A DNA stretch of 64,000 bases from Phycisphaerales bacterium. GTDB lineage: Bacteria; Planctomycetota; Phycisphaerae; Phycisphaerales; SM1A02. A model generated the notes under the pieces. It was not told the origin of the DNA and made no database searches. It saw nothing but the letters and a program-made list of their open reading frames with translations. Shown here one piece after another: positions 1 through 64,000 of the stretch (the stretch's first letter is position 1; every line of letters begins with the position of its first letter). The translations under genes were made by a program, and so were the position numbers. The stretch covers positions 1 through 64,000 of the forward strand of contig JAKVBU010000017.1 in the NCBI GenBank assembly GCA_022446885.1, read 5' to 3'.

Positions 1-88
1 CACGACCGTGACGGTGTGATCACCTATGTTCCGGTCAATGTGGTGAAGGCCGCGTCGTATTCCTCTTCCCTCAGACAGGAACGCCCCT

Positions 89-448
89 CTAGTGATCCAG
101 CAGTTCGATCGACACGCCGATCACGCCCAGAATGCCACCAGCGCTGTTTCGCAGTGGCTGCTTGGTTGTCTGAACGGTGAATGTGCGACCGGTAGCGTCT
201 GTTGCGGGCTCGACCACAGTAAGTGGCTCACCTGAATCAATCACCCGTTGATCATCGGCTCGGTACTGCTCAGCCAGATCCGGCCAGGAGAGGTCTTCGT
301 CTCGTTTGCCTGCAATGCTGGCGGCGTCTTCGCATCCGGCTTCCTTGGCAAACGTCTCGTTCGCCATCAGATAAATGCCCTCGGTGGTTTTGACGAACAG
401 CCTTCCGGGGCACTGTTGCACAATTGCTTCGATGCACTTCTCACACAT
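89..448 (-). CDS. Single PAS-domain protein
   Basis: A 119-residue protein that is almost entirely one PAS fold. The middle reads like a PAS_4-type sensor domain (FVKTTEGIYLMANETFA, then GKRDEDL, then a C-terminal stretch on TTKQPLRN and GVIGVSIE). There is no output domain, signal peptide or membrane segment, so it is a cytoplasmic stand-alone sensor or ligand-binding module. The N-terminus carries MCEKC and a further Cys at about residue 13, which could hold a metal or act as a thiol switch (inference). It lies 9 bases downstream of the FAD monooxygenase on the same strand and is probably cotranscribed with it. The ligand and partner are not visible from sequence. Confidence 0.8.
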   Translation of the reverse strand: MCEKCIEAIVQQCPGRLFVKTTEGIYLMANETFAKEAGCEDAASIAGKRDEDLSWPDLAEQYRADDQRVIDSGEPLTVVEPATDATGRTFTVQTTKQPLRNSAGGILGVIGVSIELLDH

Positions 449-457
449 GGCTCAAGT

Positions 458-1921
458 CTAGTGCGCTTTGGACGACAGCGACTCAACCCATTGGCTGATG
501 TGTACCTCACCCATCGCGGCGATCACGCCATCTGGCCGAACGAGCACTTGCCCACCCAGTTCAGCGACCAGCGCTGCATCAACCACACGTCGAATTGGGA
601 AGCCGCCCAGACCCAATTGCGCCGGGCCGGCATCTGCATCGCTGATGTGCAAGGCCTCGGCCCCCCGCAAGGCATCAGACACGAGACCGTCGCCCCAAAC
701 CCGATCTGGAAGGGCATCTCCCGGACACAGACGACGCGTGCCACCCCCACCGGCCAGCGGTGAGTTGCGATAACACACGACGTCCTCCGTCAGGGCCGAA
801 GCCACCTTTCGTCGCAGGGCAGGCACCGACAGAGCCAGATGCATCGCGGTACCTCGTAGCGATCGAACAATGCTGTTCTCGATCATGGCCGCCTTCAGCA
901 TGCGGCCCGTGTACTTGACCACCGCGGCGCCGATGGGGTGCCGCTCTGCCTGATAGGTATCAATGAGCGATCGCGCCGCAGCCCCACGCTCCACCAGCGA
1001 CACCTTCCATGCGAGATTGGCGGCATCCTGCATGCCGGTGTTCATGCCCTGTCCACCGGCAGGTGAGTGCACATGTGCCGCATCGCCCGCCAATAGCACA
1101 CGACCGTGCACATAGGAGGCAATCTGCCGCTCATTGACGCCGAACTGCCCAAGCCAGAGCGCCTCTCGAATTGTCCAGTTCATGGCCGAACGCGTGTCGA
1201 TGACCCGCTGGATGTCTTCGACCGTTGGATCGGCATAGTCCTGGCCGGGGGCCCGCTCGCCCGCAGAAGCAATCACCCGCCACCTGCTCTCGGAAATGGG
1301 AAAGAGCGCCACGGGCCCCTGCGGCCCACCTTCCATGACGGCGGCACCTTGCGGGGCATCGCCGTCAATGATGATGTCCGCCAGCAACCAACGCTGATCG
1401 ACTGTCTCACCCGGAAAGGCCAGATCGAGCGTGTGCCGCACCGTGCTGTGCGCTCCGTCACAGCCAATCAGCCAAGGTGTCTGGAGCGTCTCGCCAGTCG
1501 AGAGCGAACAGACGACACCTTCATCGCCGGGTTCGAACGACTCGAGTTTGGTCGATCGCTCAACCTGCACGCCGTGCTCGGCGAGGGCTTCGGTAAGCAG
1601 CTGCTCCGTGTCACACTGAGGAATGAACACACCAGCGGGCATGCCGTGGTCGCCCGATTCAAAGGGCAATTCGGCTATGGGCTTTCCGGAATCGAAGAAG
1701 AGCCCTCGCTCAGCGCGGATGTGCCCCTCGAGCACCCGCTGCCATGGCAGTGCCGGATCCAGCACCTGCAATGTGCGTCGCCACACGACCAGTGCTTTGC
1801 TGAGTGTGGTCGGACCCTCATTGACATCGATGATCCGCAGCGGCGTACCGTGCCGCGCCATCATGAGCGCGGCGGTCAACCCCACCGGACCAGCCCCTGC
1901 AATCAACACGCTCGTTGTCAT
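458..1921 (-). CDS. FAD-dependent aromatic-type monooxygenase (PheA/TfdB family)
   Basis: A 487-residue class A flavoprotein monooxygenase. The N-terminus has the FAD dinucleotide-binding motif (VLIAGAGPVGLTAALMMARHG), the centre has the second FAD/NADPH motif around IGCDGAHSTVR, and near residue 290 there is the flavin-binding GDAAHVHSPAGGQGMNTGMQD motif typical of PheA/TfdB/UbiH-like enzymes. The C-terminal 100 residues look like the thioredoxin-like tail of this family. I chose the ATG at 1921 because the GAGPVG motif then sits next to the start; the reading frame is open a further 56 codons upstream, but that extension is not family-like and would run across the neighbouring gene. The substrate cannot be told; phenolic or polyketide substrates are usual. 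It is divergent from the DUF2237 gene, 24 bases away. Confidence 0.9.
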   Translation of the reverse strand: MTTSVLIAGAGPVGLTAALMMARHGTPLRIIDVNEGPTTLSKALVVWRRTLQVLDPALPWQRVLEGHIRAERGLFFDSGKPIAELPFESGDHGMPAGVFIPQCDTEQLLTEALAEHGVQVERSTKLESFEPGDEGVVCSLSTGETLQTPWLIGCDGAHSTVRHTLDLAFPGETVDQRWLLADIIIDGDAPQGAAVMEGGPQGPVALFPISESRWRVIASAGERAPGQDYADPTVEDIQRVIDTRSAMNWTIREALWLGQFGVNERQIASYVHGRVLLAGDAAHVHSPAGGQGMNTGMQDAANLAWKVSLVERGAAARSLIDTYQAERHPIGAAVVKYTGRMLKAAMIENSIVRSLRGTAMHLALSVPALRRKVASALTEDVVCYRNSPLAGGGGTRRLCPGDALPDRVWGDGLVSDALRGAEALHISDADAGPAQLGLGGFPIRRVVDAALVAELGGQVLVRPDGVIAAMGEVHISQWVESLSSKAH

Positions 1922-1945
1922 GGGCACGATCCTACAATTGGCACA

Positions 1946-2341
1946 GTGATTCGATCCACCCAACCCGACACGCACGCCACCGCACGCAATGTGCTCGGTG
2001 GCCCACTGATGCCCTGTTCCACCGACCCGATGACGGGTTTCTACCGCACAGGTTGCTGCGACACGGGGCCCGATGACACAGGCAGCCACACGGTGTGCAT
2101 CGTTGCAACAGCCGAGTTTCTGGCGTTCTCAAGATCGGTCGGCAACGACCTGTCCACACCCGTCCCGGAGTGGGGTTTTCCCGGCATCCAGAGTGGCGAC
2201 CAATGGTGCCTGTGCGCTCCACGCTGGCAGGAGGCCCTTGAAGCAGGCATGGCCCCACCGGTCGTGCTGGGCGCCACCCATGAGGGGGCGTTGGCCTTTG
2301 TCTCGCTCGACGACCTGCGAAACCACGCTGTTGAGTCCTGA
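1946..2341 (+). CDS. DUF2237 family protein
   Basis: About 131 residues that match the DUF2237 family over nearly the whole length: NVLGGPLMPCSTDPMTGFYR, CCDTGPDDTGSHTVC, GNDLSTPVPEWGFPG, GDQWCLCAPRW and APPVVLGATHEGAL. Several cysteines are conserved (CSTD, GCC, WCLC), so a metal or redox role is possible, but no function is established for the family. The GTG at 1946 is the first start in frame that leaves a short N-terminal leader before NVLGG; the frame is open far upstream, antisense to the monooxygenase, which I do not regard as coding. It is divergently placed to the monooxygenase and the two may share a promoter region. Confidence 0.85.
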   Translation: MIRSTQPDTHATARNVLGGPLMPCSTDPMTGFYRTGCCDTGPDDTGSHTVCIVATAEFLAFSRSVGNDLSTPVPEWGFPGIQSGDQWCLCAPRWQEALEAGMAPPVVLGATHEGALAFVSLDDLRNHAVES

Positions 2342-2429
2342 GCCCCCACGGCAAGGTTGATCGCAATCTGGCTCTTGCCGCGCCAGCCTCCAAAGGCCAA
2401 GCAGACCGAGCAGTCGGTAGGCTTTGGAC

Positions 2430-3950
2430 ATGCTGCACCTTGCCATCGTCCCACTGCTTGCACTCTTGGCCGACACGCCTCAAACGCGTCCCAACATCAT
2501 CTTCTTCCTCAGCGACGATCACGCCTGCAATGCCGTGGGCGCCTATGGATCGGTGATCAACGAGACTCCGCACATCGACCGGCTGGCGAAAGAAGGCGCC
2601 ACCTTCGACCGCGCCTTCTGCAGCAATGGCATCTGCGCGCCCAGCCGGGCCGCCTTCTTGACGGGCGTGCACGGCTACATCAACGGCGTTGAGAACAACA
2701 GCCACAAGTTCGATGGCACGCAGCCCACCATCGCAACACAGCTCAATGACGCCGGCTATACGACGGCCATGATCGGCAAGTGGCATCTGAAGACTGATCC
2801 GGTGGGCTTTGACTACTGGGACATTCTGCCCGGACAAGGCCACTACTACGCCCCCGACTTTCGCACCAAAGACGGCAAGCGCCGGGTGCAAGGCCATGTC
2901 TCGGAGATCACCGCAGATCTGGCACTCGACTGGCTCAAGAACAAACGCGACCCACAAAAACCCTTCATGCTCATGATGAACCAGAAGGCCCCCCACCGGG
3001 CGTGGATGCCCGCACCCGAGCATCTGGACATGTTCGAAGGCGAGTTGATTCCCGAACCCCCATCGCTGCTCGACGATCACGAAGGCCGTGGTACGGCCGC
3101 CAAGGAACAGGAGATGGAGATCGCTGATCACATGTGGCTCTGGTACGACCTGAAGATCGACCCAGACGAAGGCACCCCACTCACCGGCCCAGATCGTTGG
3201 GCGAAGGGGCGATACGACCGAATGAGCGATGCGCAGGCGCAGGCATGGAAGGAAGCCTATGACCCCCGCAATGAAGCCTTCGACGAAGCCGACCTCGAAG
3301 GAGACGATCTGACGCGTTACAAGTATCAGCGGTACATCAAGGACTATCTCCGCTGCGTGGCAGGCGTCGATGACTCGGTTGGCCGCGTACTCGATTGGCT
3401 GGATGAGAACGACCTCACCGACAACACCATCGTGATCTACGCCAGTGATCAGGGGTTCTTTCTGGGCGAACAGGGTTGGTACGACAAGCGCTTCATGAAT
3501 GACCCAGCGCTTCGGCTACCTCTGATTGTTCGTTGGCCAGGCGTCACCAAGCCCGGATCACGCATCGACGCCATGACCCAGAACATCGATCTCATGCCCA
3601 CGCTGTGCGCTGCCGGTGGTGCCGCAGTGCCTGAGCGAGTGCAGGGCGAGGACCTGCGTCCACTGCTCGAAGGTGAGACGCCTGAAGATTGGCGAGATGC
3701 CATCTACTACCGGTACATCGAACAGGGTGTGCACAATGTGGCACCGCACGAGGGCGTACGCACCGACCGCTATGCCTTGATCCACTGGCCCACCCATGGT
3801 GAGTGGGAGCTCTTTGATCTGGAAACAGATCCTCAGGAAGTGCGTAATGTGCACGATGACCCCGCTTTCGCGGATGTCCGATCACGCATGCATGATGCCC
3901 TGGACAAGGTTCGCACGATCTATGCCGCTCCCAGCATGTCTGGGTCCTGA
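2430..3950 (+). CDS. Sulfatase (arylsulfatase A-type, probably periplasmic)
   Basis: A 506-residue sulfatase. The first sulfatase signature is present as CAPSRAAFLTG near residue 70, whose Cys is the residue converted to formylglycine by an FGE-type enzyme. The metal ligands are visible at the start (FFLSDDHA) and the end (IYASDQGFFLGEQGWYDKR), and IGKWHLK carries the expected Lys/His pair. A short hydrophobic N-terminus (LHLAIVPLLALLA) indicates export. The start is placed at the ATG of MLHLAIV; a TTG two codons upstream is an alternative. Such enzymes in planctomycetes strip sulfate from algal polysaccharides or glycosaminoglycans; the substrate here is not known. No other polysaccharide-degradation gene is adjacent. 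Confidence 0.92.
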   Translation: MLHLAIVPLLALLADTPQTRPNIIFFLSDDHACNAVGAYGSVINETPHIDRLAKEGATFDRAFCSNGICAPSRAAFLTGVHGYINGVENNSHKFDGTQPTIATQLNDAGYTTAMIGKWHLKTDPVGFDYWDILPGQGHYYAPDFRTKDGKRRVQGHVSEITADLALDWLKNKRDPQKPFMLMMNQKAPHRAWMPAPEHLDMFEGELIPEPPSLLDDHEGRGTAAKEQEMEIADHMWLWYDLKIDPDEGTPLTGPDRWAKGRYDRMSDAQAQAWKEAYDPRNEAFDEADLEGDDLTRYKYQRYIKDYLRCVAGVDDSVGRVLDWLDENDLTDNTIVIYASDQGFFLGEQGWYDKRFMNDPALRLPLIVRWPGVTKPGSRIDAMTQNIDLMPTLCAAGGAAVPERVQGEDLRPLLEGETPEDWRDAIYYRYIEQGVHNVAPHEGVRTDRYALIHWPTHGEWELFDLETDPQEVRNVHDDPAFADVRSRMHDALDKVRTIYAAPSMSGS

Positions 3951-3992
3951 CCACCTGTAACTGCAGGCCACCTCAACTGCAATTTGATTTCG

Positions 3993-3998
3993 TATACT
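3993..3998 (+). promoter_or_regulatory. Candidate -10 box upstream of the CsgG/LpoB operon
   Basis: TATACT lies in the 127-base gap ahead of the gene at 4078, in a locally AT-rich patch that stands out from the GC-rich surroundings. No good -35 hexamer sits 16-18 bases upstream, so this is only a candidate. The following gene has a strong Shine-Dalgarno sequence (GAGAAGGAGA) 5 bases before its ATG. Confidence 0.3.
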
Positions 3999-4077
3999 CG
4001 GCTGGACACTGGGCCGGAGGGGTAGACCAGTTCAGTCGCTCACTCGTGGTCGCGGCGTCCGAGAGAAGGAGATCCCG

Positions 4078-6195
4078 ATGCGCCTACTCCAGTCAGTTTT
4101 CGCACTGAACGCCCTGAGTGCCCTGCTGCTTGCTGGCTTCACCTGCCCTGCGATGGCTCAAGAGAAGCCCCGAGTGGCCGTGCAGAAGATCGAAGCCACA
4201 CCTGCTGTCATGCAACGGGCCCGCGGCGACGGTGCATCGGTCGCAAACGTGCTCGAGCAGATCATGCAGGGGGCGCAGTCTGATCTCGAAAACGCCATGC
4301 TGGGTACAGGCATGTTCGAGGTTACGTCGGGCAGCGAATTGCGCACCGTACTCGACGCGCAGGATCTCCAGAACTCCGGCTTGTTCGATGAAGACGACCC
4401 GGCAACAGCCCGCCCCTTCCAACTGGCCGGCTTCAACTACATCGCAACCGTCACAGTCAACAATTTCCAGTTGATCGACCGCCGCGATGTGGTGGACGAC
4501 ACCTTCGGGCCAACGCTGTACATCTTCGAGACCATTCAATTGGGCGCCGTCGTGCAGGTGCACGATGTCACGAAAGGCACCTTGCTGGCCTCGACCGACG
4601 TCGTTTCCGAACATAGTCAGGAGACGCGCATCATCGAGGGGTCGCGTCAGGATGGGTCATACACCAGCAGCATGATCGGCACGGTCAGCCGCGATCTCGC
4701 GACCGACGCCGCCGCGGCGATTCTTGACACGATCGCGCCAGCCCGCGTCATCGAGTTTCAGGAAGGCGTGATCTGGATGAATCGTGGCCGGGGCGCAGGC
4801 GTGGCGGTAGGTGACATCTTCCGGGTGCTTGATCCGGGCCGCGTGTTGCGTGACCCCACCACCGGCGCCGTGCTGGGCTCCAGCGAGTCGCTCAACGGTT
4901 GGGCTGTGATCACCGACGTGCAGGACAAGTATTCAGTCGCTGAAGCCATCTCCCTCAAGCGAGCCCCATCGGTGGGCCACAGCACGATGCGTGGCGGCCA
5001 GCCGCTGCCGGAGTCACTGCTGGCCTCAATGCGGGCAAGTGGCCCATTCGAGCCACCCGCTCGACGGCTGCCCCCTGCCCCAGACCTCGCCATGGCCTGG
5101 CCCAACGCCCAAGATGCGGACGACGCTCAGCCCAACCGATCTCGATCAGTTTCGATCGCGCTCTTCGTTGACAACGTCGCCGAACAGGTGCCCGACGATC
5201 GCGTGTCCACGCTGGAGCGGCAACTGCAGTCGATGCTCGCTGACAAGGGCATTCGAGTGATCGCCCGCCGCGATGTGCTCGACGCCGTCTCCACTCTGAA
5301 CACCGGCCGAGCCGATGCCGGCACCGGCGATGTAGATCAGACAGAAGCGCAGCGTGTGCTCTCAGATCAGGCCTCTGTGGTGAGCCTGGCCCGAACGCTG
5401 GGCGCCGACGGCATCATGACGGCCACGATCGTCTCGGGCCTGCTCGACACGACTGTCTCGAGGCAGACGCAGCGCATCGTTGCCAAGGCGCAGGTGGACG
5501 TGGCCTGGTCACTCTTGGAGGGATACAGCGGGGCCACGCTCGATGGCGGGCTTGTCGATGCCGATGAGCGATTCATCGCCAGCGATGAGCGTGTGCGGCT
5601 TGAAGTGAACACCATCGATCGGCTACTGCGCGAGGCCGCTTCCGAGATTGCCGATGACGTACAAGCGTCACTCGCAGCGGGACGGGGCCCGAACATGCAG
5701 TTGGCGCCACCGAGCCGTTCGGTGGAGATCGTGGCCAGCCTGCAAAACATGACCGTGCCGGAGATCAAAGCCATCGACGGTGTCTGGACCATCACAGGCG
5801 ATCGCTACCCCTTGGCTGCGGATGCCTGCATGCTGTCGATTGACGGTGTGATGGTGGGATCAACGCCCGGACCGATTCAGATTCAAGAGGGCACTGTTCG
5901 ACTTCGACTGGAACACCCGCTGTGCGAAACGGTGGACCGCTATGTACGAATCGACGACACCACGGGCACGCTGCGCATTCCAGTGGTGCTCTCAGCCGAG
6001 GGGCGCGACGAATTCGAACGCCGCACCGAGTTCTTCGAGAAGCTCAAGGATGGGGCCGCCATGCGTGAAAACGAGCGAGCCATTGTGGAGGGCATCGTTG
6101 ACTTCCTCGAGCGCAGTTCCATCACGATCGACACCAGTCAGGTTCGAAATCTGAGCATCGGGCAACCAAGTATCTGGCTGCAGGGGCTGGAGTGA
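4078..6195 (+). CDS. CsgG/HfaB-like secreted protein with PEGA-like tail
   Basis: A 705-residue exported protein with a clear signal peptide (residues 1-27, cleavage after CPAMA). Residues about 30-240 resemble the CsgG/HfaB/LpoB fold, which assembles or regulates envelope machines: KPRVAVQKIE, then a long helix, then GFNYIATVTVNNFQL. A second related module starts near residue 358 (SVSIALFVDNVAEQVPDDR) and includes LGADGIMTATIVSG. Near residue 585 a short PEGA-like segment appears (SIDGVMVGSTPGPIQI). It has no lipobox Cys. It is the first gene of a run whose next start is 1 base past its stop, followed by COG3014-, YcfL- and LpoB-like lipoproteins, so it likely acts with them at the outer membrane or peptidoglycan. 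The exact role is inference. Confidence 0.8.
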   Translation: MRLLQSVFALNALSALLLAGFTCPAMAQEKPRVAVQKIEATPAVMQRARGDGASVANVLEQIMQGAQSDLENAMLGTGMFEVTSGSELRTVLDAQDLQNSGLFDEDDPATARPFQLAGFNYIATVTVNNFQLIDRRDVVDDTFGPTLYIFETIQLGAVVQVHDVTKGTLLASTDVVSEHSQETRIIEGSRQDGSYTSSMIGTVSRDLATDAAAAILDTIAPARVIEFQEGVIWMNRGRGAGVAVGDIFRVLDPGRVLRDPTTGAVLGSSESLNGWAVITDVQDKYSVAEAISLKRAPSVGHSTMRGGQPLPESLLASMRASGPFEPPARRLPPAPDLAMAWPNAQDADDAQPNRSRSVSIALFVDNVAEQVPDDRVSTLERQLQSMLADKGIRVIARRDVLDAVSTLNTGRADAGTGDVDQTEAQRVLSDQASVVSLARTLGADGIMTATIVSGLLDTTVSRQTQRIVAKAQVDVAWSLLEGYSGATLDGGLVDADERFIASDERVRLEVNTIDRLLREAASEIADDVQASLAAGRGPNMQLAPPSRSVEIVASLQNMTVPEIKAIDGVWTITGDRYPLAADACMLSIDGVMVGSTPGPIQIQEGTVRLRLEHPLCETVDRYVRIDDTTGTLRIPVVLSAEGRDEFERRTEFFEKLKDGAAMRENERAIVEGIVDFLERSSITIDTSQVRNLSIGQPSIWLQGLE

Positions 6196-6196
6196 A

Positions 6197-8683
6197 ATGA
6201 ACACACTCAGATGGACCATCGCATTGGTGGCGGGCTGGTCGCTTGTGGGCTGCCAGGCTGAATACCGATCAGACGCCCGCAAACTCGACACGCTCTGGAC
6301 TGAAGGCAAGTATGAGGAGGCTGCGACCAGAGCATGGGTGGATGCCAAAGAGGAAGGTCGGCACCGCAAGAACCGCGTGATCTACTTCCTCGAAGCTGGG
6401 CGAGCGGCACAGGCTGCCGGTGACTACGCCACCAGCGCCCACGCCTTCGACAAAGCCTTCGTTGACACCTTTCCCTATCTGCACGAGTCGCCCGAAGCCA
6501 CCGTGTCAGAGGCCATCGTCACCACGGTTGGCAATGACACGATGTCGATCTACCGCGGCACGCCCGCCGACCGCATCATGCTGCACACGCTCAACGCCTT
6601 GAACTTCATGGCCATGGGCGACATGGCCACCGCCCGAGTCGAGTTGAATCGGGCCATGCTCTGGCAAGACGACGCGCAACACCGCTACGCCCGAGCGATC
6701 GAGTTGGCCCGGGCCAAGAACGCATCTGACGTCGATGAGGCGGCTGGCAAGTGGGATGCCGATGGCGGCGATGGGTGGACTTCAGACTCCGCCGGTGTCA
6801 TGCACGGAAACACTGCCCGCATTCTGGACACTCACTATGGCAACCTCCCCAACAAGGTTGCCTGGTCAGACTATTGCAGCCCGTTCACCTGGCATCTCGA
6901 TGGCGTGTTCCGGCTGGCGATGGCTGCGGATCCTGATCGAGTCTCCCCCAGGGGCGGTGATCAGGCCTCGTCAACCTTCAGTCTGAAGGAGACGCTTCGC
7001 CGGGCGCCGAATCTGTCCCATGTCGTGCACCATGATCTGGCCAGTGCTCAGCATGGGTCCCTCCCGGAGCCCACCACCTGGGTCTACTTCATGACTGGGC
7101 AGGCGCCCGAGCTCGAGGAGAAACGCATCACGATGCCTCTGGCGCTGGCTGGGGGTTTCTCGATGCCGACGCTGGCGCTGCCATCCATGGTTGACGATGG
7201 CGACATGGTGCCATGGCTGGAATTGCGAACCGCTGAAGATGGCACCCAACGCACACACTTGCTGGCTGATACGGCGAAGATTGCCAAGGGGCAGTTCCGC
7301 GAACGCCTGCCGATCATCATTTCACAGGAAGCGATTCGGGCCACAGGCAAGGCGGTCGCCGCGTGGATGGCCACGCGTCTTGCCAGCCAGCAGCAGAATC
7401 TTGCCACCAGCTTGCTGGCGCTAGGCGCGATCGTCTATCAGGTTGGTTCTGCCCAAGCTGACCTGCGTTCATGGCGCACAGCGCCTTCGCAGATCCAGGT
7501 AGCCCGCATTCCCACGCCGAGTTCCGGGCAGATACATCTGTCGTCTCCTGATGGGCGAGACTTCGGTGCCCACGAAGTTGCCGAAGGCGCCCACAATATT
7601 CTCGTGGTCTCGATGCCCTCATCGCAGGCGCAGGGGGCTTCGGTGATGCCGATTCAACTCACCGGCGATCGACCCGAGTGGGTCGCTGCCTTTGATCTTC
7701 GAGCCGACCCCAATGCCGAGCCTGCCCGGCCAGAGCCGGCCCCCGTGAGTCACACACCAATTCAAGACCCAACGAGCGGGCCTGTCATGGTGGCGCAGGA
7801 TCCTTCACCGGCTGCCCCACACGATGTAGCAATCGAGCCTGCTGAGGCAGTCCATGCCGAGCCGCCGCCAGTTCAGATTGCCCAAGCAGAAGCACCGGAT
7901 ACGCCCGACGAGCCGGCAGAAGTAGCGCACAGCCAGCCGCCGCCAGTTCAGATTGCCCAAGCACAAGCACCGGATGCGCCCAACGAGCCCGTTGACATCG
8001 ATCAATTGAATGCACCCGAGGCAGAAGATGGCGAGTTGGTCGTTGTCGATGCAGCACCACCTGTTGCGACTGAGCCGGCCCTGATACAGCCTGAACCAGT
8101 ACCGCCAACCTCGATCGAGTCTGATGTGGCTGCACCTACACGTGGCACAGCGGCATTGGCCGTTTCAGGTCAGGCTTCTCCCGGTCAGACGCCCCCCGGT
8201 CAGACGCCCCCCGGTCAGCCTAGGCCCATGTCCCGGCCAAGTCTGCTCCCTTCAGGTGCACATGGCGTCAAGGCTGTCAAGCTCCGTTGGGCCCAAGACA
8301 TGGCTGATGATGCCGAGTTGACCAAACTCCTGGACGCACCCGTACGACTCATGTCAGGCCCTGATGGGTATCGCGTCTGGGATGGCAGCGGCCCCATGTT
8401 GGTCACAACGCCTGAAGCCCTCCTGCGACGGCGCGGCTGCACGATGCACCACGATGCCATGCATGCCATGGCCGACTCGATCAAGGCCGGGCTCAAACGA
8501 CGTGGATTCATGGGCGTCACCGTCACGCCGGCCTGCTCGATGCCCGACAACAAGGGGCAACTCACTTTGCATCTGATCGCCCACATGCCACTACAGGGCG
8601 CAAGCACACCGCCTGCCCTTCCGGCCGGGCTTCGGCTGGTGCCAGTACCGTCAACCCCCGTCACAACGGAGCCAGCATCATGA
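6197..8683 (+). CDS. COG3014-type lipoprotein with long Pro/Ala-rich extension
   Basis: An 828-residue lipoprotein: lipobox WSLVGC with Cys19. Residues 20-450 match the COG3014 family, with a tetratricopeptide-like helical region (AGRAAQAAGDYATSAHAFDK, then LNALNFMAMGDMATARVEL) and the family's typical end of the core, DLRSWRTAPSQIQVARI. After about residue 500 the protein becomes a Pro/Ala/Glu-rich low-complexity linker with internal duplications, then a separate C-terminal domain of about 130 residues. COG3014 genes sit beside ycfL and lpoB in gammaproteobacteria, and the same neighbours follow here. The linker is long enough to span part of the periplasm (inference). The next gene overlaps its stop by 4 bases (ATGA), indicating translational coupling. 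Confidence 0.8.
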   Translation: MNTLRWTIALVAGWSLVGCQAEYRSDARKLDTLWTEGKYEEAATRAWVDAKEEGRHRKNRVIYFLEAGRAAQAAGDYATSAHAFDKAFVDTFPYLHESPEATVSEAIVTTVGNDTMSIYRGTPADRIMLHTLNALNFMAMGDMATARVELNRAMLWQDDAQHRYARAIELARAKNASDVDEAAGKWDADGGDGWTSDSAGVMHGNTARILDTHYGNLPNKVAWSDYCSPFTWHLDGVFRLAMAADPDRVSPRGGDQASSTFSLKETLRRAPNLSHVVHHDLASAQHGSLPEPTTWVYFMTGQAPELEEKRITMPLALAGGFSMPTLALPSMVDDGDMVPWLELRTAEDGTQRTHLLADTAKIAKGQFRERLPIIISQEAIRATGKAVAAWMATRLASQQQNLATSLLALGAIVYQVGSAQADLRSWRTAPSQIQVARIPTPSSGQIHLSSPDGRDFGAHEVAEGAHNILVVSMPSSQAQGASVMPIQLTGDRPEWVAAFDLRADPNAEPARPEPAPVSHTPIQDPTSGPVMVAQDPSPAAPHDVAIEPAEAVHAEPPPVQIAQAEAPDTPDEPAEVAHSQPPPVQIAQAQAPDAPNEPVDIDQLNAPEAEDGELVVVDAAPPVATEPALIQPEPVPPTSIESDVAAPTRGTAALAVSGQASPGQTPPGQTPPGQPRPMSRPSLLPSGAHGVKAVKLRWAQDMADDAELTKLLDAPVRLMSGPDGYRVWDGSGPMLVTTPEALLRRRGCTMHHDAMHAMADSIKAGLKRRGFMGVTVTPACSMPDNKGQLTLHLIAHMPLQGASTPPALPAGLRLVPVPSTPVTTEPAS
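7861..8010 (+). repeat. 75-bp direct repeat encoding a 25-residue duplication
   Basis: Two 75-base units beginning at 7861 and 7936 share a nearly identical core encoding PPPVQIAQA followed by an acidic/Pro-rich stretch. They lie in the low-complexity linker of the COG3014-type protein, in frame, so changes in copy number would change linker length without breaking the gene. Confidence 0.85.
8181..8218 (+). repeat. 15-bp tandem repeat in linker
   Basis: Two and a half copies of CCGGTCAGACGCCCC at 8181, 8196 and 8211, encoding repeated PGQTP. It is in frame within the same protein linker. Confidence 0.9.
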
Positions 8684-9108
8684 CCATCGCCAGGTTCATG
8701 TCTCCCCTGCTCGTTGCCACCATGCTCTTGAGCATTGGCTGCGGCACGGTCAACACCGTCAGCACCCGCACGACGAAGCCCGCTGACACCGTGCACACGG
8801 CTCACAAAGGCATCAATGATCTGCTCACCGAGATCTTCCTTCACTGCACTGATGTCCGCTTGTTCCGCAGCGAACCCTCGGGGCATCTGAAGGTGCAGAT
8901 CGATGTCGCCAACGATGGTTTCTCAACCCGCACGTTCGCGTGGAAGATTGTCTGGCTTGATGCCGCGGGCAACACCATCGAGTCCATCACGAATGTGTGG
9001 GAAGGCACCAGCGTGGTCGCCGGTGCCTCCGTCACGCTCACATCGCTGGCGCCCCGCGCCAACGCGACCGACTTCGTGTTCCAACTTCGACGATCCGATT
9101 CATTCTGA
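8680..9108 (+). CDS. YcfL-like (DUF1425) lipoprotein
   Basis: A 142-residue lipoprotein with lipobox LLSIGC (Cys21). The C-terminal 90 residues have the YcfL/DUF1425 pattern, an immunoglobulin-like beta-sandwich: LKVQIDVANDGFSTRTFAWKI, then WLDAAGNTI, then SVTLTSLAPRANATDFVFQLRR. The start ATG overlaps the stop of the upstream gene. In gammaproteobacteria ycfL is adjacent to lpoB, and the LpoB-like gene follows here after 34 bases. No biochemical activity is established for YcfL; association with peptidoglycan synthase regulation rests on gene neighbourhood. Confidence 0.82.
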   Translation: MTIARFMSPLLVATMLLSIGCGTVNTVSTRTTKPADTVHTAHKGINDLLTEIFLHCTDVRLFRSEPSGHLKVQIDVANDGFSTRTFAWKIVWLDAAGNTIESITNVWEGTSVVAGASVTLTSLAPRANATDFVFQLRRSDSF

Positions 9109-9142
9109 CCACTCTCCCGCCTCCTTGAACGGGGAAACACCC

Positions 9143-9754
9143 ATGCACACGCTTCTCAAAACGCTGCCCCTCACTTGCGTGCTTCTTGCCGCCACCGCCT
9201 GCAATCCTGCCCACCGCATCGAGACGGGGGGCCCGGAGTCCATCACGTCCACCAGCCAGATCGACATGCAAGATGCCCAGGATGCCGCTTCCAAGCTGCT
9301 CCAGAGCATGATCGAGAGCGGTGAGTTTCAGGCCTTTGCCAGAACGCACGGGCGCAAGCCTCGACTGCTGTTCCGCGACCACGCAATCGTGAACGACTCC
9401 AGCACCCGCTTCCAGATGCCTATGTTGACGGCCCCGATCAAAGAGGAACTGCTGCAGTCGAGACTGGTGCTGTTGGACTCAACCTACAAAGGCGTTGCTG
9501 GCAGCGCTCAAGACTCAGAAGCAGCAGCCAACGCCAGACGCAACGCCATTCGTGACCGCGACGGCAGTTCTGACAAGCGGCCCGACTTCTCGTTGACTGG
9601 GAGTATCAATGAACTCACCAACCGAGCGGGATCGACGAGGGAACTGAATCTGCGTTTCACCATGACGCTCACCGACTGGCGAGAGAGCGCGGCCATCTGG
9701 AGCAAGAGCGTGCCAATCTCAAAGTCTGGCGACAAGGCGACCGTGGGATTCTGA
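9143..9754 (+). CDS. lpoB: LpoB-like penicillin-binding-protein activator lipoprotein
   Basis: A 203-residue lipoprotein (lipobox LAATAC, Cys20). The body matches the LpoB family: an N-terminal VSTLDxxDAQxAA-like helix (here ITSTSQIDMQDAQDAASKLL), a segment with RPRLL-like spacing (GRKPRLLFRDH), and the terminal DFSLTGSINELTN ... LRFTMTLTDWRESAAIWSKS that is the most conserved LpoB part. In Escherichia coli LpoB reaches from the outer membrane through peptidoglycan to stimulate PBP1B; whether a PBP1B-like partner exists here is outside the window. The start is set at the ATG at 9143, preceded by GGGGA; an open frame reaches further upstream over the YcfL-like gene but is not family-like. Final gene of the operon. 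Confidence 0.8.
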   Translation: MHTLLKTLPLTCVLLAATACNPAHRIETGGPESITSTSQIDMQDAQDAASKLLQSMIESGEFQAFARTHGRKPRLLFRDHAIVNDSSTRFQMPMLTAPIKEELLQSRLVLLDSTYKGVAGSAQDSEAAANARRNAIRDRDGSSDKRPDFSLTGSINELTNRAGSTRELNLRFTMTLTDWRESAAIWSKSVPISKSGDKATVGF

Positions 9755-9773
9755 TCAGCCCGACGGGCACCCC

Positions 9774-10352
9774 TCACACAGGCCACATCAACGTAAGCAC
9801 CAGCGCTGTGACGCCGGCGTAGATCAGGCCGTCGATCGACTGCGTGATCATGAAGCGCACCTGCTTGCCCATGAAGAGGTCCATGCACAAGGGCGCTGCC
9901 ATGTAGCCAGCTGCCGCCAGAATCAACGAAGGCGTGAACACCTGACACCAGGTACAAGTGACGAGCACCTCGGCACCGTGCACACCATTGAGCACTGATG
10001 CAATGGCAGCTGCGATTGCGAAGGCGATCAGGGTGTAGAGGATGAACGACCCAATCAGATTGCGCAAAAAGTTGGGCTGCCCGGACATGATGTTGAGCGT
10101 GCCCCAAGGGCCCGCCTTCCAGCGAGCCTTGAACGCATCAGAGTTGACATCCTTGCGGTCCTGACAATTGGGCCACATGTACTGCCCTGCCGGCAGATTC
10201 TGGCCCTTGAGGTGCTCCAGAAAGCCCGCTTCGTCGGGCAGCGGATTGACGTCCTTGTTGTGGATGCCTGAGAACATCCACATGATGGCAGCAGCGATCC
10301 AGACGCCAAATCCAGCGACCACGGCGGGAAAGATGAGCGCAGCGATGTCCAT
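9774..10352 (-). CDS. Unknown four-helix membrane protein
   Basis: A 192-residue membrane protein that I do not recognise. It has one hydrophobic helix at the N-terminus (AALIFPAVVAGFGVWIAAAI), a 60-residue hydrophilic loop with a WPNCQDRKD segment, then three helices at about residues 90-115, 125-145 and 165-190. Two Cys lie close together in TCTWC. The start ATG at 10352 is chosen because upstream codons are hydrophilic and unlike the rest. The gene converges on the LpoB-like gene, with stops 20 bases apart, and diverges from the MFS transporter. Function unknown. Confidence 0.75.
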   Translation of the reverse strand: MDIAALIFPAVVAGFGVWIAAAIMWMFSGIHNKDVNPLPDEAGFLEHLKGQNLPAGQYMWPNCQDRKDVNSDAFKARWKAGPWGTLNIMSGQPNFLRNLIGSFILYTLIAFAIAAAIASVLNGVHGAEVLVTCTWCQVFTPSLILAAAGYMAAPLCMDLFMGKQVRFMITQSIDGLIYAGVTALVLTLMWPV

Positions 10353-10481
10353 TGCAAGATCTCTTGCCCCTCTCCCTGAGCCATCGGGCAGGTGGCCCCA
10401 GAAACTTGAAGGCCTGTTGCCCCTGAGCTCTAGAACCACAGCCCCCCTTCGCAGCCCGACGATCACTCAGGTGACCTCTGT
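10353..10481. other. Divergent intergenic region
   Basis: 129 bases between the unknown membrane protein and the MFS transporter. It must hold promoters for both directions, but I see no convincing -35/-10 pair or operator. AGGTGA at 10469-10474 is a plausible ribosome-binding site for the TTG start at 10482. Confidence 0.4.
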
Positions 10482-12068
10482 TTGGGGGTTGACCCATCGA
10501 CGCCCCGCGACGAGCATGCGCGCGTGAGCATCGCCGAGCACGAACACGAACTCCCCAACGCCAATCCATGGCGCACGCTCGTGGCCATGACCGGCTCGCT
10601 GTCGATGATGATGCTCGACACGACGGTGGTAGGCGTGGCCCTGCCCACCATCCAGAGCGATCTGGACATGTCCACGGCGATGGGCGGATGGATGGTGACG
10701 AGTTTCGTACTGACCCTTGCCTGCCTGTTGGCGATTGGCGGGCGACTAGGAGATCGCCTCGGCCGCCTGCGCACCTACCGCTGGGCGGTGCTGGCCTTTG
10801 CCGGGGGATCACTCTGGTGCGGAATGTCTGAGTCGGCATGGTCGATGATCGGCGGTCGCATCGTGCAAGGTGCCGCAGCTGCGTGCATGCAGCCCTCGGC
10901 CACAGCCATCGTCATCTCCGCGTTCGAGCCGGGCAGACGCGGCATGGCGATGGCGATCTTCTTCGGCATCTCTTTGCTGTTTCTTGTTGCCGGGCCGATC
11001 ATCGGCGGTGTCGTTGTTGAAGCTGCAAGTTGGCCGTGGATCTTCTGGCTCAATCTGCCGGTGGCAGCTACATCTCTGGCCCTCACCATCGGTATCGATG
11101 GTCCATTCCGCCGTGCCCAAGCCCGGGGGTTCGACGCCATCGGCGCCCTCCTGCTGCTCACAGGCCTGCCGGCGCTGGTCATCGGCCTGCAGTGGCTGGC
11201 CGAACCGCCGGCGTCCTTTCCCGTCATCGGACGGCTGGTTGTCATTCCCGGCATCGTGCTCAGCGTGATGTGCGCTCTTCGGTGTCTGCGATCTGAAGCG
11301 CCCTTGCTCGATCTCAACCCTCTGAAGAATCGAGTTCTGTTGGGGGAGGCCATCGTGCTGATGTGCCTCAACGCCGTCATGGTCGGGCAGTCGGTGTACG
11401 GCATCGTCTATCTGCAGGAGATTCTGGGCTGGTCGCCGCTGGAGGCAGGCCTTGGTGGCATGGCACTGATGGTGCCGGTGCTGGTTGTGCTCTCACCAGC
11501 CGGACGGGCCTATGACAAGAAAGGTGCACGCCCTCTGCTGGCTATTGGCCTGCCCATTGCGCTGATCGGGCTTGCGATTGAAGTGCCCGCCCTGCTGATG
11601 GAGTCGTACTGGCTCCTGGCGGTGGGCATGGCACTGCTGGGCACAGGCATGACCCTGACCACCACCCCCTGCAACACCGATGCACTATCGCGAGCTCAAG
11701 GCACATCACGCGGCGAGGTGTCAGGCCTGATCCAGACCATGCGCATGTTGGGCGCGTCTCTAGGTGTTGTGCTCTTTACGGCCATGATCTCGATCTTCAC
11801 ACTGCTTGACGTGGATCACAATCACTCGGCCTTCACCATGCACGGCGACATCGCCCAACGAGCGCTTCAAGGTGACATTGACGCGACGGCAGCGCTTCAG
11901 AAGTCGGCCCCTCGTCTGGCCGACTCAATTCGCGATGCCCGACTGGACGGCATCGCCACTGCATTTGCCGCTCAGATTGGCATCGCGATCATTGCGCTGA
12001 TCGTTGGCCTGCGCTGGGTACGAACGACGCCTCCGAGTCAGATCACCACGTCGAAGCCAACGCACTGA
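10482..12068 (+). CDS. MFS drug exporter, DHA2 (14-TMS EmrB/QacA) family
   Basis: A 528-residue major facilitator protein. It carries motif A after helix 2 (GGRLGDRLGRLRTYRW), the antiporter motif C in helix 5 (FLVAGPIIGGVVVEA), and the DTTVVGVALPTIQ first-helix signature of the DHA2 family (D34 equivalent in QacA). Hydrophobic segments continue to the C-terminus, consistent with 14 helices. Predicted role is proton-coupled efflux of amphipathic compounds across the inner membrane. The TTG at 10482 has a fair AGGTGA seven bases upstream; a GTG at 10524 is the main alternative. The gene's last 26 bases overlap the 3' end of the convergent glutamine-synthetase-like gene. Confidence 0.88.
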   Translation: MGVDPSTPRDEHARVSIAEHEHELPNANPWRTLVAMTGSLSMMMLDTTVVGVALPTIQSDLDMSTAMGGWMVTSFVLTLACLLAIGGRLGDRLGRLRTYRWAVLAFAGGSLWCGMSESAWSMIGGRIVQGAAAACMQPSATAIVISAFEPGRRGMAMAIFFGISLLFLVAGPIIGGVVVEAASWPWIFWLNLPVAATSLALTIGIDGPFRRAQARGFDAIGALLLLTGLPALVIGLQWLAEPPASFPVIGRLVVIPGIVLSVMCALRCLRSEAPLLDLNPLKNRVLLGEAIVLMCLNAVMVGQSVYGIVYLQEILGWSPLEAGLGGMALMVPVLVVLSPAGRAYDKKGARPLLAIGLPIALIGLAIEVPALLMESYWLLAVGMALLGTGMTLTTTPCNTDALSRAQGTSRGEVSGLIQTMRMLGASLGVVLFTAMISIFTLLDVDHNHSAFTMHGDIAQRALQGDIDATAALQKSAPRLADSIRDARLDGIATAFAAQIGIAIIALIVGLRWVRTTPPSQITTSKPTH

Positions 12069-13362
12069 CCATCGACTCAAGCGAGGCCCCTTCAAAGTGG
12101 GCCGCTTCCAACCGCCGAACAGCGCAGCACACGGCGTGCAGATCATCACCGAGGGCTTCCTTGAGCACGCAGTCAGTTTCAAGCGACGCCACCCATGCCT
12201 CAACACTGGTGGGTAATGGGGCCGGCGGCGCCGGCAGAGATGCCGGATCCACCTGCAGAGCCGCGGGTAGCTTCAACTCGCGCTCCATGCCGTCGATGCC
12301 ACAGGCGATGATCCCGGCCAGCGCCAGATGTGGGTTGCAGGTGGCGTCGAAACTCTTGAACTCCACATGCTGCGGAGAGGCGTTCTGGCCGGGCTCACTC
12401 ACCGCTCGCAGCGGGGCCTCTTTGTTATCCCATCCCCAGCAGGCAAATGCGCCTGACCAAGTGCCCGGAGCAATCCGGCGGGCGCTGGCGGGCGACGGAG
12501 CCGTGAGCGCCATCAGCGCGGGCAGGTGCTCAAGCAAGCCCGCTACAAATGCTTCAGCCTCAGGCGTGAAGGACTGCGGGCCATCGCTCATACAGTTTGT
12601 GCCCTCCCGCCACAGGCTCAGGTGCACGTGGCAGCCATTGCCCGCTTCGTCTTCAAGCACCTTGGGCAACATCGTGGCGACCATCTCGTGCTGACGCGCG
12701 ACGGCGGCGATGGTCTCACGCACCACCAGCATGCGGTCGGCGGTGACCAGTGGTGCGTCATGGCCAACGGACATTTCGTATTGCCCACTGCCCGACTCCG
12801 CCATGAGGGTGCGAACTTCGATGCCTTGCGCCTGCAGCGCTTCGACCATGTCCATCAGCAGCGGAGACTGGGCATTGAGCGCATGCACCGAGGCGTAGTG
12901 CCAGATGTCAGCGGGATGAAAGTCGCCGGAACTCGACTGTGAGAGCAGCGTGAATTCCGGCTCAAACCCCACCTGCAGACGCAGCCCCATCTGCTGAAGC
13001 CGCAGCACTTGGCGCCGCAGCGTCTGGCGAGGACAGCACGACCAAGGTGATCCGTCGGCTTTGACCAGATCTCCCATCATCGACACGTGCCCAGGGTTCC
13101 ACGGCAACTGCCGCAGCGATTGCTCATCGCCTCGCAGCCAGACCTGCCCGACGGCCCCCACCTCAAGTCCGGGCGGGATCTGGTCATTGCTCGTCGTGCC
13201 CATGATGCCGGTTACCACGCCCAGCCCGGCATCACACAACGCCCGGTCCTGCGACACATGTATGCCCTCTCCACGAAAAATGCCGTTGGCGTCGGCCCAC
13301 GTGAGCCTCACGAATGAGGTGTCATCGGCCTCCAATTCCAGACGGCTGGCGGAATCAAGCAT
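12043..13362 (-). CDS. Glutamine synthetase family protein (GlnA-like, possible gamma-glutamyl-amine ligase)
   Basis: A 439-residue member of the glutamine synthetase superfamily with an N-terminal beta-grasp part (TFVRLTWADANGIFRG-type) and a C-terminal catalytic domain. Visible active-site elements are the metal-binding EPEF near residue 145, ESGSGQYEMSV near 216, and GNGCHVHLSLW near 263, followed by SPASARRIAPGTW-type Arg-containing strand. Its length and divergence suggest a member that ligates glutamate to an amine (GlnA3/PuuA-like) rather than the housekeeping GlnA, which is usually about 470 residues; this is inference. The ATG at 13362 gives a short normal leader. No polyamine catabolic genes are adjacent. 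Confidence 0.85.
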   Translation of the reverse strand: MLDSASRLELEADDTSFVRLTWADANGIFRGEGIHVSQDRALCDAGLGVVTGIMGTTSNDQIPPGLEVGAVGQVWLRGDEQSLRQLPWNPGHVSMMGDLVKADGSPWSCCPRQTLRRQVLRLQQMGLRLQVGFEPEFTLLSQSSSGDFHPADIWHYASVHALNAQSPLLMDMVEALQAQGIEVRTLMAESGSGQYEMSVGHDAPLVTADRMLVVRETIAAVARQHEMVATMLPKVLEDEAGNGCHVHLSLWREGTNCMSDGPQSFTPEAEAFVAGLLEHLPALMALTAPSPASARRIAPGTWSGAFACWGWDNKEAPLRAVSEPGQNASPQHVEFKSFDATCNPHLALAGIIACGIDGMERELKLPAALQVDPASLPAPPAPLPTSVEAWVASLETDCVLKEALGDDLHAVCCAVRRLEAAHFEGASLESMVSALASTW

Positions 13363-13442
13363 GCGAAGGAGCCTACAGCCTCACGGGCCCTCAGGTGCCC
13401 GTAGCATGGGGGTCTTGGAAGAGGGGAAAGGAGCACCCGACC

Positions 13443-14738
13443 GTGAGCCTCATCGCACTGTGCCTGGCCGCCACACTCGCTGGCGACCCCACCCTCTACA
13501 CCAACGCCCATCTCATTCCGGTCACGGCACCTGACATCAGCGAGGGAGAGATGTTGATTGCCGACGGCATGATCGTGGCCTTGGGGCCGGCTGGATCGTT
13601 GGATGTCGATCGAGATGCCGTCGCCATCGTGGATTGCCAAGGCGGCACCATCATGCCCGGCCTCATCTGCACCCACAGCCACATCGGTGGCTGGGGTGGC
13701 GGCGATCGATCTGGCCCGATCCAACCTGAGACCCGCATCATGGATGCCATCGACGTGTCTGACCCGGGCTTTCGCCGGGCAGTGGCCGGCGGACTCACCA
13801 CGCTCAACATCATGCCCGGCAGCGGGCATCTTTCATCTGGCCAGACGCTCTACGTGAAGCTGCGCGGCGGCGACACAATCGACGACCTGTTCATTCTCGA
13901 CGGCGATGATCGGCCCATGGGCGGGCTGAAGATGGCCAATGGCACCAACCCACAGGGCGGGAGCGGGTTCCCCGGCACGCGGGGCAAGTCTGCTGCGCTG
14001 GTGCGACAGGCCTTTCTCGACGCCCAGCACTATCTCGACCAACAGGCCCGGACAGCGGATGACCCCGCCAAGGCACCAAAACGCGATCTGCGGCTGGAGA
14101 CCCTCGGCGAAGTATTGCAGGGCAAGCGAACCGTGCACCACCACACCCACCGACATGACGACATCATGACGGTGCTTCGCCTTGCCGATGAATTCGGCTT
14201 CGAGGTAGTGCTGCACCATGTCAGCGACGGCTGGAAGGTGGCGGATGAAATCGCCGCGGCGGGCGCCCCGTGCTCGATCATCGTGGTGGACAGCCCCGGC
14301 GGAAAACAGGAAGCCATAGATCTGTCATTTCGAACCGGCCGCATTCTGGCCGACGCGGGTGTCCAGATCGCCTATCACACGGATGACTGGATCACGGACT
14401 CACGCTACTTCCTGCGTTCACCGGCGCTGGGCATGCGAGCTGGGCTTGATCGCGAAACGGCCCTTCGCAGTGTGACGATCAACGCCGCAGAGATGCTCGA
14501 TGTGGAAGACCGCACCGGCTCTCTGGAGCCGGGGAAGGATGCCGACTTCGTGCTGCTCGACGGAGACCCATTCAGCAGTTACACGAAGGTGTTGGGCACC
14601 TGGGTTGAAGGCGACCGGGTGTTCAATCGAGCCGAGCCCGATGATCTGCTCGCAGCCACCGGCGGCTTCGGGGCCGGCAATGCGACGCGGCCCTACATGT
14701 GCTGCCAAGAGCACCACCACACAGGAGGTGCCCAGTGA
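13443..14738 (+). CDS. Exported amidohydrolase (metal ligands retained)
   Basis: A 431-residue amidohydrolase of the imidazolonepropionase-like group. It shows the composite beta-sandwich (TLYTNAHLIPVTA), the metal site HSH in GLICTHSHIGGWGG (with Cys where Asp is usual), further histidines in TVHHHTHRHDD and VLHHVSDG, the HTDDW acidic site, and the closing RTGSLEPGKDADFVLLDGDP. A short hydrophobic start (LIALCLAATLAGD) suggests export. The GTG at 13443 follows AAAGGAG by about 10 bases. It is the first gene of an operon with a second, degenerate amidohydrolase (4-base overlap) and a dockerin-tailed protein (4-base overlap). The substrate, possibly a peptide or cyclic amide, is unknown. Confidence 0.88.
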   Translation: MSLIALCLAATLAGDPTLYTNAHLIPVTAPDISEGEMLIADGMIVALGPAGSLDVDRDAVAIVDCQGGTIMPGLICTHSHIGGWGGGDRSGPIQPETRIMDAIDVSDPGFRRAVAGGLTTLNIMPGSGHLSSGQTLYVKLRGGDTIDDLFILDGDDRPMGGLKMANGTNPQGGSGFPGTRGKSAALVRQAFLDAQHYLDQQARTADDPAKAPKRDLRLETLGEVLQGKRTVHHHTHRHDDIMTVLRLADEFGFEVVLHHVSDGWKVADEIAAAGAPCSIIVVDSPGGKQEAIDLSFRTGRILADAGVQIAYHTDDWITDSRYFLRSPALGMRAGLDRETALRSVTINAAEMLDVEDRTGSLEPGKDADFVLLDGDPFSSYTKVLGTWVEGDRVFNRAEPDDLLAATGGFGAGNATRPYMCCQEHHHTGGAQ

Positions 14739-15976
14739 GTTCATTTGCAGCCACCCTCATCGCATCCCTCCTGATCGCCCCCGGCGACGTGGTCGTTCGC
14801 GGCGATCTGGTTCACACCGTGTCGGGGCCTGCGATCGCCGATGGATACGTCCTGATTCGTGATGGAGACATCGCTGCGGTTGGCCGCGCTGATGAACTGG
14901 TGCTTGATGGAGACGAGAGAGTGCATCACGCTCGGATCGTCACGCCCGGGCTTGTCGATGCCCGCGGCACCGTGGGGCTCACCGGCCAATACAACATCCC
15001 TCACGATCAGGACATGCTCGAAGGCTCCAAGCCCATGCAACCACAGTTGCGTGCGATCGACGCCTACAACCCGCAGGAGCGTCTGGTGGAGTGGGTCCGG
15101 GGGTTTGGCACTACCACAGTGCACACTGGTCACGCACCGGGCGCCCTCATCTCGGGGCGGACCTTCATCGTCAAGACCGCAGGCGACACGGTGAACGACG
15201 CTGTACTCGTGCCCGATGCGATGGTCTCGTGCACGCTGGGGCCCGCCGCTCAGAAGAAGGATGGCTCCCCCGGAAACCGATCCAAGGGCATCGCCATGCT
15301 GCGTCAGAAACTCATGGATGCCCAGCACTGGGTGCGAGAAGGCGCATTGCCCGAAGAGGAGGTAGGGGCCGAAGATGGCAAGCGTGACGGGCCACGGAAA
15401 CGTGATCTTGAAATGGAAGCCTTGGCTGGCGTGCTTGATCGCCAGATGCCGCTGCTGGTGTACGCCAACCGGGCGCAGGACATCGCAAACGCAGTGCGTC
15501 TGGCGCAGGAGTTCGGAATTGCCATGGTGCTCGATGGCGGGGCTGAGTCATACATGGTGCTCGACGAACTCAAGGCGGCCGGCGTACCAGTGCTCACCCA
15601 CCCGCCGATGATCCGCATGTACGAAGAGCGACAGAACGCCGCCTTCACGACCCCGGCCAAACTGGCCGACGCGGGCATTCCCATGGCGATCCAGACGGGC
15701 TACGAGAGCTATGTCCCCAAGGTGCGGGTACTGGTGTTTGAGGCCGGCCACGCCGCAGCCCATGGGCTGGGGTTTGAGCGAGCACTCAAGGCCTGCACAC
15801 TCGATGCTGCTCGCATCTTGGGCATCGATGATCGGGTTGGGTCGATTGAGCCGGGCAAAGATGCGGACTTGGCACTGTGGGATGGCGATCCCTTCGAGTG
15901 GACCAGCCACTGCACGGGCGTCTACATCGACGGCAAGGCGTATGACGCATCTGATTGCATGGACGGCGCCTCATGA
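14735..15976 (+). CDS. Amidohydrolase paralogue lacking metal ligands (likely pseudoenzyme)
   Basis: A 413-residue paralogue of the preceding amidohydrolase with the same fold markers (PGDVVVRGDLVHTVSG at the start; RVGSIEPGKDADLALWDGDP at the end) and a signal-like N-terminus. At each aligned metal position the ligand is replaced: HSH becomes ARG in GLVDARGTVG, the HHHTHRHDD stretch becomes VYANRAQD, LHHVSDG becomes LDGGAESY, and HTDDW becomes QTGYESY. It therefore probably does not bind the usual zinc pair. The GTG start overlaps the upstream stop as GTGA and follows an ideal AGGAGG. A role as a partner subunit of the active paralogue is the simplest reading; a changed chemistry is possible. 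Confidence 0.85.
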   Translation: MSSFAATLIASLLIAPGDVVVRGDLVHTVSGPAIADGYVLIRDGDIAAVGRADELVLDGDERVHHARIVTPGLVDARGTVGLTGQYNIPHDQDMLEGSKPMQPQLRAIDAYNPQERLVEWVRGFGTTTVHTGHAPGALISGRTFIVKTAGDTVNDAVLVPDAMVSCTLGPAAQKKDGSPGNRSKGIAMLRQKLMDAQHWVREGALPEEEVGAEDGKRDGPRKRDLEMEALAGVLDRQMPLLVYANRAQDIANAVRLAQEFGIAMVLDGGAESYMVLDELKAAGVPVLTHPPMIRMYEERQNAAFTTPAKLADAGIPMAIQTGYESYVPKVRVLVFEAGHAAAHGLGFERALKACTLDAARILGIDDRVGSIEPGKDADLALWDGDPFEWTSHCTGVYIDGKAYDASDCMDGAS

Positions 15977-16986
15977 ACACGATCGCATCAACACTTCTGG
16001 GCCTGTGCCAGATGATCATGGCGCCGGTATCCAGCGGCGGCGGTTGCCTGATCAATGACGCCTTCACCAACTGGTCTGGCATCTGGACGGCAGCGTCCGC
16101 GAACGCATCTGCAGTGTCGATTGCTCATGTGGACAGCCGTATGTATGTCTACTCCCACAGCGGGCTCTTTAGCGATTCAATGCCGTTCGCTGCAGGCATG
16201 TCGTGGCAGTGGGCAATGGACATGACGCAAGATTGGGCCATCAGCGCCCGCTGGCATGTGAACCCCTCAACGCCGACCCTTGGCGAGGCGGGCGTCGCCT
16301 TTGTCCTGATGCTCGAAGGAAATCCGGACACGATGTACATGCACCGGGCCTGGACCGTTCGAGCTGGCACCTACAACAACTATCAGGTGCCCAACTCGGA
16401 GCAGAAGTTCCTCTCCAGCGAGTATTGGATCAACGGTGCCGGCACAATCTACGACAGCGTCGGTTCGCGGCCTGACGAGTTCACCATGTACATCTGGTGG
16501 GACGCCGCCTCGAACACAATTCGGGCCAACACCGTGCTCTATCTTGAGAGCGGCGCGTTCACCCGGAATCTGGCAGGGCTCTCATCGCAGCAGCAGGCGT
16601 GGATTGGCTTTGGCGGATTCGTGAAGGGGCCTTGGGTGGCCGCCTTCAGCAACGACATGTGGATCGATGACATCTGCCTGATCGAAGGGAATACGGTCGG
16701 CGGACTCGTCGGCGCCTGTTGTCTGGGTGAGACTTGCGCCCAACTTCCGCAGGCTGCATGCCAAGGCACGTTTCGCGGATTCAATGTGGATTGCGATGAC
16801 TGCCTCTGCCTGCCCGAGCCAGCCTGCGCCGGTGACGTCAACGGCGACATGCTCGTGAACGTGACCGATCTTGATCTGTTCCTGCAGGCTTGGGGCAGCA
16901 CCCTGTGTCTCTACGACGTCGATGACACTGGCCTTGTGGGCATGCAAGACCTGATCACGCTCCTGATGAACTGGGGCCCCTGCTAG
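15973..16986 (+). CDS. Secreted protein with C-terminal dockerin-like repeats (copy 1)
   Basis: A 337-residue exported protein. After a hydrophobic N-terminus come a lectin-like or sandwich domain (INDAFTNWSGIWTAA, WQWAMDMTQDWAISARWHV, WIDDICLIEGNTVGG), a Cys-rich linker (GACCLGETC, CQGTFRGFNVDCDDCLC) and two dockerin-like calcium-binding repeats (GDVNGDMLVNVTDLDLFLQA and YDVDDTGLVGMQDLITLL). Such tails occur widely in planctomycetes outside cellulosomes. The ATG overlaps the preceding amidohydrolase stop (ATGA), so it is coupled to those enzymes. A close paralogue follows. Function unknown; cell-surface or matrix display is inference. Confidence 0.8.
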   Translation: MNTIASTLLGLCQMIMAPVSSGGGCLINDAFTNWSGIWTAASANASAVSIAHVDSRMYVYSHSGLFSDSMPFAAGMSWQWAMDMTQDWAISARWHVNPSTPTLGEAGVAFVLMLEGNPDTMYMHRAWTVRAGTYNNYQVPNSEQKFLSSEYWINGAGTIYDSVGSRPDEFTMYIWWDAASNTIRANTVLYLESGAFTRNLAGLSSQQQAWIGFGGFVKGPWVAAFSNDMWIDDICLIEGNTVGGLVGACCLGETCAQLPQAACQGTFRGFNVDCDDCLCLPEPACAGDVNGDMLVNVTDLDLFLQAWGSTLCLYDVDDTGLVGMQDLITLLMNWGPC

Positions 16987-17112
16987 CAGGATCTGTCTCG
17001 CTCGACCGAGCAGAACTGCCGATCCCCGCAATTCCATGAACGGGGGAGATTGGGTATGACATACAATCGAACTAGCATTTACCCAGTCGTCAATCAATAA
17101 GGGGTGAGGAAC
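16987..17112. promoter_or_regulatory. Gap between paralogues with possible promoter
   Basis: 126 bases between the two dockerin-tailed paralogues. A small GCTCG/CGAGC hairpin lies just after the first stop. TACAAT at 17062-17067 could be a -10 box, without a clear -35. The second gene has GGTGAGG four bases before its ATG, so it may have its own promoter as well as read-through from the operon. Confidence 0.3.
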
Positions 17113-18120
17113 ATGTTCATGAGAGTTGGGACGATTGCCGGACACTTGGCTCTCGCTGCACTTCCAGTCAATGCGGATGAGTGCATTGTGTCCGACAACT
17201 TCAATTCATGGTCGGACATCTGGAGCCTGTATGCGTCGGACTCATCCACCATGCAACTGGTGCACCAGAACTATCGGCTCAATGCAAGATCGCCGGCCGG
17301 GAACAACGACCCAACGCCTGAGTTTGCAGCAGCAGTCTCTTTCGGCTGGAAGATTGACATGACGCAGGACTGGGCGATGTCGGGACAGTGGTACATCAAT
17401 CCCCCCACCCCGACACTGGGAGATGTTGGTATGGCGTTTATCCTTCTGCTTGAAGGTTCCCCCACCAACATGGACCTCCGTCGGGCATGGACGATGGGAG
17501 CTGGCACCTACCACGACTATGTGAACGGCCACTACTGGACCTACGAGTCGAGCAACAAGTGGTATGACAACCAGTACTACGGTGACCAGATCGACTACCA
17601 GAGAGAGACCCAGGACACGGTCTACATCTGGTGGGACGCATCAACGAAGCGGATCTACGCCAACGACGAGTTGCACCAGATCAATAATGCCTTCATCTCA
17701 AATCTGACGGACCTGTCTTCAGCAGATGAGGCATGGGTGGGCTTCGGGGGGTACGTCATCGGATCAGTTCCCAGCTTCCTCAACTCGATGTGGGTTGATG
17801 ACTTCTGTGTGATATACGGAAACACCGTTGGCGGCGTGGTTGGCGCCTGCTGCATGGGTGATACCTGTGTACAGGTGGCCGAAGCAGCATGTGTTGGCTC
17901 ATTCGCCGGCCTGGGAGTGCCGTGCGAAGAGTGCCTTTGTGAGTCGCCTTCAACCTGCACGGGCGATGCCAGCAACGACCAACATGTCGACAGGACTGAT
18001 CTTGAGTTGATCCTGGCCGCCTGGGGAGAGTCCAGCTGCACAAATGACATGGACAGTTCCGGCAAGGTAGACATCTTGGACCTGATGATTGTGCTCAAGC
18101 ACTGGGGCAGTTGCACCTAG
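17113..18120 (+). CDS. Secreted protein with C-terminal dockerin-like repeats (copy 2)
   Basis: A 335-residue paralogue of the gene just upstream with the same order of parts: signal peptide, the domain beginning DNFNSWSDIW and containing WKIDMTQDWAMSGQWYINPP and WVDDFCVIYGNTVGG, the linker GACCMGDTC, and dockerin-like repeats GDASNDQHVDRTDLELILAA and NDMDSSGKVDILDLMIVL. The ATG at 17113 is preferred over an in-frame GTG at 17104 because GGTGAGG then serves as ribosome-binding site. The final TAG overlaps the stop of the convergent uracil-DNA glycosylase in the palindrome CTAG. Function unknown. Confidence 0.8.
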   Translation: MFMRVGTIAGHLALAALPVNADECIVSDNFNSWSDIWSLYASDSSTMQLVHQNYRLNARSPAGNNDPTPEFAAAVSFGWKIDMTQDWAMSGQWYINPPTPTLGDVGMAFILLLEGSPTNMDLRRAWTMGAGTYHDYVNGHYWTYESSNKWYDNQYYGDQIDYQRETQDTVYIWWDASTKRIYANDELHQINNAFISNLTDLSSADEAWVGFGGYVIGSVPSFLNSMWVDDFCVIYGNTVGGVVGACCMGDTCVQVAEAACVGSFAGLGVPCEECLCESPSTCTGDASNDQHVDRTDLELILAAWGESSCTNDMDSSGKVDILDLMIVLKHWGSCT

Positions 18121-18842
18121 GCAGTAGCCGGCAAAACGATGCCCAACGCTTCAAGTTGAGGTTCGATCTGCTCAGCCCACCCGCGATTGGCCGCGGGCGA
18201 GGCCGGCGAAGGATGCAAGATCCGACCGATCCTGATGTCGCTGCCTGACAAGGCCCGCTGGGCCCGCCCCTGCGCAAATGCCCCCACGCCGATCACCATG
18301 TCCGGTTGCAGCAGGTCCACCACCTCGCACAACGCCCGGTCGCACGCGGGCTCTAGCGATGACCGCTCAGCAGCAGGCAGTTTGTCCGGTGTGCGATTGC
18401 GGCCGCTTTCCTCCATGAAGGCAAGCGGGCACCAATTCCACACGAAGAACGTCTTGAAGAACACCCGCGACCTGCCGAAGCGAGACTGCCCCCACGCCCA
18501 AAGCCGCCTTCCGCTCACCTCACTGCGAGCGCACTGAAGCCCCTCAATGGGTCGCTGGGGGTGCATACCCACTGGCTGCTGAACTTCGCCGTCAATTCCA
18601 AGGAAGTCACGCACATGGGCAACCTCGCCAAATGGCACACCCGTCTGAGCCATGCCCCATGGCCCGGGATTCATGCCCAGCAGAAGCGCTCGCGGATTCG
18701 GTTGGGCCAAGGCCAGGTACTGCTCGTGCAGTGAGCGGGCGTAGGCCAGCGGGTTGTGTACATGCGTCACCGGGGCATCGAAGTGACAGTCAGAGACGGC
18801 ATCGCACAACTTGCCCGACACCGCCTGAAGTTCACTGACCAA
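18117..18842 (-). CDS. SMUG1-type uracil-DNA glycosylase
   Basis: A 241-residue uracil-DNA glycosylase superfamily protein matching the SMUG1 branch. Motif 1 is GMNPGPWGMAQTGVPFG near residue 56, where Asn replaces the catalytic Asp of family 1 enzymes, as in SMUG1. Motif 2 is HPSPASPAANRGW near residue 209, the DNA-intercalating loop with its catalytic His. VFVWNWCPLAF-type core is also visible (FFVWNWCPLAFMEESGRN). Predicted reaction is removal of uracil or 5-hydroxymethyluracil from DNA. The start is a TTG at 18842, the only start before the conserved region that fits between genes. SMUG1 is mainly known from animals and is scattered in bacteria, planctomycetes among them. Confidence 0.88.
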   Translation of the reverse strand: MVSELQAVSGKLCDAVSDCHFDAPVTHVHNPLAYARSLHEQYLALAQPNPRALLLGMNPGPWGMAQTGVPFGEVAHVRDFLGIDGEVQQPVGMHPQRPIEGLQCARSEVSGRRLWAWGQSRFGRSRVFFKTFFVWNWCPLAFMEESGRNRTPDKLPAAERSSLEPACDRALCEVVDLLQPDMVIGVGAFAQGRAQRALSGSDIRIGRILHPSPASPAANRGWAEQIEPQLEALGIVLPATA

Positions 18843-18859
18843 CCTGGCGGCAGTAGCGC

Positions 18860-20254
18860 TCAGTGCTCTCCCTCTTCATCACCGTGATCGTGGTCGTGAT
18901 CGTGATCGTGATCGTGGTCGTGATCGTGATCGTGATCGTGGTCGTGGTCGTGCCCGTGGCCGTGCCCGTGGCCGTGGTCGTGATCGTGCCCGTGTGCGGC
19001 CTCGGCTGGAGCCGACTTGCCCGCCTTGCGCAGCAGCGAGTCGATCACCTCGTACTTGTGCTCGTGGTCCATTCCAGGATGCAGCCCGTTCTCAATCACG
19101 CGACCCTCTGTATCGAGAATCGCCACGTGGGGAATGCCCTTGACTCCAAAGTCGGGATTGAAGACGTCCTGCTCCGAAAAGGCGATGGTCCACGTAATGC
19201 CCTTCTCGCCCATGAAGGCGTCCATGAGTTTGAACTCCTCTTCAGGCTTGCCCTCGACATCGATCTGGCCCTCGCTTCCATAGTGCGTGCCTTGCACGCT
19301 GGTCACGCCAAGTATCTCCACGTCGTGATCCTTGTAGCGATCCTTCAACTTGGCCACATCAGGGAAACTGCCGATGCAGGGCCCGCACCACGTCGCCCAA
19401 AAGTCGATCACAACAACCTTGCCCTTGTAATCGCGAATGGACTTGGCCTCGCCGTCACCACTGACCCAGAGAAAGTCGATGTCCGGCGACTGATGGCCCA
19501 TGAGTTCACCTCGTGCGGCTGCGCCCCCCAGATAGTCTGCCATCGCCTTCAGTCGCCGCTTTCCAAGGGGGTCCTTCTCCTGCTCTGCGGCGGCATTCAA
19601 GGCCGCAACACTCCGGTCCATCAGTGTGATCCACTGCGCCCGGGACAGGCCGACTGCTTCATCGCCCATTGACTCCACAAGTCTGGATGCGGCTCGCACC
19701 TGACCCCCACGCTTGGAGGCCAGCATCTGATTGACCACACCGTTGAGTTTGGCCCGATGCGCAGCGAGCGTGTCGGGGTCGGCGCCTGCCAACATGCCCA
19801 CGAGTTCGTTCGCCTTTCCAGACCGGATGGCCTGATCCAGCCCCGGGTGGCCCAGTAGCGAGCCCATGTCGATCTGGCTGGGATGCCGTTGCTCCAGCCC
19901 AATCAACATCACCTGCGCCTGCAGCGCGTCGGCTGTTTCGCCTTGGGCTTGCTCGGACAGGTGCTGCTTGAGTTCGTCCCTCTTTTCACCGGCCAGATTG
20001 ATCATCCAACTCAATCCGCTGATCTGATCAGGCGTCAATTGCGACATTGGGAAGTCGCCAAAGGTCTCCTGCGCCCACGTGGCAACAGACTCGCCCGAAA
20101 GCTCGCGGCCAGCTTCGGCTTCACTCTCTCGGAAGTCTTCAAAGCGCTCACGCACCTGATCCTCCAAATCCGGACCGGGCTGCAGTGGCTCAGAGTCTGC
20201 GAAAAGAACAGCGCCAGTGAGTGCCACGACGGACAACAAGGACAACGCAGGCAT
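18860..20254 (-). CDS. TlpA-like thioredoxin with His/Asp-rich C-terminal tail
   Basis: A 464-residue exported protein. A signal peptide (PALSLLSVVALTGAVLFA) precedes a helical region of about 230 residues, then a TlpA/ResA thioredoxin domain with the redox site WATWCGPC near residue 286 and the cis-Pro loop GVKGIPHVAIL. The last 45 residues are an uninterrupted alternation of His with Asp or Gly, ending GDEEGEH, a strong candidate for zinc, nickel or copper binding. The ATG at 20254 follows AAGGAGA; an upstream open stretch lacks a signal peptide. The gene is coding across a GTGATC-type repeat. The redox partner and metal are not known; delivering reductant to metal-centre assembly is plausible. 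Confidence 0.87.
   Translation of the reverse strand: MPALSLLSVVALTGAVLFADSEPLQPGPDLEDQVRERFEDFRESEAEAGRELSGESVATWAQETFGDFPMSQLTPDQISGLSWMINLAGEKRDELKQHLSEQAQGETADALQAQVMLIGLEQRHPSQIDMGSLLGHPGLDQAIRSGKANELVGMLAGADPDTLAAHRAKLNGVVNQMLASKRGGQVRAASRLVESMGDEAVGLSRAQWITLMDRSVAALNAAAEQEKDPLGKRRLKAMADYLGGAAARGELMGHQSPDIDFLWVSGDGEAKSIRDYKGKVVVIDFWATWCGPCIGSFPDVAKLKDRYKDHDVEILGVTSVQGTHYGSEGQIDVEGKPEEEFKLMDAFMGEKGITWTIAFSEQDVFNPDFGVKGIPHVAILDTEGRVIENGLHPGMDHEHKYEVIDSLLRKAGKSAPAEAAHGHDHDHGHGHGHGHDHDHDHDHDHDHDHDHDHDHDHGDEEGEH
18883..18994 (-). repeat. Hexanucleotide repeat encoding His-Asp/His-Gly tail
   Basis: About 112 bases built of GTGATC, GTGGTC, GTGCCC and GTGGCC hexamers on the plus strand. Each hexamer encodes one His plus one Asp or Gly on the minus strand, so slippage would lengthen or shorten the metal-binding tail without changing frame. 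Confidence 0.9.
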
Positions 20255-20300
20255 GATCAAGTCTCCTTCACCCCTTCCCCAGTGGGATCGCCGAAGTCTA

Positions 20301-21413
20301 TCAGCCCACTGGGTCGTCGCAGTCACCCACGTGGGTCAGGCCAGCGTGGCGACGCACAATCTGCACCGTAGTGAACATCACCCCGTGAAAGAGCACCATG
20401 GCCCCCAGCAGGAACCACGTGCCCAATTTCAGATTCAGCGGGGCAAAATTCTTCTCCTCACTCAGATAGAGCAGAAACGCGAGCACGAACACATCGAGCA
20501 TGCACCACTCATAGATGTTGTGCATGGCCACGTACAGATAGCGTTGTACACGTTGCCGCACCGGCAGCAGCAGAACCAACAATGCCACCACGACCAGCAG
20601 AACCGGGACCGCGATCAGATAGCAGAACATGACCGCGCTGAAAACCTGCAAGCCTAGTTCGGGCGACCGCAGTTCACTGATTGCAGTCCAGATGCTCCAA
20701 ACATTGCTCTGCAGCCCGATTCGGTTGATCTGGAACAAAGGCAGATTCACTGCCAGAATCAACACGGCCAGTGACACGAGCAGCAGCGGCACAACAGCCC
20801 ACACAGTTGGGCCGCCCTCCTGCATCATCGGCCTGTTGTGTGGCTTCTTCTGTGGTGGAGACTGACGCAACATCAACCGCCGATTGACCTCCTGCATCAC
20901 GGCCACACTTGACATGCTCAACACGATTGCTGCCAGAAAGGCGTAGAGCCCCCATGACACGGTCGTACCGGTGAACGTCTGCTTGCTGGTGATGATGATC
21001 AGCAGAAGCGCCACGAACACATCAAGCAGCGACCATCGGCCCAATTGCCCCAATGTGCCCAGCAGCCGCTGCCGCCCGGCGAGCGTCATCGGTCGAAAGA
21101 GGGCCCGGGTGGCCAGCGCAATCTTGACGGGCGGAAAGAGGACCGAAAAACCAACCACCACCACCACGAGGGGGTAGAGCCCGTGATTCCAGAGCATCTC
21201 GATCACGTTCAGAATTGAGTAGGGCCCCGGCAGCATGACCCCTTCGATCACCATGAAATTGACGAACGGCAGCAGTGCATACACGTTGAGTGCCAAGGCA
21301 CATGACAAGGTGACACAGAACGCAATCAGGCCCCACCGTGGCAATTGCTGGTGGAGGGCGGCCTTATCCGAGGTGTGGCTGGTCGTTGACGACACGGTTG
21401 ATTCCCTGCTCAA
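20301..21413 (-). CDS. Paraquat-inducible protein A (PqiA)-like membrane protein
   Basis: A 370-residue membrane protein with two PqiA-type halves of about four helices each. Both halves contain the family pattern in which a helix ends before a WxxxDVFxxALLxxxx segment: GRWSLLDVFVALLLI in the first and YEWCMLDVFVLAFLLYL in the second, followed by GLYAFLAAIVLSM and GTWFLLGAMVLFH. The cytoplasmic zinc-ribbon cysteines of classical PqiA are absent. PqiA works with MCE proteins in lipid transport between membranes; no MCE gene is present here. The TTG at 21413 or a GTG six codons later could be the start. It lies 46 bases upstream of the TlpA-like gene and may be cotranscribed. Confidence 0.8.
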   Translation of the reverse strand: MSRESTVSSTTSHTSDKAALHQQLPRWGLIAFCVTLSCALALNVYALLPFVNFMVIEGVMLPGPYSILNVIEMLWNHGLYPLVVVVVGFSVLFPPVKIALATRALFRPMTLAGRQRLLGTLGQLGRWSLLDVFVALLLIIITSKQTFTGTTVSWGLYAFLAAIVLSMSSVAVMQEVNRRLMLRQSPPQKKPHNRPMMQEGGPTVWAVVPLLLVSLAVLILAVNLPLFQINRIGLQSNVWSIWTAISELRSPELGLQVFSAVMFCYLIAVPVLLVVVALLVLLLPVRQRVQRYLYVAMHNIYEWCMLDVFVLAFLLYLSEEKNFAPLNLKLGTWFLLGAMVLFHGVMFTTVQIVRRHAGLTHVGDCDDPVG

Positions 21414-21458
21414 GGCAGCCTACCGGCTCAGCCCCGGTCGCCGGGATACCATGCCCCC

Positions 21459-22172
21459 ATGAGCACCACCACCCGACCTCGAATCTACGCTGGCGACGGC
21501 GACCGACTCATGGAAGCAGACCGCCGTAGCGACCGTATCGTCTTGCTCCCTGCAGCGGATCCACGCGAAGCCACCCTCGGCGGTGGGGAGATCCGGATCC
21601 AGTGGGGCCAGAGCCTGCTCCGCGACGTGCTGGCCGGTCGCTATCGGACCGTGGTCTGCGGCATCAACGACGAAGACAACAGCCACGGCATGATCGGCAC
21701 CCTCCTGCATCTGGTGCACACCAGCCAGTGGACAGTTGAGTCGGCCACGTCATACGCCAAGGTGTTCCAGGACTCAGCAACGCTGCACGGCAGCGGCGAT
21801 CGCGAACCCTACGTGCTGAAGTTCGACCTCGACAGCCTTCTGATTCTGGCCATCCTGCGGCCCAAGGGCAAGGATCACTTCACGCTCGATGACATGGAAC
21901 GGGGCTTCCGTACAGTCAGCAAGATGCTCAGCCAGCGACACGATCGAAAGCCCGCGGCATCTGTGTCCTTCCTCGGTGCCAAGTCGAACCGGCTGGTGGA
22001 CGACAATGGTGACGAACCATCGTTCGAGCAGATGCTCCGGGTGATGTACACCTCGGGATGGCGAGGTGACGTCTACCCGGCCCTGTCCATGTGGGAGAGC
22101 GCCCCCACGGGCGTGTTCGCCACCTATCCCTTCCCCGACAGCATCGATCGGATGCGTGAGGGATCGTCCTGA
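21459..22172 (+). CDS. Unknown soluble protein
   Basis: A 237-residue protein that I do not recognise. It is soluble with no signal peptide. Notable segments are RIVLLPAADPREATLGGG, YRTVVCGINDEDNSHGMIG, YVLKFDLDSLLILAILRPKG and SVSFLGAKSNRLVDDNGDEPSF. The opening RIYAGDGDRLMEADRRSDRI and the D/E-rich ends give no clear fold. The ATG at 21459 is 45 bases from the divergent PqiA-like start. Its stop and the stop of the convergent AmpG-like gene are one base apart, which supports it being real. Confidence 0.75.
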   Translation: MSTTTRPRIYAGDGDRLMEADRRSDRIVLLPAADPREATLGGGEIRIQWGQSLLRDVLAGRYRTVVCGINDEDNSHGMIGTLLHLVHTSQWTVESATSYAKVFQDSATLHGSGDREPYVLKFDLDSLLILAILRPKGKDHFTLDDMERGFRTVSKMLSQRHDRKPAASVSFLGAKSNRLVDDNGDEPSFEQMLRVMYTSGWRGDVYPALSMWESAPTGVFATYPFPDSIDRMREGSS

Positions 22173-22173
22173 A

Positions 22174-23622
22174 TCAGTCTCGAGTCTTCCGAGGCAGCTC
22201 GCCTGCTGATCGTTCCTTGGACTTGGAGAACACGTCGTCTTGCGCCTCATCGCCCCCGAGCGCTCGCCGCGCCTGGCCGGGATCGATGAAGGGCAGAAGC
22301 AGCAAGGGCGCAGCTTGCATGAGGGCCGCTGTTGCCCAGAGCGACTTCATCTGGGCCAGATAGTCGATGTGGTAATCCCAGGCGCACTGCAGCAGGACTG
22401 GTGCCCGCCAGATCTCGGGAATCGAAGCCAGATCCGGCCCCTCGCCCACGAGCGTCGTCACCAGCCCTGTGCCGATGAGGCGCGACAGATTCAACATGGC
22501 CATGTATGCCGTGAACTGCGTCGCGGCCACCAACGGCCACGACAGTGACATGAACATCGAGAAAAGGGCCACCGACAACATGCCAGAGAAGATGGTTTCC
22601 ACCACCATGTACCCGATGACGAACCCCTGGTCGCCCCAGTTTGAAGACAGCAACGAGAACGACAAGTAGCAACCGGCCAGCCCCAGCCCCCCGATGGCCG
22701 CAATCCGCCGTGGGCCGTAGCGGTCGGCCAGAAATCCCCCCAAGAGCGCCCCCGCCAAACCGACAAATGCAATCGACCCCATCCAACTGGAGTAGCTCTC
22801 TTGTGACCAGTTGAGATGCTGAATGAGCAGCCCGGGCGAACATGACCCAAGCAGACCGATCGTCATGTTGATGGAGAGCGCAAGGAGCACCGCCAGCAGC
22901 GTGCTTCGAAGCGAGAAGGCCCGCAGCAGACGCTTGACAACCAACAGCGCCGAACCGGGCGGCGGTTGAGCACTGGCGCAGCGATGCCCTTGCGTCCATG
23001 GCGCCAGCCGCTCGCCTTGTCGCTCCCGCACAAGTAGCGGGAGCAGCATGATTGCGGCGATGAATACCGCCAGAACAAGCGCCGACATGCGCAAGCCCGC
23101 GCTGGCAGCGATCGCACCGAGCAGAGCGCCGCCCACAGCCAACCCGGTGATGTTGGAACCCCACATGAAGCCATTGACTCGGCCGCGTTCAGCTTCGGTG
23201 AGTTGATCAACCGCCAGCGCATCCACCGACACGTCTTGCAGCGAACAGGCGATGTTGGTCAGCAGCAACATGCCAAGGAGCCAGGATTGGTGCTCGATTG
23301 GATCGGGCCCAAATGCCAACCCGAGCACCGACAGCACCATGAGCGACTGAGCCGCAAGAATCCACGGGCGCCGTCGCCCCATGGCCGAGCCACTGAAGCG
23401 GTCGATCAATGGCCCCCAAGCCCACTTGAAGGTCCACGGCAGGAGGACGGTTGCCAGCAGCGAGGCAATCTGGGCTGCTGTGGCGCCATGCTTCGTCAAC
23501 GCTGCCGCGACCGCGATGGAGGCGAATCCATAGGGCAGCCCCTGAGCGAAGTACAGGGCGCACAGCACAATCGCACGAAGCACTGGTCTCTGGGAGAGTG
23601 ACACTGATTGTTCAGTTGCCAT
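22174..23622 (-). CDS. AmpG-like MFS permease
   Basis: A 482-residue major facilitator protein close to the AmpG/PAT group: CALYFAQGLPYGFASIAVAA in helix 1, FKWAWGPLIDRFSG after helix 2, GRRRPWILAAQ, and SLQDVSVDALAVDQL in helix 4-5, all hallmark positions. In proteobacteria AmpG imports anhydro-muropeptides for cell-wall recycling; other members carry different cargo, so the substrate here is open. The ATG at 23622 leaves a short hydrophilic N-terminus and overlaps the glycosyltransferase stop by 11 bases, suggesting coupling. The gene ends one base from the convergent unknown gene. Confidence 0.85.
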   Translation of the reverse strand: MATEQSVSLSQRPVLRAIVLCALYFAQGLPYGFASIAVAAALTKHGATAAQIASLLATVLLPWTFKWAWGPLIDRFSGSAMGRRRPWILAAQSLMVLSVLGLAFGPDPIEHQSWLLGMLLLTNIACSLQDVSVDALAVDQLTEAERGRVNGFMWGSNITGLAVGGALLGAIAASAGLRMSALVLAVFIAAIMLLPLLVRERQGERLAPWTQGHRCASAQPPPGSALLVVKRLLRAFSLRSTLLAVLLALSINMTIGLLGSCSPGLLIQHLNWSQESYSSWMGSIAFVGLAGALLGGFLADRYGPRRIAAIGGLGLAGCYLSFSLLSSNWGDQGFVIGYMVVETIFSGMLSVALFSMFMSLSWPLVAATQFTAYMAMLNLSRLIGTGLVTTLVGEGPDLASIPEIWRAPVLLQCAWDYHIDYLAQMKSLWATAALMQAAPLLLLPFIDPGQARRALGGDEAQDDVFSKSKERSAGELPRKTRD

Positions 23623-24763
23623 CGATGGCGTCCTGATACATGCCCTCGATCGCCTCGGCGATGGTCTCCGTCGCCAATGTCTCGAGCACCCAGGATCGCC
23701 CCGTCTCACCCATCTGCCTGCACTTGTCAGCGTCTCCCAACAGCGTGATCAGTGCTTCGCTCAATGCTGATGCTGACTGCTCAACTGCCATACCGCCACC
23801 GCTGGCCACGACCTCCCGCCATGTGTCAACCAGTTTCGTCGTGATGACGGGTGTTGCACAGGCGAGGGCTTCAAACTGCACGAAGCCGAAGTTCTCCTGA
23901 CTGGAAGGCAGTACGAAGCAGTCTGCAGCCTGATAGAGCGACAGTTTCAGCGAGCCCCCGACGTGCCCAATGGCATGTACGCACCCCTCTACACCGGACG
24001 CTTGAGCTTGCCGCATCAAGCCCGCCAGATAGTGTTCATCTCCGGTTCCGGCAAGTAACACCTGTACACCCGGATAGTGCTCACGCAGGGCAGGGAGCGC
24101 GTCGATGAGATGCTCGATGCCCTTCTTCTCGTGGATCCGGCTCAAGAAGAGCAAGACCGGCCCGTCGCCATTGAACTGCTCGAAGGCATCCCGTGCCTCC
24201 TGAGGCCCCGGCAGTGACTGATACGGGCTCAGGTCGATGAGATTGGGAATCACCCGGGCTCGGCCCTTGGGGAACCACCTGGATGACTGGGCCTCCTCAC
24301 CACTGGCCGTGCAGTGAACGAAGGCAGCCCCCTCCAGACAGCGGCGCCCAGTCAGCGACAGGTACAGCCGTTTCTTCAATCCACCCTGAGCCATGCACCA
24401 GTCGTCGAGCATCCCTCTGAGCGTGATGACATACGGCGTGGAGACGCGACGGCAGACCGAGGCGACCTGCGTGTTCACACGCTCCCACACCGCGTGCAGG
24501 TGCACGATGTCTGCGCTGGCGATCAAACTTCGAGCAAGTCGCAGTTGCCCGGGCAGGAAAATGCCCCTAGGCAGGGCCGGGCGAGGCAGCAGTTTCACCT
24601 CGGGGCCACCGTGGGCCCATGCCGCTGGCGTGTCCTTGGCGTCGGTCGTGAGCAGCGTGACGTCGTGCCCACGCGACTGCTGCACTGAACACAGATCAAC
24701 GACGGCCCGTGGAGGGCCCCCATCGTGGAAATCCACTCTCTGCAGCACGTGCACGATGCGCAT
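23612..24763 (-). CDS. GT-B glycosyltransferase, family 4
   Basis: A 383-residue family 4 glycosyltransferase. The N-terminal Rossmann half begins MRIVHVLQRVDFHDGGPPRA, with the acceptor loop GG and VDLCSVQQSRGHDVTLLT. The C-terminal half has LLFLSRIHEKKGIEHLIDAL, VLLAGTGDE and the catalytic EX7E motif in SQENFGFVQFEALACATPVI. It is a cytoplasmic or membrane-associated enzyme that transfers a sugar from a nucleotide donor with retention, probably to an envelope polysaccharide or lipid. The ATG at 24763 is chosen because the protein then starts directly with the first beta strand. Neighbours are an AmpG-like permease (overlapping) and a DsbA-like lipoprotein 4 bases upstream of the start. Confidence 0.9.
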   Translation of the reverse strand: MRIVHVLQRVDFHDGGPPRAVVDLCSVQQSRGHDVTLLTTDAKDTPAAWAHGGPEVKLLPRPALPRGIFLPGQLRLARSLIASADIVHLHAVWERVNTQVASVCRRVSTPYVITLRGMLDDWCMAQGGLKKRLYLSLTGRRCLEGAAFVHCTASGEEAQSSRWFPKGRARVIPNLIDLSPYQSLPGPQEARDAFEQFNGDGPVLLFLSRIHEKKGIEHLIDALPALREHYPGVQVLLAGTGDEHYLAGLMRQAQASGVEGCVHAIGHVGGSLKLSLYQAADCFVLPSSQENFGFVQFEALACATPVITTKLVDTWREVVASGGGMAVEQSASALSEALITLLGDADKCRQMGETGRSWVLETLATETIAEAIEGMYQDAIDGN

Positions 24764-24767
24764 GAGG

Positions 24768-25409
24768 TCAGGAACCCGCCTTTTTGATAGCTGCGAGAAT
24801 GTCCTTGGCGGTAACAGATGGGGTGTCCAACACATTGAGCACCTTGCCATTCACCGTGACCATGGGCAGTGTGACGATGCCGCGAATCGCCAGCCCCTTG
24901 GCAGTCATGTAGGCACTGCGAACAGCCTCTGCCGCCAATTCATTGCGCAAGCAACCCGTTACCAGATTCGGTTCGAGCCCGGCCTGCGAAGCAACCTCTT
25001 CCAGCCACCAAGCCTGCCCATATCCGGGTGACCCGTTTGGTGGATACGCCTGCATGGCCTGCAGCAGCAGCAGTGAAGACTGACTGCGAGTTGCCAGATC
25101 GCCTTTGACCGAATTCTGCACGCACCAGAGCACACACACTGCCGGCAGCGTGCCGTCCATGCTGCTGACGGGTTCGAGGCGAATCCGGGCGGTGCCGGCG
25201 TGGGCCGGCCCGTCGAGCAGCGGCTGCAGTTCATTCTTGATGAAGGCAATCGAGGCGTCTTGACGCAACCCCACCCAGATGACGACATCCACCGGCGCAT
25301 CTTTGGCCCCAAACATGATCGGATCGTCATGAGGCACCGGAGTCGCTGGCGGCGGCGCGGCGCAGGCCCCGGCAAAAATGGAGCAGGCGACAATGAGCAG
25401 CCATCGCAT
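24768..25409 (-). CDS. DsbA/thioredoxin-fold lipoprotein without CxxC
   Basis: A 213-residue lipoprotein (Cys16 in FAGAC). The rest resembles the DsbA-like Thioredoxin_4 layout: strand VDVVIWVGL, helical insertion with CVLWCVQNS, and a cis-Pro-type loop GIVTLPMVTVNGKVL near the C-terminus. At the place of the usual CxxC there is GLRQDASIAF, so the classical redox pair is missing. The helical insertion retains Cys residues (VCVLWC, GCLRNEL). The ATG at 25409 gives a good lipoprotein signal. It lies 4 bases before the glycosyltransferase and is likely cotranscribed. Role unknown; chaperone or binding function rather than oxidase is inferred. Confidence 0.75.
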   Translation of the reverse strand: MRWLLIVACSIFAGACAAPPPATPVPHDDPIMFGAKDAPVDVVIWVGLRQDASIAFIKNELQPLLDGPAHAGTARIRLEPVSSMDGTLPAVCVLWCVQNSVKGDLATRSQSSLLLLQAMQAYPPNGSPGYGQAWWLEEVASQAGLEPNLVTGCLRNELAAEAVRSAYMTAKGLAIRGIVTLPMVTVNGKVLNVLDTPSVTAKDILAAIKKAGS

Positions 25410-25512
25410 GTGGTCAAGATAGTCGAGCAGGCCCGCCAGGATGATAGACCGCCATCCACAACCCGCCTGCAATTGTGCGCCCTGACGAGGACCGGGGCCA
25501 CCCCCCGGTAGG

Positions 25513-25995
25513 ATGAGCACCATGGAATTCAACCCAGATGATGCCGGCGATCGTGGCAGTTTCACCCTGCTCCCAGAGGGGCTCTACGACATCGAGGTGG
25601 TAGACGCCGAGGAACGAACCAGCCAGAAGGGCAATCAGATGATCGCCCTCACCATCGAGGCCAAGCACCCCGATGGCTACCCCAGCCGGGTGTGGGACTA
25701 CCTCGTCTCAACGCCTGCTGCGGTCTTCAAGATCAAGCAATTCTGCGACGCGGCAGGCCTCGACAAGGAGTTCACGGCCGGCACGTTGAAGGAGTCCCAC
25801 TGCCGCGGACGCCGCCTGAAGGCGAAGATCTTCATCGAGTCTGGTCGGGAGGGGTATCAAGACCGAAACGCCATCCGCGAGTACGTCCACACTTCGGACA
25901 TCGGCGGCGGCGGAATCTCCACCATGCCCGAGCAGACCATGGCGGCCGCTCCTGCGCAGGCGGCTCCCGTGACGGAAGACGAGATTCCCTTCTGA
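25513..25995 (+). CDS. DUF669-like single-stranded-DNA-binding protein with SSB-type C-terminal tip
   Basis: A 160-residue protein resembling the DUF669 family, which includes phage single-stranded-DNA-binding proteins: PEGLYDIEVVDAEERTSQKG, MIALTIEAKHPDG and VWDYLVSTPAAVFKIKQF. The tail is disordered, Ala/Pro/Gln-rich, and ends EDEIPF, nearly identical to the acidic tip of bacterial SSB (DDDIPF) that docks RecO, RecQ, PriA and exonuclease I. This strongly suggests an ssDNA-binding role. Two starts are possible: the ATG at 25513, or the ATG three codons later, which sits about eight bases after AGGA. No other phage genes are nearby. Confidence 0.75.
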   Translation: MSTMEFNPDDAGDRGSFTLLPEGLYDIEVVDAEERTSQKGNQMIALTIEAKHPDGYPSRVWDYLVSTPAAVFKIKQFCDAAGLDKEFTAGTLKESHCRGRRLKAKIFIESGREGYQDRNAIREYVHTSDIGGGGISTMPEQTMAAAPAQAAPVTEDEIPF

Positions 25996-26080
25996 GGCAA
26001 TTGGCGGTTCAAACAGCACCAGGGCTTGGATGCGTTTGACCCGGCCAGCCATCGGATATTCAGTTGTTGGTGTGCCTGGC

Positions 26081-26130
26081 CTCTTCCAAGACAGGTCTCT
26101 TCCCAGACCGGTTCTCTTCCAAGACAGGCC
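26081..26130 (+). repeat. Three 16-17-bp tandem repeats in convergent gap
   Basis: Units begin at 26081, 26097 and 26114 and read CTCTTCCAAGACAGGT, CTCTTCCCAGACCGGTT and CTCTTCCAAGACAGGCC. They lie between the stop of the DUF669-like gene and the stop of a small membrane protein gene. Unit length changes from 16 to 17, so no frame is kept and the array is non-coding. The same core recurs in the 18-bp array at 46174-46263. Confidence 0.85.
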
Positions 26131-26152
26131 TTCCTGGCCCCCCAGCCCCCGC

Positions 26153-26299
26153 TCAGTCCTCGTTGCTGTCGGTGACCTCGTCTGAGATCTCTACAGCTTC
26201 CAGTTCACTGGCGTAACTGGCGGCATTGCGCATCAACAGCAGGCCCCAGACAAGGAGAAAGACGACCCAGGCCAGATTGGTGCCGATCGTGAGCAACAT
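26153..26299 (-). CDS. Small single-span membrane protein
   Basis: A 48-residue protein with one hydrophobic helix (LAWVVFLLVWGLLLM) and an acidic C-terminus (ELEAVEISDEVTDSNED). The ATG at 26299 is preceded by CAGGAG ten bases upstream, which separates it from the weaker upstream frame extension. No family is recognised. Small membrane proteins of this layout often regulate a larger membrane partner, but nothing here identifies one. Confidence 0.55.
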   Translation of the reverse strand: MLLTIGTNLAWVVFLLVWGLLLMRNAASYASELEAVEISDEVTDSNED

Positions 26300-26386
26300 G
26301 TGTGTGCAACTCCTGTTGAGCGGGCCTGTCAGACCCAGAACAAGGCAGGATACCAAAGCCCTCCCTATGCACGCTAGGCTGCCGTC

Positions 26387-27064
26387 ATGTTCGCAGCATG
26401 TCTGGCGGGTCTAGCCCTGATCGGTGCTGAACGCGGGTTCACTCCCTTGTTCAATGGCACTGATCTTGAGGGCTGGATGGGCGACACGACGGGATACCTG
26501 GCTCAGGCAGGCGAGATCCGCGTTGCCCCACAAGGGGCCTCCGGAAAGGGGCCCGGCTTCCTCTACACCAAGGGCACTTGGGGCGACTTCGAGTTGCGGT
26601 TCGAATTCAAACTCACGCCTGGCGCCAACAACGGGCTGGCCATTCGGGCCCCCGGCACCGGGAATCCCGCCTTTGACGCCATGGAAGTGCAGATTCTCGA
26701 CAACACGCACCCGATGTACGCCACGCTCAAGCCATGGCAGTACCACGGTTCGATCTATGGCGTGGCAGCAGCCCGGCGTGGCTTCCTCAAGCCGGTGGGC
26801 GAGTGGAATGACGAGACCGTGATCTGTGATGGAGATCGAGTCACCGTCATTCTCAATGGGCACGTATTGCTGGACGCCGATCTGGCCGAGGCACGATCAA
26901 ACGGCACAGTCGATGGGCAGGCACACCCCGGATTGAATCGCCCATCTGGCCATTTGGGTTTCTGCGGCCATGGAAGCGAAGTCGCATTCCGGAATATCCG
27001 CATTCGCCCACTTGCCCCGGCCAGTGCGCCGCCACCTTCGACCGACAGCGAGCGCGGCTCGTGA
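26387..27064 (+). CDS. DUF1080 (3-keto-disaccharide hydrolase-like) exported protein
   Basis: A 225-residue protein with a short signal-like N-terminus and one DUF1080 domain, a concanavalin-like beta sandwich: FTPLFNGTDLEGWMG, FELRFEFKLTPGANNGLAIR, AMEVQILDNTHP, PWQYHGSIYGV and LGFCGHGSEVAFRNIRIRPL. Members of this family include hydrolases of 3-keto-glycosides and are abundant in planctomycetes. The stop overlaps the GTG start of the OlsF-like gene by 4 bases, so the two are coupled although their functions do not obviously connect. Confidence 0.87.
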   Translation: MFAACLAGLALIGAERGFTPLFNGTDLEGWMGDTTGYLAQAGEIRVAPQGASGKGPGFLYTKGTWGDFELRFEFKLTPGANNGLAIRAPGTGNPAFDAMEVQILDNTHPMYATLKPWQYHGSIYGVAAARRGFLKPVGEWNDETVICDGDRVTVILNGHVLLDADLAEARSNGTVDGQAHPGLNRPSGHLGFCGHGSEVAFRNIRIRPLAPASAPPPSTDSERGS

Positions 27065-28932
27065 CAGAGCCGCCCCGCCCAAGCCTGATGCCGAATCTCC
27101 AGATTCCCGAGCCCCGCATGGGGCCAATCAGGCGGGCGCTTTTTCGCATGGGATGGCCCATCATCCGCAAGATGCTCGCCCTGCCTGGCCTCGACAGGGT
27201 CTATCGCGACGGCATGCACCTGCTGGAAGAGCACGGCACGGGCGATTTTGAAACCTGGACGCTGGAGGGCATGGACGCCACGCTGGAAGTGACGGACGAG
27301 GAACTCGCCCATATTCCCGAAGAAGGCCCCCTGCTTGCTGTCGCAAATCACCCTTACGGCATGTTTGACGGCCTGGCGCTGGGCGCGTTGCTGCGAAACC
27401 GTCGGCCGGACTACCGGGTCATGGGCAATCGATCTCTGACGATGTTCCCTGGCATGGTGCCGCAAATGATCCAGGTGGATCTCACCGAGACCGCCGATGC
27501 CCGCCGCTCGAACCTGTCCGCGATCAGGGCCTGCCTGCGTCATCTGCGTGATGGCGGCTGTCTCTCGATGTTCCCCGCCGGTGAAGTGGCGCACCGCACT
27601 TGGTCTCGTTGGAGCGTGACAGACTCCCCGTGGAATCGGGTCGTAGCCACGCTGGCTCGACGCGAAGGCGTGCACGTGCTGCCGATCCACTTCCACGGAC
27701 ACAACAAGCTGTTCTTTCACTTGAGCGGACTCCTCTCGGGTCGTCTGCGCACGCTGCAACTTCCACGCACGCTCACCCAATTGAGAGGGGCCGTGATTCA
27801 AGCCTCGATCGGTCGGCCCGTGACGCCCGACGAGATCGCCCAGTGTGGCGACGACGACACGCTCACCGAGTACCTACGTAGTCGAGTCTTCATGCTCAGA
27901 AGTCGGCGCCGGGCCCACTTGGCAGCCAAGGTTGGCTCGCTTCCCAAGTCTGACGGGCTGCTTCCCCGACTGAGCACATCGGATCGATGCGCGGGCGAAG
28001 TCATGGACCTGCCCGATCGATGCCTGCTGCTCGAAAGCGGTGACATGTCGGTGTACATCGCCAAGTCGCAGTTGATTCCGAACATCGTTCACGAGATTGG
28101 CCGCCTGCGTGAGGTCGCATTCAGGGCGGTCGGCGAAGGCACCGGCAATGATGTCGACCTGGATCGCTTCGACAGGTCCTACCGGCACCTGTTCATCTGG
28201 AATCACGCCAAGCAGGAGATCGTGGGCGCGTACCGCCTCGGCCTTACTGACGAGATTGTCCGGGCACAAGGGCTCGGTGGGCTCTACACCCGAACGTTGT
28301 TTGACTTTGGCCGTCCACTTCTTGATGAAATCGGGCCGGCCATCGAGTTGGGGCGATCATTCATCAGCCCGGAGTATCAACGGGCTTTCAAGCCACTCTT
28401 GCTGCTCTGGAAGGGCATCTGCCGTTTCGTGCACGCCCACCCTCGATACCGATACGCCTTTGGTGTGGTGAGCATCAGCAATGAGTATGAGGCGCTCTCC
28501 AAGCGACTGATGACCGAGTTCCTGACAGACACCACAATGGCGAAGACGCTGGGCGATCTGGTCTCTGCAAAGAACCCACACCAGCCAGTCGAGGTCACGC
28601 ACTGGGACCATGACCAAGTCAGGGTGGTGTGCACGAGCCTGCAGAGTGTCGAGACGCTGGTTCGTGAGATTGAAAACGACCGAGTGGGTGTACCGATTCT
28701 CGTCAAGCAATACCTGAAGCTCAACGCCCAATTGCTGGCTGTGTTCAACGTGGATCGATCGTTCTCAGATGTGATCGACGGCCTGATGCTGGTTGATTTC
28801 ACCAAGGTCGATCGCCGAATAGGCGACTACTACATGGGCCCCGACGAGATCGTGGAGTTTCTTGAGTACCACGGGGTGGACCCAGATGAACATCGAGATC
28901 GCTTCGCACGCCCTCAGGCCCGAGGGGCCTGA
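27061..28932 (+). CDS. olsF: OlsF-like bifunctional ornithine lipid synthase
   Basis: A 623-residue two-domain protein. The N-terminal half (about residues 60-300) is a PlsC-like acyltransferase with the acceptor motif VANHPYGMFDG and the FPAGEVA loop. The C-terminal half (about 330-610) is an OlsB/GNAT hemolysin-like domain: REVAFRAVGEGTGNDVDLDR, HLFIWNHAKQEIVGAYRLG, IELGRSFISPEYQR and VVSISNEYEA. OlsB-type domains N-acylate ornithine to lyso-ornithine lipid and OlsA-type domains add the ester acyl chain; in OlsF both are fused in this order. The product would be ornithine lipid in the membrane, a phosphorus-free lipid. GTG start overlaps the DUF1080 stop. Confidence 0.85.
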   Translation: MTEPPRPSLMPNLQIPEPRMGPIRRALFRMGWPIIRKMLALPGLDRVYRDGMHLLEEHGTGDFETWTLEGMDATLEVTDEELAHIPEEGPLLAVANHPYGMFDGLALGALLRNRRPDYRVMGNRSLTMFPGMVPQMIQVDLTETADARRSNLSAIRACLRHLRDGGCLSMFPAGEVAHRTWSRWSVTDSPWNRVVATLARREGVHVLPIHFHGHNKLFFHLSGLLSGRLRTLQLPRTLTQLRGAVIQASIGRPVTPDEIAQCGDDDTLTEYLRSRVFMLRSRRRAHLAAKVGSLPKSDGLLPRLSTSDRCAGEVMDLPDRCLLLESGDMSVYIAKSQLIPNIVHEIGRLREVAFRAVGEGTGNDVDLDRFDRSYRHLFIWNHAKQEIVGAYRLGLTDEIVRAQGLGGLYTRTLFDFGRPLLDEIGPAIELGRSFISPEYQRAFKPLLLLWKGICRFVHAHPRYRYAFGVVSISNEYEALSKRLMTEFLTDTTMAKTLGDLVSAKNPHQPVEVTHWDHDQVRVVCTSLQSVETLVREIENDRVGVPILVKQYLKLNAQLLAVFNVDRSFSDVIDGLMLVDFTKVDRRIGDYYMGPDEIVEFLEYHGVDPDEHRDRFARPQARGA

Positions 28933-28950
28933 TCGACTCAGCTGGTCTGT

Positions 28951-29490
28951 TCAGTTGATCGACGCACGAACCGGGGATGCGCCCTGTGCCCGGTGGCTCG
29001 CTTCCACCACGCTTGGGGTGGCGCTCAACACGACTGTACGGAGGGCATCGGCCACGAATGTCGTGCTTGAGTCGGCCCATGCCTCTCGAAGGCGTCGGTG
29101 TGTGATGTCCTGCTCATTCCAGTCAAACTCGACAATTGTCGTCCAGGTGGTGCCGGGGGGCACTTGGCCGATCTCCACGGGCATCTTCACTGATCCGGCG
29201 CGGGGCACGTCAATCACGACAGTCCCGTGGCCGCGTTCAATGTGAACCCCCTCTTGCGGGCAGGCAAACATGAGTTCAACTTGAAGGGCGCGTTCGGCAG
29301 TCACACCGGGGACCAGTATTGTCGAGGCAATGTGCACATCGATCAACATGTCATTGACGGCAGGACACCCCTCAGACTGCTCGGCGATGGCATCCGATGG
29401 GCCTGACCCCGTCAGCAGTGAGCCCGCCATGAGGGCAAACAGAGCAGCTGCGCCGATGATTGTTCGTCGAGGTGAGGTGAAGATACCCAT
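28951..29490 (-). CDS. Exported protein with possible Tat signal
   Basis: A 179-residue exported protein that I do not assign to a family. The N-terminus SPRRTIIGAAALFALMAG carries a twin-arginine before a moderately hydrophobic core, which could be a Tat signal or an uncleaved anchor. The mature part has two Cys (EGCPAV, FACPQEG) and looks beta-rich: DMLIDVHIASTILVPG, ALQVELMF, GTVVIDVPRAGSVKM, TWTTIVEFDWNEQD. The ATG at 29490 follows CGGAGG by about 11 bases. It converges on the OlsF-like gene, with stops 19 bases apart, and is divergent from the BamE-like gene. Confidence 0.72.
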   Translation of the reverse strand: MGIFTSPRRTIIGAAALFALMAGSLLTGSGPSDAIAEQSEGCPAVNDMLIDVHIASTILVPGVTAERALQVELMFACPQEGVHIERGHGTVVIDVPRAGSVKMPVEIGQVPPGTTWTTIVEFDWNEQDITHRRLREAWADSSTTFVADALRTVVLSATPSVVEASHRAQGASPVRASIN

Positions 29491-29603
29491 TGCGTAAAGA
29501 ACCTCCGAGTTCAGGAAGACGATGTCCTCCGACCGAAACTTCTTTCGGATGGACTGGCCCTCAACTGTCCCTCGGACCCCCCCACATGGCACACTGCAAT
29601 CAA

Positions 29604-30026
29604 ATGCACCCCGCCCCAAATCCACCAGACCGCACAGGCCGACCTCAATGTGCCGCTGTCGCCCTTTCAGCCCTGTTAGGCCTGTTTGTGGCGCTCGTGG
29701 GCTGTCAGGCCCGGCCAGCAGCGGATTTCTCCAGAATCCGCCCGGGCATGTCCCAGTCACAAGTTGAGGCCATTCTGGGCCGCCCCAGCAGCATGCTTGA
29801 GCCGCCACCGCCCGAACATGACCAACGCCCTGCTACCTGGGCGAGCCGATGGCAGTGGGGTGACACCCTGAGCTCTGCCGCAACAAGTGCGGTTTTCATC
29901 GATCAGCCCCCACCTGCACGGGTTGGGGTCGTGTGGTTCGATGCTCAGGGCAAGGTCATTGAAGTCAGAGCCCCTCAGGCTGAACCTCCACCGACAGCCG
30001 ATCCGTGGGCTGCGCCACCTCGTTGA
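29604..30026 (+). CDS. SmpA/BamE-like (OmlA) lipoprotein
   Basis: A 140-residue lipoprotein (Cys34 in VALVGC). After the lipobox comes a SmpA/OmlA-type motif: ADFSRIRPGMSQSQVEAILG followed by RPSSM, the pattern shared by BamE and related beta-lactamase-inhibitor-like domains. The rest has WRWGD-like features (SRWQWGDTL) and a closing GVVWFDAQGKVIEVRAPQ strand. BamE belongs to the outer-membrane protein assembly machinery, but many members of this fold do other jobs, so the name marks the fold only. The ATG at 29604 keeps a typical length of leader; an ATG at 29586 is possible. Confidence 0.72.
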   Translation: MHPAPNPPDRTGRPQCAAVALSALLGLFVALVGCQARPAADFSRIRPGMSQSQVEAILGRPSSMLEPPPPEHDQRPATWASRWQWGDTLSSAATSAVFIDQPPPARVGVVWFDAQGKVIEVRAPQAEPPPTADPWAAPPR

Positions 30027-30070
30027 TCGAGTGTTCGTCGGGGGGCCTTGGAGCCCTACAATACGGGGCC

Positions 30071-30421
30071 ATGTCCGAGTGCCCACTTCATCTTCACTGC
30101 GAGTCGATCGAAGACGAACTGCACATGCGTCTGGAGACGCAGATGCTGGGCGCAGAAGGTGCACGTCAGATCAATGAAGCGATCAAGGATGCACTCGATA
30201 TGGACGGCAAAGGGGCGTCAACCACCCCCAATGTGGTTCGAGTTGACTTGGCCCAGGTGAGTGGCATGGGCAGCGCAGCCATCGGCGCCTTCATCGTGTT
30301 GCACAAGTCACTTGATGCAAAGGCCTGTCGGCTGGAACTGGACAACCCCAACAAGTCCATCCGGGAAGCACTCGAATTCCTGAAACTTGATCGCGTGCTT
30401 ACGATCACCTCCCGACAGTGA
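30071..30421 (+). CDS. STAS-domain protein (anti-sigma factor antagonist-like)
   Basis: A 116-residue STAS protein. The core fits the fold: NVVRVDLAQVSGMGSAAIGAFIVLHKSL followed by RLELDNPNKSIREALEFLKL. In SpoIIAA-like antagonists a phosphorylatable Ser lies at the start of the helix after the central strand; here the equivalent GMGSAAIG contains Ser. Such proteins bind an anti-sigma kinase and are recycled by SpoIIE/RsbU phosphatases, two of which are in this window (34761, 62600), but no anti-sigma factor is visible. The next gene starts at a GTG that overlaps its stop, so it is coupled with folE2. Confidence 0.85.
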   Translation: MSECPLHLHCESIEDELHMRLETQMLGAEGARQINEAIKDALDMDGKGASTTPNVVRVDLAQVSGMGSAAIGAFIVLHKSLDAKACRLELDNPNKSIREALEFLKLDRVLTITSRQ

Positions 30422-30432
30422 GCCAAACTGAC

Positions 30433-31245
30433 ATGAGCCAAACCATGACAAACACCGCCGGCATGCCCGATGTTCAAGCCCGTGAAGACCATCGCAAACT
30501 CGCCATTGACCGTGTTGGGGTGACCGGCATCCGGTTTCCCGCGACGCTGGCTGTTCGAAGTGGTGGAACGGAGAGCACTGTCGCCACCGTGAACATGTTT
30601 GTCGCGCTCCCTGCCGAGCGCAAGGGCACGCACATGAGCAGATTCCTTGAACTGCTCAATGAGTATCGAGATGGTCTCTCGCCGGAACGAGTGGTTGACC
30701 TGTGCCGACACATGCGGCGCGAACTCGACGCCGAACGAGCCCACATCGAACTGGCCTTCCCCTACTTCATCTCCAAACAGGCACCTGCAACTGGGCGTGC
30801 CGGGCTCATGGACTACGAAGCAACCATCGTCTGCGAATCGACCGCAGATCTGGATGACGTGGTCCTCGGCGTGACCGTTCCGGCCACGAGCCTGTGCCCT
30901 TGCTCACGCGAGATCAGCGCCTATGGAGCCCACAATCAGCGATGCCTGATTCGGGCCGAGGCCAGATTCACCGAGACTGTCTGGATCGAAGAGCTCGTGG
31001 AGTATGCGGAACGATCCGCCAGTTGCCCCGTCTACAGCGTGCTGAAGCGCCCCGACGAGAAAGTGGTCACCGAGCAAGCCTACGACAACCCCAAGTTTGT
31101 CGAGGACATCGTGCGAGATCTGGCGACGATGCTGGACGCCGACGATCGAATCACGTGGTTTCATGCTCGCAGCGAGAATCACGAGTCGATCCATAGCCAC
31201 AACGCATGGGCTGAGATCACCAGAGGATCGAACGGCGAGGGCTGA
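30433..31245 (+). CDS. folE2: GTP cyclohydrolase FolE2 (type IB)
   Basis: A 270-residue FolE2/MptA-type GTP cyclohydrolase, converting GTP to 7,8-dihydroneopterin triphosphate at the start of folate or queuosine biosynthesis. Family markers are VGVTGIRFPATLAVRSGG, the substrate or metal Cys in TSLCPCSREISAYGAHNQR and the conserved HSRSENxESIHxH-like end (HARSENHESIHSHNAW). Length is normal for bacterial FolE2. The ATG at 30433 is used; a GTG at 30418 overlapping the STAS stop adds five residues. FolE2 replaces zinc-dependent FolE and can use other metals, a common planctomycete choice (family knowledge). Confidence 0.93.
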   Translation: MSQTMTNTAGMPDVQAREDHRKLAIDRVGVTGIRFPATLAVRSGGTESTVATVNMFVALPAERKGTHMSRFLELLNEYRDGLSPERVVDLCRHMRRELDAERAHIELAFPYFISKQAPATGRAGLMDYEATIVCESTADLDDVVLGVTVPATSLCPCSREISAYGAHNQRCLIRAEARFTETVWIEELVEYAERSASCPVYSVLKRPDEKVVTEQAYDNPKFVEDIVRDLATMLDADDRITWFHARSENHESIHSHNAWAEITRGSNGEG

Positions 31246-31294
31246 GCGAGTCGCTCCGCCACCTTCCCGTTTCAATTGAGTCAGCCATCAAATG

Positions 31295-31327
31295 AAGATG
31301 GGCGCCAGTCCAACCGGCGCCCATCTT
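31295..31327. terminator. Strong hairpin between convergent genes
   Basis: Perfect 12-base stem (AAGATGGGCGCC, 31295-31306, paired with GGCGCCCATCTT, 31316-31327) with a 9-base loop. It sits midway between the folE2 stop and the stop of the convergent gene. There is no long T-run on either side, so it may act as a bidirectional transcription end or an RNA-stabilising 3' structure. Confidence 0.8.
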
Positions 31328-31349
31328 GAGAATCTGATGTGGTCAACCC

Positions 31350-32195
31350 TCAGCGAGTCACGGTCGTACCGTAGGGCTCGATCGCGCCGGTGCTCGAAAG
31401 CCCCCAGCCGCCGCCGTCGTAGTAGGAATCGCCGTACTGGCGGTAGCCCGAGTAGGGGTCATTGATCATGTTGAGTTGGGTACGCGTGAGCCCGTGCTCG
31501 GCATTGAACTTGTACACGTCCCAATTCCACTTCAGTCGCTGCTGGCGTTGCTTGGCCATGTCCTTGAGCCACTGCTTGTGCCGTTCCTGTACGACCTTCT
31601 GCAGATGCGCTTCCTTGGTGCGGGCGGCCTTCGCGGCCACCTCGCCCTTGGCCAGAATCGCCTTGTGCTCGGCAGTCGCCTTGTCGTGAGCCCAGCCCAT
31701 ATAGGCATCGACCTTGCCTTGCGACTGAAGGAAGTCGTGCATTCGCTGCACAGCGCTCATCGACGCCTGCAGTTGATCCCAAGAGGTTCGGGCCAGGTCG
31801 GTGTAGGCCTTGATCTTGCGGGTCAGATCACCGGAATCCCCTGACCCAGCGGCACTGTGGGCCTGCACGTTGAGGATGGCCTGATGCAAGGCCTCCTCAA
31901 ACGTCATCGCCATGTCGTGGGTGCCTGAGCCCTTGAAGGCGTCGAAGGCTTGCCCCATGCCGTTCTCTTCGATGTAGGAACGCATCCGCTTCTCACGATC
32001 GAGTGACTGCGACAGCGTGCTGTTGGTGGAGGCGGTCATGTCTTCCAAAGCGATCAGATGCGTCTGCTCGGACCCCAGCGAAGCGGGCCCATTCTGAGGC
32101 GCGGCAGGCATCGAGGTCGCCGATGCGCTGACGGGGGTAAGAACAAGCAGAGCACACCCCAGCGAGGCGGATACGGCAAACGAACGAATTGACAT
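31350..32195 (-). CDS. Secreted coiled-coil-rich protein, unknown
   Basis: A 281-residue exported protein with a standard signal peptide (SLGCALLVLTPVSASA). The mature part is largely helical and charged, with long heptad-like stretches (LTRKIKAYTDLARTSWDQLQ, then a Lys/Gln-rich region AHLQKVVQERHKQWLKDMAK), and a Tyr/Gly-rich C-terminus (YSGYRQYGDSYYDGGGWG). The ATG at 32195 follows GGAGAAG and is preferred over a TTG one codon upstream. No family is recognised. It converges on folE2 across the hairpin at 31295-31327. Confidence 0.72.
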   Translation of the reverse strand: MSIRSFAVSASLGCALLVLTPVSASATSMPAAPQNGPASLGSEQTHLIALEDMTASTNSTLSQSLDREKRMRSYIEENGMGQAFDAFKGSGTHDMAMTFEEALHQAILNVQAHSAAGSGDSGDLTRKIKAYTDLARTSWDQLQASMSAVQRMHDFLQSQGKVDAYMGWAHDKATAEHKAILAKGEVAAKAARTKEAHLQKVVQERHKQWLKDMAKQRQQRLKWNWDVYKFNAEHGLTRTQLNMINDPYSGYRQYGDSYYDGGGWGLSSTGAIEPYGTTVTR

Positions 32196-32320
32196 CAAGT
32201 CTTCTCCCTCCGGGGCTCGCCCGGCTTCACAGGTGAGGCAGGAGTATAGGCTGCCAGCCCCCTCATCAGCAGGCAGGCGGATGAGGGGTAGAATCGGTCC
32301 CTTCAGTCGAAGGAGGCCAC

Positions 32321-33556
32321 ATGTCCACCCACCAGCTGTCGAGACGAGGAGCCCAGGTTCCTTCCTCTCCCATCCGGGCGCTGGCAGCCGCAGCGCGGGC
32401 CCGCGCCGCGGGCGGCACCCGAGTGCTCTATCTGAATATCGGACAACCAGATGTTCCTACCCCGAAGCCGATGGTGCAGGCCTATCAGAACTTCGACGAC
32501 ACGGTGCTCGCATACGCCCCAAGCGACGGCTTCCCCGAACTGCGAGAGAAACTCGCCGGCTGGTACACGACGATCGGTGGTATGCGGCGGCGTGTTCAGG
32601 CTGACGACATCGTGGTGACGACCGGTGGCTCGGAAGCGCTGCTCTTTGCCATGGCGGCCACTACGGATCCGGGCGACTCGATCCTCGTATGCGAGCCCTA
32701 CTACACCAACTACAGCGGATACGCCCAGCTGTTGGGAATCAACACCCGACCTGTGACCTGCACTGCGGATGACAATTGGGTAGTGAACCCTACGAGGGTC
32801 GAAGCTGCGATTGACGACACAACACGAGCGCTTGTCATCCCAACACCAGGCAACCCCACTGGCCGGGTGCTCACTGCCAAGGAGTTGGAACACCTCGTTT
32901 CGATCTGCGACCGGCACGGAATCTTCATGATCAGCGACGAGGTCTATCGAGAACTTGTCTACGACGGGCCGCGCGGCACACGCGCCCCCTCACTGCTGGA
33001 CATTGACGGCAGCGACGAACTGGGTGTCGTCATCGACTCTGCCTCCAAACGATGGAGTGCATGCGGCGCTCGTATGGGCTGGCTGGTGACTCGCAACGGC
33101 CAACTGCGGGAGGCCGCCCTTCGATTCGGCCAGGCTCGTCTGTCGCCTGCCACCGTGGATCAATATGCCGTCGCTGCGGCCCTTGACCTGCCTGCAGCGT
33201 GGTACGACGACATGATTGACGAGTACCGCCGCCGCCGCGACACGCTGGTCTCGGCCCTTCACGAACAGGGCCTGGAGGTGACTTCACCACAAGGCGCCTT
33301 CTATCTGGCTGTGCCATTGCCCATCGACGATGCCGAGGCCTTCTGTCACTGGCTGGTGACCGACTTCGAACTCGATGGTGAGACCGTCTGCCTGGCCCCC
33401 CTCTCAGGCTTCTATGCAACGCCTGGCGAGGGTCGTGACGAGGTGCGCATGACCTACGTGCTCGAATGTGAGAAGCTCGAGCGCTGCGCCCGCATCTTGG
33501 GCGCGGGCATCAAGGCGTGGTCGGCTCGATCTGAGGGGGAACAGGCTGAGGCGTAA
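32321..33556 (+). CDS. Class I aminotransferase (aspartate aminotransferase-like)
   Basis: A 411-residue fold-type I PLP enzyme. Visible are LNIGQPDVPTPKPM, TTGGSEALLFAM, the cofactor-contacting IPTPGNPTGRV, SDEVYRELVYDG, the Schiff-base lysine in DSASKRWSACGARMGW and the substrate Arg near the C-terminus (DEVRMTYVLECE). Length and motifs match subgroup I-gamma aspartate aminotransferases such as those of thermophiles, but specificity within amino acids cannot be told. A strong AAGGAGG precedes the ATG. Its last 47 bases overlap the 3' end of the convergent gene. Confidence 0.9.
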   Translation: MSTHQLSRRGAQVPSSPIRALAAAARARAAGGTRVLYLNIGQPDVPTPKPMVQAYQNFDDTVLAYAPSDGFPELREKLAGWYTTIGGMRRRVQADDIVVTTGGSEALLFAMAATTDPGDSILVCEPYYTNYSGYAQLLGINTRPVTCTADDNWVVNPTRVEAAIDDTTRALVIPTPGNPTGRVLTAKELEHLVSICDRHGIFMISDEVYRELVYDGPRGTRAPSLLDIDGSDELGVVIDSASKRWSACGARMGWLVTRNGQLREAALRFGQARLSPATVDQYAVAAALDLPAAWYDDMIDEYRRRRDTLVSALHEQGLEVTSPQGAFYLAVPLPIDDAEAFCHWLVTDFELDGETVCLAPLSGFYATPGEGRDEVRMTYVLECEKLERCARILGAGIKAWSARSEGEQAEA

Positions 33557-33995
33557 GCGGCGTCCTGAACCAGAGCTTTCCGCCATCTGGAGACCAGGTA
33601 CCCAATCGAACCTGTGTGCCGGATGTGCCACCCAAGGCTAGATACCCCTCGCCCGTGACTGACGGACCGAGGGTGGCAACCATGCGATCGTCCTTGTCCA
33701 TCAGAAGCAACTGACCCCCTGAGTTTGGAGCGCCCAACGTCGCCATCAGTTTCCCCGAGGGGTTTCGCAGATGGACCCAAGCCCCAGATTCATCCGCGGC
33801 CAGCTCCACTCGTGCCGTGTGATCGGGGCCGATGATTGTGAGGCCCCGCGTAATCAAGGGTTCAGTGCCTCGCAACGAGTCGGCACCCACCAAAACCATT
33901 GCCACAATGGCCATCCCCAGCCCCAGACATGTAAGCCGAAGTCGGCTCCGAGAACGTTCCAATGACTCGATCCGACTGTCCAGACTGGGTGGCAT
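33510..33995 (-). CDS. Membrane-anchored beta-repeat protein, unknown
   Basis: A 161-residue protein with an N-terminal charged coil (LDSRIESLERSRSRLRL), one membrane segment (TCLGLGMAIVAMVLVGAD) and a periplasmic beta-rich part of repeated strands each built around a Gly-turn: IIGPDHTARVELAADESG, VHLRNPSGKLMATLGAPN, LLMDKDDRMVATLGPSV, YLALGGTSGTQVRLG. A small beta-solenoid or sandwich is likely. The ATG at 33995 follows AGGAGAG. The gene overlaps the aminotransferase 3' end by 47 bases. No named family is recognised. Confidence 0.72.
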   Translation of the reverse strand: MPPSLDSRIESLERSRSRLRLTCLGLGMAIVAMVLVGADSLRGTEPLITRGLTIIGPDHTARVELAADESGAWVHLRNPSGKLMATLGAPNSGGQLLLMDKDDRMVATLGPSVTGEGYLALGGTSGTQVRLGTWSPDGGKLWFRTPLTPQPVPPQIEPTTP

Positions 33996-34032
33996 GGCGA
34001 CTCTCCTGTGCACGGTGCGGTAGGCTCGCACC

Positions 34033-34764
34033 GTGCCACAGTGTCTCAACAATTCCCGCCTCGTGACTGCAGCAGCATCGTGGTGCCTGTGCATGCTTGT
34101 TGGCTGTCATCAGGAAACGCCCCATCGAGCGATGCATGAGGGGCTGGTCTTTCATGATGAAGACGGTGACGGCCAGCGGACCGGGCGTGAGAAGGGGCTG
34201 GCTCGCGTGCCCGTTTCCAATGGCCTCGATGTTGTACTCACAGATGTACGGGGCCGGTACCTGATCCCAGATCGGGGCCCTCGGGCTGCATTCGTCATCG
34301 CGCCTCGAGGATGGCGGCAGGCACCCTGCGATCAGGCTGAAGATTTTGCCCTGAAACGATGGCCTATCGACTCGCCCCCGAGCGTGCATATCGGCGCGAC
34401 GGTCGCCGGAGCCCCCGCAGCCCATGCCACGGTTGGGTTCGATGACGCAATGGCACCACGGCCCGGCGAGGCCCCAGGGGGCACGCTGCCCACAGCGTTC
34501 AATGTGGGCGACCTGCACGTGATTGTGGTCAACGACACATTGCCCATCAAAGACACCTGCACGTTCATCGAGGCGGACCTGCATCATGCAGGCGCCGCCC
34601 GCCCGGTGCTGCTTGTGACATCGAGTGAACAAGAGCCCCTGCGATCGCTACTGGAGAACCGCCCCTTCACGATAGCCGTCGACACACTCGGGGGGCCGTC
34701 ACTGGCGGCAGTGTTGGGTCATGGTGACCAGATTGAGTTGATCGCAGAGCCGTACGCACCATGA
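34033..34764 (+). CDS. Lipoprotein with metallophosphoesterase-N-type domain but no enzyme domain
   Basis: A 243-residue lipoprotein (Cys25 in LVGC). Residues 37-85 resemble the N-terminal domain placed ahead of exported calcineurin-like phosphoesterases: GLVFHDEDGDGQRTGREKGL, ARVPVSNGLDVVLTDVRGRY. In those proteins this is followed by the phosphoesterase domain. Here the remainder has only fragments such as GDLHVIVVNDTLPIKD and FIEADLHHAG, and the usual metal motifs are missing, so it looks like a reduced derivative. The GTG at 34033 is used. The stop overlaps the ATG of the SpoIIE-phosphatase gene (ATGA), placing it at the head of the ebo operon. Confidence 0.7.
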   Translation: MPQCLNNSRLVTAAASWCLCMLVGCHQETPHRAMHEGLVFHDEDGDGQRTGREKGLARVPVSNGLDVVLTDVRGRYLIPDRGPRAAFVIAPRGWRQAPCDQAEDFALKRWPIDSPPSVHIGATVAGAPAAHATVGFDDAMAPRPGEAPGGTLPTAFNVGDLHVIVVNDTLPIKDTCTFIEADLHHAGAARPVLLVTSSEQEPLRSLLENRPFTIAVDTLGGPSLAAVLGHGDQIELIAEPYAP

Positions 34765-36623
34765 GTATCCGAGCCAAGTTTGCCCTGATCATGGCGCTGC
34801 CGCTGGTGCTGGTGTACGTCGCCTTGAATGTGATGCAGTTCATGGAACTGGGCCGGACCACGCTGAATGAAGAGCGTGGGCACGCCAGCACCATGGTGCA
34901 GATGCAGTCTGAGGAGGTCAGTGCCTATGCCCGACTCGTTCACCTGCGCGCCAGCGGTGTGCTGGCGACGGTCGAGGCAGTTGATGCAATCCTGCCCCAC
35001 CGTCTGAAGGTGTTCCTCAGCGCTGCTGGTGATCCTCCTTGGGTTGCGGGCATCGCCCTGATCGACGCCCGCGGAAAGCCGCCGCACGAGGAGGTTCTGA
35101 CAGCGCCTACGCCACAAGTCGATCTCAAGCCCTGCCTGGAAGACGATGCCGTGGGGCGACGTATGCGTCGGACCATGGAGGAGGCCCTCAAGACGGGGCT
35201 CAGCGGATGGAAGTCTGCCGAGCCCAACGCAACTCGAGCCACTCCGATTTTTGTTCGAGTGAATGCTGCGAGAACGATCGCAGTCGCCATCGCGCTCGAC
35301 GCTGCCGTCCTGACTGAGCATGTCGTCACGACCGACGATCGGGCCGATCCTTGGCTTGCTGTGGATTCCAATGGCACCGTGATTCTCGGCAATCCCCCAT
35401 CGGTGATCGGTAAACACGTGAGCCAGGTCAACCCCGTGCTGCCCGCGGATGAAACCGCCCGCATCCGCGAGCAGATGATCGCCAAGAAGAACGGCTCACT
35501 TGAGATTGAAGATCCGCGGTACTGGCTGGGGTGGAGTGCCGTCAACAGCACGCCGTGGCGAGTCCTTCTGCCCATCGACATGCGAGCGATCATGGAGCCC
35601 GTCTGGGCGGCCGTCTGGCGCGACGCCATCATCGCCATGGTCGGGCTCGGCGTGAACTTGGCGATCGTCGCCCTCCTTGCAGGCTTCTTCACACGGCCCA
35701 TTCGCCGTCTATCAGAGGCCTTCAAGGAAGTTCGAGCCGGTGCATTCGATGTCAGAGTGCCTGTGAAGTCAAAGGATGAGATGGGGCAACTGGGGTCGGG
35801 CTTCAATGCCATGACTGTGCAACTGGGCGATCTCGTCCGGTCCCATGCCAAAGCGGAGGCCGCCAAGGCTGTACTTGAGCGAGAGAAGAGCATCGCCAGC
35901 GAGATGCAGGAGTCGTTGCTCCCAAGCCCCGATGCACTGCCAGACTCACCCACCGGCCGCGTGCAGGCGCTCATGCGTCCAGCACTCGCGGTAGGTGGCG
36001 ACTTCTACGACGCCTGGATGAAAGGTGACTCCATCTGGTTCACGGTGGCTGATGTCTCCGGCAAGGGTGTTGCAGCAGGCCTGTTCATGGCAGTTGCCAC
36101 CACCATCCTCAGAGGTGTGCGGCGACATGTTGATGACCCGGCTGAAGCCCTGACCTGGCTCAATGATCGGCTGCTGGAAGGCGAAGAGGAGCGTCCCGTG
36201 TTCCTGACCATGTTCCTGGGGCGTCTGGACCCAGATGGAACGATCGCCTACGCATCAGCCGGGCACCTGCCCGCAATTCGGTTTGGTAACGGCCAAAAGG
36301 CTCACCCACTCGCTGATGCAACGGGCCCGCCACTTGCCATGGCACGTAACGTCGAGTGGACGACAGGCACGCTACAACTGAAAGCCGGTCAGCATCTGCT
36401 CATTTACTCAGACGGGGCAGTCGAGGCACGTCGCAGTGATGGGTCGATGGTTGACATTGACGGGCTGGTGCAGCTGGTTGAGGAGATTGGCGAGCGATCC
36501 GACGAGGAGCGGGTTGAGCGGCTGATTGAGTCGCTCCAGGCGATCGAGACGCACGGCCAATCGGATGACATCACCGTCATGAGTGTGACGCGGACAGCAC
36601 GCCACGACGGGGCTACCATCTAG
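34761..36623 (+). CDS. Membrane HAMP-SpoIIE (RsbU-type) protein phosphatase
   Basis: A 620-residue sensor phosphatase. An N-terminal helix (FALIMALPLVLVYVALNVM) and a second helix near residue 295 (MVGLGVNLAIVALLAGFF) flank a periplasmic Cache-like sensor. A HAMP linker follows (RPIRRLSEAFKEVRAGAFDV), then a coiled-coil and a PP2C/SpoIIE phosphatase domain with all metal-binding acidic motifs: GGDFYD, DVSGKGVAAG, YSDGAVEA and SDDITVM. Such phosphatases dephosphorylate STAS anti-sigma antagonists and so switch on a sigma factor. The start overlaps the upstream lipoprotein and the stop is 5 bases from the ebo cluster, suggesting it controls or is coexpressed with those genes. Confidence 0.9.
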   Translation: MSIRAKFALIMALPLVLVYVALNVMQFMELGRTTLNEERGHASTMVQMQSEEVSAYARLVHLRASGVLATVEAVDAILPHRLKVFLSAAGDPPWVAGIALIDARGKPPHEEVLTAPTPQVDLKPCLEDDAVGRRMRRTMEEALKTGLSGWKSAEPNATRATPIFVRVNAARTIAVAIALDAAVLTEHVVTTDDRADPWLAVDSNGTVILGNPPSVIGKHVSQVNPVLPADETARIREQMIAKKNGSLEIEDPRYWLGWSAVNSTPWRVLLPIDMRAIMEPVWAAVWRDAIIAMVGLGVNLAIVALLAGFFTRPIRRLSEAFKEVRAGAFDVRVPVKSKDEMGQLGSGFNAMTVQLGDLVRSHAKAEAAKAVLEREKSIASEMQESLLPSPDALPDSPTGRVQALMRPALAVGGDFYDAWMKGDSIWFTVADVSGKGVAAGLFMAVATTILRGVRRHVDDPAEALTWLNDRLLEGEEERPVFLTMFLGRLDPDGTIAYASAGHLPAIRFGNGQKAHPLADATGPPLAMARNVEWTTGTLQLKAGQHLLIYSDGAVEARRSDGSMVDIDGLVQLVEEIGERSDEERVERLIESLQAIETHGQSDDITVMSVTRTARHDGATI

Positions 36624-36628
36624 GGTTC

Positions 36629-37795
36629 GTGACCAGTCAGCACACACTCGATGGCGAATTCACCGTGGCGTACCGGCACCGAGTCCGGTTCGAGCGGGAT
36701 GCCCTGACGTCGGGCACCGCTCTAGCCGAGTGCCTTGCAACCCCCGACGCCGAACCGGCTCGAACAATTGCAGTACTTGACGCAGGCCTGGTGGATGCTG
36801 CAGGGAACCTGCCGGCCCTTGTGAAGGGCTGGTTCGAGAAGAACGCTAGGGTCGCGACGCTCTCTGCCGACCCCATGGTGCTGCCAGGCTCAGAGGCCGC
36901 CAAAGATGGATTGGCGCCGGTGGTTGAGCCGTTGCTTGCGTCCATCGCCCGCGGTGCCCTCTGCCGCCGTTCGAATGTGCTGGCGATCGGAGGCGGAGCG
37001 TTCCTGGACGCTGCCTCGCTGGCCGCTTCGCTCGCCCACCGCGGTCTGCGCTGCGTGCGCATGCCGACGACCACATTGGCACAGGGCGATGCGGGCATTG
37101 GCGTGAAGAACGGCGTCAATCTGCCCGGCCTGCCCGGACCCAAAAACCTCATGGGCACCTTCGACGTGCCCTCGGGCGTTGTGAATGATCCGACCTTGCT
37201 GGCAACCCTCGACGATGTGCACTGGCGCAGTGGGCTTGCAGAGTCCATCAAAGTGGCACTGGTCAAGGATGTCGGCCTGCTTGGTTTGGTCGAGTCATCA
37301 ACTGATGCACTGCTCGCCCGAGATCTTGACGCCATGGAAGCGGTGCTCATCAGGACCGCCGAACTCCATGTTCGACACATCACTGAAGGCGGTGATCCGT
37401 TCGAAGCCCAGTTGGCGCGACCGTTGGACTTCGGCCACTGGATCGCCCACGAATTGGAAGTGCAATCTCACTGGTTGGTGCCGCACGGAGAAGCGGTCGC
37501 TCTGGGCATGATGGTTGACCTCCATCTTGGGGAGTCGATGGGAATCACCGCTGAGGGAACAGCCGATCGAGTCGATCGCCTGCTGCGACAGCTCGGCTTT
37601 CTCTCATGGCGGCTGGATTCCCTCGAGCCGTCTGCCCTGATGTCCGGGCTTGAGCACTTCCGCCAGCATCTTGGCGGTCAATTGACGATCTGCATGATCG
37701 AGACGCCCGGGCGGGCCGTGGACATCCATGCCGTCGATCTCGATGCCGCCAGAGCAGCGGTTGAGTGCGTGTGTGGCAACCTTGTCGGCCGCTAG
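36629..37795 (+). CDS. eboD: EboD, 3-dehydroquinate-synthase-like sugar phosphate cyclase
   Basis: A 388-residue sugar-phosphate cyclase of the dehydroquinate synthase fold. The NAD site appears as AIGGGAFLDAASLAASLAHR, followed by MPTTTLAQGDAGIGVKNGVN and LPGPKNLMGTFDVPSGVVND. The GVKNGVN and KNLMGTF segments match EboD and related 2-epi-5-epi-valiolone-type cyclases better than housekeeping AroB. Metal ligands are expected at E in LAESIKVAL, H in DFGHWIAHE and H in VPHGEAVALGM, all present. Its likely substrate is a heptulose phosphate, but EboD activity is not established. It heads the ebo cluster, 5 bases after the SpoIIE phosphatase gene, with a GTG start. Confidence 0.88.
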   Translation: MTSQHTLDGEFTVAYRHRVRFERDALTSGTALAECLATPDAEPARTIAVLDAGLVDAAGNLPALVKGWFEKNARVATLSADPMVLPGSEAAKDGLAPVVEPLLASIARGALCRRSNVLAIGGGAFLDAASLAASLAHRGLRCVRMPTTTLAQGDAGIGVKNGVNLPGLPGPKNLMGTFDVPSGVVNDPTLLATLDDVHWRSGLAESIKVALVKDVGLLGLVESSTDALLARDLDAMEAVLIRTAELHVRHITEGGDPFEAQLARPLDFGHWIAHELEVQSHWLVPHGEAVALGMMVDLHLGESMGITAEGTADRVDRLLRQLGFLSWRLDSLEPSALMSGLEHFRQHLGGQLTICMIETPGRAVDIHAVDLDAARAAVECVCGNLVGR

Positions 37796-37804
37796 GATGC
37801 GGGC

Positions 37805-38101
37805 ATGTCCGATGCGCGATGTCCGTTGAACGCCGCCGAAATCGTCGATGCCTACTTTCTTGAGCACCGGGCGAAGGTGCTCGATATCGCGGCCTTTCTG
37901 GATCGAATTGACCGGGCTGCCGACGCTCCCGCCGCGATGGACTACCGCGTTGCAGCCCTGATCGAGTGCATCGCCTTGCTGCTCGATGGAGAAGGTGATC
38001 GGGCTCGTCGCATTCAGGAGCGTCTCAGCGACCGAACGAGCGAACCCGTGGACCGTGCCCCGATGCAGGGTGCGATGGGTGCCCCGGAGGCTGACGGGTG
38101 A
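37805..38101 (+). CDS. Small helical protein inside the ebo cluster
   Basis: A 98-residue soluble protein, predicted helical: NAAEIVDAYFLEHRAKVLDI, AAFLDRIDRAADAP, YRVAALIECIALLLDGEGDR. I cannot match it to EboA, which is usually above 200 residues, so no symbol is given. It sits 9 bases after eboD and its stop overlaps the GTG of eboB, so it is part of the same transcript. It occupies the place where eboA is often found. A small adaptor or chaperone for the pathway is possible. Confidence 0.7.
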   Translation: MSDARCPLNAAEIVDAYFLEHRAKVLDIAAFLDRIDRAADAPAAMDYRVAALIECIALLLDGEGDRARRIQERLSDRTSEPVDRAPMQGAMGAPEADG

Positions 38102-38901
38102 GCTACATCGACCCGCACATCCACATGGTCTCTCGTACCACCGACGACTATCGCCGCATGGCGCAGGCTGGATGCGTCGCAATCACAGAGCCCGCCTTCT
38201 GGGCCGGGTTCGACCGATGCAGCGTGGAGGGATTCAGGGACTACTTCCGTCAACTTACGCAGGTCGAGCCAGCGCGTTCCGCTCGTTACGGCATCGCCCA
38301 CCACACATGGCTCTGCATCAATCCCAAAGAGGCGGAAGATGCCGGGTTTGCCCGTGAAGTCATGTCGATCATTCCGGAGTTCCTCGATGCACCGAATGTG
38401 CTCGGGATCGGCGAGATTGGGCTGAACAAGAATTCCCGCAATGAACTGCAGGTGCTGGAAGCTCATCTGGCGCTCGCTGCAGCGCACGATCTGCTGGTGC
38501 TTGTGCACACACCGCATCTGGAGGACAAGCTCAAGGGCACCATGCTCATCATGGACGCCGTTGCCAATGCCGGCCTCGATCCTGACCGAGTATTGATTGA
38601 CCACGTTGAGGAGCACACGGTTGGAGCTGTGCTCGACCGGGGCTTCTGGGCTGGCATGACGCTGTATCCAGACACCAAGTGCACGCCACAGCGAGCCGTA
38701 GACATTCTCGAGCGATGGGGCATGAACCGCATCTGGATGAACAGCGCCGGCGACTGGGGAGACTCGGATCCTCTGGCCGTACCCAAGGCTCGCATGGAAA
38801 TGCGAAGGCGTCGGCACTCCGCCGAGTCCATCAGGCGAATCACGTTCGACAACCCCGTGGCATTTCTGTCTCGAAGCGGCAACTTCCGGATCGATGCCTG
38901 A
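38098..38901 (+). CDS. eboB: EboB, TatD-like metal-dependent hydrolase
   Basis: A 267-residue TatD/amidohydrolase-superfamily protein. The N-terminal metal motif is IDPHIHMVSRT, an acidic site follows at LGIGEIGLNKNS, histidines lie in LVLVHTPHLEDK and IDHVEEHT, and the C-terminal Asp is in MNSAGDWGDSDP. The order is that of TatD-family TIM barrels, and this variant is typical of the EboB branch. Role in ebo-linked metabolism is unknown. GTG start overlaps the upstream stop; the eboE start lies inside its last codons, so expression is tightly coupled. Confidence 0.87.
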   Translation: MSYIDPHIHMVSRTTDDYRRMAQAGCVAITEPAFWAGFDRCSVEGFRDYFRQLTQVEPARSARYGIAHHTWLCINPKEAEDAGFAREVMSIIPEFLDAPNVLGIGEIGLNKNSRNELQVLEAHLALAAAHDLLVLVHTPHLEDKLKGTMLIMDAVANAGLDPDRVLIDHVEEHTVGAVLDRGFWAGMTLYPDTKCTPQRAVDILERWGMNRIWMNSAGDWGDSDPLAVPKARMEMRRRRHSAESIRRITFDNPVAFLSRSGNFRIDA

Positions 38902-40006
38902 GGGACCACCGGTCGCCTGGTGCACGAATGTGCACGACGCCAAGGACTGCGCCGACCTGCAGCGGGCGATCGAGCAGGTGTGCGAGGCGGTGCACAAGGA
39001 GGCGCCCGATGTGCGACCGCGGGTGGGTCTCTGGCTCCCGCCGGAAATGGCAGATGGGCGCAATGTGCAGGCGTTGCGTCAAACGCTCAGTGCAAGGGGG
39101 CTCCAGTGCATCGGCCTGAATGCGTTTCCAGCCATGCAGTTTCATGCAGATGTCGTCAAGACCGCGGTCTATCGACCGGCATGGGATGACCCCCGACGGC
39201 TGCAGTACACCAGGCGGTGCGCCAAGGCGCTCACGGAACTGCTCGAGCCGGGCGACTCCGCCGGCTTGACCACGGTGCCCATCGGCTGGCCGGGCCACGG
39301 CGTGGATGTAGAGGCGGCCGTCGGGCAGATTCGACACATGTGCGACGATCTGGAACGAGTGCATCAGGCCATCGACATCGATCTGCATCTGGCCATCGAA
39401 CCTGAACCGGGATGTCTGCTCGACACAACCGAGTCTTTGGCCCGGTTCGTGGAACAGCACCAATTGCACGACTTGACTGCTTCAGGTCGGCTGCGGGCCT
39501 GCCTCGACGTGTGCCACTTGGCCGTGATGCACGAGTCTGCCGACGATGCACTGGATGCGCTCGCGCGAGCGCATCTGGCTGTCGGCCGTGTGCAGGTGTC
39601 GTCTGCAGTCGAAGCGGACATGACCGGCTCACAGGCGACTCGAGATGCCCTCGCGGATCTGGATGAACCACGCTGGATGCACCAGACAACATGCCTGAGT
39701 GAGGCAGGCCGGGAAGATTGGCCCGATCTGCCCGATGCACTTGCAAAGGGATCGCCCGGGCTGTGGCGGACGCACCTGCATGTGCCGGTTCACCTGCAGT
39801 CTTTCGGGCTGCTGGGAACGACCCAAGGGGCGATCCTCGACATGTTGCGGGCGCTGCACGCCCGAGACCTGCACCCGCCTCTGGAGGTGGAGACCTACGC
39901 CTGGAGTGTGCTGCCCGAAGCTGTGCGGCTGCCCGATCTGTCGTCGGAGATCGCCCGCGAACTCCTCTGGGTACGAGACTGCGCTCGCGCCGAAGGGTGG
40001 ACGTGA
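38894..40006 (+). CDS. eboE: EboE, xylose-isomerase-like TIM barrel protein
   Basis: A 370-residue TIM-barrel protein of the xylose isomerase-like superfamily matching EboE: WCTNVHDAKDCADLQRAI, RVGLWLPPEMA, CIGLNAFPAMQFHADVVK, DLHLAIEPEPGCLLDTTES, RACLDVCHLAVMHE and RTHLHVPVHLQSFGLLGTTQ. Metal-ligand positions (E in IEPEPG, D and H in LDVCHLA, H in HLHVPVH) are conserved, so it is likely an active metal-dependent isomerase or epimerase. EboE has been named a metabolite-traffic protein from its gene context. It overlaps eboB by 8 bases and its TGA shares one base with the eboC ATG. Confidence 0.87.
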   Translation: MPEGPPVAWCTNVHDAKDCADLQRAIEQVCEAVHKEAPDVRPRVGLWLPPEMADGRNVQALRQTLSARGLQCIGLNAFPAMQFHADVVKTAVYRPAWDDPRRLQYTRRCAKALTELLEPGDSAGLTTVPIGWPGHGVDVEAAVGQIRHMCDDLERVHQAIDIDLHLAIEPEPGCLLDTTESLARFVEQHQLHDLTASGRLRACLDVCHLAVMHESADDALDALARAHLAVGRVQVSSAVEADMTGSQATRDALADLDEPRWMHQTTCLSEAGREDWPDLPDALAKGSPGLWRTHLHVPVHLQSFGLLGTTQGAILDMLRALHARDLHPPLEVETYAWSVLPEAVRLPDLSSEIARELLWVRDCARAEGWT

Positions 40007-40920
40007 TGCGACCCTGGTGGATGCTGCTGCGAGCCAGCAACCTGCCCACAGTTTGGACGAACGTCCTGCTTGGCGTTGCTCTTTCGGCAGGCCCGGAGGG
40101 GTCATGGTTCGATCCATCCAAGGGCGGGGTCGGCCTGTTGATGCTCATTCCACTTGCGCTCATGATGCTGGCTGGCTCGGCCGCCTATCTGGGCGGCATG
40201 GTGATGAACGACATCACTGATCTCGATCATGACCGCTCCACCAGCGCCGATCGCCCGCTGGTTCGTGGGCAGATTTCTTTGGCCGCAGCCAACACGGCGA
40301 TGATCGTGTTGTTCATGGCGTCGATCTGGGCCCAGGGGGCGGCCATCATGATCTGCTCGAACACCTGGCAGCCGGCGCTGCTGTGGTCGGCCCTGCTGGG
40401 AGCGATCTGGCTCTACAACCTGATCCACCGCAGCGGCCCCCTCAGCGCTGGAGCCCTGATGGCCTGCTGCCGAGGCCTGCTGGTGCTGTCTGCAGCCGCT
40501 GCAATTGGGCCTCTGGGCCCGGCCGCGTTCATTGGAGCCGCGGCAGTCGCCTGCTGGACCGGTGGCATCACGCTGTTGGCCCGCGGCGAGCGTGGCGGCG
40601 AACCACGCGCAGCGGGGTGGTTGGCCCTCCTTGTGTTGTCATGCCTCGGGCCCGTCGGGGTCTGGTTCACCACACCGTGGGCGCAGTCTTCAGGCCCGCT
40701 GCTGGGCGGGCTGTTGGTGCTGGGTCTGGCTTGGATCCCGGCGGTATGGCGATTCAATCGAGCCCGGCGGCAGGGGCAGGCCATTGTGTGGGCGATCATG
40801 GGGCTGTGCGTGCTCGATGCGGCCTGCCTTTTGGCCGCGAGCCAGCTGGTCGCGGCATCTGCGGCCATGATTGCCATGGCCCTGTGCATGGGATTGCAGC
40901 GGCTTCAAGCCGGAACCTGA
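40006..40920 (+). CDS. eboC: EboC, UbiA-like prenyltransferase
   Basis: A 304-residue polytopic membrane protein of the UbiA superfamily. The first prenyl-diphosphate-binding motif is NDITDLDHDRSTSADRPLV (NDxxDxxxD). The second Asp-rich motif of canonical UbiA enzymes is weak, as is usual for EboC. About nine hydrophobic segments follow. Predicted activity is transfer of a prenyl group to an aromatic or other acceptor in the inner membrane, which could anchor or mature an exported metabolite. The ATG at 40006 abuts the eboE stop; a GTG one codon upstream is an alternative. Confidence 0.88.
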   Translation: MRPWWMLLRASNLPTVWTNVLLGVALSAGPEGSWFDPSKGGVGLLMLIPLALMMLAGSAAYLGGMVMNDITDLDHDRSTSADRPLVRGQISLAAANTAMIVLFMASIWAQGAAIMICSNTWQPALLWSALLGAIWLYNLIHRSGPLSAGALMACCRGLLVLSAAAAIGPLGPAAFIGAAAVACWTGGITLLARGERGGEPRAAGWLALLVLSCLGPVGVWFTTPWAQSSGPLLGGLLVLGLAWIPAVWRFNRARRQGQAIVWAIMGLCVLDAACLLAASQLVAASAAMIAMALCMGLQRLQAGT

Positions 40921-40932
40921 TAGAACAGCACC

Positions 40933-42327
40933 GTGGCCCACCGCACTGCCGTCATCAATCTGGTCGCTCTGGGCCCTGCCCAACTGGCGTGCATGCCCCG
41001 GCTGCGTGGTCTCATGCAGCAGGGCACGAGCATGCGGCTGGCGCCACCACTCCCAGCCGTGACATGCACCAGCCAGGCGACAATGCTGACAGGCGCACAG
41101 GCGACGGTGCACGGCATCGTGGGCAACGGCTGGCATGATCGATGTACAGCTGAAACGCGGTTCTGGCAACAAAGCAGCCGCCTGGTACAGGCACCGCGCG
41201 TCTGGGACGAACTGGCTCGGAATGATCCTGCGATCTCCTGTGCCAACTGCTTCTGGTGGCACGCGATGTATGCATCCACCGATGTGACCGTGACGCCACG
41301 TCCGATGTACCGGGCTGATGGTCGGAAGATCCCCGACATCTGGACGCAACCGACCGAACTGCGGCACGCTGTGCAGTCCAAGCTGGGGCAGTTTCCGCTG
41401 TTCAAATTCTGGGGCCCTGGGGCAGACATCACCAGCAGCCGTTGGATCGCCCAAGCGACAGCGCACGTAGAGCAGAGATTCGATCCGACCCTGCTGCTGT
41501 GCTATCTCCCACATCTGGACTACGGGTTGCAAAAGTACGGGCCCGATGATCCACGCATGGTGCATGAGTGCGAGTTGATCGACGAGGTCGCAGCAGATCT
41601 CATTGGCAAGATGATGGACCGCGGCCGTCGGGTGCTCGTCGTCAACGAGTACGGGATCATGCCGGTGACCGGGTCGGTTGCACCCAATCTCGCTCTGCGG
41701 GAAGCAGGTGCTCTGTCACTGAGAGTGGAACAAGGCCGCGAGTACCTCGATGCCGGTGCAAGCCGGGCCTTTGTCGTTCCGGACCACCAGATCGCACACG
41801 TGTACCTGCGCAATCAAGCGGACGCGGGCCGATTCACCGATCGGCTCATGGCCCTCGATGGCGTCGATCGGGTGCTTGATGATCGTGGCCGGCGAGTGGC
41901 CGGCCTCGATCACGATCGCGCCGGTGATTTGATTCTGGTCGCCCGGCAGGATCGGTGGTTCAGACACGACTGGTGGACTGATCCCGCCGCCGCTCCAGAC
42001 TGGCAACGCACCGTTGATATTCATCGAAAGCCTGGATACGACCCACGTGAACTCTTCCTTGATCCGTCGATCACGTTCCCAAAGTTGAAGATCGGTGGAA
42101 GACTGCTGGCGAAGAAGCTGGGGTTACGCACATTGATGGATGTGATTCCTCTGGATGACTCGCTGGTCAAAGGCAGCCATGGCCGCCCCGACCCCGAATA
42201 CGACCCAATCTTGTGGAGCAGCACCGAATTGCCCAATGCCACACCTCGGGTACAGGCAACCGCAGTGCGATCACTCATCGAGCAACTTGTGCTGGAAGAT
42301 GTACCACTCAGCGCCAAAGAAGCATGA
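40933..42327 (+). CDS. eboF: EboF, nucleotide pyrophosphatase/alkaline-phosphatase-family protein
   Basis: A 464-residue alkaline-phosphatase-superfamily protein close to type I phosphodiesterase/nucleotide pyrophosphatases. The nucleophile Thr and its surroundings are APPLPAVTCTSQATMLTGAQ followed by HGIVGNGWHD, and further metal-site elements include LCYLPHLDYGLQKYGP, VVNEYGIMPV and GSHGRPDPEYDPI. The NPP-type metal-binding His and Asp pattern is retained, so it may hydrolyse a phosphodiester or diphosphate, for example releasing a prenyl or nucleotidyl group from the pathway intermediate (inference). No signal peptide is seen. GTG start. Its last 20 bases overlap the 3' end of the convergent beta-helix gene. 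Confidence 0.87.
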   Translation: MAHRTAVINLVALGPAQLACMPRLRGLMQQGTSMRLAPPLPAVTCTSQATMLTGAQATVHGIVGNGWHDRCTAETRFWQQSSRLVQAPRVWDELARNDPAISCANCFWWHAMYASTDVTVTPRPMYRADGRKIPDIWTQPTELRHAVQSKLGQFPLFKFWGPGADITSSRWIAQATAHVEQRFDPTLLLCYLPHLDYGLQKYGPDDPRMVHECELIDEVAADLIGKMMDRGRRVLVVNEYGIMPVTGSVAPNLALREAGALSLRVEQGREYLDAGASRAFVVPDHQIAHVYLRNQADAGRFTDRLMALDGVDRVLDDRGRRVAGLDHDRAGDLILVARQDRWFRHDWWTDPAAAPDWQRTVDIHRKPGYDPRELFLDPSITFPKLKIGGRLLAKKLGLRTLMDVIPLDDSLVKGSHGRPDPEYDPILWSSTELPNATPRVQATAVRSLIEQLVLEDVPLSAKEA

Positions 42328-43375
42328 GCAAGGCAAGATCGCGGTCGTCAACGACGCCGTCGCGATCGACATCGCCCCGAATCTGATGGCCCTCTGTCAC
42401 GGAGGCGCCGCCACAAGTGGAGTGGTCACCCAGGTAGATGCCCCCGGCCAGCATGCAGTCTGACTCCTCAGCCTGCACACACCAGCGCTCCAATTGACAG
42501 GCGCCGCGCATGGCGTCAACTGCTCTGGCCCAGTTGCTGCCAGCAACCTCATCGGTGGGCGACTTGAAGTGACATCGCTCCATCTCCCCTGATGATCTGT
42601 GCCCGAAGTAGACGGCCCCACCGCGCAGGGTTGCGCGATTGCGATCGAAGGTGGTGTCTTCGATACTGGTCTGGGCGTCGTATTCGTAGACTCCCCCACC
42701 TGTAAACCCAGCGACGTTGCGAGTGAACCGACCGCCCTCGACAGTCACCTCGCTTCCATCGGCTACCAGCACCGCTCCGCCAGACCATGTGGCTCGATTC
42801 GCTTCGAACGTGCAGTTGATGAGCGCCGGATCAGATCCAACTGCGCTGAGGGCCCCACCCTTTTCCGATTCATTGTGGGAGAACGTGCATGACTCGAAAC
42901 GCGCATCAGCCCCGTCGGCGCACATGGCCCCCCCGCCGCTGAGTGAGGCGTGGTTGCGATCGAACACGCATCGCCGCAGCGTCGGAGATGCCCCCTGACA
43001 CAGCAGGCCGCCGCCCACCGTCAGGTCAGGGAATCCCTCCACGGGCTGGCCTCTTCCACCGCGAATGATGAGATCCTCAAGCACGGTCCCCGGCCCTTCA
43101 CCGCTGACGCACAGTACGACGGGCCCTCCAAATGGAGCACCATGCAGAATCGTGCGGCCCGGAGACAGTGCCTTGAGTAGAAGCGACTTGCCTTTGAGAT
43201 CAAATGGCCCCTGCCAGGTGCCGCCCGCGACGATCACACGATCACCATCGGAAGCAAGATCTATCGCCTCCTGTACCCCTGGGGCATCGTCAGGAACACG
43301 AATGTCCGCCGCCAGGGCCCAAGGAGCCACTGCTGCCAACACGGCCAGACAAGATGTAGTCAGAAGCGGATGCAC
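42308..43375 (-). CDS. Secreted right-handed beta-helix protein with single dockerin-like repeat
   Basis: A 355-residue exported protein. The signal peptide (AVLAAVAPWALA) is followed by a pectate-lyase-like entry (IRVPDDAPGVQEAIDLASDG) and polymorphic-membrane-protein-like coils with repeated GGGA/GGAL turns and a Cys-x5-N-x4-GGG pattern (RRCVFDRNHASLSGGGAMC, CTFSHNESEKGGAL, CTFEANRATWSGGA). The C-terminus has one EF-hand-like dockerin repeat (GDVDRDGVVDDRDLALLM) where two are usual. It is probably a surface or matrix protein, not an enzyme. The GTG at 43375 is the start. It converges on eboF with a 20-base overlap. Confidence 0.82.
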   Translation of the reverse strand: MHPLLTTSCLAVLAAVAPWALAADIRVPDDAPGVQEAIDLASDGDRVIVAGGTWQGPFDLKGKSLLLKALSPGRTILHGAPFGGPVVLCVSGEGPGTVLEDLIIRGGRGQPVEGFPDLTVGGGLLCQGASPTLRRCVFDRNHASLSGGGAMCADGADARFESCTFSHNESEKGGALSAVGSDPALINCTFEANRATWSGGAVLVADGSEVTVEGGRFTRNVAGFTGGGVYEYDAQTSIEDTTFDRNRATLRGGAVYFGHRSSGEMERCHFKSPTDEVAGSNWARAVDAMRGACQLERWCVQAEESDCMLAGGIYLGDHSTCGGASVTEGHQIRGDVDRDGVVDDRDLALLMLLWR

Positions 43376-43511
43376 GTAGGTTCTCTATCGGTCGCCCAAG
43401 GCCCCCAAGGAAACCCCTCCAAGAGAGTTTCGCTCTGAGATGGCGAATTGGTCCGGCTTTGTGCATCATTGGCCACGGATTCGTTAGAAATCGTCCAATT
43501 GGAGGCCCCTG
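43376..43511. other. Divergent intergenic region
   Basis: 136 bases between the beta-helix protein and the YceI gene. The 3' end holds a good ribosome-binding site (TTGGAGG) for YceI. Two matching AATTGG words (about 43445 and 43497) flank the promoter-sized segment, but I see no convincing full operator. Confidence 0.35.
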
Positions 43512-44135
43512 ATGTCCATGCTGATTCGCCTATCGCTTGCTGTCTCAATTTCGCTTGGAGCCCTGCTGTCTTCGCTGACGCTTGCCTCCGCACAGTTTGA
43601 GGTGGCTACCTGGCAGGTGGACTCTGTTCACTCCGCCGTGGTGTTCAGAGTCAAACATGGCCCGGGTGCTTTCTGGGGCCGATTCAATGACGTACAGGGC
43701 ACGGCGAGATTCAATGCTCAGGATCTGAGCACGCTGTCACTCAAGATCGACGTTCCCGTGAAGGGCGTGGACAGCGGAAATGCGGATCTCGATCGACACC
43801 TTCGCAGCGCTGATTTCTTCAATGAGACGGAGTTTCCGCTGCTGCAGTTCACGTCCACCAGCATCGAGAAGACCGGCGATCAACGCTACGCCCTCTCAGG
43901 CATGTTGAACATGCTCGGCCAGAAACAGGCAGTCAAGGCCTCCTTGGACTTCTTGGGCACTGCCACGACGCGGCGGGGCACCAAGGCCGGCCTCGAAGCC
44001 ACCTTCACCATCAAGCGGAGTGACTTTGGCATGGACTATGGGCTGAAGTCGGGCCTTGGCGACGAAGTTCGGCTCATCGTGGCTCTGGAATTGGCTCGAT
44101 CTGATGACGCTCCAGCAGATGAGACTGACGGCTAA
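43512..44135 (+). CDS. YceI-family lipid-binding protein
   Basis: A 207-residue exported protein: signal peptide cleaved after LTLASA, then a YceI lipocalin-like barrel with the family pattern WQVDSVHSAVVFRVKHGPG, FWGRFNDVQGTARFNA, VDSGNADLDRHLRSADFFN, FPLLQFTSTSIEKTG and SDFGMDY. YceI proteins bind polyisoprenoid or amide-type lipids in the periplasm. Given a UbiA-like EboC just upstream on the same strand but across the beta-helix gene, a link to prenylated products is tempting but unsupported. GGAGG precedes the ATG. Confidence 0.92.
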   Translation: MSMLIRLSLAVSISLGALLSSLTLASAQFEVATWQVDSVHSAVVFRVKHGPGAFWGRFNDVQGTARFNAQDLSTLSLKIDVPVKGVDSGNADLDRHLRSADFFNETEFPLLQFTSTSIEKTGDQRYALSGMLNMLGQKQAVKASLDFLGTATTRRGTKAGLEATFTIKRSDFGMDYGLKSGLGDEVRLIVALELARSDDAPADETDG

Positions 44136-44215
44136 CTGGTACCCTGTCGCACGGAGCCGGCCTCAGACCAGTCGGGTTCCCGGCGGGGTGACGTACACCC
44201 TCTGGAGCAGGTTCG

Positions 44216-45295
44216 GTGAGCGAGCCCACCGAAGAGACCACCCGCGAACGCGTTGATCGACTCTTCGACGAGGCGCTCGATCGACCTCTGGCCGCTCGGG
44301 ATTCGTTTCTGCAGTCTCACTGTGGGGACAATCCGGAGTTGCGGCGTGAGGTTGAGGCAATGCTCGCCCACTATGCCACGACCACTGGTGCATTGGTTGA
44401 AGACGACACCTCGCACGAGTTGCGAGCTGGCATGCAGGCAGGTGCGCCGCCTCGAATTGGGTCAGCCGAGGTACTTGAGGTACTGACGTCTGATGGCCCA
44501 CTGGTTCGCTGGAGCACCCGTCGAGACGCAGCACCGCGTGATGGCGTGTTGGTGCTCGCCCGTGGCAGCCTGACCAAGGCGGCTCGACGTCGATTGACCT
44601 ATCGGGCTGAAGTACTGCATCGGGCCCAACACCCGGCACTCGCTCAGGTGCTGGAGATGGGTTCGGTTGAGGCTGGTCGAGGCACCGAGGTGTTCCTCTT
44701 GCATGAGGCCGTCGAAGGCGTGACGCCTCAGGCATCCGCCGCAGACTCCATCGCTGAACTTCGCCGCCTGCTGGAGAGACTCTCGGTGCTCTGCCAGGGG
44801 CTTGAAGAGTTGCATCGGCGCGGGCTGTTTCATGGCAGGGTGTGCGGCGCAGTCCGGCTGGTTGACGACGGGTCATTCAGGCTGGCCGAGCCCGGGTTCG
44901 CTGGCTTGTTGGCTGTCTTGCCGCCCGATGGTTCAGAGATCGCGCCTCTGCCGGGCCCACAGACGCCGGCGCCCGAATGGACCGCCCTCCCCGGATGGGA
45001 ACTCGACTCTCGTGTTGACATCTGGGCGATCGGCCAGATGATGCAGGCGGCAGCCAGAGGCCTCGAAGGCCCGCTAGCTCAGCAGACGTCCAAGTTGGCC
45101 GAGCGTTGCCTGGCAGGCGATCGCAATGCCCGGCCTCGCAGCGGTGGAGCCTTGTCGGACGCCATCGATCGCATGCTTCAAGAGGACAGCATGCAAGACG
45201 AGTTGGCCTTCTCCCCGCGTTCGACGGTGGCCATTGTGATCGTGTGCATCGTTGCGGCAGCCGCAGGATTCGCCTTGGGCGCGATTCTGATCTGA
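44216..45295 (+). CDS. Membrane-anchored pseudokinase
   Basis: A 359-residue protein with the layout of planctomycete Ser/Thr kinases but with catalytic residues lost. Residues 8-55 are the N-terminal helical module seen ahead of such kinases (RVDRLFDEALDRPLAARDSF). The kinase-like part follows; the HRD loop reads HRRGLFHGRVCGAVRL, so the catalytic Asp is gone, and the DFG segment reads RLAEPGFAG. No clear VAIK lysine or GxGxxG loop is seen. One C-terminal membrane helix (VAIVIVCIVAAAAGFALGAI) places the domain in the cytoplasm. It is likely a regulator or scaffold. GTG start after GGAGCAGG. Confidence 0.8.
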   Translation: MSEPTEETTRERVDRLFDEALDRPLAARDSFLQSHCGDNPELRREVEAMLAHYATTTGALVEDDTSHELRAGMQAGAPPRIGSAEVLEVLTSDGPLVRWSTRRDAAPRDGVLVLARGSLTKAARRRLTYRAEVLHRAQHPALAQVLEMGSVEAGRGTEVFLLHEAVEGVTPQASAADSIAELRRLLERLSVLCQGLEELHRRGLFHGRVCGAVRLVDDGSFRLAEPGFAGLLAVLPPDGSEIAPLPGPQTPAPEWTALPGWELDSRVDIWAIGQMMQAAARGLEGPLAQQTSKLAERCLAGDRNARPRSGGALSDAIDRMLQEDSMQDELAFSPRSTVAIVIVCIVAAAAGFALGAILI

Positions 45296-45332
45296 GTCTG
45301 ACAGGGTCGATCAAGCCGAGCTTCGGCACTGA

Positions 45333-45362
45333 ATCAGGTCCAACATGATCAGGTCCAACATG
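45333..45362 (+). repeat. Perfect 15-bp tandem duplication
   Basis: ATCAGGTCCAACATG occurs twice head to tail, at 45333-45347 and 45348-45362, between the pseudokinase stop and the terminator hairpin. It looks like a recent local duplication and has no coding frame. Confidence 0.9.
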
Positions 45363-45377
45363 ATCTGTGCAAAAAGA

Positions 45378-45408
45378 ACGACGCAGCCCGAAGGTCGAGC
45401 TGCGTCGT
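45378..45408. terminator. Bidirectional rho-independent-type terminator
   Basis: Ten-base stem ACGACGCAGC (45378-45387) with GCTGCGTCGT (45399-45408) and an 11-base loop. On the plus strand it is followed by CTTGTCTATT; on the minus strand it is followed by TTCTTTTTG. It therefore serves the convergent genes ending at 45295 and 45445, with the better U-tract for the minus-strand gene. Confidence 0.85.
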
Positions 45409-45444
45409 CTTGTCTATTGACTCGTTGAACTCAGGGCGGAGCGA

Positions 45445-46131
45445 TCAGCGACGACGTCGCCTGAAGGCAAGCCCGGCCAAGGCTGCCAGAGAGAGCACAC
45501 CCGGAGCGGGCACCGCGGTGAGGATGTCCACACCGACGGCGTCGAGACTCATGTGGGCCCCGCTGCCCTGGAAGATCAGACCGATTTCACGTACGTCATC
45601 GGCGATGGAGCTGAGATCAAACGACCAGGAAGCGTTGACCAACGCACCAACACCCTGTCCGAAGTCAATCTCTTCCCAGTAGTTCATCGACACCTCACCG
45701 AAGAGCATGCCCTCGTTGCCACCATCTCCAGTGGTCCATGCCAACATGAGTGAGCTGTAATCGATCTCGCTGCCCAGCGTGGAGACATTGAGCACGACTT
45801 CCTGCACATCAGCATCCGCGTAGAGATAGGTGTGGATGTTCAGCGGTCCGCCAAAGCCGTAGATGTTCCCTTCACCGCTCACGAAGGCGCCGTCGGCGAA
45901 GTTGAACAGCAGTGCGTCACCAGATGGCCACGCCTCATTGGTCGGGAAGTTCGGACCATCAGCAGCGCTGGCCGATGTGAACGACTCCCAGAGGTAGTGT
46001 GCAGCGCCTTCGTCACCCCGCCAGGCGGGAGCCTCTTCAGCGATCCAAACGTCGGCAGCCGCGCTGCCGGCGATCATGGCAATAGCTGCCGCAGCAGCAC
46101 AGGTCTTGAAAAACACGGGTATTCCTTCCAT
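45445..46131 (-). CDS. Secreted protein with PEP-CTERM-like sorting tail
   Basis: A 228-residue exported protein: signal peptide ending IAGSAAA, a beta-rich body (WPSGDALLFNFADGAFVSG, LMLAWTTGDGGNEGM, FDLSSIADDVREIGLIFQGS) and a C-terminal sorting signal with short PAP motif, a hydrophobic helix and a basic end (VPAPGVLSLAALAGLAFRRR). In PEP-CTERM systems this tail is recognised by exosortase for surface anchoring; PAP instead of PEP is common in Phycisphaerae. No exosortase gene is in the window. The ATG at 46131 follows AGGAAGAG; the terminator at 45378 ends the transcript. Body function unknown. Confidence 0.82.
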   Translation of the reverse strand: MEGIPVFFKTCAAAAAIAMIAGSAAADVWIAEEAPAWRGDEGAAHYLWESFTSASAADGPNFPTNEAWPSGDALLFNFADGAFVSGEGNIYGFGGPLNIHTYLYADADVQEVVLNVSTLGSEIDYSSLMLAWTTGDGGNEGMLFGEVSMNYWEEIDFGQGVGALVNASWSFDLSSIADDVREIGLIFQGSGAHMSLDAVGVDILTAVPAPGVLSLAALAGLAFRRRRR

Positions 46132-46143
46132 TCTCTTCCTGAT

Positions 46144-46161
46144 CGTCGCTCGCAAGCGACG
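46144..46161 (-). promoter_or_regulatory. Hairpin in the 5' leader of the PEP-CTERM gene
   Basis: Perfect 7-base stem CGTCGCT/AGCGACG with a CGCA loop, ending 12 bases before the ATG at 46131 and close to its ribosome-binding site. It could affect translation or mRNA stability. It directly adjoins the 18-bp repeat array. Confidence 0.6.
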
Positions 46162-46173
46162 TGGTTCCTAGGT

Positions 46174-46263
46174 TTCCAAACGGTCTTCCGAATCCAAACA
46201 GGCCTTCTCTTCCAAACTGGCCTGCAATTCCAAACGGGCCTTCTCTTCCAAAGAAGTCGGGTC
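46174..46263. repeat. 18-bp tandem array, four full units and one degenerate
   Basis: Units begin at 46174, 46192, 46210, 46228 and 46246; consensus TTCCAAACNGGCCTTCTC. They fill the whole gap between a minus-strand stop (46262) and the leader of the next minus-strand gene. The core matches the 16-17-bp array at 26081-26130. Exact 18-base spacing with alternating unit ends (CTTCTC, CTGCAA) suggests duplication in pairs. No spacers, so it is not CRISPR. Confidence 0.9.
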
Positions 46264-47260
46264 AATTCCCCCAGTAGCTGATGATCATGAGCAGGTCGTC
46301 AACGGTGACTGCCCCTGATTCATCCAGGTCGGCCGGACAGCACGGGCAGGGTCCGAAAGACTCCAGCACACGCAAGAGATCATCCACGTTCACCTGCCCG
46401 TCGCCGGTGATATCCCCGGGCACCCCAGAGGGCTCGCTCACCTGCACGTCGATTGTCAGTGAGGCCGCATCGACCACGCCCATGCCCACCAGTGCGTGAT
46501 CCTTGAGCACCCAATCGGGCCACTGCGAGGGGCCGCCACCTCCGCCGGGCTCCGCGGCCGCATGCAGGGATGTAAGGGCGAACTCCAGCAACCCATCAGC
46601 AAGGGCCCGCTGCAGGTGGCAGCGAATCTCCGGGCTGTCCAGATTCACCTGAAACTCGAGCACGCTCCACTGAGGGATAATCTCACCGGGTTCGACCCCA
46701 TCGACCCAGCCCACCGCAAACACATTGGGCTGAAATCCCTCCGTGAGTGAGTTGGAGATGTCTCGCAACTGGCCATCTGCATCAAGATCGGCGGCGAAAC
46801 AATTGCGCGTGCCCGAGGTCATGGTCTCGCCGTAGGGGCCGCTCTCGCCGAAGGTCCAGCCGTCCCACCCATTGCGAAAGCCCACCGTGGAAAGCACACT
46901 CGCTCGGCCCAAGTCGGTATCAGGGTCGCCATCGGGCTCGTGCGTCGACACCCCATCAACAGTTGGATCGAATGGCACATCGTCGGAAGCCAATGTGATC
47001 CGCACCGTGCAACTCGTCAGGTCGTAGGCCCATGCCGGCAAGTCCGGTTCCGCGACGTCATCAGACAGCCACCCAATCAGCACCTGACCGTCGCGGTCGT
47101 CGAAGTCGTACCCAGAGCCGTAACTGCTGAATGTGGATCCGACTGACCGGTTGCCAGGTGACGCATTGAATGGGTAATTCCACCGATCAAAATCAGGTGG
47201 AGTAAGCGTCACGGGGCCGCCTGAAGCCGTCATTGAGAGCATGATGAGGGAAGCTAACAT
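46262..47260 (-). CDS. Secreted dockerin-tailed protein
   Basis: A protein of about 332 residues from the ATG at 47260, giving signal peptide MLASLIMLSMTASG. The body is an unassigned beta-rich domain (TPPDFDRWNYPFNASPGNRS, DFDDRDGQVLIGWLSDDVAE, CTVRITLASDDVPFDPTVDG) and the C-terminus is a pair of dockerin-like repeats (GDITGDGQVNVDDLLRVLES and ADLDESGAVTVDDLLMIISY). The frame is open for 77 codons upstream, but those run over a divergent control region, so the short start is preferred with some doubt. Divergent from the prepilin-like gene. Function unknown; the layout is typical of planctomycete surface proteins. Confidence 0.75.
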   Translation of the reverse strand: MLASLIMLSMTASGGPVTLTPPDFDRWNYPFNASPGNRSVGSTFSSYGSGYDFDDRDGQVLIGWLSDDVAEPDLPAWAYDLTSCTVRITLASDDVPFDPTVDGVSTHEPDGDPDTDLGRASVLSTVGFRNGWDGWTFGESGPYGETMTSGTRNCFAADLDADGQLRDISNSLTEGFQPNVFAVGWVDGVEPGEIIPQWSVLEFQVNLDSPEIRCHLQRALADGLLEFALTSLHAAAEPGGGGGPSQWPDWVLKDHALVGMGVVDAASLTIDVQVSEPSGVPGDITGDGQVNVDDLLRVLESFGPCPCCPADLDESGAVTVDDLLMIISYWGN

Positions 47261-47352
47261 TGGTACTGCTAAAACCTTCCGCCTGATCCAAGAGCCTGTG
47301 GCAAACCCAAGAACGGCCCACACGCTGCCGCTGGGTTCCGCACTGTATCCTG

Positions 47353-47369
47353 TTGCGACTGAGTTGCAA
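47353..47369. promoter_or_regulatory. 17-bp dyad, site 1
   Basis: TTGCGACTGAGTTGCAA fits the pattern TTGNNACTNAGTNNCAA with TTGC/GCAA fully symmetric ends. It lies between the divergent start codons at 47260 and 47458. Typical size and symmetry for a dimeric helix-turn-helix repressor site. Confidence 0.65.
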
Positions 47370-47398
47370 CAAGTGCTAGGTCGCTTTTTTGAAGGTTG

Positions 47399-47415
47399 TT
47401 GAAACTCAGTCTCAA
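47399..47415. promoter_or_regulatory. 17-bp dyad, site 2
   Basis: TTGAAACTCAGTCTCAA fits the same pattern TTGNNACTNAGTNNCAA as the site centred 46 bases away. Two matching dyads in one divergent region argue for cooperative binding by one regulator. It overlaps an upstream open-frame extension of the prepilin-like gene, which argues for that gene starting at 47458 or 47482. Confidence 0.65.
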
Positions 47416-47457
47416 CAGTACCCTGTGTCGGTTCCCGACGGTTCTGATGCTCCCTTG

Positions 47458-48417
47458 ATGACCTACCAAGCCCCCATTTTGATGCCATCACACCTGAGAA
47501 GCCTGCATCCGCGAGGCCTCCACCGAGGCTTCAGTCTGGTGGAATTGTTGGTGGTCATCGCCATGGTCGGTGTACTCACCGCGATCGTCGTGCCAGCAGC
47601 CACCAGCCTGCAGGGCACCGCCCAAATGGCTGATGAGTTGTCAATCGCCCGACGCACAACGCAGGCGTGGCGAAATTGGAGCATGGATCATGCAGGTCGG
47701 CTGCTTCCCGGGCAGGTAGAACTGTCCGAAGATCTACCTCCGAGCGAGGCGCCCGTTCAGATCAATGGCGTGAACATCCCAGAGATCGCGCGGCGGCGAT
47801 GGCTGTGGCGATTGCACAGTTACTTCGATGATCCGGTGCAAACGCTCTGGGGCGGTTCGCAGCGCTCATGGCGTGAGCAGGTGATGGAGGGCAGCGGCGA
47901 TCCAACAACCAAACTCTACGTGGCAACCTTGCACCCAACGCTGGGCCTGAATGCAGAGTGGATCGGTGGACGCCAGAGCGGTGACTCTGACACTTGGAGT
48001 CTGACTCAGTACGGGCAGTCAGTAGATCCCCTGACGCCCCCTGTCTTCGCCGACGCCCTCTCACAACTGCGCCGCCCCGCCGATCTGGTGCTGTTTGCTT
48101 CTGCGAGAGGTCAGGCAGACGCATCAGGTGGGCAGACAATTGAAGGTTGGTGGCGGGTAGAACCGCCCTATCGCCCAGGTGTCGAGAGTGGGCAGGTCAG
48201 TTGGGCCACAACCGAAGCGGGCGGGTTCATTGTGCCCGGCCCCGAAGATGCACCGGCAGACTCGGGCTTCGTCTCGGCCCGACATGATGGACGTACCGTC
48301 ATCGCAAGACCAGATGGAAGCGTGAAGGCTGAGTCGTTTGATCGACTCGGTGACATGCGTCGGTGGGCCCCAGATGCCACAACGAGCGAGTGGTCACCCA
48401 CCCTGCCAGGCTTCTAA
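47458..48417 (+). CDS. Prepilin-like protein with H-X9-DG motif
   Basis: About 319 residues. A basic leader is followed by the type IV prepilin cleavage/methylation site and helix (GFSLVELLVVIAMVGVLTAI), so it is processed by a prepilin peptidase at G/F and anchored or assembled into a pseudopilus. The C-terminal region has RHDGRTVIARPDGSVKAESF, matching the planctomycete H-X9-DG prepilin-associated motif. Starts at 47458 or 47482 are both possible; an upstream TTG is rejected because it overlaps a dyad. No other pilus genes are adjacent, so the assembly system must be encoded elsewhere. Confidence 0.85.
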   Translation: MTYQAPILMPSHLRSLHPRGLHRGFSLVELLVVIAMVGVLTAIVVPAATSLQGTAQMADELSIARRTTQAWRNWSMDHAGRLLPGQVELSEDLPPSEAPVQINGVNIPEIARRRWLWRLHSYFDDPVQTLWGGSQRSWREQVMEGSGDPTTKLYVATLHPTLGLNAEWIGGRQSGDSDTWSLTQYGQSVDPLTPPVFADALSQLRRPADLVLFASARGQADASGGQTIEGWWRVEPPYRPGVESGQVSWATTEAGGFIVPGPEDAPADSGFVSARHDGRTVIARPDGSVKAESFDRLGDMRRWAPDATTSEWSPTLPGF

Positions 48418-48423
48418 GCAGCC

Positions 48424-48873
48424 TCAGCGCACGATCACTTGAACGATCCATCGTTCAACGGCCGAGGCGATACCCGCACCCGGGCGGACCAGAGCCAGAT
48501 CGATGACCGACTCACCCGGACCTACTGCGGCAAATCGCAGTTGTTGCGTACCCACCAGTGAGCCGTCAGCCTGCTGCTGGCTCGACTCGACGAACCGCTG
48601 CCCGTCGGGCATGACCACGGTCTGATCCATGGGCGCAGCCAATTGCCAGGTGTGACCGCGCGATGGGTTCTCTGGCAACTCGACCACCAACACCTGCCCG
48701 ACATCCAGCGAGACGTGCGACCCGTTGGAGGTGGCGGTCACCGCAACCGAGTTGGCAGGCAGATCCGGCCGGCCTGGCGCTGAGGAGGTGGGCCGCTGAC
48801 TGGCTGAGGAGGCGCACCCGCCCAGAATCAGTGCTGTGGCCAAAGCAATGGACGTCGTGGACTCTCGAATCAT
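48424..48873 (-). CDS. Chagasin-like (I42) protease-inhibitor lipoprotein
   Basis: A 149-residue lipoprotein (Cys20 in LILGGC). After a Ser/Pro-rich spacer the domain fits the chagasin/I42 inhibitor fold of cysteine proteases: VSLDVGQVLVVELPENPSRG, with the loop NPSRGHTWQL standing for the NPTTGYxW inhibitory loop, then QQLRFAAVGPGESVIDLALVRP and the last strand ERWIVQVIVR. Predicted role is inhibition of papain-like proteases at the cell envelope. It converges on the prepilin-like gene, stops 6 bases apart. Confidence 0.85.
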   Translation of the reverse strand: MIRESTTSIALATALILGGCASSASQRPTSSAPGRPDLPANSVAVTATSNGSHVSLDVGQVLVVELPENPSRGHTWQLAAPMDQTVVMPDGQRFVESSQQQADGSLVGTQQLRFAAVGPGESVIDLALVRPGAGIASAVERWIVQVIVR

Positions 48874-48909
48874 GGCCCCAGCCTAGCCGCGGGGGCGCAT
48901 ACTGTGTGC

Positions 48910-49170
48910 ATGGCCCTCGCTCGCCTGCTCAGATCAATACGGGAAGCCCTCCCCCTGCTCCTCATGTGGGCATGCTTGTTGGAGGGCCTGATCGCCATGG
49001 CGGCGATGTTCATCTTCCCGCCACTGGCGCTGGGCATGGTCTTCGTTGGCCTGCTGACACTGGCGATGACGCCGCTTGCCCGCCGCAGTTTGTATCTGGC
49101 TGAACGCAGCGTGTATTGGCTGCTGGCCCATGATCCCGCTGACGAGGCCGCCGACACCACACCACCGTAG
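48910..49170 (+). CDS. Small membrane protein, two helices
   Basis: An 86-residue inner-membrane protein with two or three hydrophobic stretches (LPLLLMWACLLEGLIAMAAM and FPPLALGMVFVGLLTLAM), a basic loop (ARRSLYLAERSVYWLL) and an acidic C-terminus. The ATG at 48910 is used; a GTG two codons upstream is possible. It is 27 bases ahead of the M3-like peptidase gene and probably cotranscribed. No family is recognised. Confidence 0.6.
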   Translation: MALARLLRSIREALPLLLMWACLLEGLIAMAAMFIFPPLALGMVFVGLLTLAMTPLARRSLYLAERSVYWLLAHDPADEAADTTPP

Positions 49171-49197
49171 AATGCCCCCCCTGCAAGGAGCTTCAGG

Positions 49198-51195
49198 ATG
49201 ACGGCCAGCCCCATCACGGCGGACACGACAAGCACAACCCTCGATCTGGATGCCGCTCTGGCAGCCATCGAAACGACGCATGGCAGCGATGGGCTCGATC
49301 GCGCCCGAGCAGGGGTTGCTCGTGTGGCGCAGATGTGGACCGTGGATGACGGTGACCAAGCGGCCTTTGCCGAGTTCTGCAGCGACTACTTCATCGCCGA
49401 TGAAGCCGGTCTGGCCACGCTCGTGGATCGACTCGAAGTCGCTCTGGAGCAGGTTGGTGGGCACTTGTATGAGATGCGCCGCACACTACGTCGCTGGAGT
49501 GATCTTCGAGGCGAACCCTTCGGCAAGGTCGATGATCTGCTGGCAACCTTCGATCCGGCACCCGATCTATCCGACCAGTACTGGCGACAGAAGATCGCAT
49601 TTGTCGCCCGTCTGAACCTCGACCGCCCGGACCTGGAGACCATGATTGCCGAGGGTGAGGGGTGGACCAGCGACGACTGGGCCGCAGTGCGAGTGAGCCG
49701 AGCATTCGGGCCTCGCGTGCCCGCCGAAGTCTCGGATCTCGTCCGCAACCTGAGCTTCAAGTCAGGCAAGTTCGTCAGCGAATTCCACGTACCGGTGGGC
49801 AATCTCGTGGACGCCACCGGCGAGCGTTGGTTCGAAGCCGACCGGGCACTCATCGCGCACTGGCTGATTCGGGAGGAGATTCGGGCGGCATACGCGGTCG
49901 ATGGCGGCGTCACTCGACAACGAGCCCTCATGTGGGTCATGCGCCGACACATCGACGGCACTATTCCCCGGTCAATCATGGATCGAACCGCCGAGGGCGA
50001 CTGGGATGCGCAGGCCAACACCATTGCGGGTGAGGCGTGCACAGATGTGATCGGGCCGGTTCGCTATGAACACTGGTGTGACAACATCACCGCAGCCAGA
50101 GCGCTTGATGAACATCACGATGAACACCCCACGGCGATGCGGCGGAAGTTCGACCGCGAGCGTGAGATCCCCGAAGAAGAGGTGGTGCGGCAACTCGAAT
50201 TGCTGCTTGAAGCCCCCGCTCGCGCTGGAATCGCCCAGCTGATGCGCCAGCGATTGGGGCGAGACCTCGAGCCGCAAGACATCTACTTCGACGAACTGGC
50301 CGAGCCCACCGACGCCTCGATGTTGGACGCCGCAGTGAAGGAACGCTTCGGCGATCACCGAGGCCTTGAACTGGCACTGCCGCAGGTGCTGGAGCAACTT
50401 GGCTGGTCTCGAGGTGACGCTGAGTTCCTCGGACGACGCGTACGCGTGGAGATCGCCCGTGGTGCAGGGCATGCGATGCGACCGGCGCTCCCCGAGTACG
50501 GCGCATGGCTTCGCACCAACAGCCTCGATCATGAGCTTGGCTGGGACGGGTTCGACACGGCCATGCACGAACTGGGCCACAACCTCGAGCAGCTCTGTTC
50601 GACGCACTTTGTTCCCAGACCGGCCCTGCGAGGCGTACCCAATACAGCCTGCACCGAGGCATTCGCCTTCCTGTATCAGGGTCTGGCAGGCACCGTGCTG
50701 CAACTGCCCGAAGGCGACGAGGAAGTCGCGGCCGACATGGCCTGCTGCGAGCGACTGCTCGAAGCCGCTCAGATCGCCGGGCCCGCCCTTCTGGAGATCC
50801 ACGTCTGGCGGTGGATCTACGACAACCCGGATGCCGATGCCGATGCCATTCGGGACACCGTTCTTCGTGTAGCCGACGAACTCTGGACTCGGTACTACGC
50901 CGAGCATTTTGGCCCCGACCCATACGCCATCCTCGGCGCGTATCAACACATGGTTGGCTACCCGCTCTATCTGGCAGACTACGCACTGGGCCACATCATC
51001 AGCCACCAAATCATTCAGCACATGGTCGGCAAGGACCTCGCCTCCGAGACACGGCGTATCTGCAGCATCGGCTCTCTCACGCCCGACGCATGGATGCGCA
51101 TTGCCGTCGGACGCGGCATCGATGCCGGGGTGCTGGCCTCAGACGCTGCCGCTGCTGTAGACCGACTGACTCGCACGGGCATGGGCGGCGCATGA
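49198..51195 (+). CDS. M3-like zinc metallopeptidase
   Basis: A 665-residue cytoplasmic zincin with no signal peptide. The zinc site TAMHELGHNLEQ (HExxH, near residue 456) is followed by the third-ligand Glu in NTACTEAFAFLYQG about 28 residues later, the spacing of gluzincins. The mostly helical layout, with a long N-terminal helical half and a C-terminal region ending LGHIISHQIIQHMVGK, resembles family M3/oligoendopeptidase F proteins, though the match is distant. Role would be hydrolysis of oligopeptides. AAGGAG precedes the ATG. The stop overlaps the serA start (ATGA). Confidence 0.82.
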   Translation: MTASPITADTTSTTLDLDAALAAIETTHGSDGLDRARAGVARVAQMWTVDDGDQAAFAEFCSDYFIADEAGLATLVDRLEVALEQVGGHLYEMRRTLRRWSDLRGEPFGKVDDLLATFDPAPDLSDQYWRQKIAFVARLNLDRPDLETMIAEGEGWTSDDWAAVRVSRAFGPRVPAEVSDLVRNLSFKSGKFVSEFHVPVGNLVDATGERWFEADRALIAHWLIREEIRAAYAVDGGVTRQRALMWVMRRHIDGTIPRSIMDRTAEGDWDAQANTIAGEACTDVIGPVRYEHWCDNITAARALDEHHDEHPTAMRRKFDREREIPEEEVVRQLELLLEAPARAGIAQLMRQRLGRDLEPQDIYFDELAEPTDASMLDAAVKERFGDHRGLELALPQVLEQLGWSRGDAEFLGRRVRVEIARGAGHAMRPALPEYGAWLRTNSLDHELGWDGFDTAMHELGHNLEQLCSTHFVPRPALRGVPNTACTEAFAFLYQGLAGTVLQLPEGDEEVAADMACCERLLEAAQIAGPALLEIHVWRWIYDNPDADADAIRDTVLRVADELWTRYYAEHFGPDPYAILGAYQHMVGYPLYLADYALGHIISHQIIQHMVGKDLASETRRICSIGSLTPDAWMRIAVGRGIDAGVLASDAAAAVDRLTRTGMGGA

Positions 51196-52397
51196 GCGAC
51201 ACCGTCTTGTTGCTGGAGTCTGTCCACGAGGGCGCTGATGAGGTGCTCGCCACCGGCGACCTGATGGTCAAACGCATCAGCGGCGCCATGGATGAGGCCG
51301 CCCTGATCGCCGCACTGGATGGCGTGGCAGTGCTGGGCATTCGGTCAAAGACGCACATCACCGACACAGTTCTTGAAGCGGCCACATCACTCCAGGCAAT
51401 TGGCTGCTTCTGCATCGGCACCAATCAGGTGGACCTCGACGCAGCAGCCCGCCGCGGCATCGCGGTCTTCAACTCGCCTTTCTCAAACACACGAAGCGTG
51501 GCCGAACTCACGCTCGCCGAGATCATCGGCCTGCACCGCCGGATGTGCGATCGATCACGCGAACTACACGAGGGCACTTGGCGCAAGTCGGCTCGAGGCG
51601 CCCACGAGGTGCGCGGCCGCACGCTGGGCATCGTGGGCTATGGGCACATCGGCAGCCAGATTTCAGTGCTGGCAGAGTCTCTGGGCATGCAGGTGATCTA
51701 CCACGACATCGAGCCCAAGATGCCGCTGGGCAATGCGAGAGCTGTTGATTCACTCGATCAAGTGCTTCAGTCTTCCGATGTGGTCACGCTTCACGTTCCA
51801 GCGACCCCCGCGACAGCCAACCTGATCGGGCAGCGCGAACTCGCACTGATGCAACCGCACGCCATGCTCATCAATAATGCACGTGGCAGTGTTGTTGACC
51901 TCGATGCACTGGCCCAGGCACTGCAAGAGGGCCGACTCGGGGGCGCCGCGATCGATGTCTACCCAAGTGAGCCCTCCGCTGGCGAGGCCAGCTTTGAGTG
52001 CCCTCTTGCAGGCCTTCCAAACGTCATTCTTACGCCGCATGTGGGCGGTTCCACGATCGAGGCGCAAGCCATCATCGCTCGGGAGGTCGCCGCAAAGATC
52101 GTCCGATTCCGCACCAGAGGTACGACGATGTCAGCCGTCAACGTGCCCAGTGTGGATCTACCCAGCCGCAATCCCGACCACCTGCGTGTGCTGCACTTTC
52201 ACCGCAACGTGCCCGGTGTGCTCAGCGCACTGCATAGGGTGATCGCAGACACCGGCGCAAACATTCACGCCGAGTACCTGCAGAGCCTCGGTGACATCTC
52301 CTACGTCATTCTTGACATCGACCGAGTGGACACAGCATCGCTCACGCGTGCGATTGAAGGATTGGACGAGACCATCCGCCTGCAACTGCTGTCCTGA
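51192..52397 (+). CDS. serA: D-3-phosphoglycerate dehydrogenase with ACT domain
   Basis: A 401-residue D-isomer-specific 2-hydroxyacid dehydrogenase of the E. coli SerA length and layout. NAD-binding GIVGYGHIGSQISVLAESLG near residue 150; catalytic Arg in NNARGSVVDLDAL, Glu in the DVYPSEP region and His in LTPHVGGSTIEAQ. The C-terminal 70 residues form an ACT domain (NVPGVLSALHRVIADTGANI), the serine-binding feedback site. It oxidises 3-phosphoglycerate in serine synthesis. The frame is open far upstream inside the peptidase gene; the ATG overlapping that gene's stop is the start. The convergent gcvP gene uses glycine derived from serine. Confidence 0.93.
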   Translation: MSDTVLLLESVHEGADEVLATGDLMVKRISGAMDEAALIAALDGVAVLGIRSKTHITDTVLEAATSLQAIGCFCIGTNQVDLDAAARRGIAVFNSPFSNTRSVAELTLAEIIGLHRRMCDRSRELHEGTWRKSARGAHEVRGRTLGIVGYGHIGSQISVLAESLGMQVIYHDIEPKMPLGNARAVDSLDQVLQSSDVVTLHVPATPATANLIGQRELALMQPHAMLINNARGSVVDLDALAQALQEGRLGGAAIDVYPSEPSAGEASFECPLAGLPNVILTPHVGGSTIEAQAIIAREVAAKIVRFRTRGTTMSAVNVPSVDLPSRNPDHLRVLHFHRNVPGVLSALHRVIADTGANIHAEYLQSLGDISYVILDIDRVDTASLTRAIEGLDETIRLQLLS

Positions 52398-52406
52398 GGG
52401 CGTGGC

Positions 52407-55268
52407 TCAGCTCTCTGACCAAGCCTCGGGCGGCGGGCAGGTGCACATCAGGTTGCGATCGCCGTGAGGGTTGTCGATCCGGGCCACCGGGGGCCAGAAT
52501 TTTCGGGTGCGCAGCCACGGCGCCGGCCAAGCCGCCTGCGTACGTGAATAGGGGCGATCCCACTCGTCAGCAGTCACGACCCCCACCGGATGCGGGGCGT
52601 GCTTGAGCACGTTGTCGTCTCGATCGGCCCGGCCTTCCTCGATGTCGCGAATCTCCTCGCGAATCGCGATAAGCGCATCGCAGTATCGATCCATCTCAGC
52701 CTTGGTCTCACTCTCGGTGGGTTCGATCATGAGCGTGCCTGGCACTGGCCAGGACATGGTCGGGGCGTGGAAGCCGAAGTCCATGAGACGCTTGGCCACA
52801 TCGTCGGGCTTGACCCCGGCACTCTTGTCGAAGGCCCGCAGATCGAGAATGAACTCGTGCGCACAGAAGCCGTTCTCGTTGAGGAACACGATGTCGTAAT
52901 GCCCCTCCAGTCGTCGCTTCATGTAGTTGGCCCCGAGAATCGCAACCTCGCTGGCCCGCTGCAGCCCGGGCGCACCCATCGCGGCGATGTACACCCATGG
53001 AATGACGAGAATGCTGGGGCTGCCCCACGGCGCTGCCGACACGGGCTCGATGGCCTGCGCCCCCGCACTTGTGGGCGTCACGACCGGGTGGCTGGGCAGG
53101 AAGGGGGCCAGATGACTGGCAACAGCAATCGGACCCATGCCTGGGCCACCACCACCGTGCGGGATGCAGAACGTCTTGTGCAGATTCAAGTGGCAGACGT
53201 CCGCCCCCAGCTCGCCAGGTCGAGCCAGCCCGACCATGGCATTGAAGTTTGCCCCGTCCAGATACACCTGCCCGCCCGCCTCATGAACGAGGTCACAGAT
53301 CGTTCGGACCGAGTCCTCGAACACGCCATGCGTGCTGGGATAGGTGAGCATGAGCGCACCGATTCGCCCCTCATGTGCCTTGAGCTTGGCCCGCAGGTCA
53401 TCCAGACAGATGTCTCCATCGTCGCATGCCACGGTCACCACACGGAAGCCAGCGGCAATGGCACTTGCCGGGTTCGTACCGTGTGCCGACACCGGAATCA
53501 GACAGACGTCGCGATCTTCTTCGCCGTTTGCAGCGTGCAGGGCACGGATGACCATGAGCCCGGCGTATTCCCCCTGCGAACCAGCATTGGGTTGCAGCGA
53601 GACCCTGTCGAACCCGGTCAGATCGGCAAGCCAGGACTCCAGATCCTCGAACAGCGCCCGATAGCCCGGTGCCTGATCGAGTGGCGCAAATGGGTGCATT
53701 TGGGAAAACCCAGGCCACGACACGCCAACCATCTCGCTGACGGCGTTGAGCTTCATCGTGCACGAGCCCAGAGGGATCATCGAATTCGCCAGTGAGAGGT
53801 CTCGCTCCTGCAGCGACGTGATGTACCGGAGCATCTCCGTTTCACTGCGATGCACACGGAACACCTCATGCGTGAGGTAGTCGCTGGTTCGCTCCAGTGA
53901 GGCTGAGAGTGACGCTGGCTCGATTGCAGCGAGCGTCTCATGCGTCGCCTCCACCCCGAGGACTTCCAGCAGCACCACGAGGTCGTCGTCGGTGGTTGTC
54001 TCATCGAGGGCGATGCCGACAGCGTCGGCGTCTTGGTGGCGACGAAGATTCCAACCGGCCGTGCGGGCCCGATCCATGATTGTGTCCACTTGGCCGGAAC
54101 ACTCGATCCGAAGCGTGTCGAACACCTCGCCAGGGGCGACATCAAGCCCCCCGGCGACAGCGGCTGCCCGCAGCCGCAGGGTGCGCTGATGTACACCTCG
54201 AGCAATCGCCCGTAACCCCTCGGGCCCGTGCCAACAGGCATACATGCCCGACATGATCGCCAGAAGCACCTGCGCCGTGCAGATGTTGCTTGTCGCCCGA
54301 TCGCGCTTGATGTGCTGCTCTCGGGTTTGGATTGCCATTCGCAGTGCCGGCGCACCTGTCGCATCCTTGGAGACACCGATGATCCGCCCAGGAAGCCGCC
54401 GAACGTGCCGCTCCTCGGTTGCGATGAATGCAGCGTGCGGCCCGCCGTAGCCCATGGGTACACCGAATCGCTGCGCCGACCCGACGGCGATCTCAAAGCC
54501 CATCTCACCAGGAGGCGTCACAAGACACAGCGAAAGGAGATCAACGGAAGCGATCGGCACGGCGCCGGCGTCGCGGATCTCCTGTACACGAGCGGTCCAA
54601 TCACGCAGGCGACCGTTGGTGCAGGGCGTTTGAACCAACACACCGAATACGTCTTCGAACCCCTCGTCCCACTCGGCCACATCCACACACTTGAGTTCGA
54701 CACCCAGCGGTGCACAACGACCTCGCAACACGGCGAGCGTCTGGGGGTGCACATGACGATCAACCATGAAGACGGATCTGGCCTGCCGAGTGATGCCCCG
54801 GGCCATTTGCATGGCTTCGGCAACAGCGGTCGCCTCGTCGAGCAGCGATGCGTTCGCAATTGGAAGCGCGGTGAGGTCGCTCACCATGGTCTGGAAATTC
54901 AGAAGAGCCTCAAGCCGGCCCTGCGAGATCTCCGCCTGATATGGGGTGTACTGCGTGTACCAACAGGGGTTCTCAAGAATGTTCCGCTGGATGACCGGTG
55001 GCACGATAGTGTCGTGATAGCCCATGCCGATCGCGCTGCGCAGCACTGTGTTGGCACGAGCTCGTGATCGAAGCCTCGACACGGCGACGTGCTCGGGATC
55101 ACCGGGCCCCACATGCAGAGGCGACTTCGTACGGATTGACTCGGGCATGGCCGATGCAGTCAGTGCCGACAAGTCGGCACATCCAACGGCATCGAGCATC
55201 GACGCGATGCCCTCAGGGGAAGGCCCCACATGTCGTCGGACGAATGGTGAGCACTCGGTAACACACAT
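52407..55268 (-). CDS. gcvP: Glycine dehydrogenase (decarboxylating), P-protein
   Basis: A full-length P-protein of the glycine cleavage system, about 953 residues. It has both halves of the homodimer type: FVRRHVGPSPEGIASMLDAVG and YHDTIVPPVIQRNILENPCW in the first, and SCTMKLNAVSEMVGVSWPGF, LQPNAGSQGEYAGLMVIRAL, SAHGTNPASAIAAGF and the PLP lysine in HLNLHKTFCIPHGGGGPGMG in the second. It decarboxylates glycine and passes the aminomethyl group to the H-protein; gcvT and gcvH are not in the window. The ATG at 55268 follows GAAGAGG; ATGs at 55304, 55316 and 55340 are alternatives. No glycine riboswitch-like structure was seen upstream. Confidence 0.95.
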   Translation of the reverse strand: MCVTECSPFVRRHVGPSPEGIASMLDAVGCADLSALTASAMPESIRTKSPLHVGPGDPEHVAVSRLRSRARANTVLRSAIGMGYHDTIVPPVIQRNILENPCWYTQYTPYQAEISQGRLEALLNFQTMVSDLTALPIANASLLDEATAVAEAMQMARGITRQARSVFMVDRHVHPQTLAVLRGRCAPLGVELKCVDVAEWDEGFEDVFGVLVQTPCTNGRLRDWTARVQEIRDAGAVPIASVDLLSLCLVTPPGEMGFEIAVGSAQRFGVPMGYGGPHAAFIATEERHVRRLPGRIIGVSKDATGAPALRMAIQTREQHIKRDRATSNICTAQVLLAIMSGMYACWHGPEGLRAIARGVHQRTLRLRAAAVAGGLDVAPGEVFDTLRIECSGQVDTIMDRARTAGWNLRRHQDADAVGIALDETTTDDDLVVLLEVLGVEATHETLAAIEPASLSASLERTSDYLTHEVFRVHRSETEMLRYITSLQERDLSLANSMIPLGSCTMKLNAVSEMVGVSWPGFSQMHPFAPLDQAPGYRALFEDLESWLADLTGFDRVSLQPNAGSQGEYAGLMVIRALHAANGEEDRDVCLIPVSAHGTNPASAIAAGFRVVTVACDDGDICLDDLRAKLKAHEGRIGALMLTYPSTHGVFEDSVRTICDLVHEAGGQVYLDGANFNAMVGLARPGELGADVCHLNLHKTFCIPHGGGGPGMGPIAVASHLAPFLPSHPVVTPTSAGAQAIEPVSAAPWGSPSILVIPWVYIAAMGAPGLQRASEVAILGANYMKRRLEGHYDIVFLNENGFCAHEFILDLRAFDKSAGVKPDDVAKRLMDFGFHAPTMSWPVPGTLMIEPTESETKAEMDRYCDALIAIREEIRDIEEGRADRDDNVLKHAPHPVGVVTADEWDRPYSRTQAAWPAPWLRTRKFWPPVARIDNPHGDRNLMCTCPPPEAWSES

Positions 55269-55351
55269 GGCGCTGCCCTCTTCAGTGATGGACTCGGGGT
55301 GCATGGTGGCCGTCATAAGCCCCGTATCGTACCCCTTCATCGGGCTGAAGA

Positions 55352-56101
55352 TCAGTCTCGAGACTGGATCTCGAGCACCTCGCCTTGAAGCAATGGCCGC
55401 AAGGGCGCCAGGGGCACATCGGCCCCGTCAGGCAGATGAATCAGCCTGATCCGCCCCTGCAAATCAAGGGGCAGGGTTGCCAGATCGGCGTATCGCGTGT
55501 GCTTGAACTGCTCCCCGCATTCGTGCACGACCACGTCGGCCTCAGCCAGCCAGTCGATCAACTCGGGTACGAATTCGGTGTCGCCCGACCAAGCCAGCGA
55601 ACAGCCCTCGCGTTCGATTCGCAGCGCCATGCAGGGCAGCGAGTGCACGCCGCGTCGACACTGCACCGAGAGGCCCCCGACGTCGCGAATCTCACCGGGT
55701 TCGATCGGACAGGGTTCGAAATAGTCACTGAGCGTGGATGTCTCTCCAGCGGACTTGGTTGCACCGTCCATGGCGGGGCCGAGCTTCTCCCAGACCCGAT
55801 CCAATACCTCTGGCAGCGCATGCAGGCGAGGCCTACGCGGCGGCTGCCTCAGATACCGGTTGGCGAAGCCGAGCGTCTCCAGACCATCGCTGTGATCACC
55901 ATGCAGATGCGTCAGAAGGATGTCGGCGACATCTGTGGCGTCGACTGCCCAACCTGAGACTTCAGCCGCCTGCCGATACATCGCCATCACCGCGCCAGGA
56001 CAGTCGATGGCTACCAAGCCACGGTCTGAACGGATCAGGCCCGATGACCCGAAATATCGGGCCGTAAAGGCGTCCCCAATTCCGGTGATGAGAACCTCCA
56101 T
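55352..56101 (-). CDS. MBL-fold metal-dependent hydrolase (RNase Z-like)
   Basis: A 249-residue metallo-beta-lactamase-fold protein. Start-to-end order: MEVLITGIGDAFTARYFGSS, the metal site LLTHLHGDHSDGL (HxHxDH), the VHSLPCMALRI segment, an Asp in LAWSGDTEFVPEL and a closing His in RIRLIHLPDG. This is the RNase Z/ElaC-like group, which includes tRNA 3' processing enzymes and other phosphodiesterases or arylsulfatase-like hydrolases. The family's exosite arm is not obvious, so tRNase activity is uncertain. The ATG at 56101 puts the first strand at the N-terminus; upstream codons are atypical. It is 83 bases ahead of gcvP and may be cotranscribed. Confidence 0.83.
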   Translation of the reverse strand: MEVLITGIGDAFTARYFGSSGLIRSDRGLVAIDCPGAVMAMYRQAAEVSGWAVDATDVADILLTHLHGDHSDGLETLGFANRYLRQPPRRPRLHALPEVLDRVWEKLGPAMDGATKSAGETSTLSDYFEPCPIEPGEIRDVGGLSVQCRRGVHSLPCMALRIEREGCSLAWSGDTEFVPELIDWLAEADVVVHECGEQFKHTRYADLATLPLDLQGRIRLIHLPDGADVPLAPLRPLLQGEVLEIQSRD

Positions 56102-56178
56102 GCCCCCATGGTGGCATGGATTGGCTGCCCGTGCCATCTGGGGGCAGTACACTTGCCGATCATGAGGGAATCTCGCTG

Positions 56179-57660
56179 ATGCCACGACGTCTGATTCTCT
56201 GGGTCGCCACACTGCTGAGCGTTGGGGTGATCGCCGCGCCGGCAGCGGGCCAGGGGGCCCAAGAGGCCCTCATCAACCGTCTCGAGCAGGAAATGCTCGA
56301 TGCACAGATTGAGCAGCGCATCGCCGCCCACGAGGGTCAAACCACCTTCGAGCGAATGACGCTGGACTATGGCGCATCTCTCAGATTCGGCATCGCAGGC
56401 ATCCAGGGAGCCGATGGGGCAGACTCCACGCTCTATCAGTACGAGGCCAATGTCTTTGCCAACGCGGTCGTGGACGGTGGGCATCGGATTTTCGGAAACC
56501 TGCGTTTCCTCTACAACCAGTACGACGTCTCCCGCGGGTCCAACGAGACTGGCTTTCTCGTGCCCTACGGCAATAGGTACTGGTACCAGTTCGACCTCAA
56601 GGCCCTCCAGCGCGCCACTGAGGGTGCAGCAGGCGATCTTGACCTCAACATGCGAGCCGGTCGTCAGTTCATCAACTGGAACAGCGGCCTCATCTACAGC
56701 AACGACATCTATGGCATGCGAGTGCGTGGTGGCACTGACCGGTTGTCCTGGGAAGGGCTCATTGGCGTCACCGCCAGCAGCGGGTTCTATGACTTTGACC
56801 CGTCTCGCTCAAATTACGACAGCCAGACCGACCGTGCCCTCTTTGGCATTCGTGGCGGATGGACCTTCGGGCCGGAACTTGAGTTGTTCGTTTCGGGGTT
56901 CTGGCAGCGTGACCACAACGAAAATCGCAACGTCACTGTGACGCTTCCCGTCACCGGCGAGACGGTGACGTTCAATCACAATTTCGACACGAGCTATCTG
57001 TCGGTGGGTGGCAGCGGCGCCATCGGCCCAGAAGTCCTTTGGACGCTGGAATTGGTCCGAGAGACGGGCACACGTCACAGCCGGCATGTGTACGTGCCGG
57101 GGCCACCGTTGCAGGCGGTCAATGAAGACTCCCCCATTGAGGCCTATGCGGGTGTATTCAACCTGTCATGGGCCCCCTCCGGCATTGCCACGCGACCTCG
57201 CATCGACGGCACCTTGGCCTTCGGTACGGGCGATGCTGATCACTTCACCACTTCCGGAGGGCAAGGTGGCAATCATCCCGGCACGACAGACCACAGTTTC
57301 CAGAGCATGGGCTACGTCTACACCGGGTTGGCAGGCGCGCCGAGTCTGACGAATCTGCTGATGCTCCGCGTAGGCGGTTCTGTGGGCATTCCCATCGAAG
57401 CCCGCCGCCCCGATGCGTTGCGAGTGGGCATGGACGTGTTTCTCTTCGGCAAGCAGAAGGTTGACGCACCCGTGTCGCTTCGCTTCTCGAACAACAATCG
57501 CTACCTCGGTACCGAAGTCGATTGGAAGATCGACTGGCGACTGACCAGCGATGTGAGCTTCACACTGCGAGCTGGCCTGTACTGGCCCGGGTCCGACACA
57601 CCGGCGCTGGGCAATCTGACGCGGCACTTCGTCTATGGAGGGTTCACCTATGGCTTCTAG
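56179..57660 (+). CDS. Outer-membrane beta-barrel protein, AlgE-like
   Basis: A 493-residue exported protein: signal peptide cleaved after PAAGQ-like site, a short helical stretch (NRLEQEMLDAQIEQRIAAHE), then amphipathic beta strands with aromatic girdles to the end and a terminal Phe (FVYGGFTYGF), the usual barrel signal. The layout resembles alginate-export (AlgE)-like porins: RAGRQFINWNSGLIYSND, then WEGLIGVTAS and WTFGPELELFVSGFWQRD. It likely forms a pore for an acidic polymer or other solute. The ATG at 56179 follows GAGGGAA. Overlap with the lipoprotein gene downstream places it in the FecR/cyclase operon. Confidence 0.8.
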   Translation: MPRRLILWVATLLSVGVIAAPAAGQGAQEALINRLEQEMLDAQIEQRIAAHEGQTTFERMTLDYGASLRFGIAGIQGADGADSTLYQYEANVFANAVVDGGHRIFGNLRFLYNQYDVSRGSNETGFLVPYGNRYWYQFDLKALQRATEGAAGDLDLNMRAGRQFINWNSGLIYSNDIYGMRVRGGTDRLSWEGLIGVTASSGFYDFDPSRSNYDSQTDRALFGIRGGWTFGPELELFVSGFWQRDHNENRNVTVTLPVTGETVTFNHNFDTSYLSVGGSGAIGPEVLWTLELVRETGTRHSRHVYVPGPPLQAVNEDSPIEAYAGVFNLSWAPSGIATRPRIDGTLAFGTGDADHFTTSGGQGGNHPGTTDHSFQSMGYVYTGLAGAPSLTNLLMLRVGGSVGIPIEARRPDALRVGMDVFLFGKQKVDAPVSLRFSNNNRYLGTEVDWKIDWRLTSDVSFTLRAGLYWPGSDTPALGNLTRHFVYGGFTYGF

Positions 57661-58363
57661 GTTGAGCTGGGTGAGCTTGTGGGTCCTAGCGGCGCTATTG
57701 GCCGGTGGCTGCGCCATGGAACGCACGTCGCTCACAAACACGGCCGTCGACCAGTTTCCCGACGCTGATGCCACGCTCGACTACTGGGATGCGTTGGAGT
57801 CCCAGAGCGTGACCACCAACAACGATGCCTTGCACGGGCTGATTCTGTTCAATGACGGCGACGAGGGCATTCAGGATGACTGGGAAGCCCGTCTGGCACG
57901 AGCGAAGTCGCTGGGTTGGGTGCCAGAGAATGCCCAGCTAGACCCCTCTGAATCGGCCCAAGTGGGCATGATGGCCGTGGCCGGATGTCACATTCTGGAC
58001 ATTCAGGGCGGGCTCTCCATGGCCCTGTGGGGCCGAACACCTCGATTTTCTACCAAAGAACTGGTTCACATCGCGGTACTACCGGGCATAGGCGAACATG
58101 AGGCCCTGTCCGGGGCCGAATTCATCGCGTACATCGATGCCTTGGAACAGCGCCAACGCATCGATGCGGCCTGGAAACGCAAATTGTCCGCCCAGGCCGG
58201 CCCAATTGAGCCGTTCAATGCAGGTGCGTCCACCCAATCGGACCAGCCTGAACAGCCCGACGAGGCTCAGCAGGCAGCCCCCGATGCCCCGGACACAACG
58301 GCCGACACCCCGCCGGAGGCACCAGCCTCTGCGGGTGAATCAGCTCAGGAGGACGACGAATGA
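57650..58363 (+). CDS. Lipoprotein with acidic Pro-rich tail
   Basis: A 237-residue lipoprotein (Cys21 in LLAGGC). The middle is an unassigned globular domain (WDALESQSVTTNNDALHGLI, AQVGMMAVAGCHILDIQGG, FSTKELVHIAVLPGIGEHE) and the C-terminal 45 residues are low complexity, rich in Pro, Ala, Gln, Asp and Glu. The ATG at 57650 is chosen because GGAGGG lies directly upstream inside the preceding gene. It overlaps both neighbours, so barrel, lipoprotein and FecR protein are coexpressed. Function unknown; a plug or adaptor for the barrel is conceivable. Confidence 0.75.
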   Translation: MASRLSWVSLWVLAALLAGGCAMERTSLTNTAVDQFPDADATLDYWDALESQSVTTNNDALHGLILFNDGDEGIQDDWEARLARAKSLGWVPENAQLDPSESAQVGMMAVAGCHILDIQGGLSMALWGRTPRFSTKELVHIAVLPGIGEHEALSGAEFIAYIDALEQRQRIDAAWKRKLSAQAGPIEPFNAGASTQSDQPEQPDEAQQAAPDAPDTTADTPPEAPASAGESAQEDDE

Positions 58364-59856
58364 TCGCCCACTTGTCCACGCCAGTCCGACATCTCACCGC
58401 ATTGGTGTTGTCTGCCTTGTTGTCTTCGCCGGCCCTTGCTCAAGATGGCCCCGTCACCACGGATACGCCCGACGCACCGGTTGATCCGGTTCAGCCCGGC
58501 GAAGAGATGACCGCCCAGGAACGGCTCAATGAGCTGGCGCTTCGTGCCGCGGAGGCCGTTGCCCCGCTACCCGAGGGCGAAGTCAAGCAACTGAAGACAA
58601 TCGTCATGGGCGTCGAGGGCAAGTGTCAGTGGCGCAAGAAAGACGCCAAAGCCTGGACAGATGCCAAAGTGGATCAGGCCCTCTCAGCAGGCACCCAGAT
58701 CCGAACAGGACGCAAGTCAAAGCTCGTACTTCGAGTCGGCCTCAACGCCACGGTGCTGGTTGACTCTCTTGCCCGCGTCACGCTTCCCACCGTCGTTCAG
58801 GAAGGCGGAAAGCTCAAGACCATGGTGCAGGTCAAGCGAGGCCGCGCCGATGTCAAGGTCGGCCATGTTGGTCTGACAAACGACTTTTCCGTACTGACGC
58901 CCAGCGGCGCGCTTGCCGTCAAGGGCACCGAGTTCGCGGTAGCGCACAGCGCCCTCAAAGGCACACAAATTGTCTCCGCCCGTACCAACACCATCCGTGC
59001 CATTGAAGTGAACTACTTCGGCTCGAAAGTGACGCAGTACCTCTCGGCATCATCCGTCTCGACTCAAAAGACGCCCAACCCGGCGACGGTCGCAGCATTC
59101 GCTGCCAATGGCCCTCCGCCACTCATGGCCTCCGCCGCCCTCGACCGCCAGGACGCCCCCTCGGCAGCCGCACAGGCAGTCAGCGGTACGGATCCAGTGC
59201 AGGGCCAAACCCGCCAGCAGGTGGCCGCCCAGCATCAGGCGGGCGAAGAAGATGAACTGCCTGCCGATTACCCCCTCAGTCTCGAGGGCTGGGAGCCATA
59301 TCTGGTGCACCAAGTGCCACAGGATGATCTGGGGCATCTTGCCGCCGCCATCTACTTCGACATGAAGTTGCAGCACCTGCCCCCCGAGGTCGATCCCTAC
59401 ATGGCCCCGACTCGACGGGTTGTATCTACCTTTGAGAACAACCTCTTTGAGCGCACCAATTGGTTCGACCACCAACGTGACCTACAGGGGTATTACAACG
59501 ACGACACCGGACAACTCGACGTGCCTTGGGGCGCACCGCTCCCCGACCCGGCAGTTTCGGTGCTTGGCGGGCAGTATCAAGCCATCATCGACTATGGCGA
59601 CATGGTGTCCCAGCAACAGGATGGTGACCAATCTCAGAATTCTCAGCACGCCAAGACGGTGCTCTCGCTCATCAATGAATTCTGTGAGTACAACTTCACG
59701 GCTGATGCCGCCAACGTGGTCAAGTGCCGTGAGGCATTCGCCCACGCACTCAACAAGGAGTTGTACAACCACTACGGTCCGACACAGTACGGCTACCAGT
59801 TGAGCCAACTCGAAGATCTTGTCGGCCCCGACGGCGGGTGCCCCGACTGCCCCTGA
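58360..59856 (+). CDS. FecR-domain periplasmic protein
   Basis: A 498-residue exported protein. Signal peptide ends SSPALAQ. Residues about 75-220 are a FecR domain: GKCQWRKKDAKAWTDAKVDQ, LSAGTQIRTGRKSKLVLRVG, VQVKRGRADVKVGH and TPSGALAVKGTEFAVAHSA. Stand-alone FecR domains often pair with CHASE2-cyclase genes, and one follows 33 bases downstream. The C-terminal half (residues 250-498) has no recognised domain, is rich in Asp, Gln and Tyr, and ends CPDCP. The ATG overlaps the lipoprotein stop. A role in sensing or binding a periplasmic ligand is inferred. Confidence 0.82.
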   Translation: MIAHLSTPVRHLTALVLSALLSSPALAQDGPVTTDTPDAPVDPVQPGEEMTAQERLNELALRAAEAVAPLPEGEVKQLKTIVMGVEGKCQWRKKDAKAWTDAKVDQALSAGTQIRTGRKSKLVLRVGLNATVLVDSLARVTLPTVVQEGGKLKTMVQVKRGRADVKVGHVGLTNDFSVLTPSGALAVKGTEFAVAHSALKGTQIVSARTNTIRAIEVNYFGSKVTQYLSASSVSTQKTPNPATVAAFAANGPPPLMASAALDRQDAPSAAAQAVSGTDPVQGQTRQQVAAQHQAGEEDELPADYPLSLEGWEPYLVHQVPQDDLGHLAAAIYFDMKLQHLPPEVDPYMAPTRRVVSTFENNLFERTNWFDHQRDLQGYYNDDTGQLDVPWGAPLPDPAVSVLGGQYQAIIDYGDMVSQQQDGDQSQNSQHAKTVLSLINEFCEYNFTADAANVVKCREAFAHALNKELYNHYGPTQYGYQLSQLEDLVGPDGGCPDCP

Positions 59857-59889
59857 CGCGAACCCCCTGAAGGCCGTATCCTCGCCACT

Positions 59890-62574
59890 ATGAGCCGATC
59901 GGGGCCCATGGTGCTGCTGGCTGCCTGCATTGCGACGCTCTGTGTCGTGCTGATCGGGCAGACTGGTGCATTGCGCGGGCTCGACGATCGACTGCTTGAT
60001 CTTCGCCTGCGTCACTGGCCTCGTGATGCGGGCGAGATGCACAGTGACGTCGTCATGGTTGACATAGACGACAGATCCCTCGAACGCATTGGGCGGTGGC
60101 CTTGGCCGCGATCTCGCCTGGCGGACTGCATCAGTGAGCTGCGCCGAGCCGGTGCTCGCACGATCGCCCTTGATCTGGACCTGTCCGACCCACAGGGGCG
60201 CACGTGGGATGACTCCATCCAATCTGTCGTAGAGGGCGATGCTGCCCTTGCCAAAGCGGCAGATGACCGAGTCGTGCTGGCGGTGCTTCCCACCGATGAT
60301 GAACTTGAAGATCGTTGGGCCGACGCCGGGGGCGATCCAACGCTGCTTCGAGCGCTTGTCGAAGCATTGCGGCGCAAACCTTGGGCCCACCCCGCGGATG
60401 CCATGCCCCTGAGTGAGTCTGATGCCCGAGCAGCGACGGCCACAGCGCACCTGTTGAGGCGAGCAGCAGTCGAGCGGGCCATTTCCGAAGGCGAATCACC
60501 CGAAGCGATGCTGGAGGCTGCCGGCACGCGTGCAGCTGTGCTCTCTCCACTTGTGAAGGCAGCCATGAGGCGGCATCACGTTCGCCATCAACTGCCCGGC
60601 GTATTGGGGCATGCTTCCGATCGTGGCGCATCCCCCGCAGATCGGCTGCCGATACCAGAGTTGCTCGCTGATGCCGGCGCCTGTGGATACGTCACGATCT
60701 TGCATCGTGATCCAGATGGGGCCATCCGTCGCATACGCGGCGCCGTGCCGATGACGACTCACCACGCAGTCGTCCCGCTGGGGTTGGCAGCCGTCATCCA
60801 CCATTTGAACATCGATCCCGAGACCATCTCGATGGACGAGGATCGCCTTGTGCTGGGCGACTTCGAGTTGCCACTGCAAGATGGCCTGCTCACTATCAAC
60901 TGGCCCCGCTCACCAGTAGGCCCCGACTGGCCCGACATGCATCGACCGAATGAGTCGGCCCCGCAGTTTCATGGTCACCTGTCCATGGGTGAGATCGTCG
61001 AACTCGCCGCGGCCCGGCGAATCGCCGCACGCAACCACGAGGTGTTCGAGTCCGTCACCGCCCAATTGCTGCGGGCCATTCGTGACACACCTGATCTGGA
61101 AGTAGGCGACTGGCTGGATCCCGATCTTCGAATTGAGATCGAAGACGAAATCGACTTCACCCTGGGTGACGTGCGAACCGAAGCGCAGATCAAAGAACTG
61201 GAGCAGGCGTCAGACGCCGACACGGCCGCGTTGCTCCGCCTCATGTACGACTGGCGCCGCCTCGCAGAAGCCGACGCGTTTGCACGTGAGCGGATCGCTG
61301 CCAACGAGGCGTCTCTACGCGACGCGGTAGATGATCGACTGGTGTTCGTCGGGTGGACGGCGACTGGCGCATTGGCTGACTTCGTGCCCACCGCGGTGGG
61401 CCCGCGGACGCCCGGCGTGCTTGTGCACGCTGCGTTAGCCGACATGGTGCTGCAACAACGAACCCTTCTGGAACCTGCGGCCAATCTGACCGCGGGCCTG
61501 ACCGCTGCGCTGGGCCTGCTCGCGGGCCTGATTACCGCATGGGCCTCACCTTGGGTGGCCACCTTGGGTGTGCTGGCCCTGTTGGCATTGTGGTTGGGTG
61601 TTGATTTTGCAGCACTTTCCAGCGGCGTGCTTCTCCCTGCAGCCGTACCCATGGTCGCCATGGGAACATCTTGGGCCGCTGCCACCGGTACTCGAGCTAT
61701 ACGGGAAGCCCGTGAACGAGCGCAGATCACAAGGCAGTTTCGGGCACGTGTGCCTGGTGCCCTCGTGGATGAACTCGCACGCCACCCCGAAGCCGTCAGC
61801 ATGTCCGGTCAACGCCGGGAGGTGAGCGTGCTGTTTGCTGATCTCGCCGGATTCACGTCGGCGAGCGAGCGAATGGGGTCCGAAGCCACCGTCGCACTCT
61901 TGAATCGATGCATGCGAGACCTCACGACGGCACTCACCGAACAGAGCGCATACGTCAACAAGTTTCTGGGCGACGGCCTGCTCGCATTCTGGTCGGCATT
62001 CGGTGTGCAGGAGAACCAAGCGGATCTGGCCTGCCGCGCGGCCCTGGCGTGCGGGCGTGCGATCGACGCGATCAACGCTGACAGACCGGGCGAGCCACCA
62101 CTGCGCGCTCGCATCGGAATCGCCACGGGTGATGCCATCGTCGGTGACTGCGGTGCCCCGCCAAGGCTCAATGACTACACCGTCATCGGCGACACGGCCA
62201 ATCTGGCCTCTCGACTTGAGTCGGCCAACAAGCAGTTCGGCACGAGGGCGCTCGTAGACGCTCGCACCATCGAGTGCCTGCAGTCGCCCGACGCAGTTCA
62301 TCGAATCGAGTTGGGGCCGGTGGGCGTCGTCGGCCGCGTGGCGGCCGTCGAGATGGTCGAATTGCTGGAGCAGCCCCCGGACCCAGCCGCCGCAGAGGGC
62401 TGGGCGGCGCTGGCTCAAGCGATGCGAGATGGCGACCTCGCCTCGCTTGAAACGGCGGTCAGTGCCCTGGAGCGTGCGGGCGTCTCCTCTGAGCGAACGG
62501 CCCTCTGGCGATCCCACCTGGCGGACGCAGATGCCAGAGACGCTCACGATGTTCTGCGACTGACTGAGAAGTAG
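59890..62574 (+). CDS. CHASE2-domain class III adenylate/guanylate cyclase
   Basis: An 894-residue membrane sensor-cyclase. The N-terminus (one helix) leads to a large periplasmic CHASE2 domain beginning LDLRLRHWPRDAGEMHSDVV and IDDRSLERIGRWPWPRSRLA, with a long insertion of about 250 residues. Three closely spaced helices follow at about residues 525-600, then a class III cyclase domain: first metal Asp in VSVLFADLAGFTSASERMG, second in NKFLGDGLLAFWSAFG, and transition-state residues in VIGDTANLASRLESANK. The retained Lys and Asp positions suggest activity, making cAMP (or cGMP). A GAF-SpoIIE phosphatase gene follows 25 bases downstream. Confidence 0.9.
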   Translation: MSRSGPMVLLAACIATLCVVLIGQTGALRGLDDRLLDLRLRHWPRDAGEMHSDVVMVDIDDRSLERIGRWPWPRSRLADCISELRRAGARTIALDLDLSDPQGRTWDDSIQSVVEGDAALAKAADDRVVLAVLPTDDELEDRWADAGGDPTLLRALVEALRRKPWAHPADAMPLSESDARAATATAHLLRRAAVERAISEGESPEAMLEAAGTRAAVLSPLVKAAMRRHHVRHQLPGVLGHASDRGASPADRLPIPELLADAGACGYVTILHRDPDGAIRRIRGAVPMTTHHAVVPLGLAAVIHHLNIDPETISMDEDRLVLGDFELPLQDGLLTINWPRSPVGPDWPDMHRPNESAPQFHGHLSMGEIVELAAARRIAARNHEVFESVTAQLLRAIRDTPDLEVGDWLDPDLRIEIEDEIDFTLGDVRTEAQIKELEQASDADTAALLRLMYDWRRLAEADAFARERIAANEASLRDAVDDRLVFVGWTATGALADFVPTAVGPRTPGVLVHAALADMVLQQRTLLEPAANLTAGLTAALGLLAGLITAWASPWVATLGVLALLALWLGVDFAALSSGVLLPAAVPMVAMGTSWAAATGTRAIREARERAQITRQFRARVPGALVDELARHPEAVSMSGQRREVSVLFADLAGFTSASERMGSEATVALLNRCMRDLTTALTEQSAYVNKFLGDGLLAFWSAFGVQENQADLACRAALACGRAIDAINADRPGEPPLRARIGIATGDAIVGDCGAPPRLNDYTVIGDTANLASRLESANKQFGTRALVDARTIECLQSPDAVHRIELGPVGVVGRVAAVEMVELLEQPPDPAAAEGWAALAQAMRDGDLASLETAVSALERAGVSSERTALWRSHLADADARDAHDVLRLTEK

Positions 62575-62599
62575 TCCGGTTGAAGGGTATCGTGCTCAC

Positions 62600-63874
62600 A
62601 TGCAGGTGACGCCCGATCAACTTGAGTGCATTCTCGACGTGAGTCGCATGCTTGGCGCAACCGACGACGAGCGGGCTGTGCTCCGACAGGTGGCCGATTG
62701 CATGCGTGACGTGCTCGACGCCGAACGGGCCACAGTCTTCCGCTATCGCCCTGACAGCGATGATCTCGTCGCCCTCGTCGCCCACGGCACCGATGGCAGG
62801 ATCGATGAGGACCCGACGCCCATTCAGGTGCCACTGGGCAAGGGCATCGCAGGCTCGGCTGGAGCTGAGCGGGTCGTGATCAACATTCCCGACGCATACG
62901 CCGACGAGCGTTTCTTCAGGGGTGTCGACGAGGCAACCGGCTACCGGACAAGGTCCATCCTGACTGTTCCGCTGGTGACTCCGGACGCAGATGAACTCAT
63001 CGGCGTCGTTCAGGTGCTCAATCGGCGGGGCGGCCCCTTCCAACCGAGGGATGAAGGTCTTGCTTCTGCGTTGGCAGCGCAGTGCGCAGTCGCAATGCGC
63101 CGAGCCCATCTGGTCGAAGATCGACTGCGGCTTGCACAGGTGGAGCAATCGCTGGACATCGCACGTGAGATTCAACAGGACACATTCCCGACGAACTTTC
63201 CCTCACCTCAGGGGTGGGAGTGCTTCGGTTGGAGCATGCCCGCGGAACAAACGGGCGGTGACACGTTCGACGTGGCCGAGTCCACTGACGGACTGCACTT
63301 GCTCGTCGGCGATGCAACCGGACACGGCATCGGCCCGGCCCTCGCCGTGTCGCAGGTTCGATCGATGCACCGAATGGCTGCCCGGCTTGAAGCTCCACCC
63401 ATGGATCTCATCCGGCACCTCAATGCCCAACTGCATGAAGATTCCCGCAGCAACAGGTTCGTGACGGCCTGGTTCGGGCAGGTCGAGCCCTCTTCCAACA
63501 TCCTGCAGTCGATCGCGATGGGCCAAGGGCCCTTGCTGCTCGTGCGGGCCTCAGGGCAGGTCGATGAGATGGATGCGGACGCTCCCCCGCTGGGCATCGT
63601 TCCCGACCTGATGATCGACGAGCCCACCTGCCTTGAGATGGGGCCGGGTGATCTGCTGGCGGTGCCCACCGACGGCATCATGGAGGCCCTCGACGCTCAG
63701 GATCGGGAGTATGGTTGTGATCGAATGGTGGATCTTTTCCGTGCCTGCCGTGATCTGCCCCTGAAGGACCTGCTCGAGCGGCTGCGGGCGGACACGGAAG
63801 CATTCCACGAGGGCATCGAGCCGGCCGATGACAGGACGGTGCTGGTGGTGCGACGGACCGCCAACAGTCGATAA
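62600..63874 (+). CDS. GAF-SpoIIE (PP2C) protein phosphatase
   Basis: A 424-residue cytoplasmic phosphatase. Residues about 15-165 form a GAF domain (DDERAVLRQVADCMRDVLDA, TVFRYRPDSDDLVALVAHGT, VPLGKGIAGSAGAERVVI, YRTRSILTVPLVTP). The PP2C/SpoIIE domain follows with GGDTFDVAES, VGDATGHGIGPALAVSQ, VPTDGIMEALD and ADDRTVLVVRR, retaining the metal-binding Asp residues. The GAF domain could bind cyclic nucleotide, which would fit the cyclase gene next door, but its ligand is not shown. The ATG at 62600 is used. A short gap separates it from the membrane protein cut off by the window edge. Confidence 0.88.
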   Translation: MQVTPDQLECILDVSRMLGATDDERAVLRQVADCMRDVLDAERATVFRYRPDSDDLVALVAHGTDGRIDEDPTPIQVPLGKGIAGSAGAERVVINIPDAYADERFFRGVDEATGYRTRSILTVPLVTPDADELIGVVQVLNRRGGPFQPRDEGLASALAAQCAVAMRRAHLVEDRLRLAQVEQSLDIAREIQQDTFPTNFPSPQGWECFGWSMPAEQTGGDTFDVAESTDGLHLLVGDATGHGIGPALAVSQVRSMHRMAARLEAPPMDLIRHLNAQLHEDSRSNRFVTAWFGQVEPSSNILQSIAMGQGPLLLVRASGQVDEMDADAPPLGIVPDLMIDEPTCLEMGPGDLLAVPTDGIMEALDAQDREYGCDRMVDLFRACRDLPLKDLLERLRADTEAFHEGIEPADDRTVLVVRRTANSR

Positions 63875-63896
63875 CACTCCAACGCCCCTCCCCGCC

Positions 63897-64000
63897 ATGC
63901 GCTATCTCATCGCCTTCTATCTGTTCGTGCTCGCCTTGATGATCATTCGCAGGATCATCCGGCAGGCGATCAATGGTGAGGTCGAGCTCTTCTCAACCCG
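63897..64000 (+). CDS. Start of a membrane protein, cut by the window edge
   Basis: ATG at 63897 opens a frame that runs 34 codons to the end of the window: a hydrophobic helix (YLIAFYLFVLALMIIRRII) followed by a hydrophilic turn. It is 22 bases after the phosphatase stop, on the same strand. Only the N-terminus is present, so no family can be named. Confidence 0.5.
   Translation, partial: MRYLIAFYLFVLALMIIRRIIRQAINGEVELFST

Follow-up and report, generated by a model that had tools for sequence, protein, structure and literature searches.

What the ebo genes make has been a question since 2016. Many bacterial phyla and some algal plastids carry the operon, and here it turns up partially in archaea. 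The described systems closest to the present one are the EboG variant of Deinococcus (Yurchenko et al. 2016), the ebo operon of Nostoc punctiforme, and the ebo-like operons of Streptomyces and haloarchaea; in the three planctomycetes of Yurchenko et al. (2016), no ebo clustering was reported (PMC5133447). Our analysis of the window, the whole 64,000-nucleotide stretch from the MAG of a marine Phycisphaerales bacterium, reveals a complete EboG-type ebo operon, and Pfam and NCBIfam profile matches together with a genome scan of loci thereby bear out a first-pass annotation that had recognized an ebo cluster in a planctomycete.

The operon and its six genes

Six adjacent ORFs on the + strand form a compact operon at 36629-42327, in the order eboD-eboG-eboB-eboE-eboC-eboF and with intergenic gaps of 9, -4, -8, -1 and 12 nt. 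All six lie where they had been placed initially; the start of eboC is 40006, and the gene earlier called x is eboG. Two further genes upstream are possible members.

34033..34764, + strand: possible operon member with a MetallophosN-like region
34761..36623, + strand: possible operon member, HAMP and SpoIIE-type phosphatase
36629..37795, + strand: eboD, sugar-phosphate cyclase, 388 aa, GTG start
37805..38101, + strand: eboG (earlier x), 98 aa
38098..38901, + strand: eboB, TatD-like metal-dependent hydrolase of the EboG-type branch, 267 aa
38894..40006, + strand: eboE, xylose-isomerase/ketose-epimerase-like TIM barrel, 370 aa
40006..40920, + strand: eboC, UbiA-superfamily prenyltransferase, 304 aa
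40933..42327, + strand: eboF, alkaline-phosphatase-superfamily protein with an altered metal site, 464 aa

Among the 80 best loci of the genome scan, 33 have all six genes in this order on one strand; in some of them B and E are separated by other DNA, at most a few kb long. Two Deinococcus plasmids carry the six genes adjacent and in this order. Chance assembly, earlier argued to be very unlikely, can be dismissed. The HAMP/SpoIIE-type phosphatase gene (PF07228, 143.1 bits) ends 5 nt before eboD and is overlapped by 4 nt by the MetallophosN-like gene (PF16371, 30.0 bits, below the cut-off of 35.6). In a comparison of 42 regions that included the window, the phosphatase family was present upstream in 7. 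Rfam gave no match at gathering score. A scan for promoters and terminators returned 1 promoter-like element (shuffles, 1.5) and 7 terminator-like elements (shuffles, 3.7, sd 2.1), which we set aside.

EboD scores 387.9 bits on NF004852 (cut-off 333), a model that carries the NCBI name '3-dehydroquinate synthase', versus 175.5 bits on the NCBIfam aroB model (cut-off 305), and an additional, AroB-like gene at another site in this genome reaches only 154.7 bits on NF004852. Given the missed aroB cut-off and this separate gene, we rejected the reading of EboD as a plain AroB. The NF004852 cut-off is exceeded in 46 of 61 genomes (the MAG's own and 60 relatives), and EboD has LDFGH (VDFGH in ValA) and FRQHLGG where the aligned dehydroquinate synthases have LNLGH and DKK. 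EboB likewise stands apart from ordinary TatD, as its first assignment implied: it falls barely above the PF01026 cut-off (32.8 bits against 27), misses that of TIGR00010, the ordinary TatD model (25.2 against 206), and groups with the EboB proteins of Deinococcus and Gemmatirosa. The ligands HxH, E, H, H and D are kept, with HxN in place of HxH in an EboB from the same genus (L031); AF_1765 (3guw, E 1.8e-20) is the only solved relative at E 0.01.

EboE belongs to the NCBIfam family TIM_EboE (NF035939; 329.1 bits, cut-off 250), and its AF2 model (pLDDT 94.6) gives a best structural match of Z 24.7 and rmsd 2.7 over 259 aligned residues. EboC, scanned from position 40000, matches Pfam UbiA (PF01040) with 38.7 bits (cut-off 34.2). 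Its best NCBIfam match is EboC, at 77.7 bits below the cut-off of 250, as is the Deinococcus EboC at 96.3, so that we identify it by its best hit, its position and its residues. The first motif, NDxxDxxxD (N68-D76), is kept; a second Asp-rich motif was not seen in the protein. Both are strongly diverged, with 26-69% (EboE) and 24-45% (EboC) identity to the homologues collected.

EboF lies in the PF01663 branch (168.9 bits) and shares 44-53% identity with EboF of bacterial plasmid ebo loci (L071-L074, L076, L078, L079) and 35% with an archaeal EboF (L077). The earlier label of pyrophosphatase-like holds as to family and is doubtful as to activity. Relative to 3szy and 2gsn, DxxxH has become DxxxQ (Q200) and DH has become EY (E239-Y240); E-Y occurs in 26 of 26 EboF rows and Q in 25 of 26. 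We take the replaced template residues to be metal-binding. EboF thus lacks the canonical NPP/phosphodiesterase bimetal ligand set, and the name 'pyrophosphatase' is unsafe.

The gene earlier called x is best read as EboG of Yurchenko et al. (2016), since its product matches the Deinococcus and Gemmatirosa proteins encoded before EboB and the gene order is that of Deinococcus. The blastp values (E 6e-12, 8e-13 and 7e-18) come from a small database; by tblastn across all plasmids the same three pairs give only E 0.5, 0.3 and 2e-5. Of 61 genomes, the MAG's and those of 60 relatives, 47 have a match to the 98-residue frame, which is thus a real gene and not a spurious ORF. Nor is it a degenerate EboA: hhalign gives that pairing a probability of 0.2% (36 and 4 sequences), and the EboA profile, which does detect its family in 86 of 343 planctomycete genomes, finds nothing in these 61. 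The small gene of the operon, EboA or EboG, is here EboG. A profile search with EboG left no hit below E 0.01 among Pfam, NCBIfam and PDB entries, the last as sequences, and Foldseek found nothing in the PDB at E 0.001, which does not prove a new fold. The AF2 model shows three helices and a low-confidence tail; short EboG proteins (six cases) are missing the conserved tail, which weakens the idea of the tail as a general docking part.

Exchangeable parts of the operon

Among the 343 planctomycete genomes, EboG was found in 50, EboA in 84, and both together, once three weak hits were dropped, in none, in searches with a ceiling of 14 (EboG) and 11 (EboA) scored candidates for each genome. A strong EboE is present in 218 of the 343, and in 94 of these neither small gene was found. 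A 62-row EboB tree splits once by partner, EboA versus EboG (100/99), and in matched 37-taxon trees EboB requires a single partner change (100/100), whereas EboE needs seven. EboG and EboB are present in the same 47 of the 61 close genomes, and EboB directly follows EboG in 79 of the 80 best scan loci. From the mutual exclusion and the contrasting trees we conclude that A-B and G-B act like two-gene cassettes that can stand in for each other. This indicates a partnership of EboB with EboA and with EboG; EboG is probably EboB's partner. We also considered a stand-alone EboG-EboB system. Three genomes (G040, G044, G052) with EboD, G, B and F have no EboE match, and in a fourth (G056) the match is weak; this idea is weakened, as all four keep EboD and EboF elsewhere.

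The source of the ring is exchanged as well. Of the 104 EboE-positive planctomycete genomes in which both were tested, 25 have EboD without inositol-3-phosphate synthase (MIPS), 72 MIPS without EboD, 2 both and 5 neither; exactly one is thus present in 97 (P = 6e-17). Counted by genus, with ten relatives added, the pattern holds (P 3e-17) with no mixed genus, and swaps occur between genera inside families f32 and f73. All four combinations of EboA or EboG with EboD or MIPS occur. In 51 plasmid records with EboB (E limit 1e-40; Actinomycetota, haloarchaea and Gemmatimonadota), MIPS lies within 4.5 kb in 32, of which 25 are Streptomyces, EboD within 5.6 kb in 16, both in none and neither in 3.

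EboD and MIPS therefore replace each other. Could this be a coincidence of lineage, with EboD lost for other reasons and MIPS supplying inositol for lipids or solutes that have nothing to do with ebo? The exchange could indeed reflect another need for inositol: the genomes share ancestry, and of the 125 that lack a strong EboE, 43 have MIPS as well, with 5 of the 6 sampled from these 43 inside the MIPS group described below. The swaps within two families, the absence of mixed genera and the position of MIPS beside EboB in plasmids of three groups argue against coincidence, which we consider very improbable. In a 22-row MIPS tree (without G208), a 17-row group (100/100) holds the MIPS found inside Streptomyces and Halobaculum ebo operons together with 10 of 11 sampled EboD-less genomes; the single MIPS of G204, which lacks EboD, falls outside it, as does that of G162, the sampled exception with both enzymes. 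Where positions were compared on one contig (G117, G165, G294), no MIPS was seen beside the planctomycete ebo genes; it lies ~79-119 kb from EboE.

These patterns suggest that EboD and MIPS feed the same pathway. The EboD product is a C7 ring that has lost its phosphate, the MIPS product a C6 ring that carries one, so that the products must differ or converge. The exchange narrows the product question towards a cyclitol-derived molecule and makes a vague guess testable. No report of it was found in the open-licence PMC literature searched, and the word 'inositol' is absent from the body of the three principal ebo papers; both the cassettes and the exchange go beyond that literature.

A proposed pathway and its alternatives

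In conjunction, these comparisons lead us to favor, by a little more than an even chance, a model in which the complete EboG-type operon encodes a membrane-lipid pathway that would form a cyclitol from a sugar phosphate, modify it with soluble metalloenzymes and join it to a prenyl chain. EboD would cyclize a sugar phosphate (sedoheptulose 7-phosphate, in a published guess) to a cyclitol, a role that the inositol-making enzyme may take in many relatives; this swap is what suggests a lipid built on a sugar-like ring. EboE, by its predicted ketose-epimerase-like fold, may isomerize or dehydrate the cyclitol, and EboB, possibly in physical contact with EboG, would perform a hydrolytic step. EboC, given its family and first motif, would prenylate the product in the membrane; on our best reading the head group would be the cyclitol supplied by EboD or MIPS. 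Farnesylation of quinolines by EboC relatives in vitro favors such a prenylating role, but the assays accepted no phenols and no cyclitol was seen among their substrates (PMC9235831). EboF may act on or bind a phosphate group; given its altered metal site, that it is an ordinary phosphodiesterase is doubtful. The prenyl-cyclitol so formed could be a general envelope lipid or a carrier, consistent with scytonemin monomer export in Nostoc.

That export is the basis of another explanation, in which a membrane assembly of Ebo proteins moves a dedicated small molecule, made elsewhere, to the periplasm. According to parts of PMC6282210, Nostoc deletions of eboA, B, C, E and F each strand the scytonemin monomer in the cytoplasm. 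Possible cargo genes can also be named, since a Streptomyces EboA-type cluster adjoins a ScyD/ScyE family protein, and three other EboA-type clusters adjoin a ferritin-like protein and a large hypothetical protein. However, no scaffold-making genes were recognized by eye beside the ebo genes of the window or of 41 loci that have five or more of them, despite strong EboE in so many planctomycetes, and if MIPS can take the place of the cyclase, chemistry is implied and not transport only. The recurrent flanking families, likewise judged by eye, resemble housekeeping genes or spurious frames; we rejected a nearby scaffold cluster, and the first-pass remark that no biosynthetic core is obvious fits these neighbors. 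A purely accessory role in export thus seems unlikely, and both views would hold if the lipid were the carrier.

It is decidedly unlikely that the product is a redox lipid of aromatic or quinone-like type, for which EboE and EboB would dehydrate a keto-cyclitol to an aromatic ring and EboC would farnesylate it. BE-40644 offers a precedent, discussed in PMC5133447, and Halobaculum TIM-barrel neighbors score, below cut-offs, on inosose dehydratase and sugar epimerase models. Parts of PMC9235831 cut both ways: EboC relatives prefer quinolines, which are aromatic, in vitro, but phenols and catechols were not accepted in the assays given there. Moreover, no aromatizing or oxidizing enzyme is recognizable in the operon.

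Returning to the prenyl-cyclitol model, we speculate, at somewhat less than even confidence, that ebo genes in bacteria, archaea and plastids encode one modular pathway to undescribed prenyl-cyclitol membrane lipids, with an exchangeable ring source (the EboD C7-cyclase or an ebo-type MIPS) and an exchangeable EboB cassette (EboA-EboB or EboG-EboB), and that the product is a common planctomycete envelope lipid and not a rare secondary metabolite. If true, planctomycetes, known for unusual envelopes, would share a common, unrecognized lipid.

Relation to described ebo systems

The operon most resembles the Deinococcus EboG variant (Yurchenko et al. 2016), with the same six genes in identical order, an EboG homologous by blastp and no EboA detected; it differs in its planctomycete host and in its strongly diverged EboE and EboC. 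Nostoc punctiforme shares proteins B, C, E and F of the same families (PMC6282210) but has EboA where the window has EboG, and no scytonemin gene was recognized among the neighbors as read by eye. The ebo-like operons of Streptomyces and haloarchaea share EboB, EboF, a UbiA enzyme and xylose-isomerase-like barrels. Unlike the window, with its EboD, they have MIPS, and their UbiA enzyme is of the SCO3242 type in Streptomyces and intermediate in Halobaculum.

The ebo operon and gene order among planctomycetes

The window, drawn from contig C18 of a 2.87-Mb genome in 108 contigs, carries six head-to-tail ebo genes; gene x is the gene that the first-pass annotation had left unnamed between eboD and eboB.

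34033-36623, + strand, genes for a SpoIIE-type phosphatase and a MetallophosN-like protein, directly upstream of eboD and possibly on the same transcript
36629-37795, + strand, eboD, first of the six genes
37805-38101, + strand, eboG (gene x), 9 nt after eboD
38098-38901, + strand, eboB, eboG/eboB gap of -4 nt
38894-40006, + strand, eboE, eboB/eboE gap of -8 nt
40006-40920, + strand, eboC, eboE/eboC gap of -1 nt
40933-42327, + strand, eboF, 12 nt after eboC

The HAMP/SpoIIE-type phosphatase gene is separated from eboD by 5 nt at its 3' end and shares 4 nt with a further gene, so the ebo transcript may start upstream of eboD and include the phosphatase gene. At the other end, a gene for a right-handed beta-helix protein (PF13229; 42308-43375, - strand) is convergent with eboF and overlaps its 3' end by 20 nt. 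A member of the YceI family, whose proteins bind polyisoprenoids, is encoded 1.2 kb 3' of eboF (PF04264; 43512-44135, + strand), with a downstream homologue in 4 of 80 loci. Farther along, a Chagasin-type peptidase inhibitor (PF09394; 48424-48873, - strand) lies near a 665-aa ORF (49198-51195, + strand) that has no Pfam match.

A passage of Yurchenko et al. (PMC5133447) describes three planctomycetes without ebo clustering. The gene-order comparison proposed at first pass came out in favor of a cluster: a genome scan confirmed 484 EboG loci, of which the best 80, nearly all titled planctomycetes, were retained, and at least 33 of these 80 show D-G-B-E-C-F in a single order and strand, a lower bound because contig ends cut some loci. 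In part of the 33, a few kb separate B from E. Directly after eboG stands eboB in 79 of the 80 (locus L139 has another ORF there). Other relatives have scattered ebo genes, with G and B mostly together; one, G017, has eboG on contig C8 and eboB on C5. Across the wider phylum (loci L166-L205), EboB is downstream of EboA in 20/20 loci, 1.1 kb off in L166, and downstream of EboG in 16/20, being absent at L169, L171, L174 and L200.

Identity and predicted chemistry of the ebo proteins

The separation of EboD from AroB, one of the points on which the initial assignment could have failed, holds: EboD passes NF004852 (387.9 against a cut-off of 333) and fails the aroB model (175.5 against 305), and a separate low-scoring AroB-like gene is present in the genome. 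Among 61 genomes (this one and 60 relatives) the family is two-peaked, with 46 genomes having a match at or above the cut-off and all other matches at or below 220.7 bits. EboD reads LDFGH where ValA (4p53) has VDFGH and aligned dehydroquinate synthases have LNLGH, and keeps a His four residues further on, at a position occupied by Pro in ValA. In place of the synthases' DKK it carries FR(E/Q)HLGG.

EboB matches TatD weakly and keeps the metal ligands. EboE passes its NCBIfam model (329.1 against 250), and its model (Z 24.7, rmsd 2.7, 259 aligned, 15% identity to the best match) has a fold like that of ketose 3-epimerases and xylose isomerase, from which alone its reaction would not be deducible. 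In EboC the first Asp-rich motif is conserved, no second one is seen, and the score falls short of the EboC model cut-off. In an alignment with phosphonoacetate hydrolase and a bacterial NPP, EboF (PF01663) keeps Thr44, with DxxxH replaced by D196xxxQ200 and D-H by E239-Y240; the positions of Q200, E239 and Y240 are those of metal-ligand residues in these templates. E-Y occurs in 26/26 compared sequences and Q in 25/26, the sole exception being an archaeal EboF. EboF lacks these canonical metal ligands of its superfamily, a pattern common to nearly all EboF compared.

EboG and the exchange of a two-gene cassette

Gene x was matched in 47 of the 61 genomes, the same genomes as EboB. On each of two Deinococcus plasmids, the hypothetical protein encoded after EboD and before EboB matches it (blastp E 6e-12 and 8e-13, small database), as does a Gemmatirosa protein before EboB (7e-18, small database); tblastn over all plasmids gave 0.3 and 0.5 for Deinococcus and 2e-5 for Gemmatirosa. 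The name EboG was given, in a section of PMC5133447, for taxa including Deinococcus, and by taxon and position the matched Deinococcus proteins should be the published EboG. On this similarity we identify gene x as EboG. EboG was also considered as an EboA relative, and hhalign found no relation (0.2%).

In the EboG model (mean pLDDT 81.7), three helices at residues 10-37, 47-60 and 66-74 are followed by a tail, with pLDDT near 53 over its final 18 residues. Despite this, P81, A90 and G92 are near-invariant among 69 sequences, and the low-confidence yet conserved tail hints at a partner. It is not needed everywhere, since six short EboG proteins end ahead of it.

The EboA profile matched none of the 61 genomes; the profile does work, because it matches 86 of 343 planctomycetes, 84 above its cut-off. 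Across these 343 genomes EboG occurs in 51 and EboA in 86 (E 0.001), overlapping in one genome on weak evidence and in none once three weak hits are removed (50 and 84). The exclusion has P 2e-7, or 5.6e-11 within the 218 genomes with a strong EboE match, values that ignore relatedness, which the trees partly address. In the EboB tree (62 rows) a single change divides the rows by partner (100/99), in all bootstrap trees. For 37 matched taxa, EboB requires 1 change (100/100) versus 7 for EboE. Within family f32, a single 100/100 group unites the EboE of 3 EboA-type genomes with that of 17 EboG-type ones, and EboB of the sampled genomes falls on opposite sides of its tree by partner. Because EboB splits by partner and EboE does not, the sequences argue that a two-gene cassette was exchanged within a pathway already resident. 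EboA and EboG types of EboB had been described in the literature before; the EboE contrast and the within-family exchange are new.

Exchange of the ring source and the proposed product

Ebo-like operons of Streptomyces and Halobaculum have inositol-3-phosphate synthase (MIPS, PF07994) in place of EboD. MIPS occurs in 178/343 planctomycetes: 135/218 with strong EboE and 43/125 others. Within these 125, 32 genomes have weak EboE only, possibly a diverged branch; MIPS was placed on the tree for four, all ebo-type. EboD was scored in 24 + 80 EboE-strong genomes, giving 25 with EboD only, 72 with MIPS only, 2 with both and 5 with neither (P 6e-17); ten added relatives, all with EboD only, make this 35, 72, 2 and 5. 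In the genome that holds the window, EboD is present and PF07994 has no match. No genus among those scored was mixed; the enzymes swap between genera in families f32 and f73, and f50 contains both genomes with both.

In a MIPS tree of 22 rows, the two operon-borne MIPS fall in a 17-row group (100/100) with those of 10/11 sampled EboD-less genomes. Outside it lie the single MIPS of EboD-less G204 and that of G162, one of the exceptional genomes with both enzymes. Inside-type MIPS was found in 5/6 sampled genomes without strong EboE. Planctomycetes (records L272-L291) have at least two distinct MIPS groups, both present in G156. Of 51 plasmid records with EboB, 32 carry MIPS (1.0-4.4 kb away), 16 EboD (1.1-5.5 kb), none both and 3 neither; with Streptomyces making up 25 of the 32, the independent lineages are far fewer. 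By partner and ring source, 114 genomes divide into EboA with MIPS (34), EboA with EboD (7), EboG with EboD (21) and EboG with MIPS (9), one or the other not being recognized in the remaining 43.

A prenylated cyclitol fits the combination of a ring-making step for which two unrelated enzymes occur, a barrel of the sugar-isomerase kind and a prenyltransferase in the membrane. An aromatic or enone acceptor for EboC is also possible, since EboC relatives, in experiments described in PMC9235831, farnesylate quinolines in vitro. In the relevant passages, Yurchenko et al. (PMC5133447) proposed an isoprenoid-cyclitol as product and Klicki et al. (PMC6282210) a glycolipid carrier for export. The cyclitol part of these proposals gains support from a new line of evidence, the exchange of EboD and MIPS.
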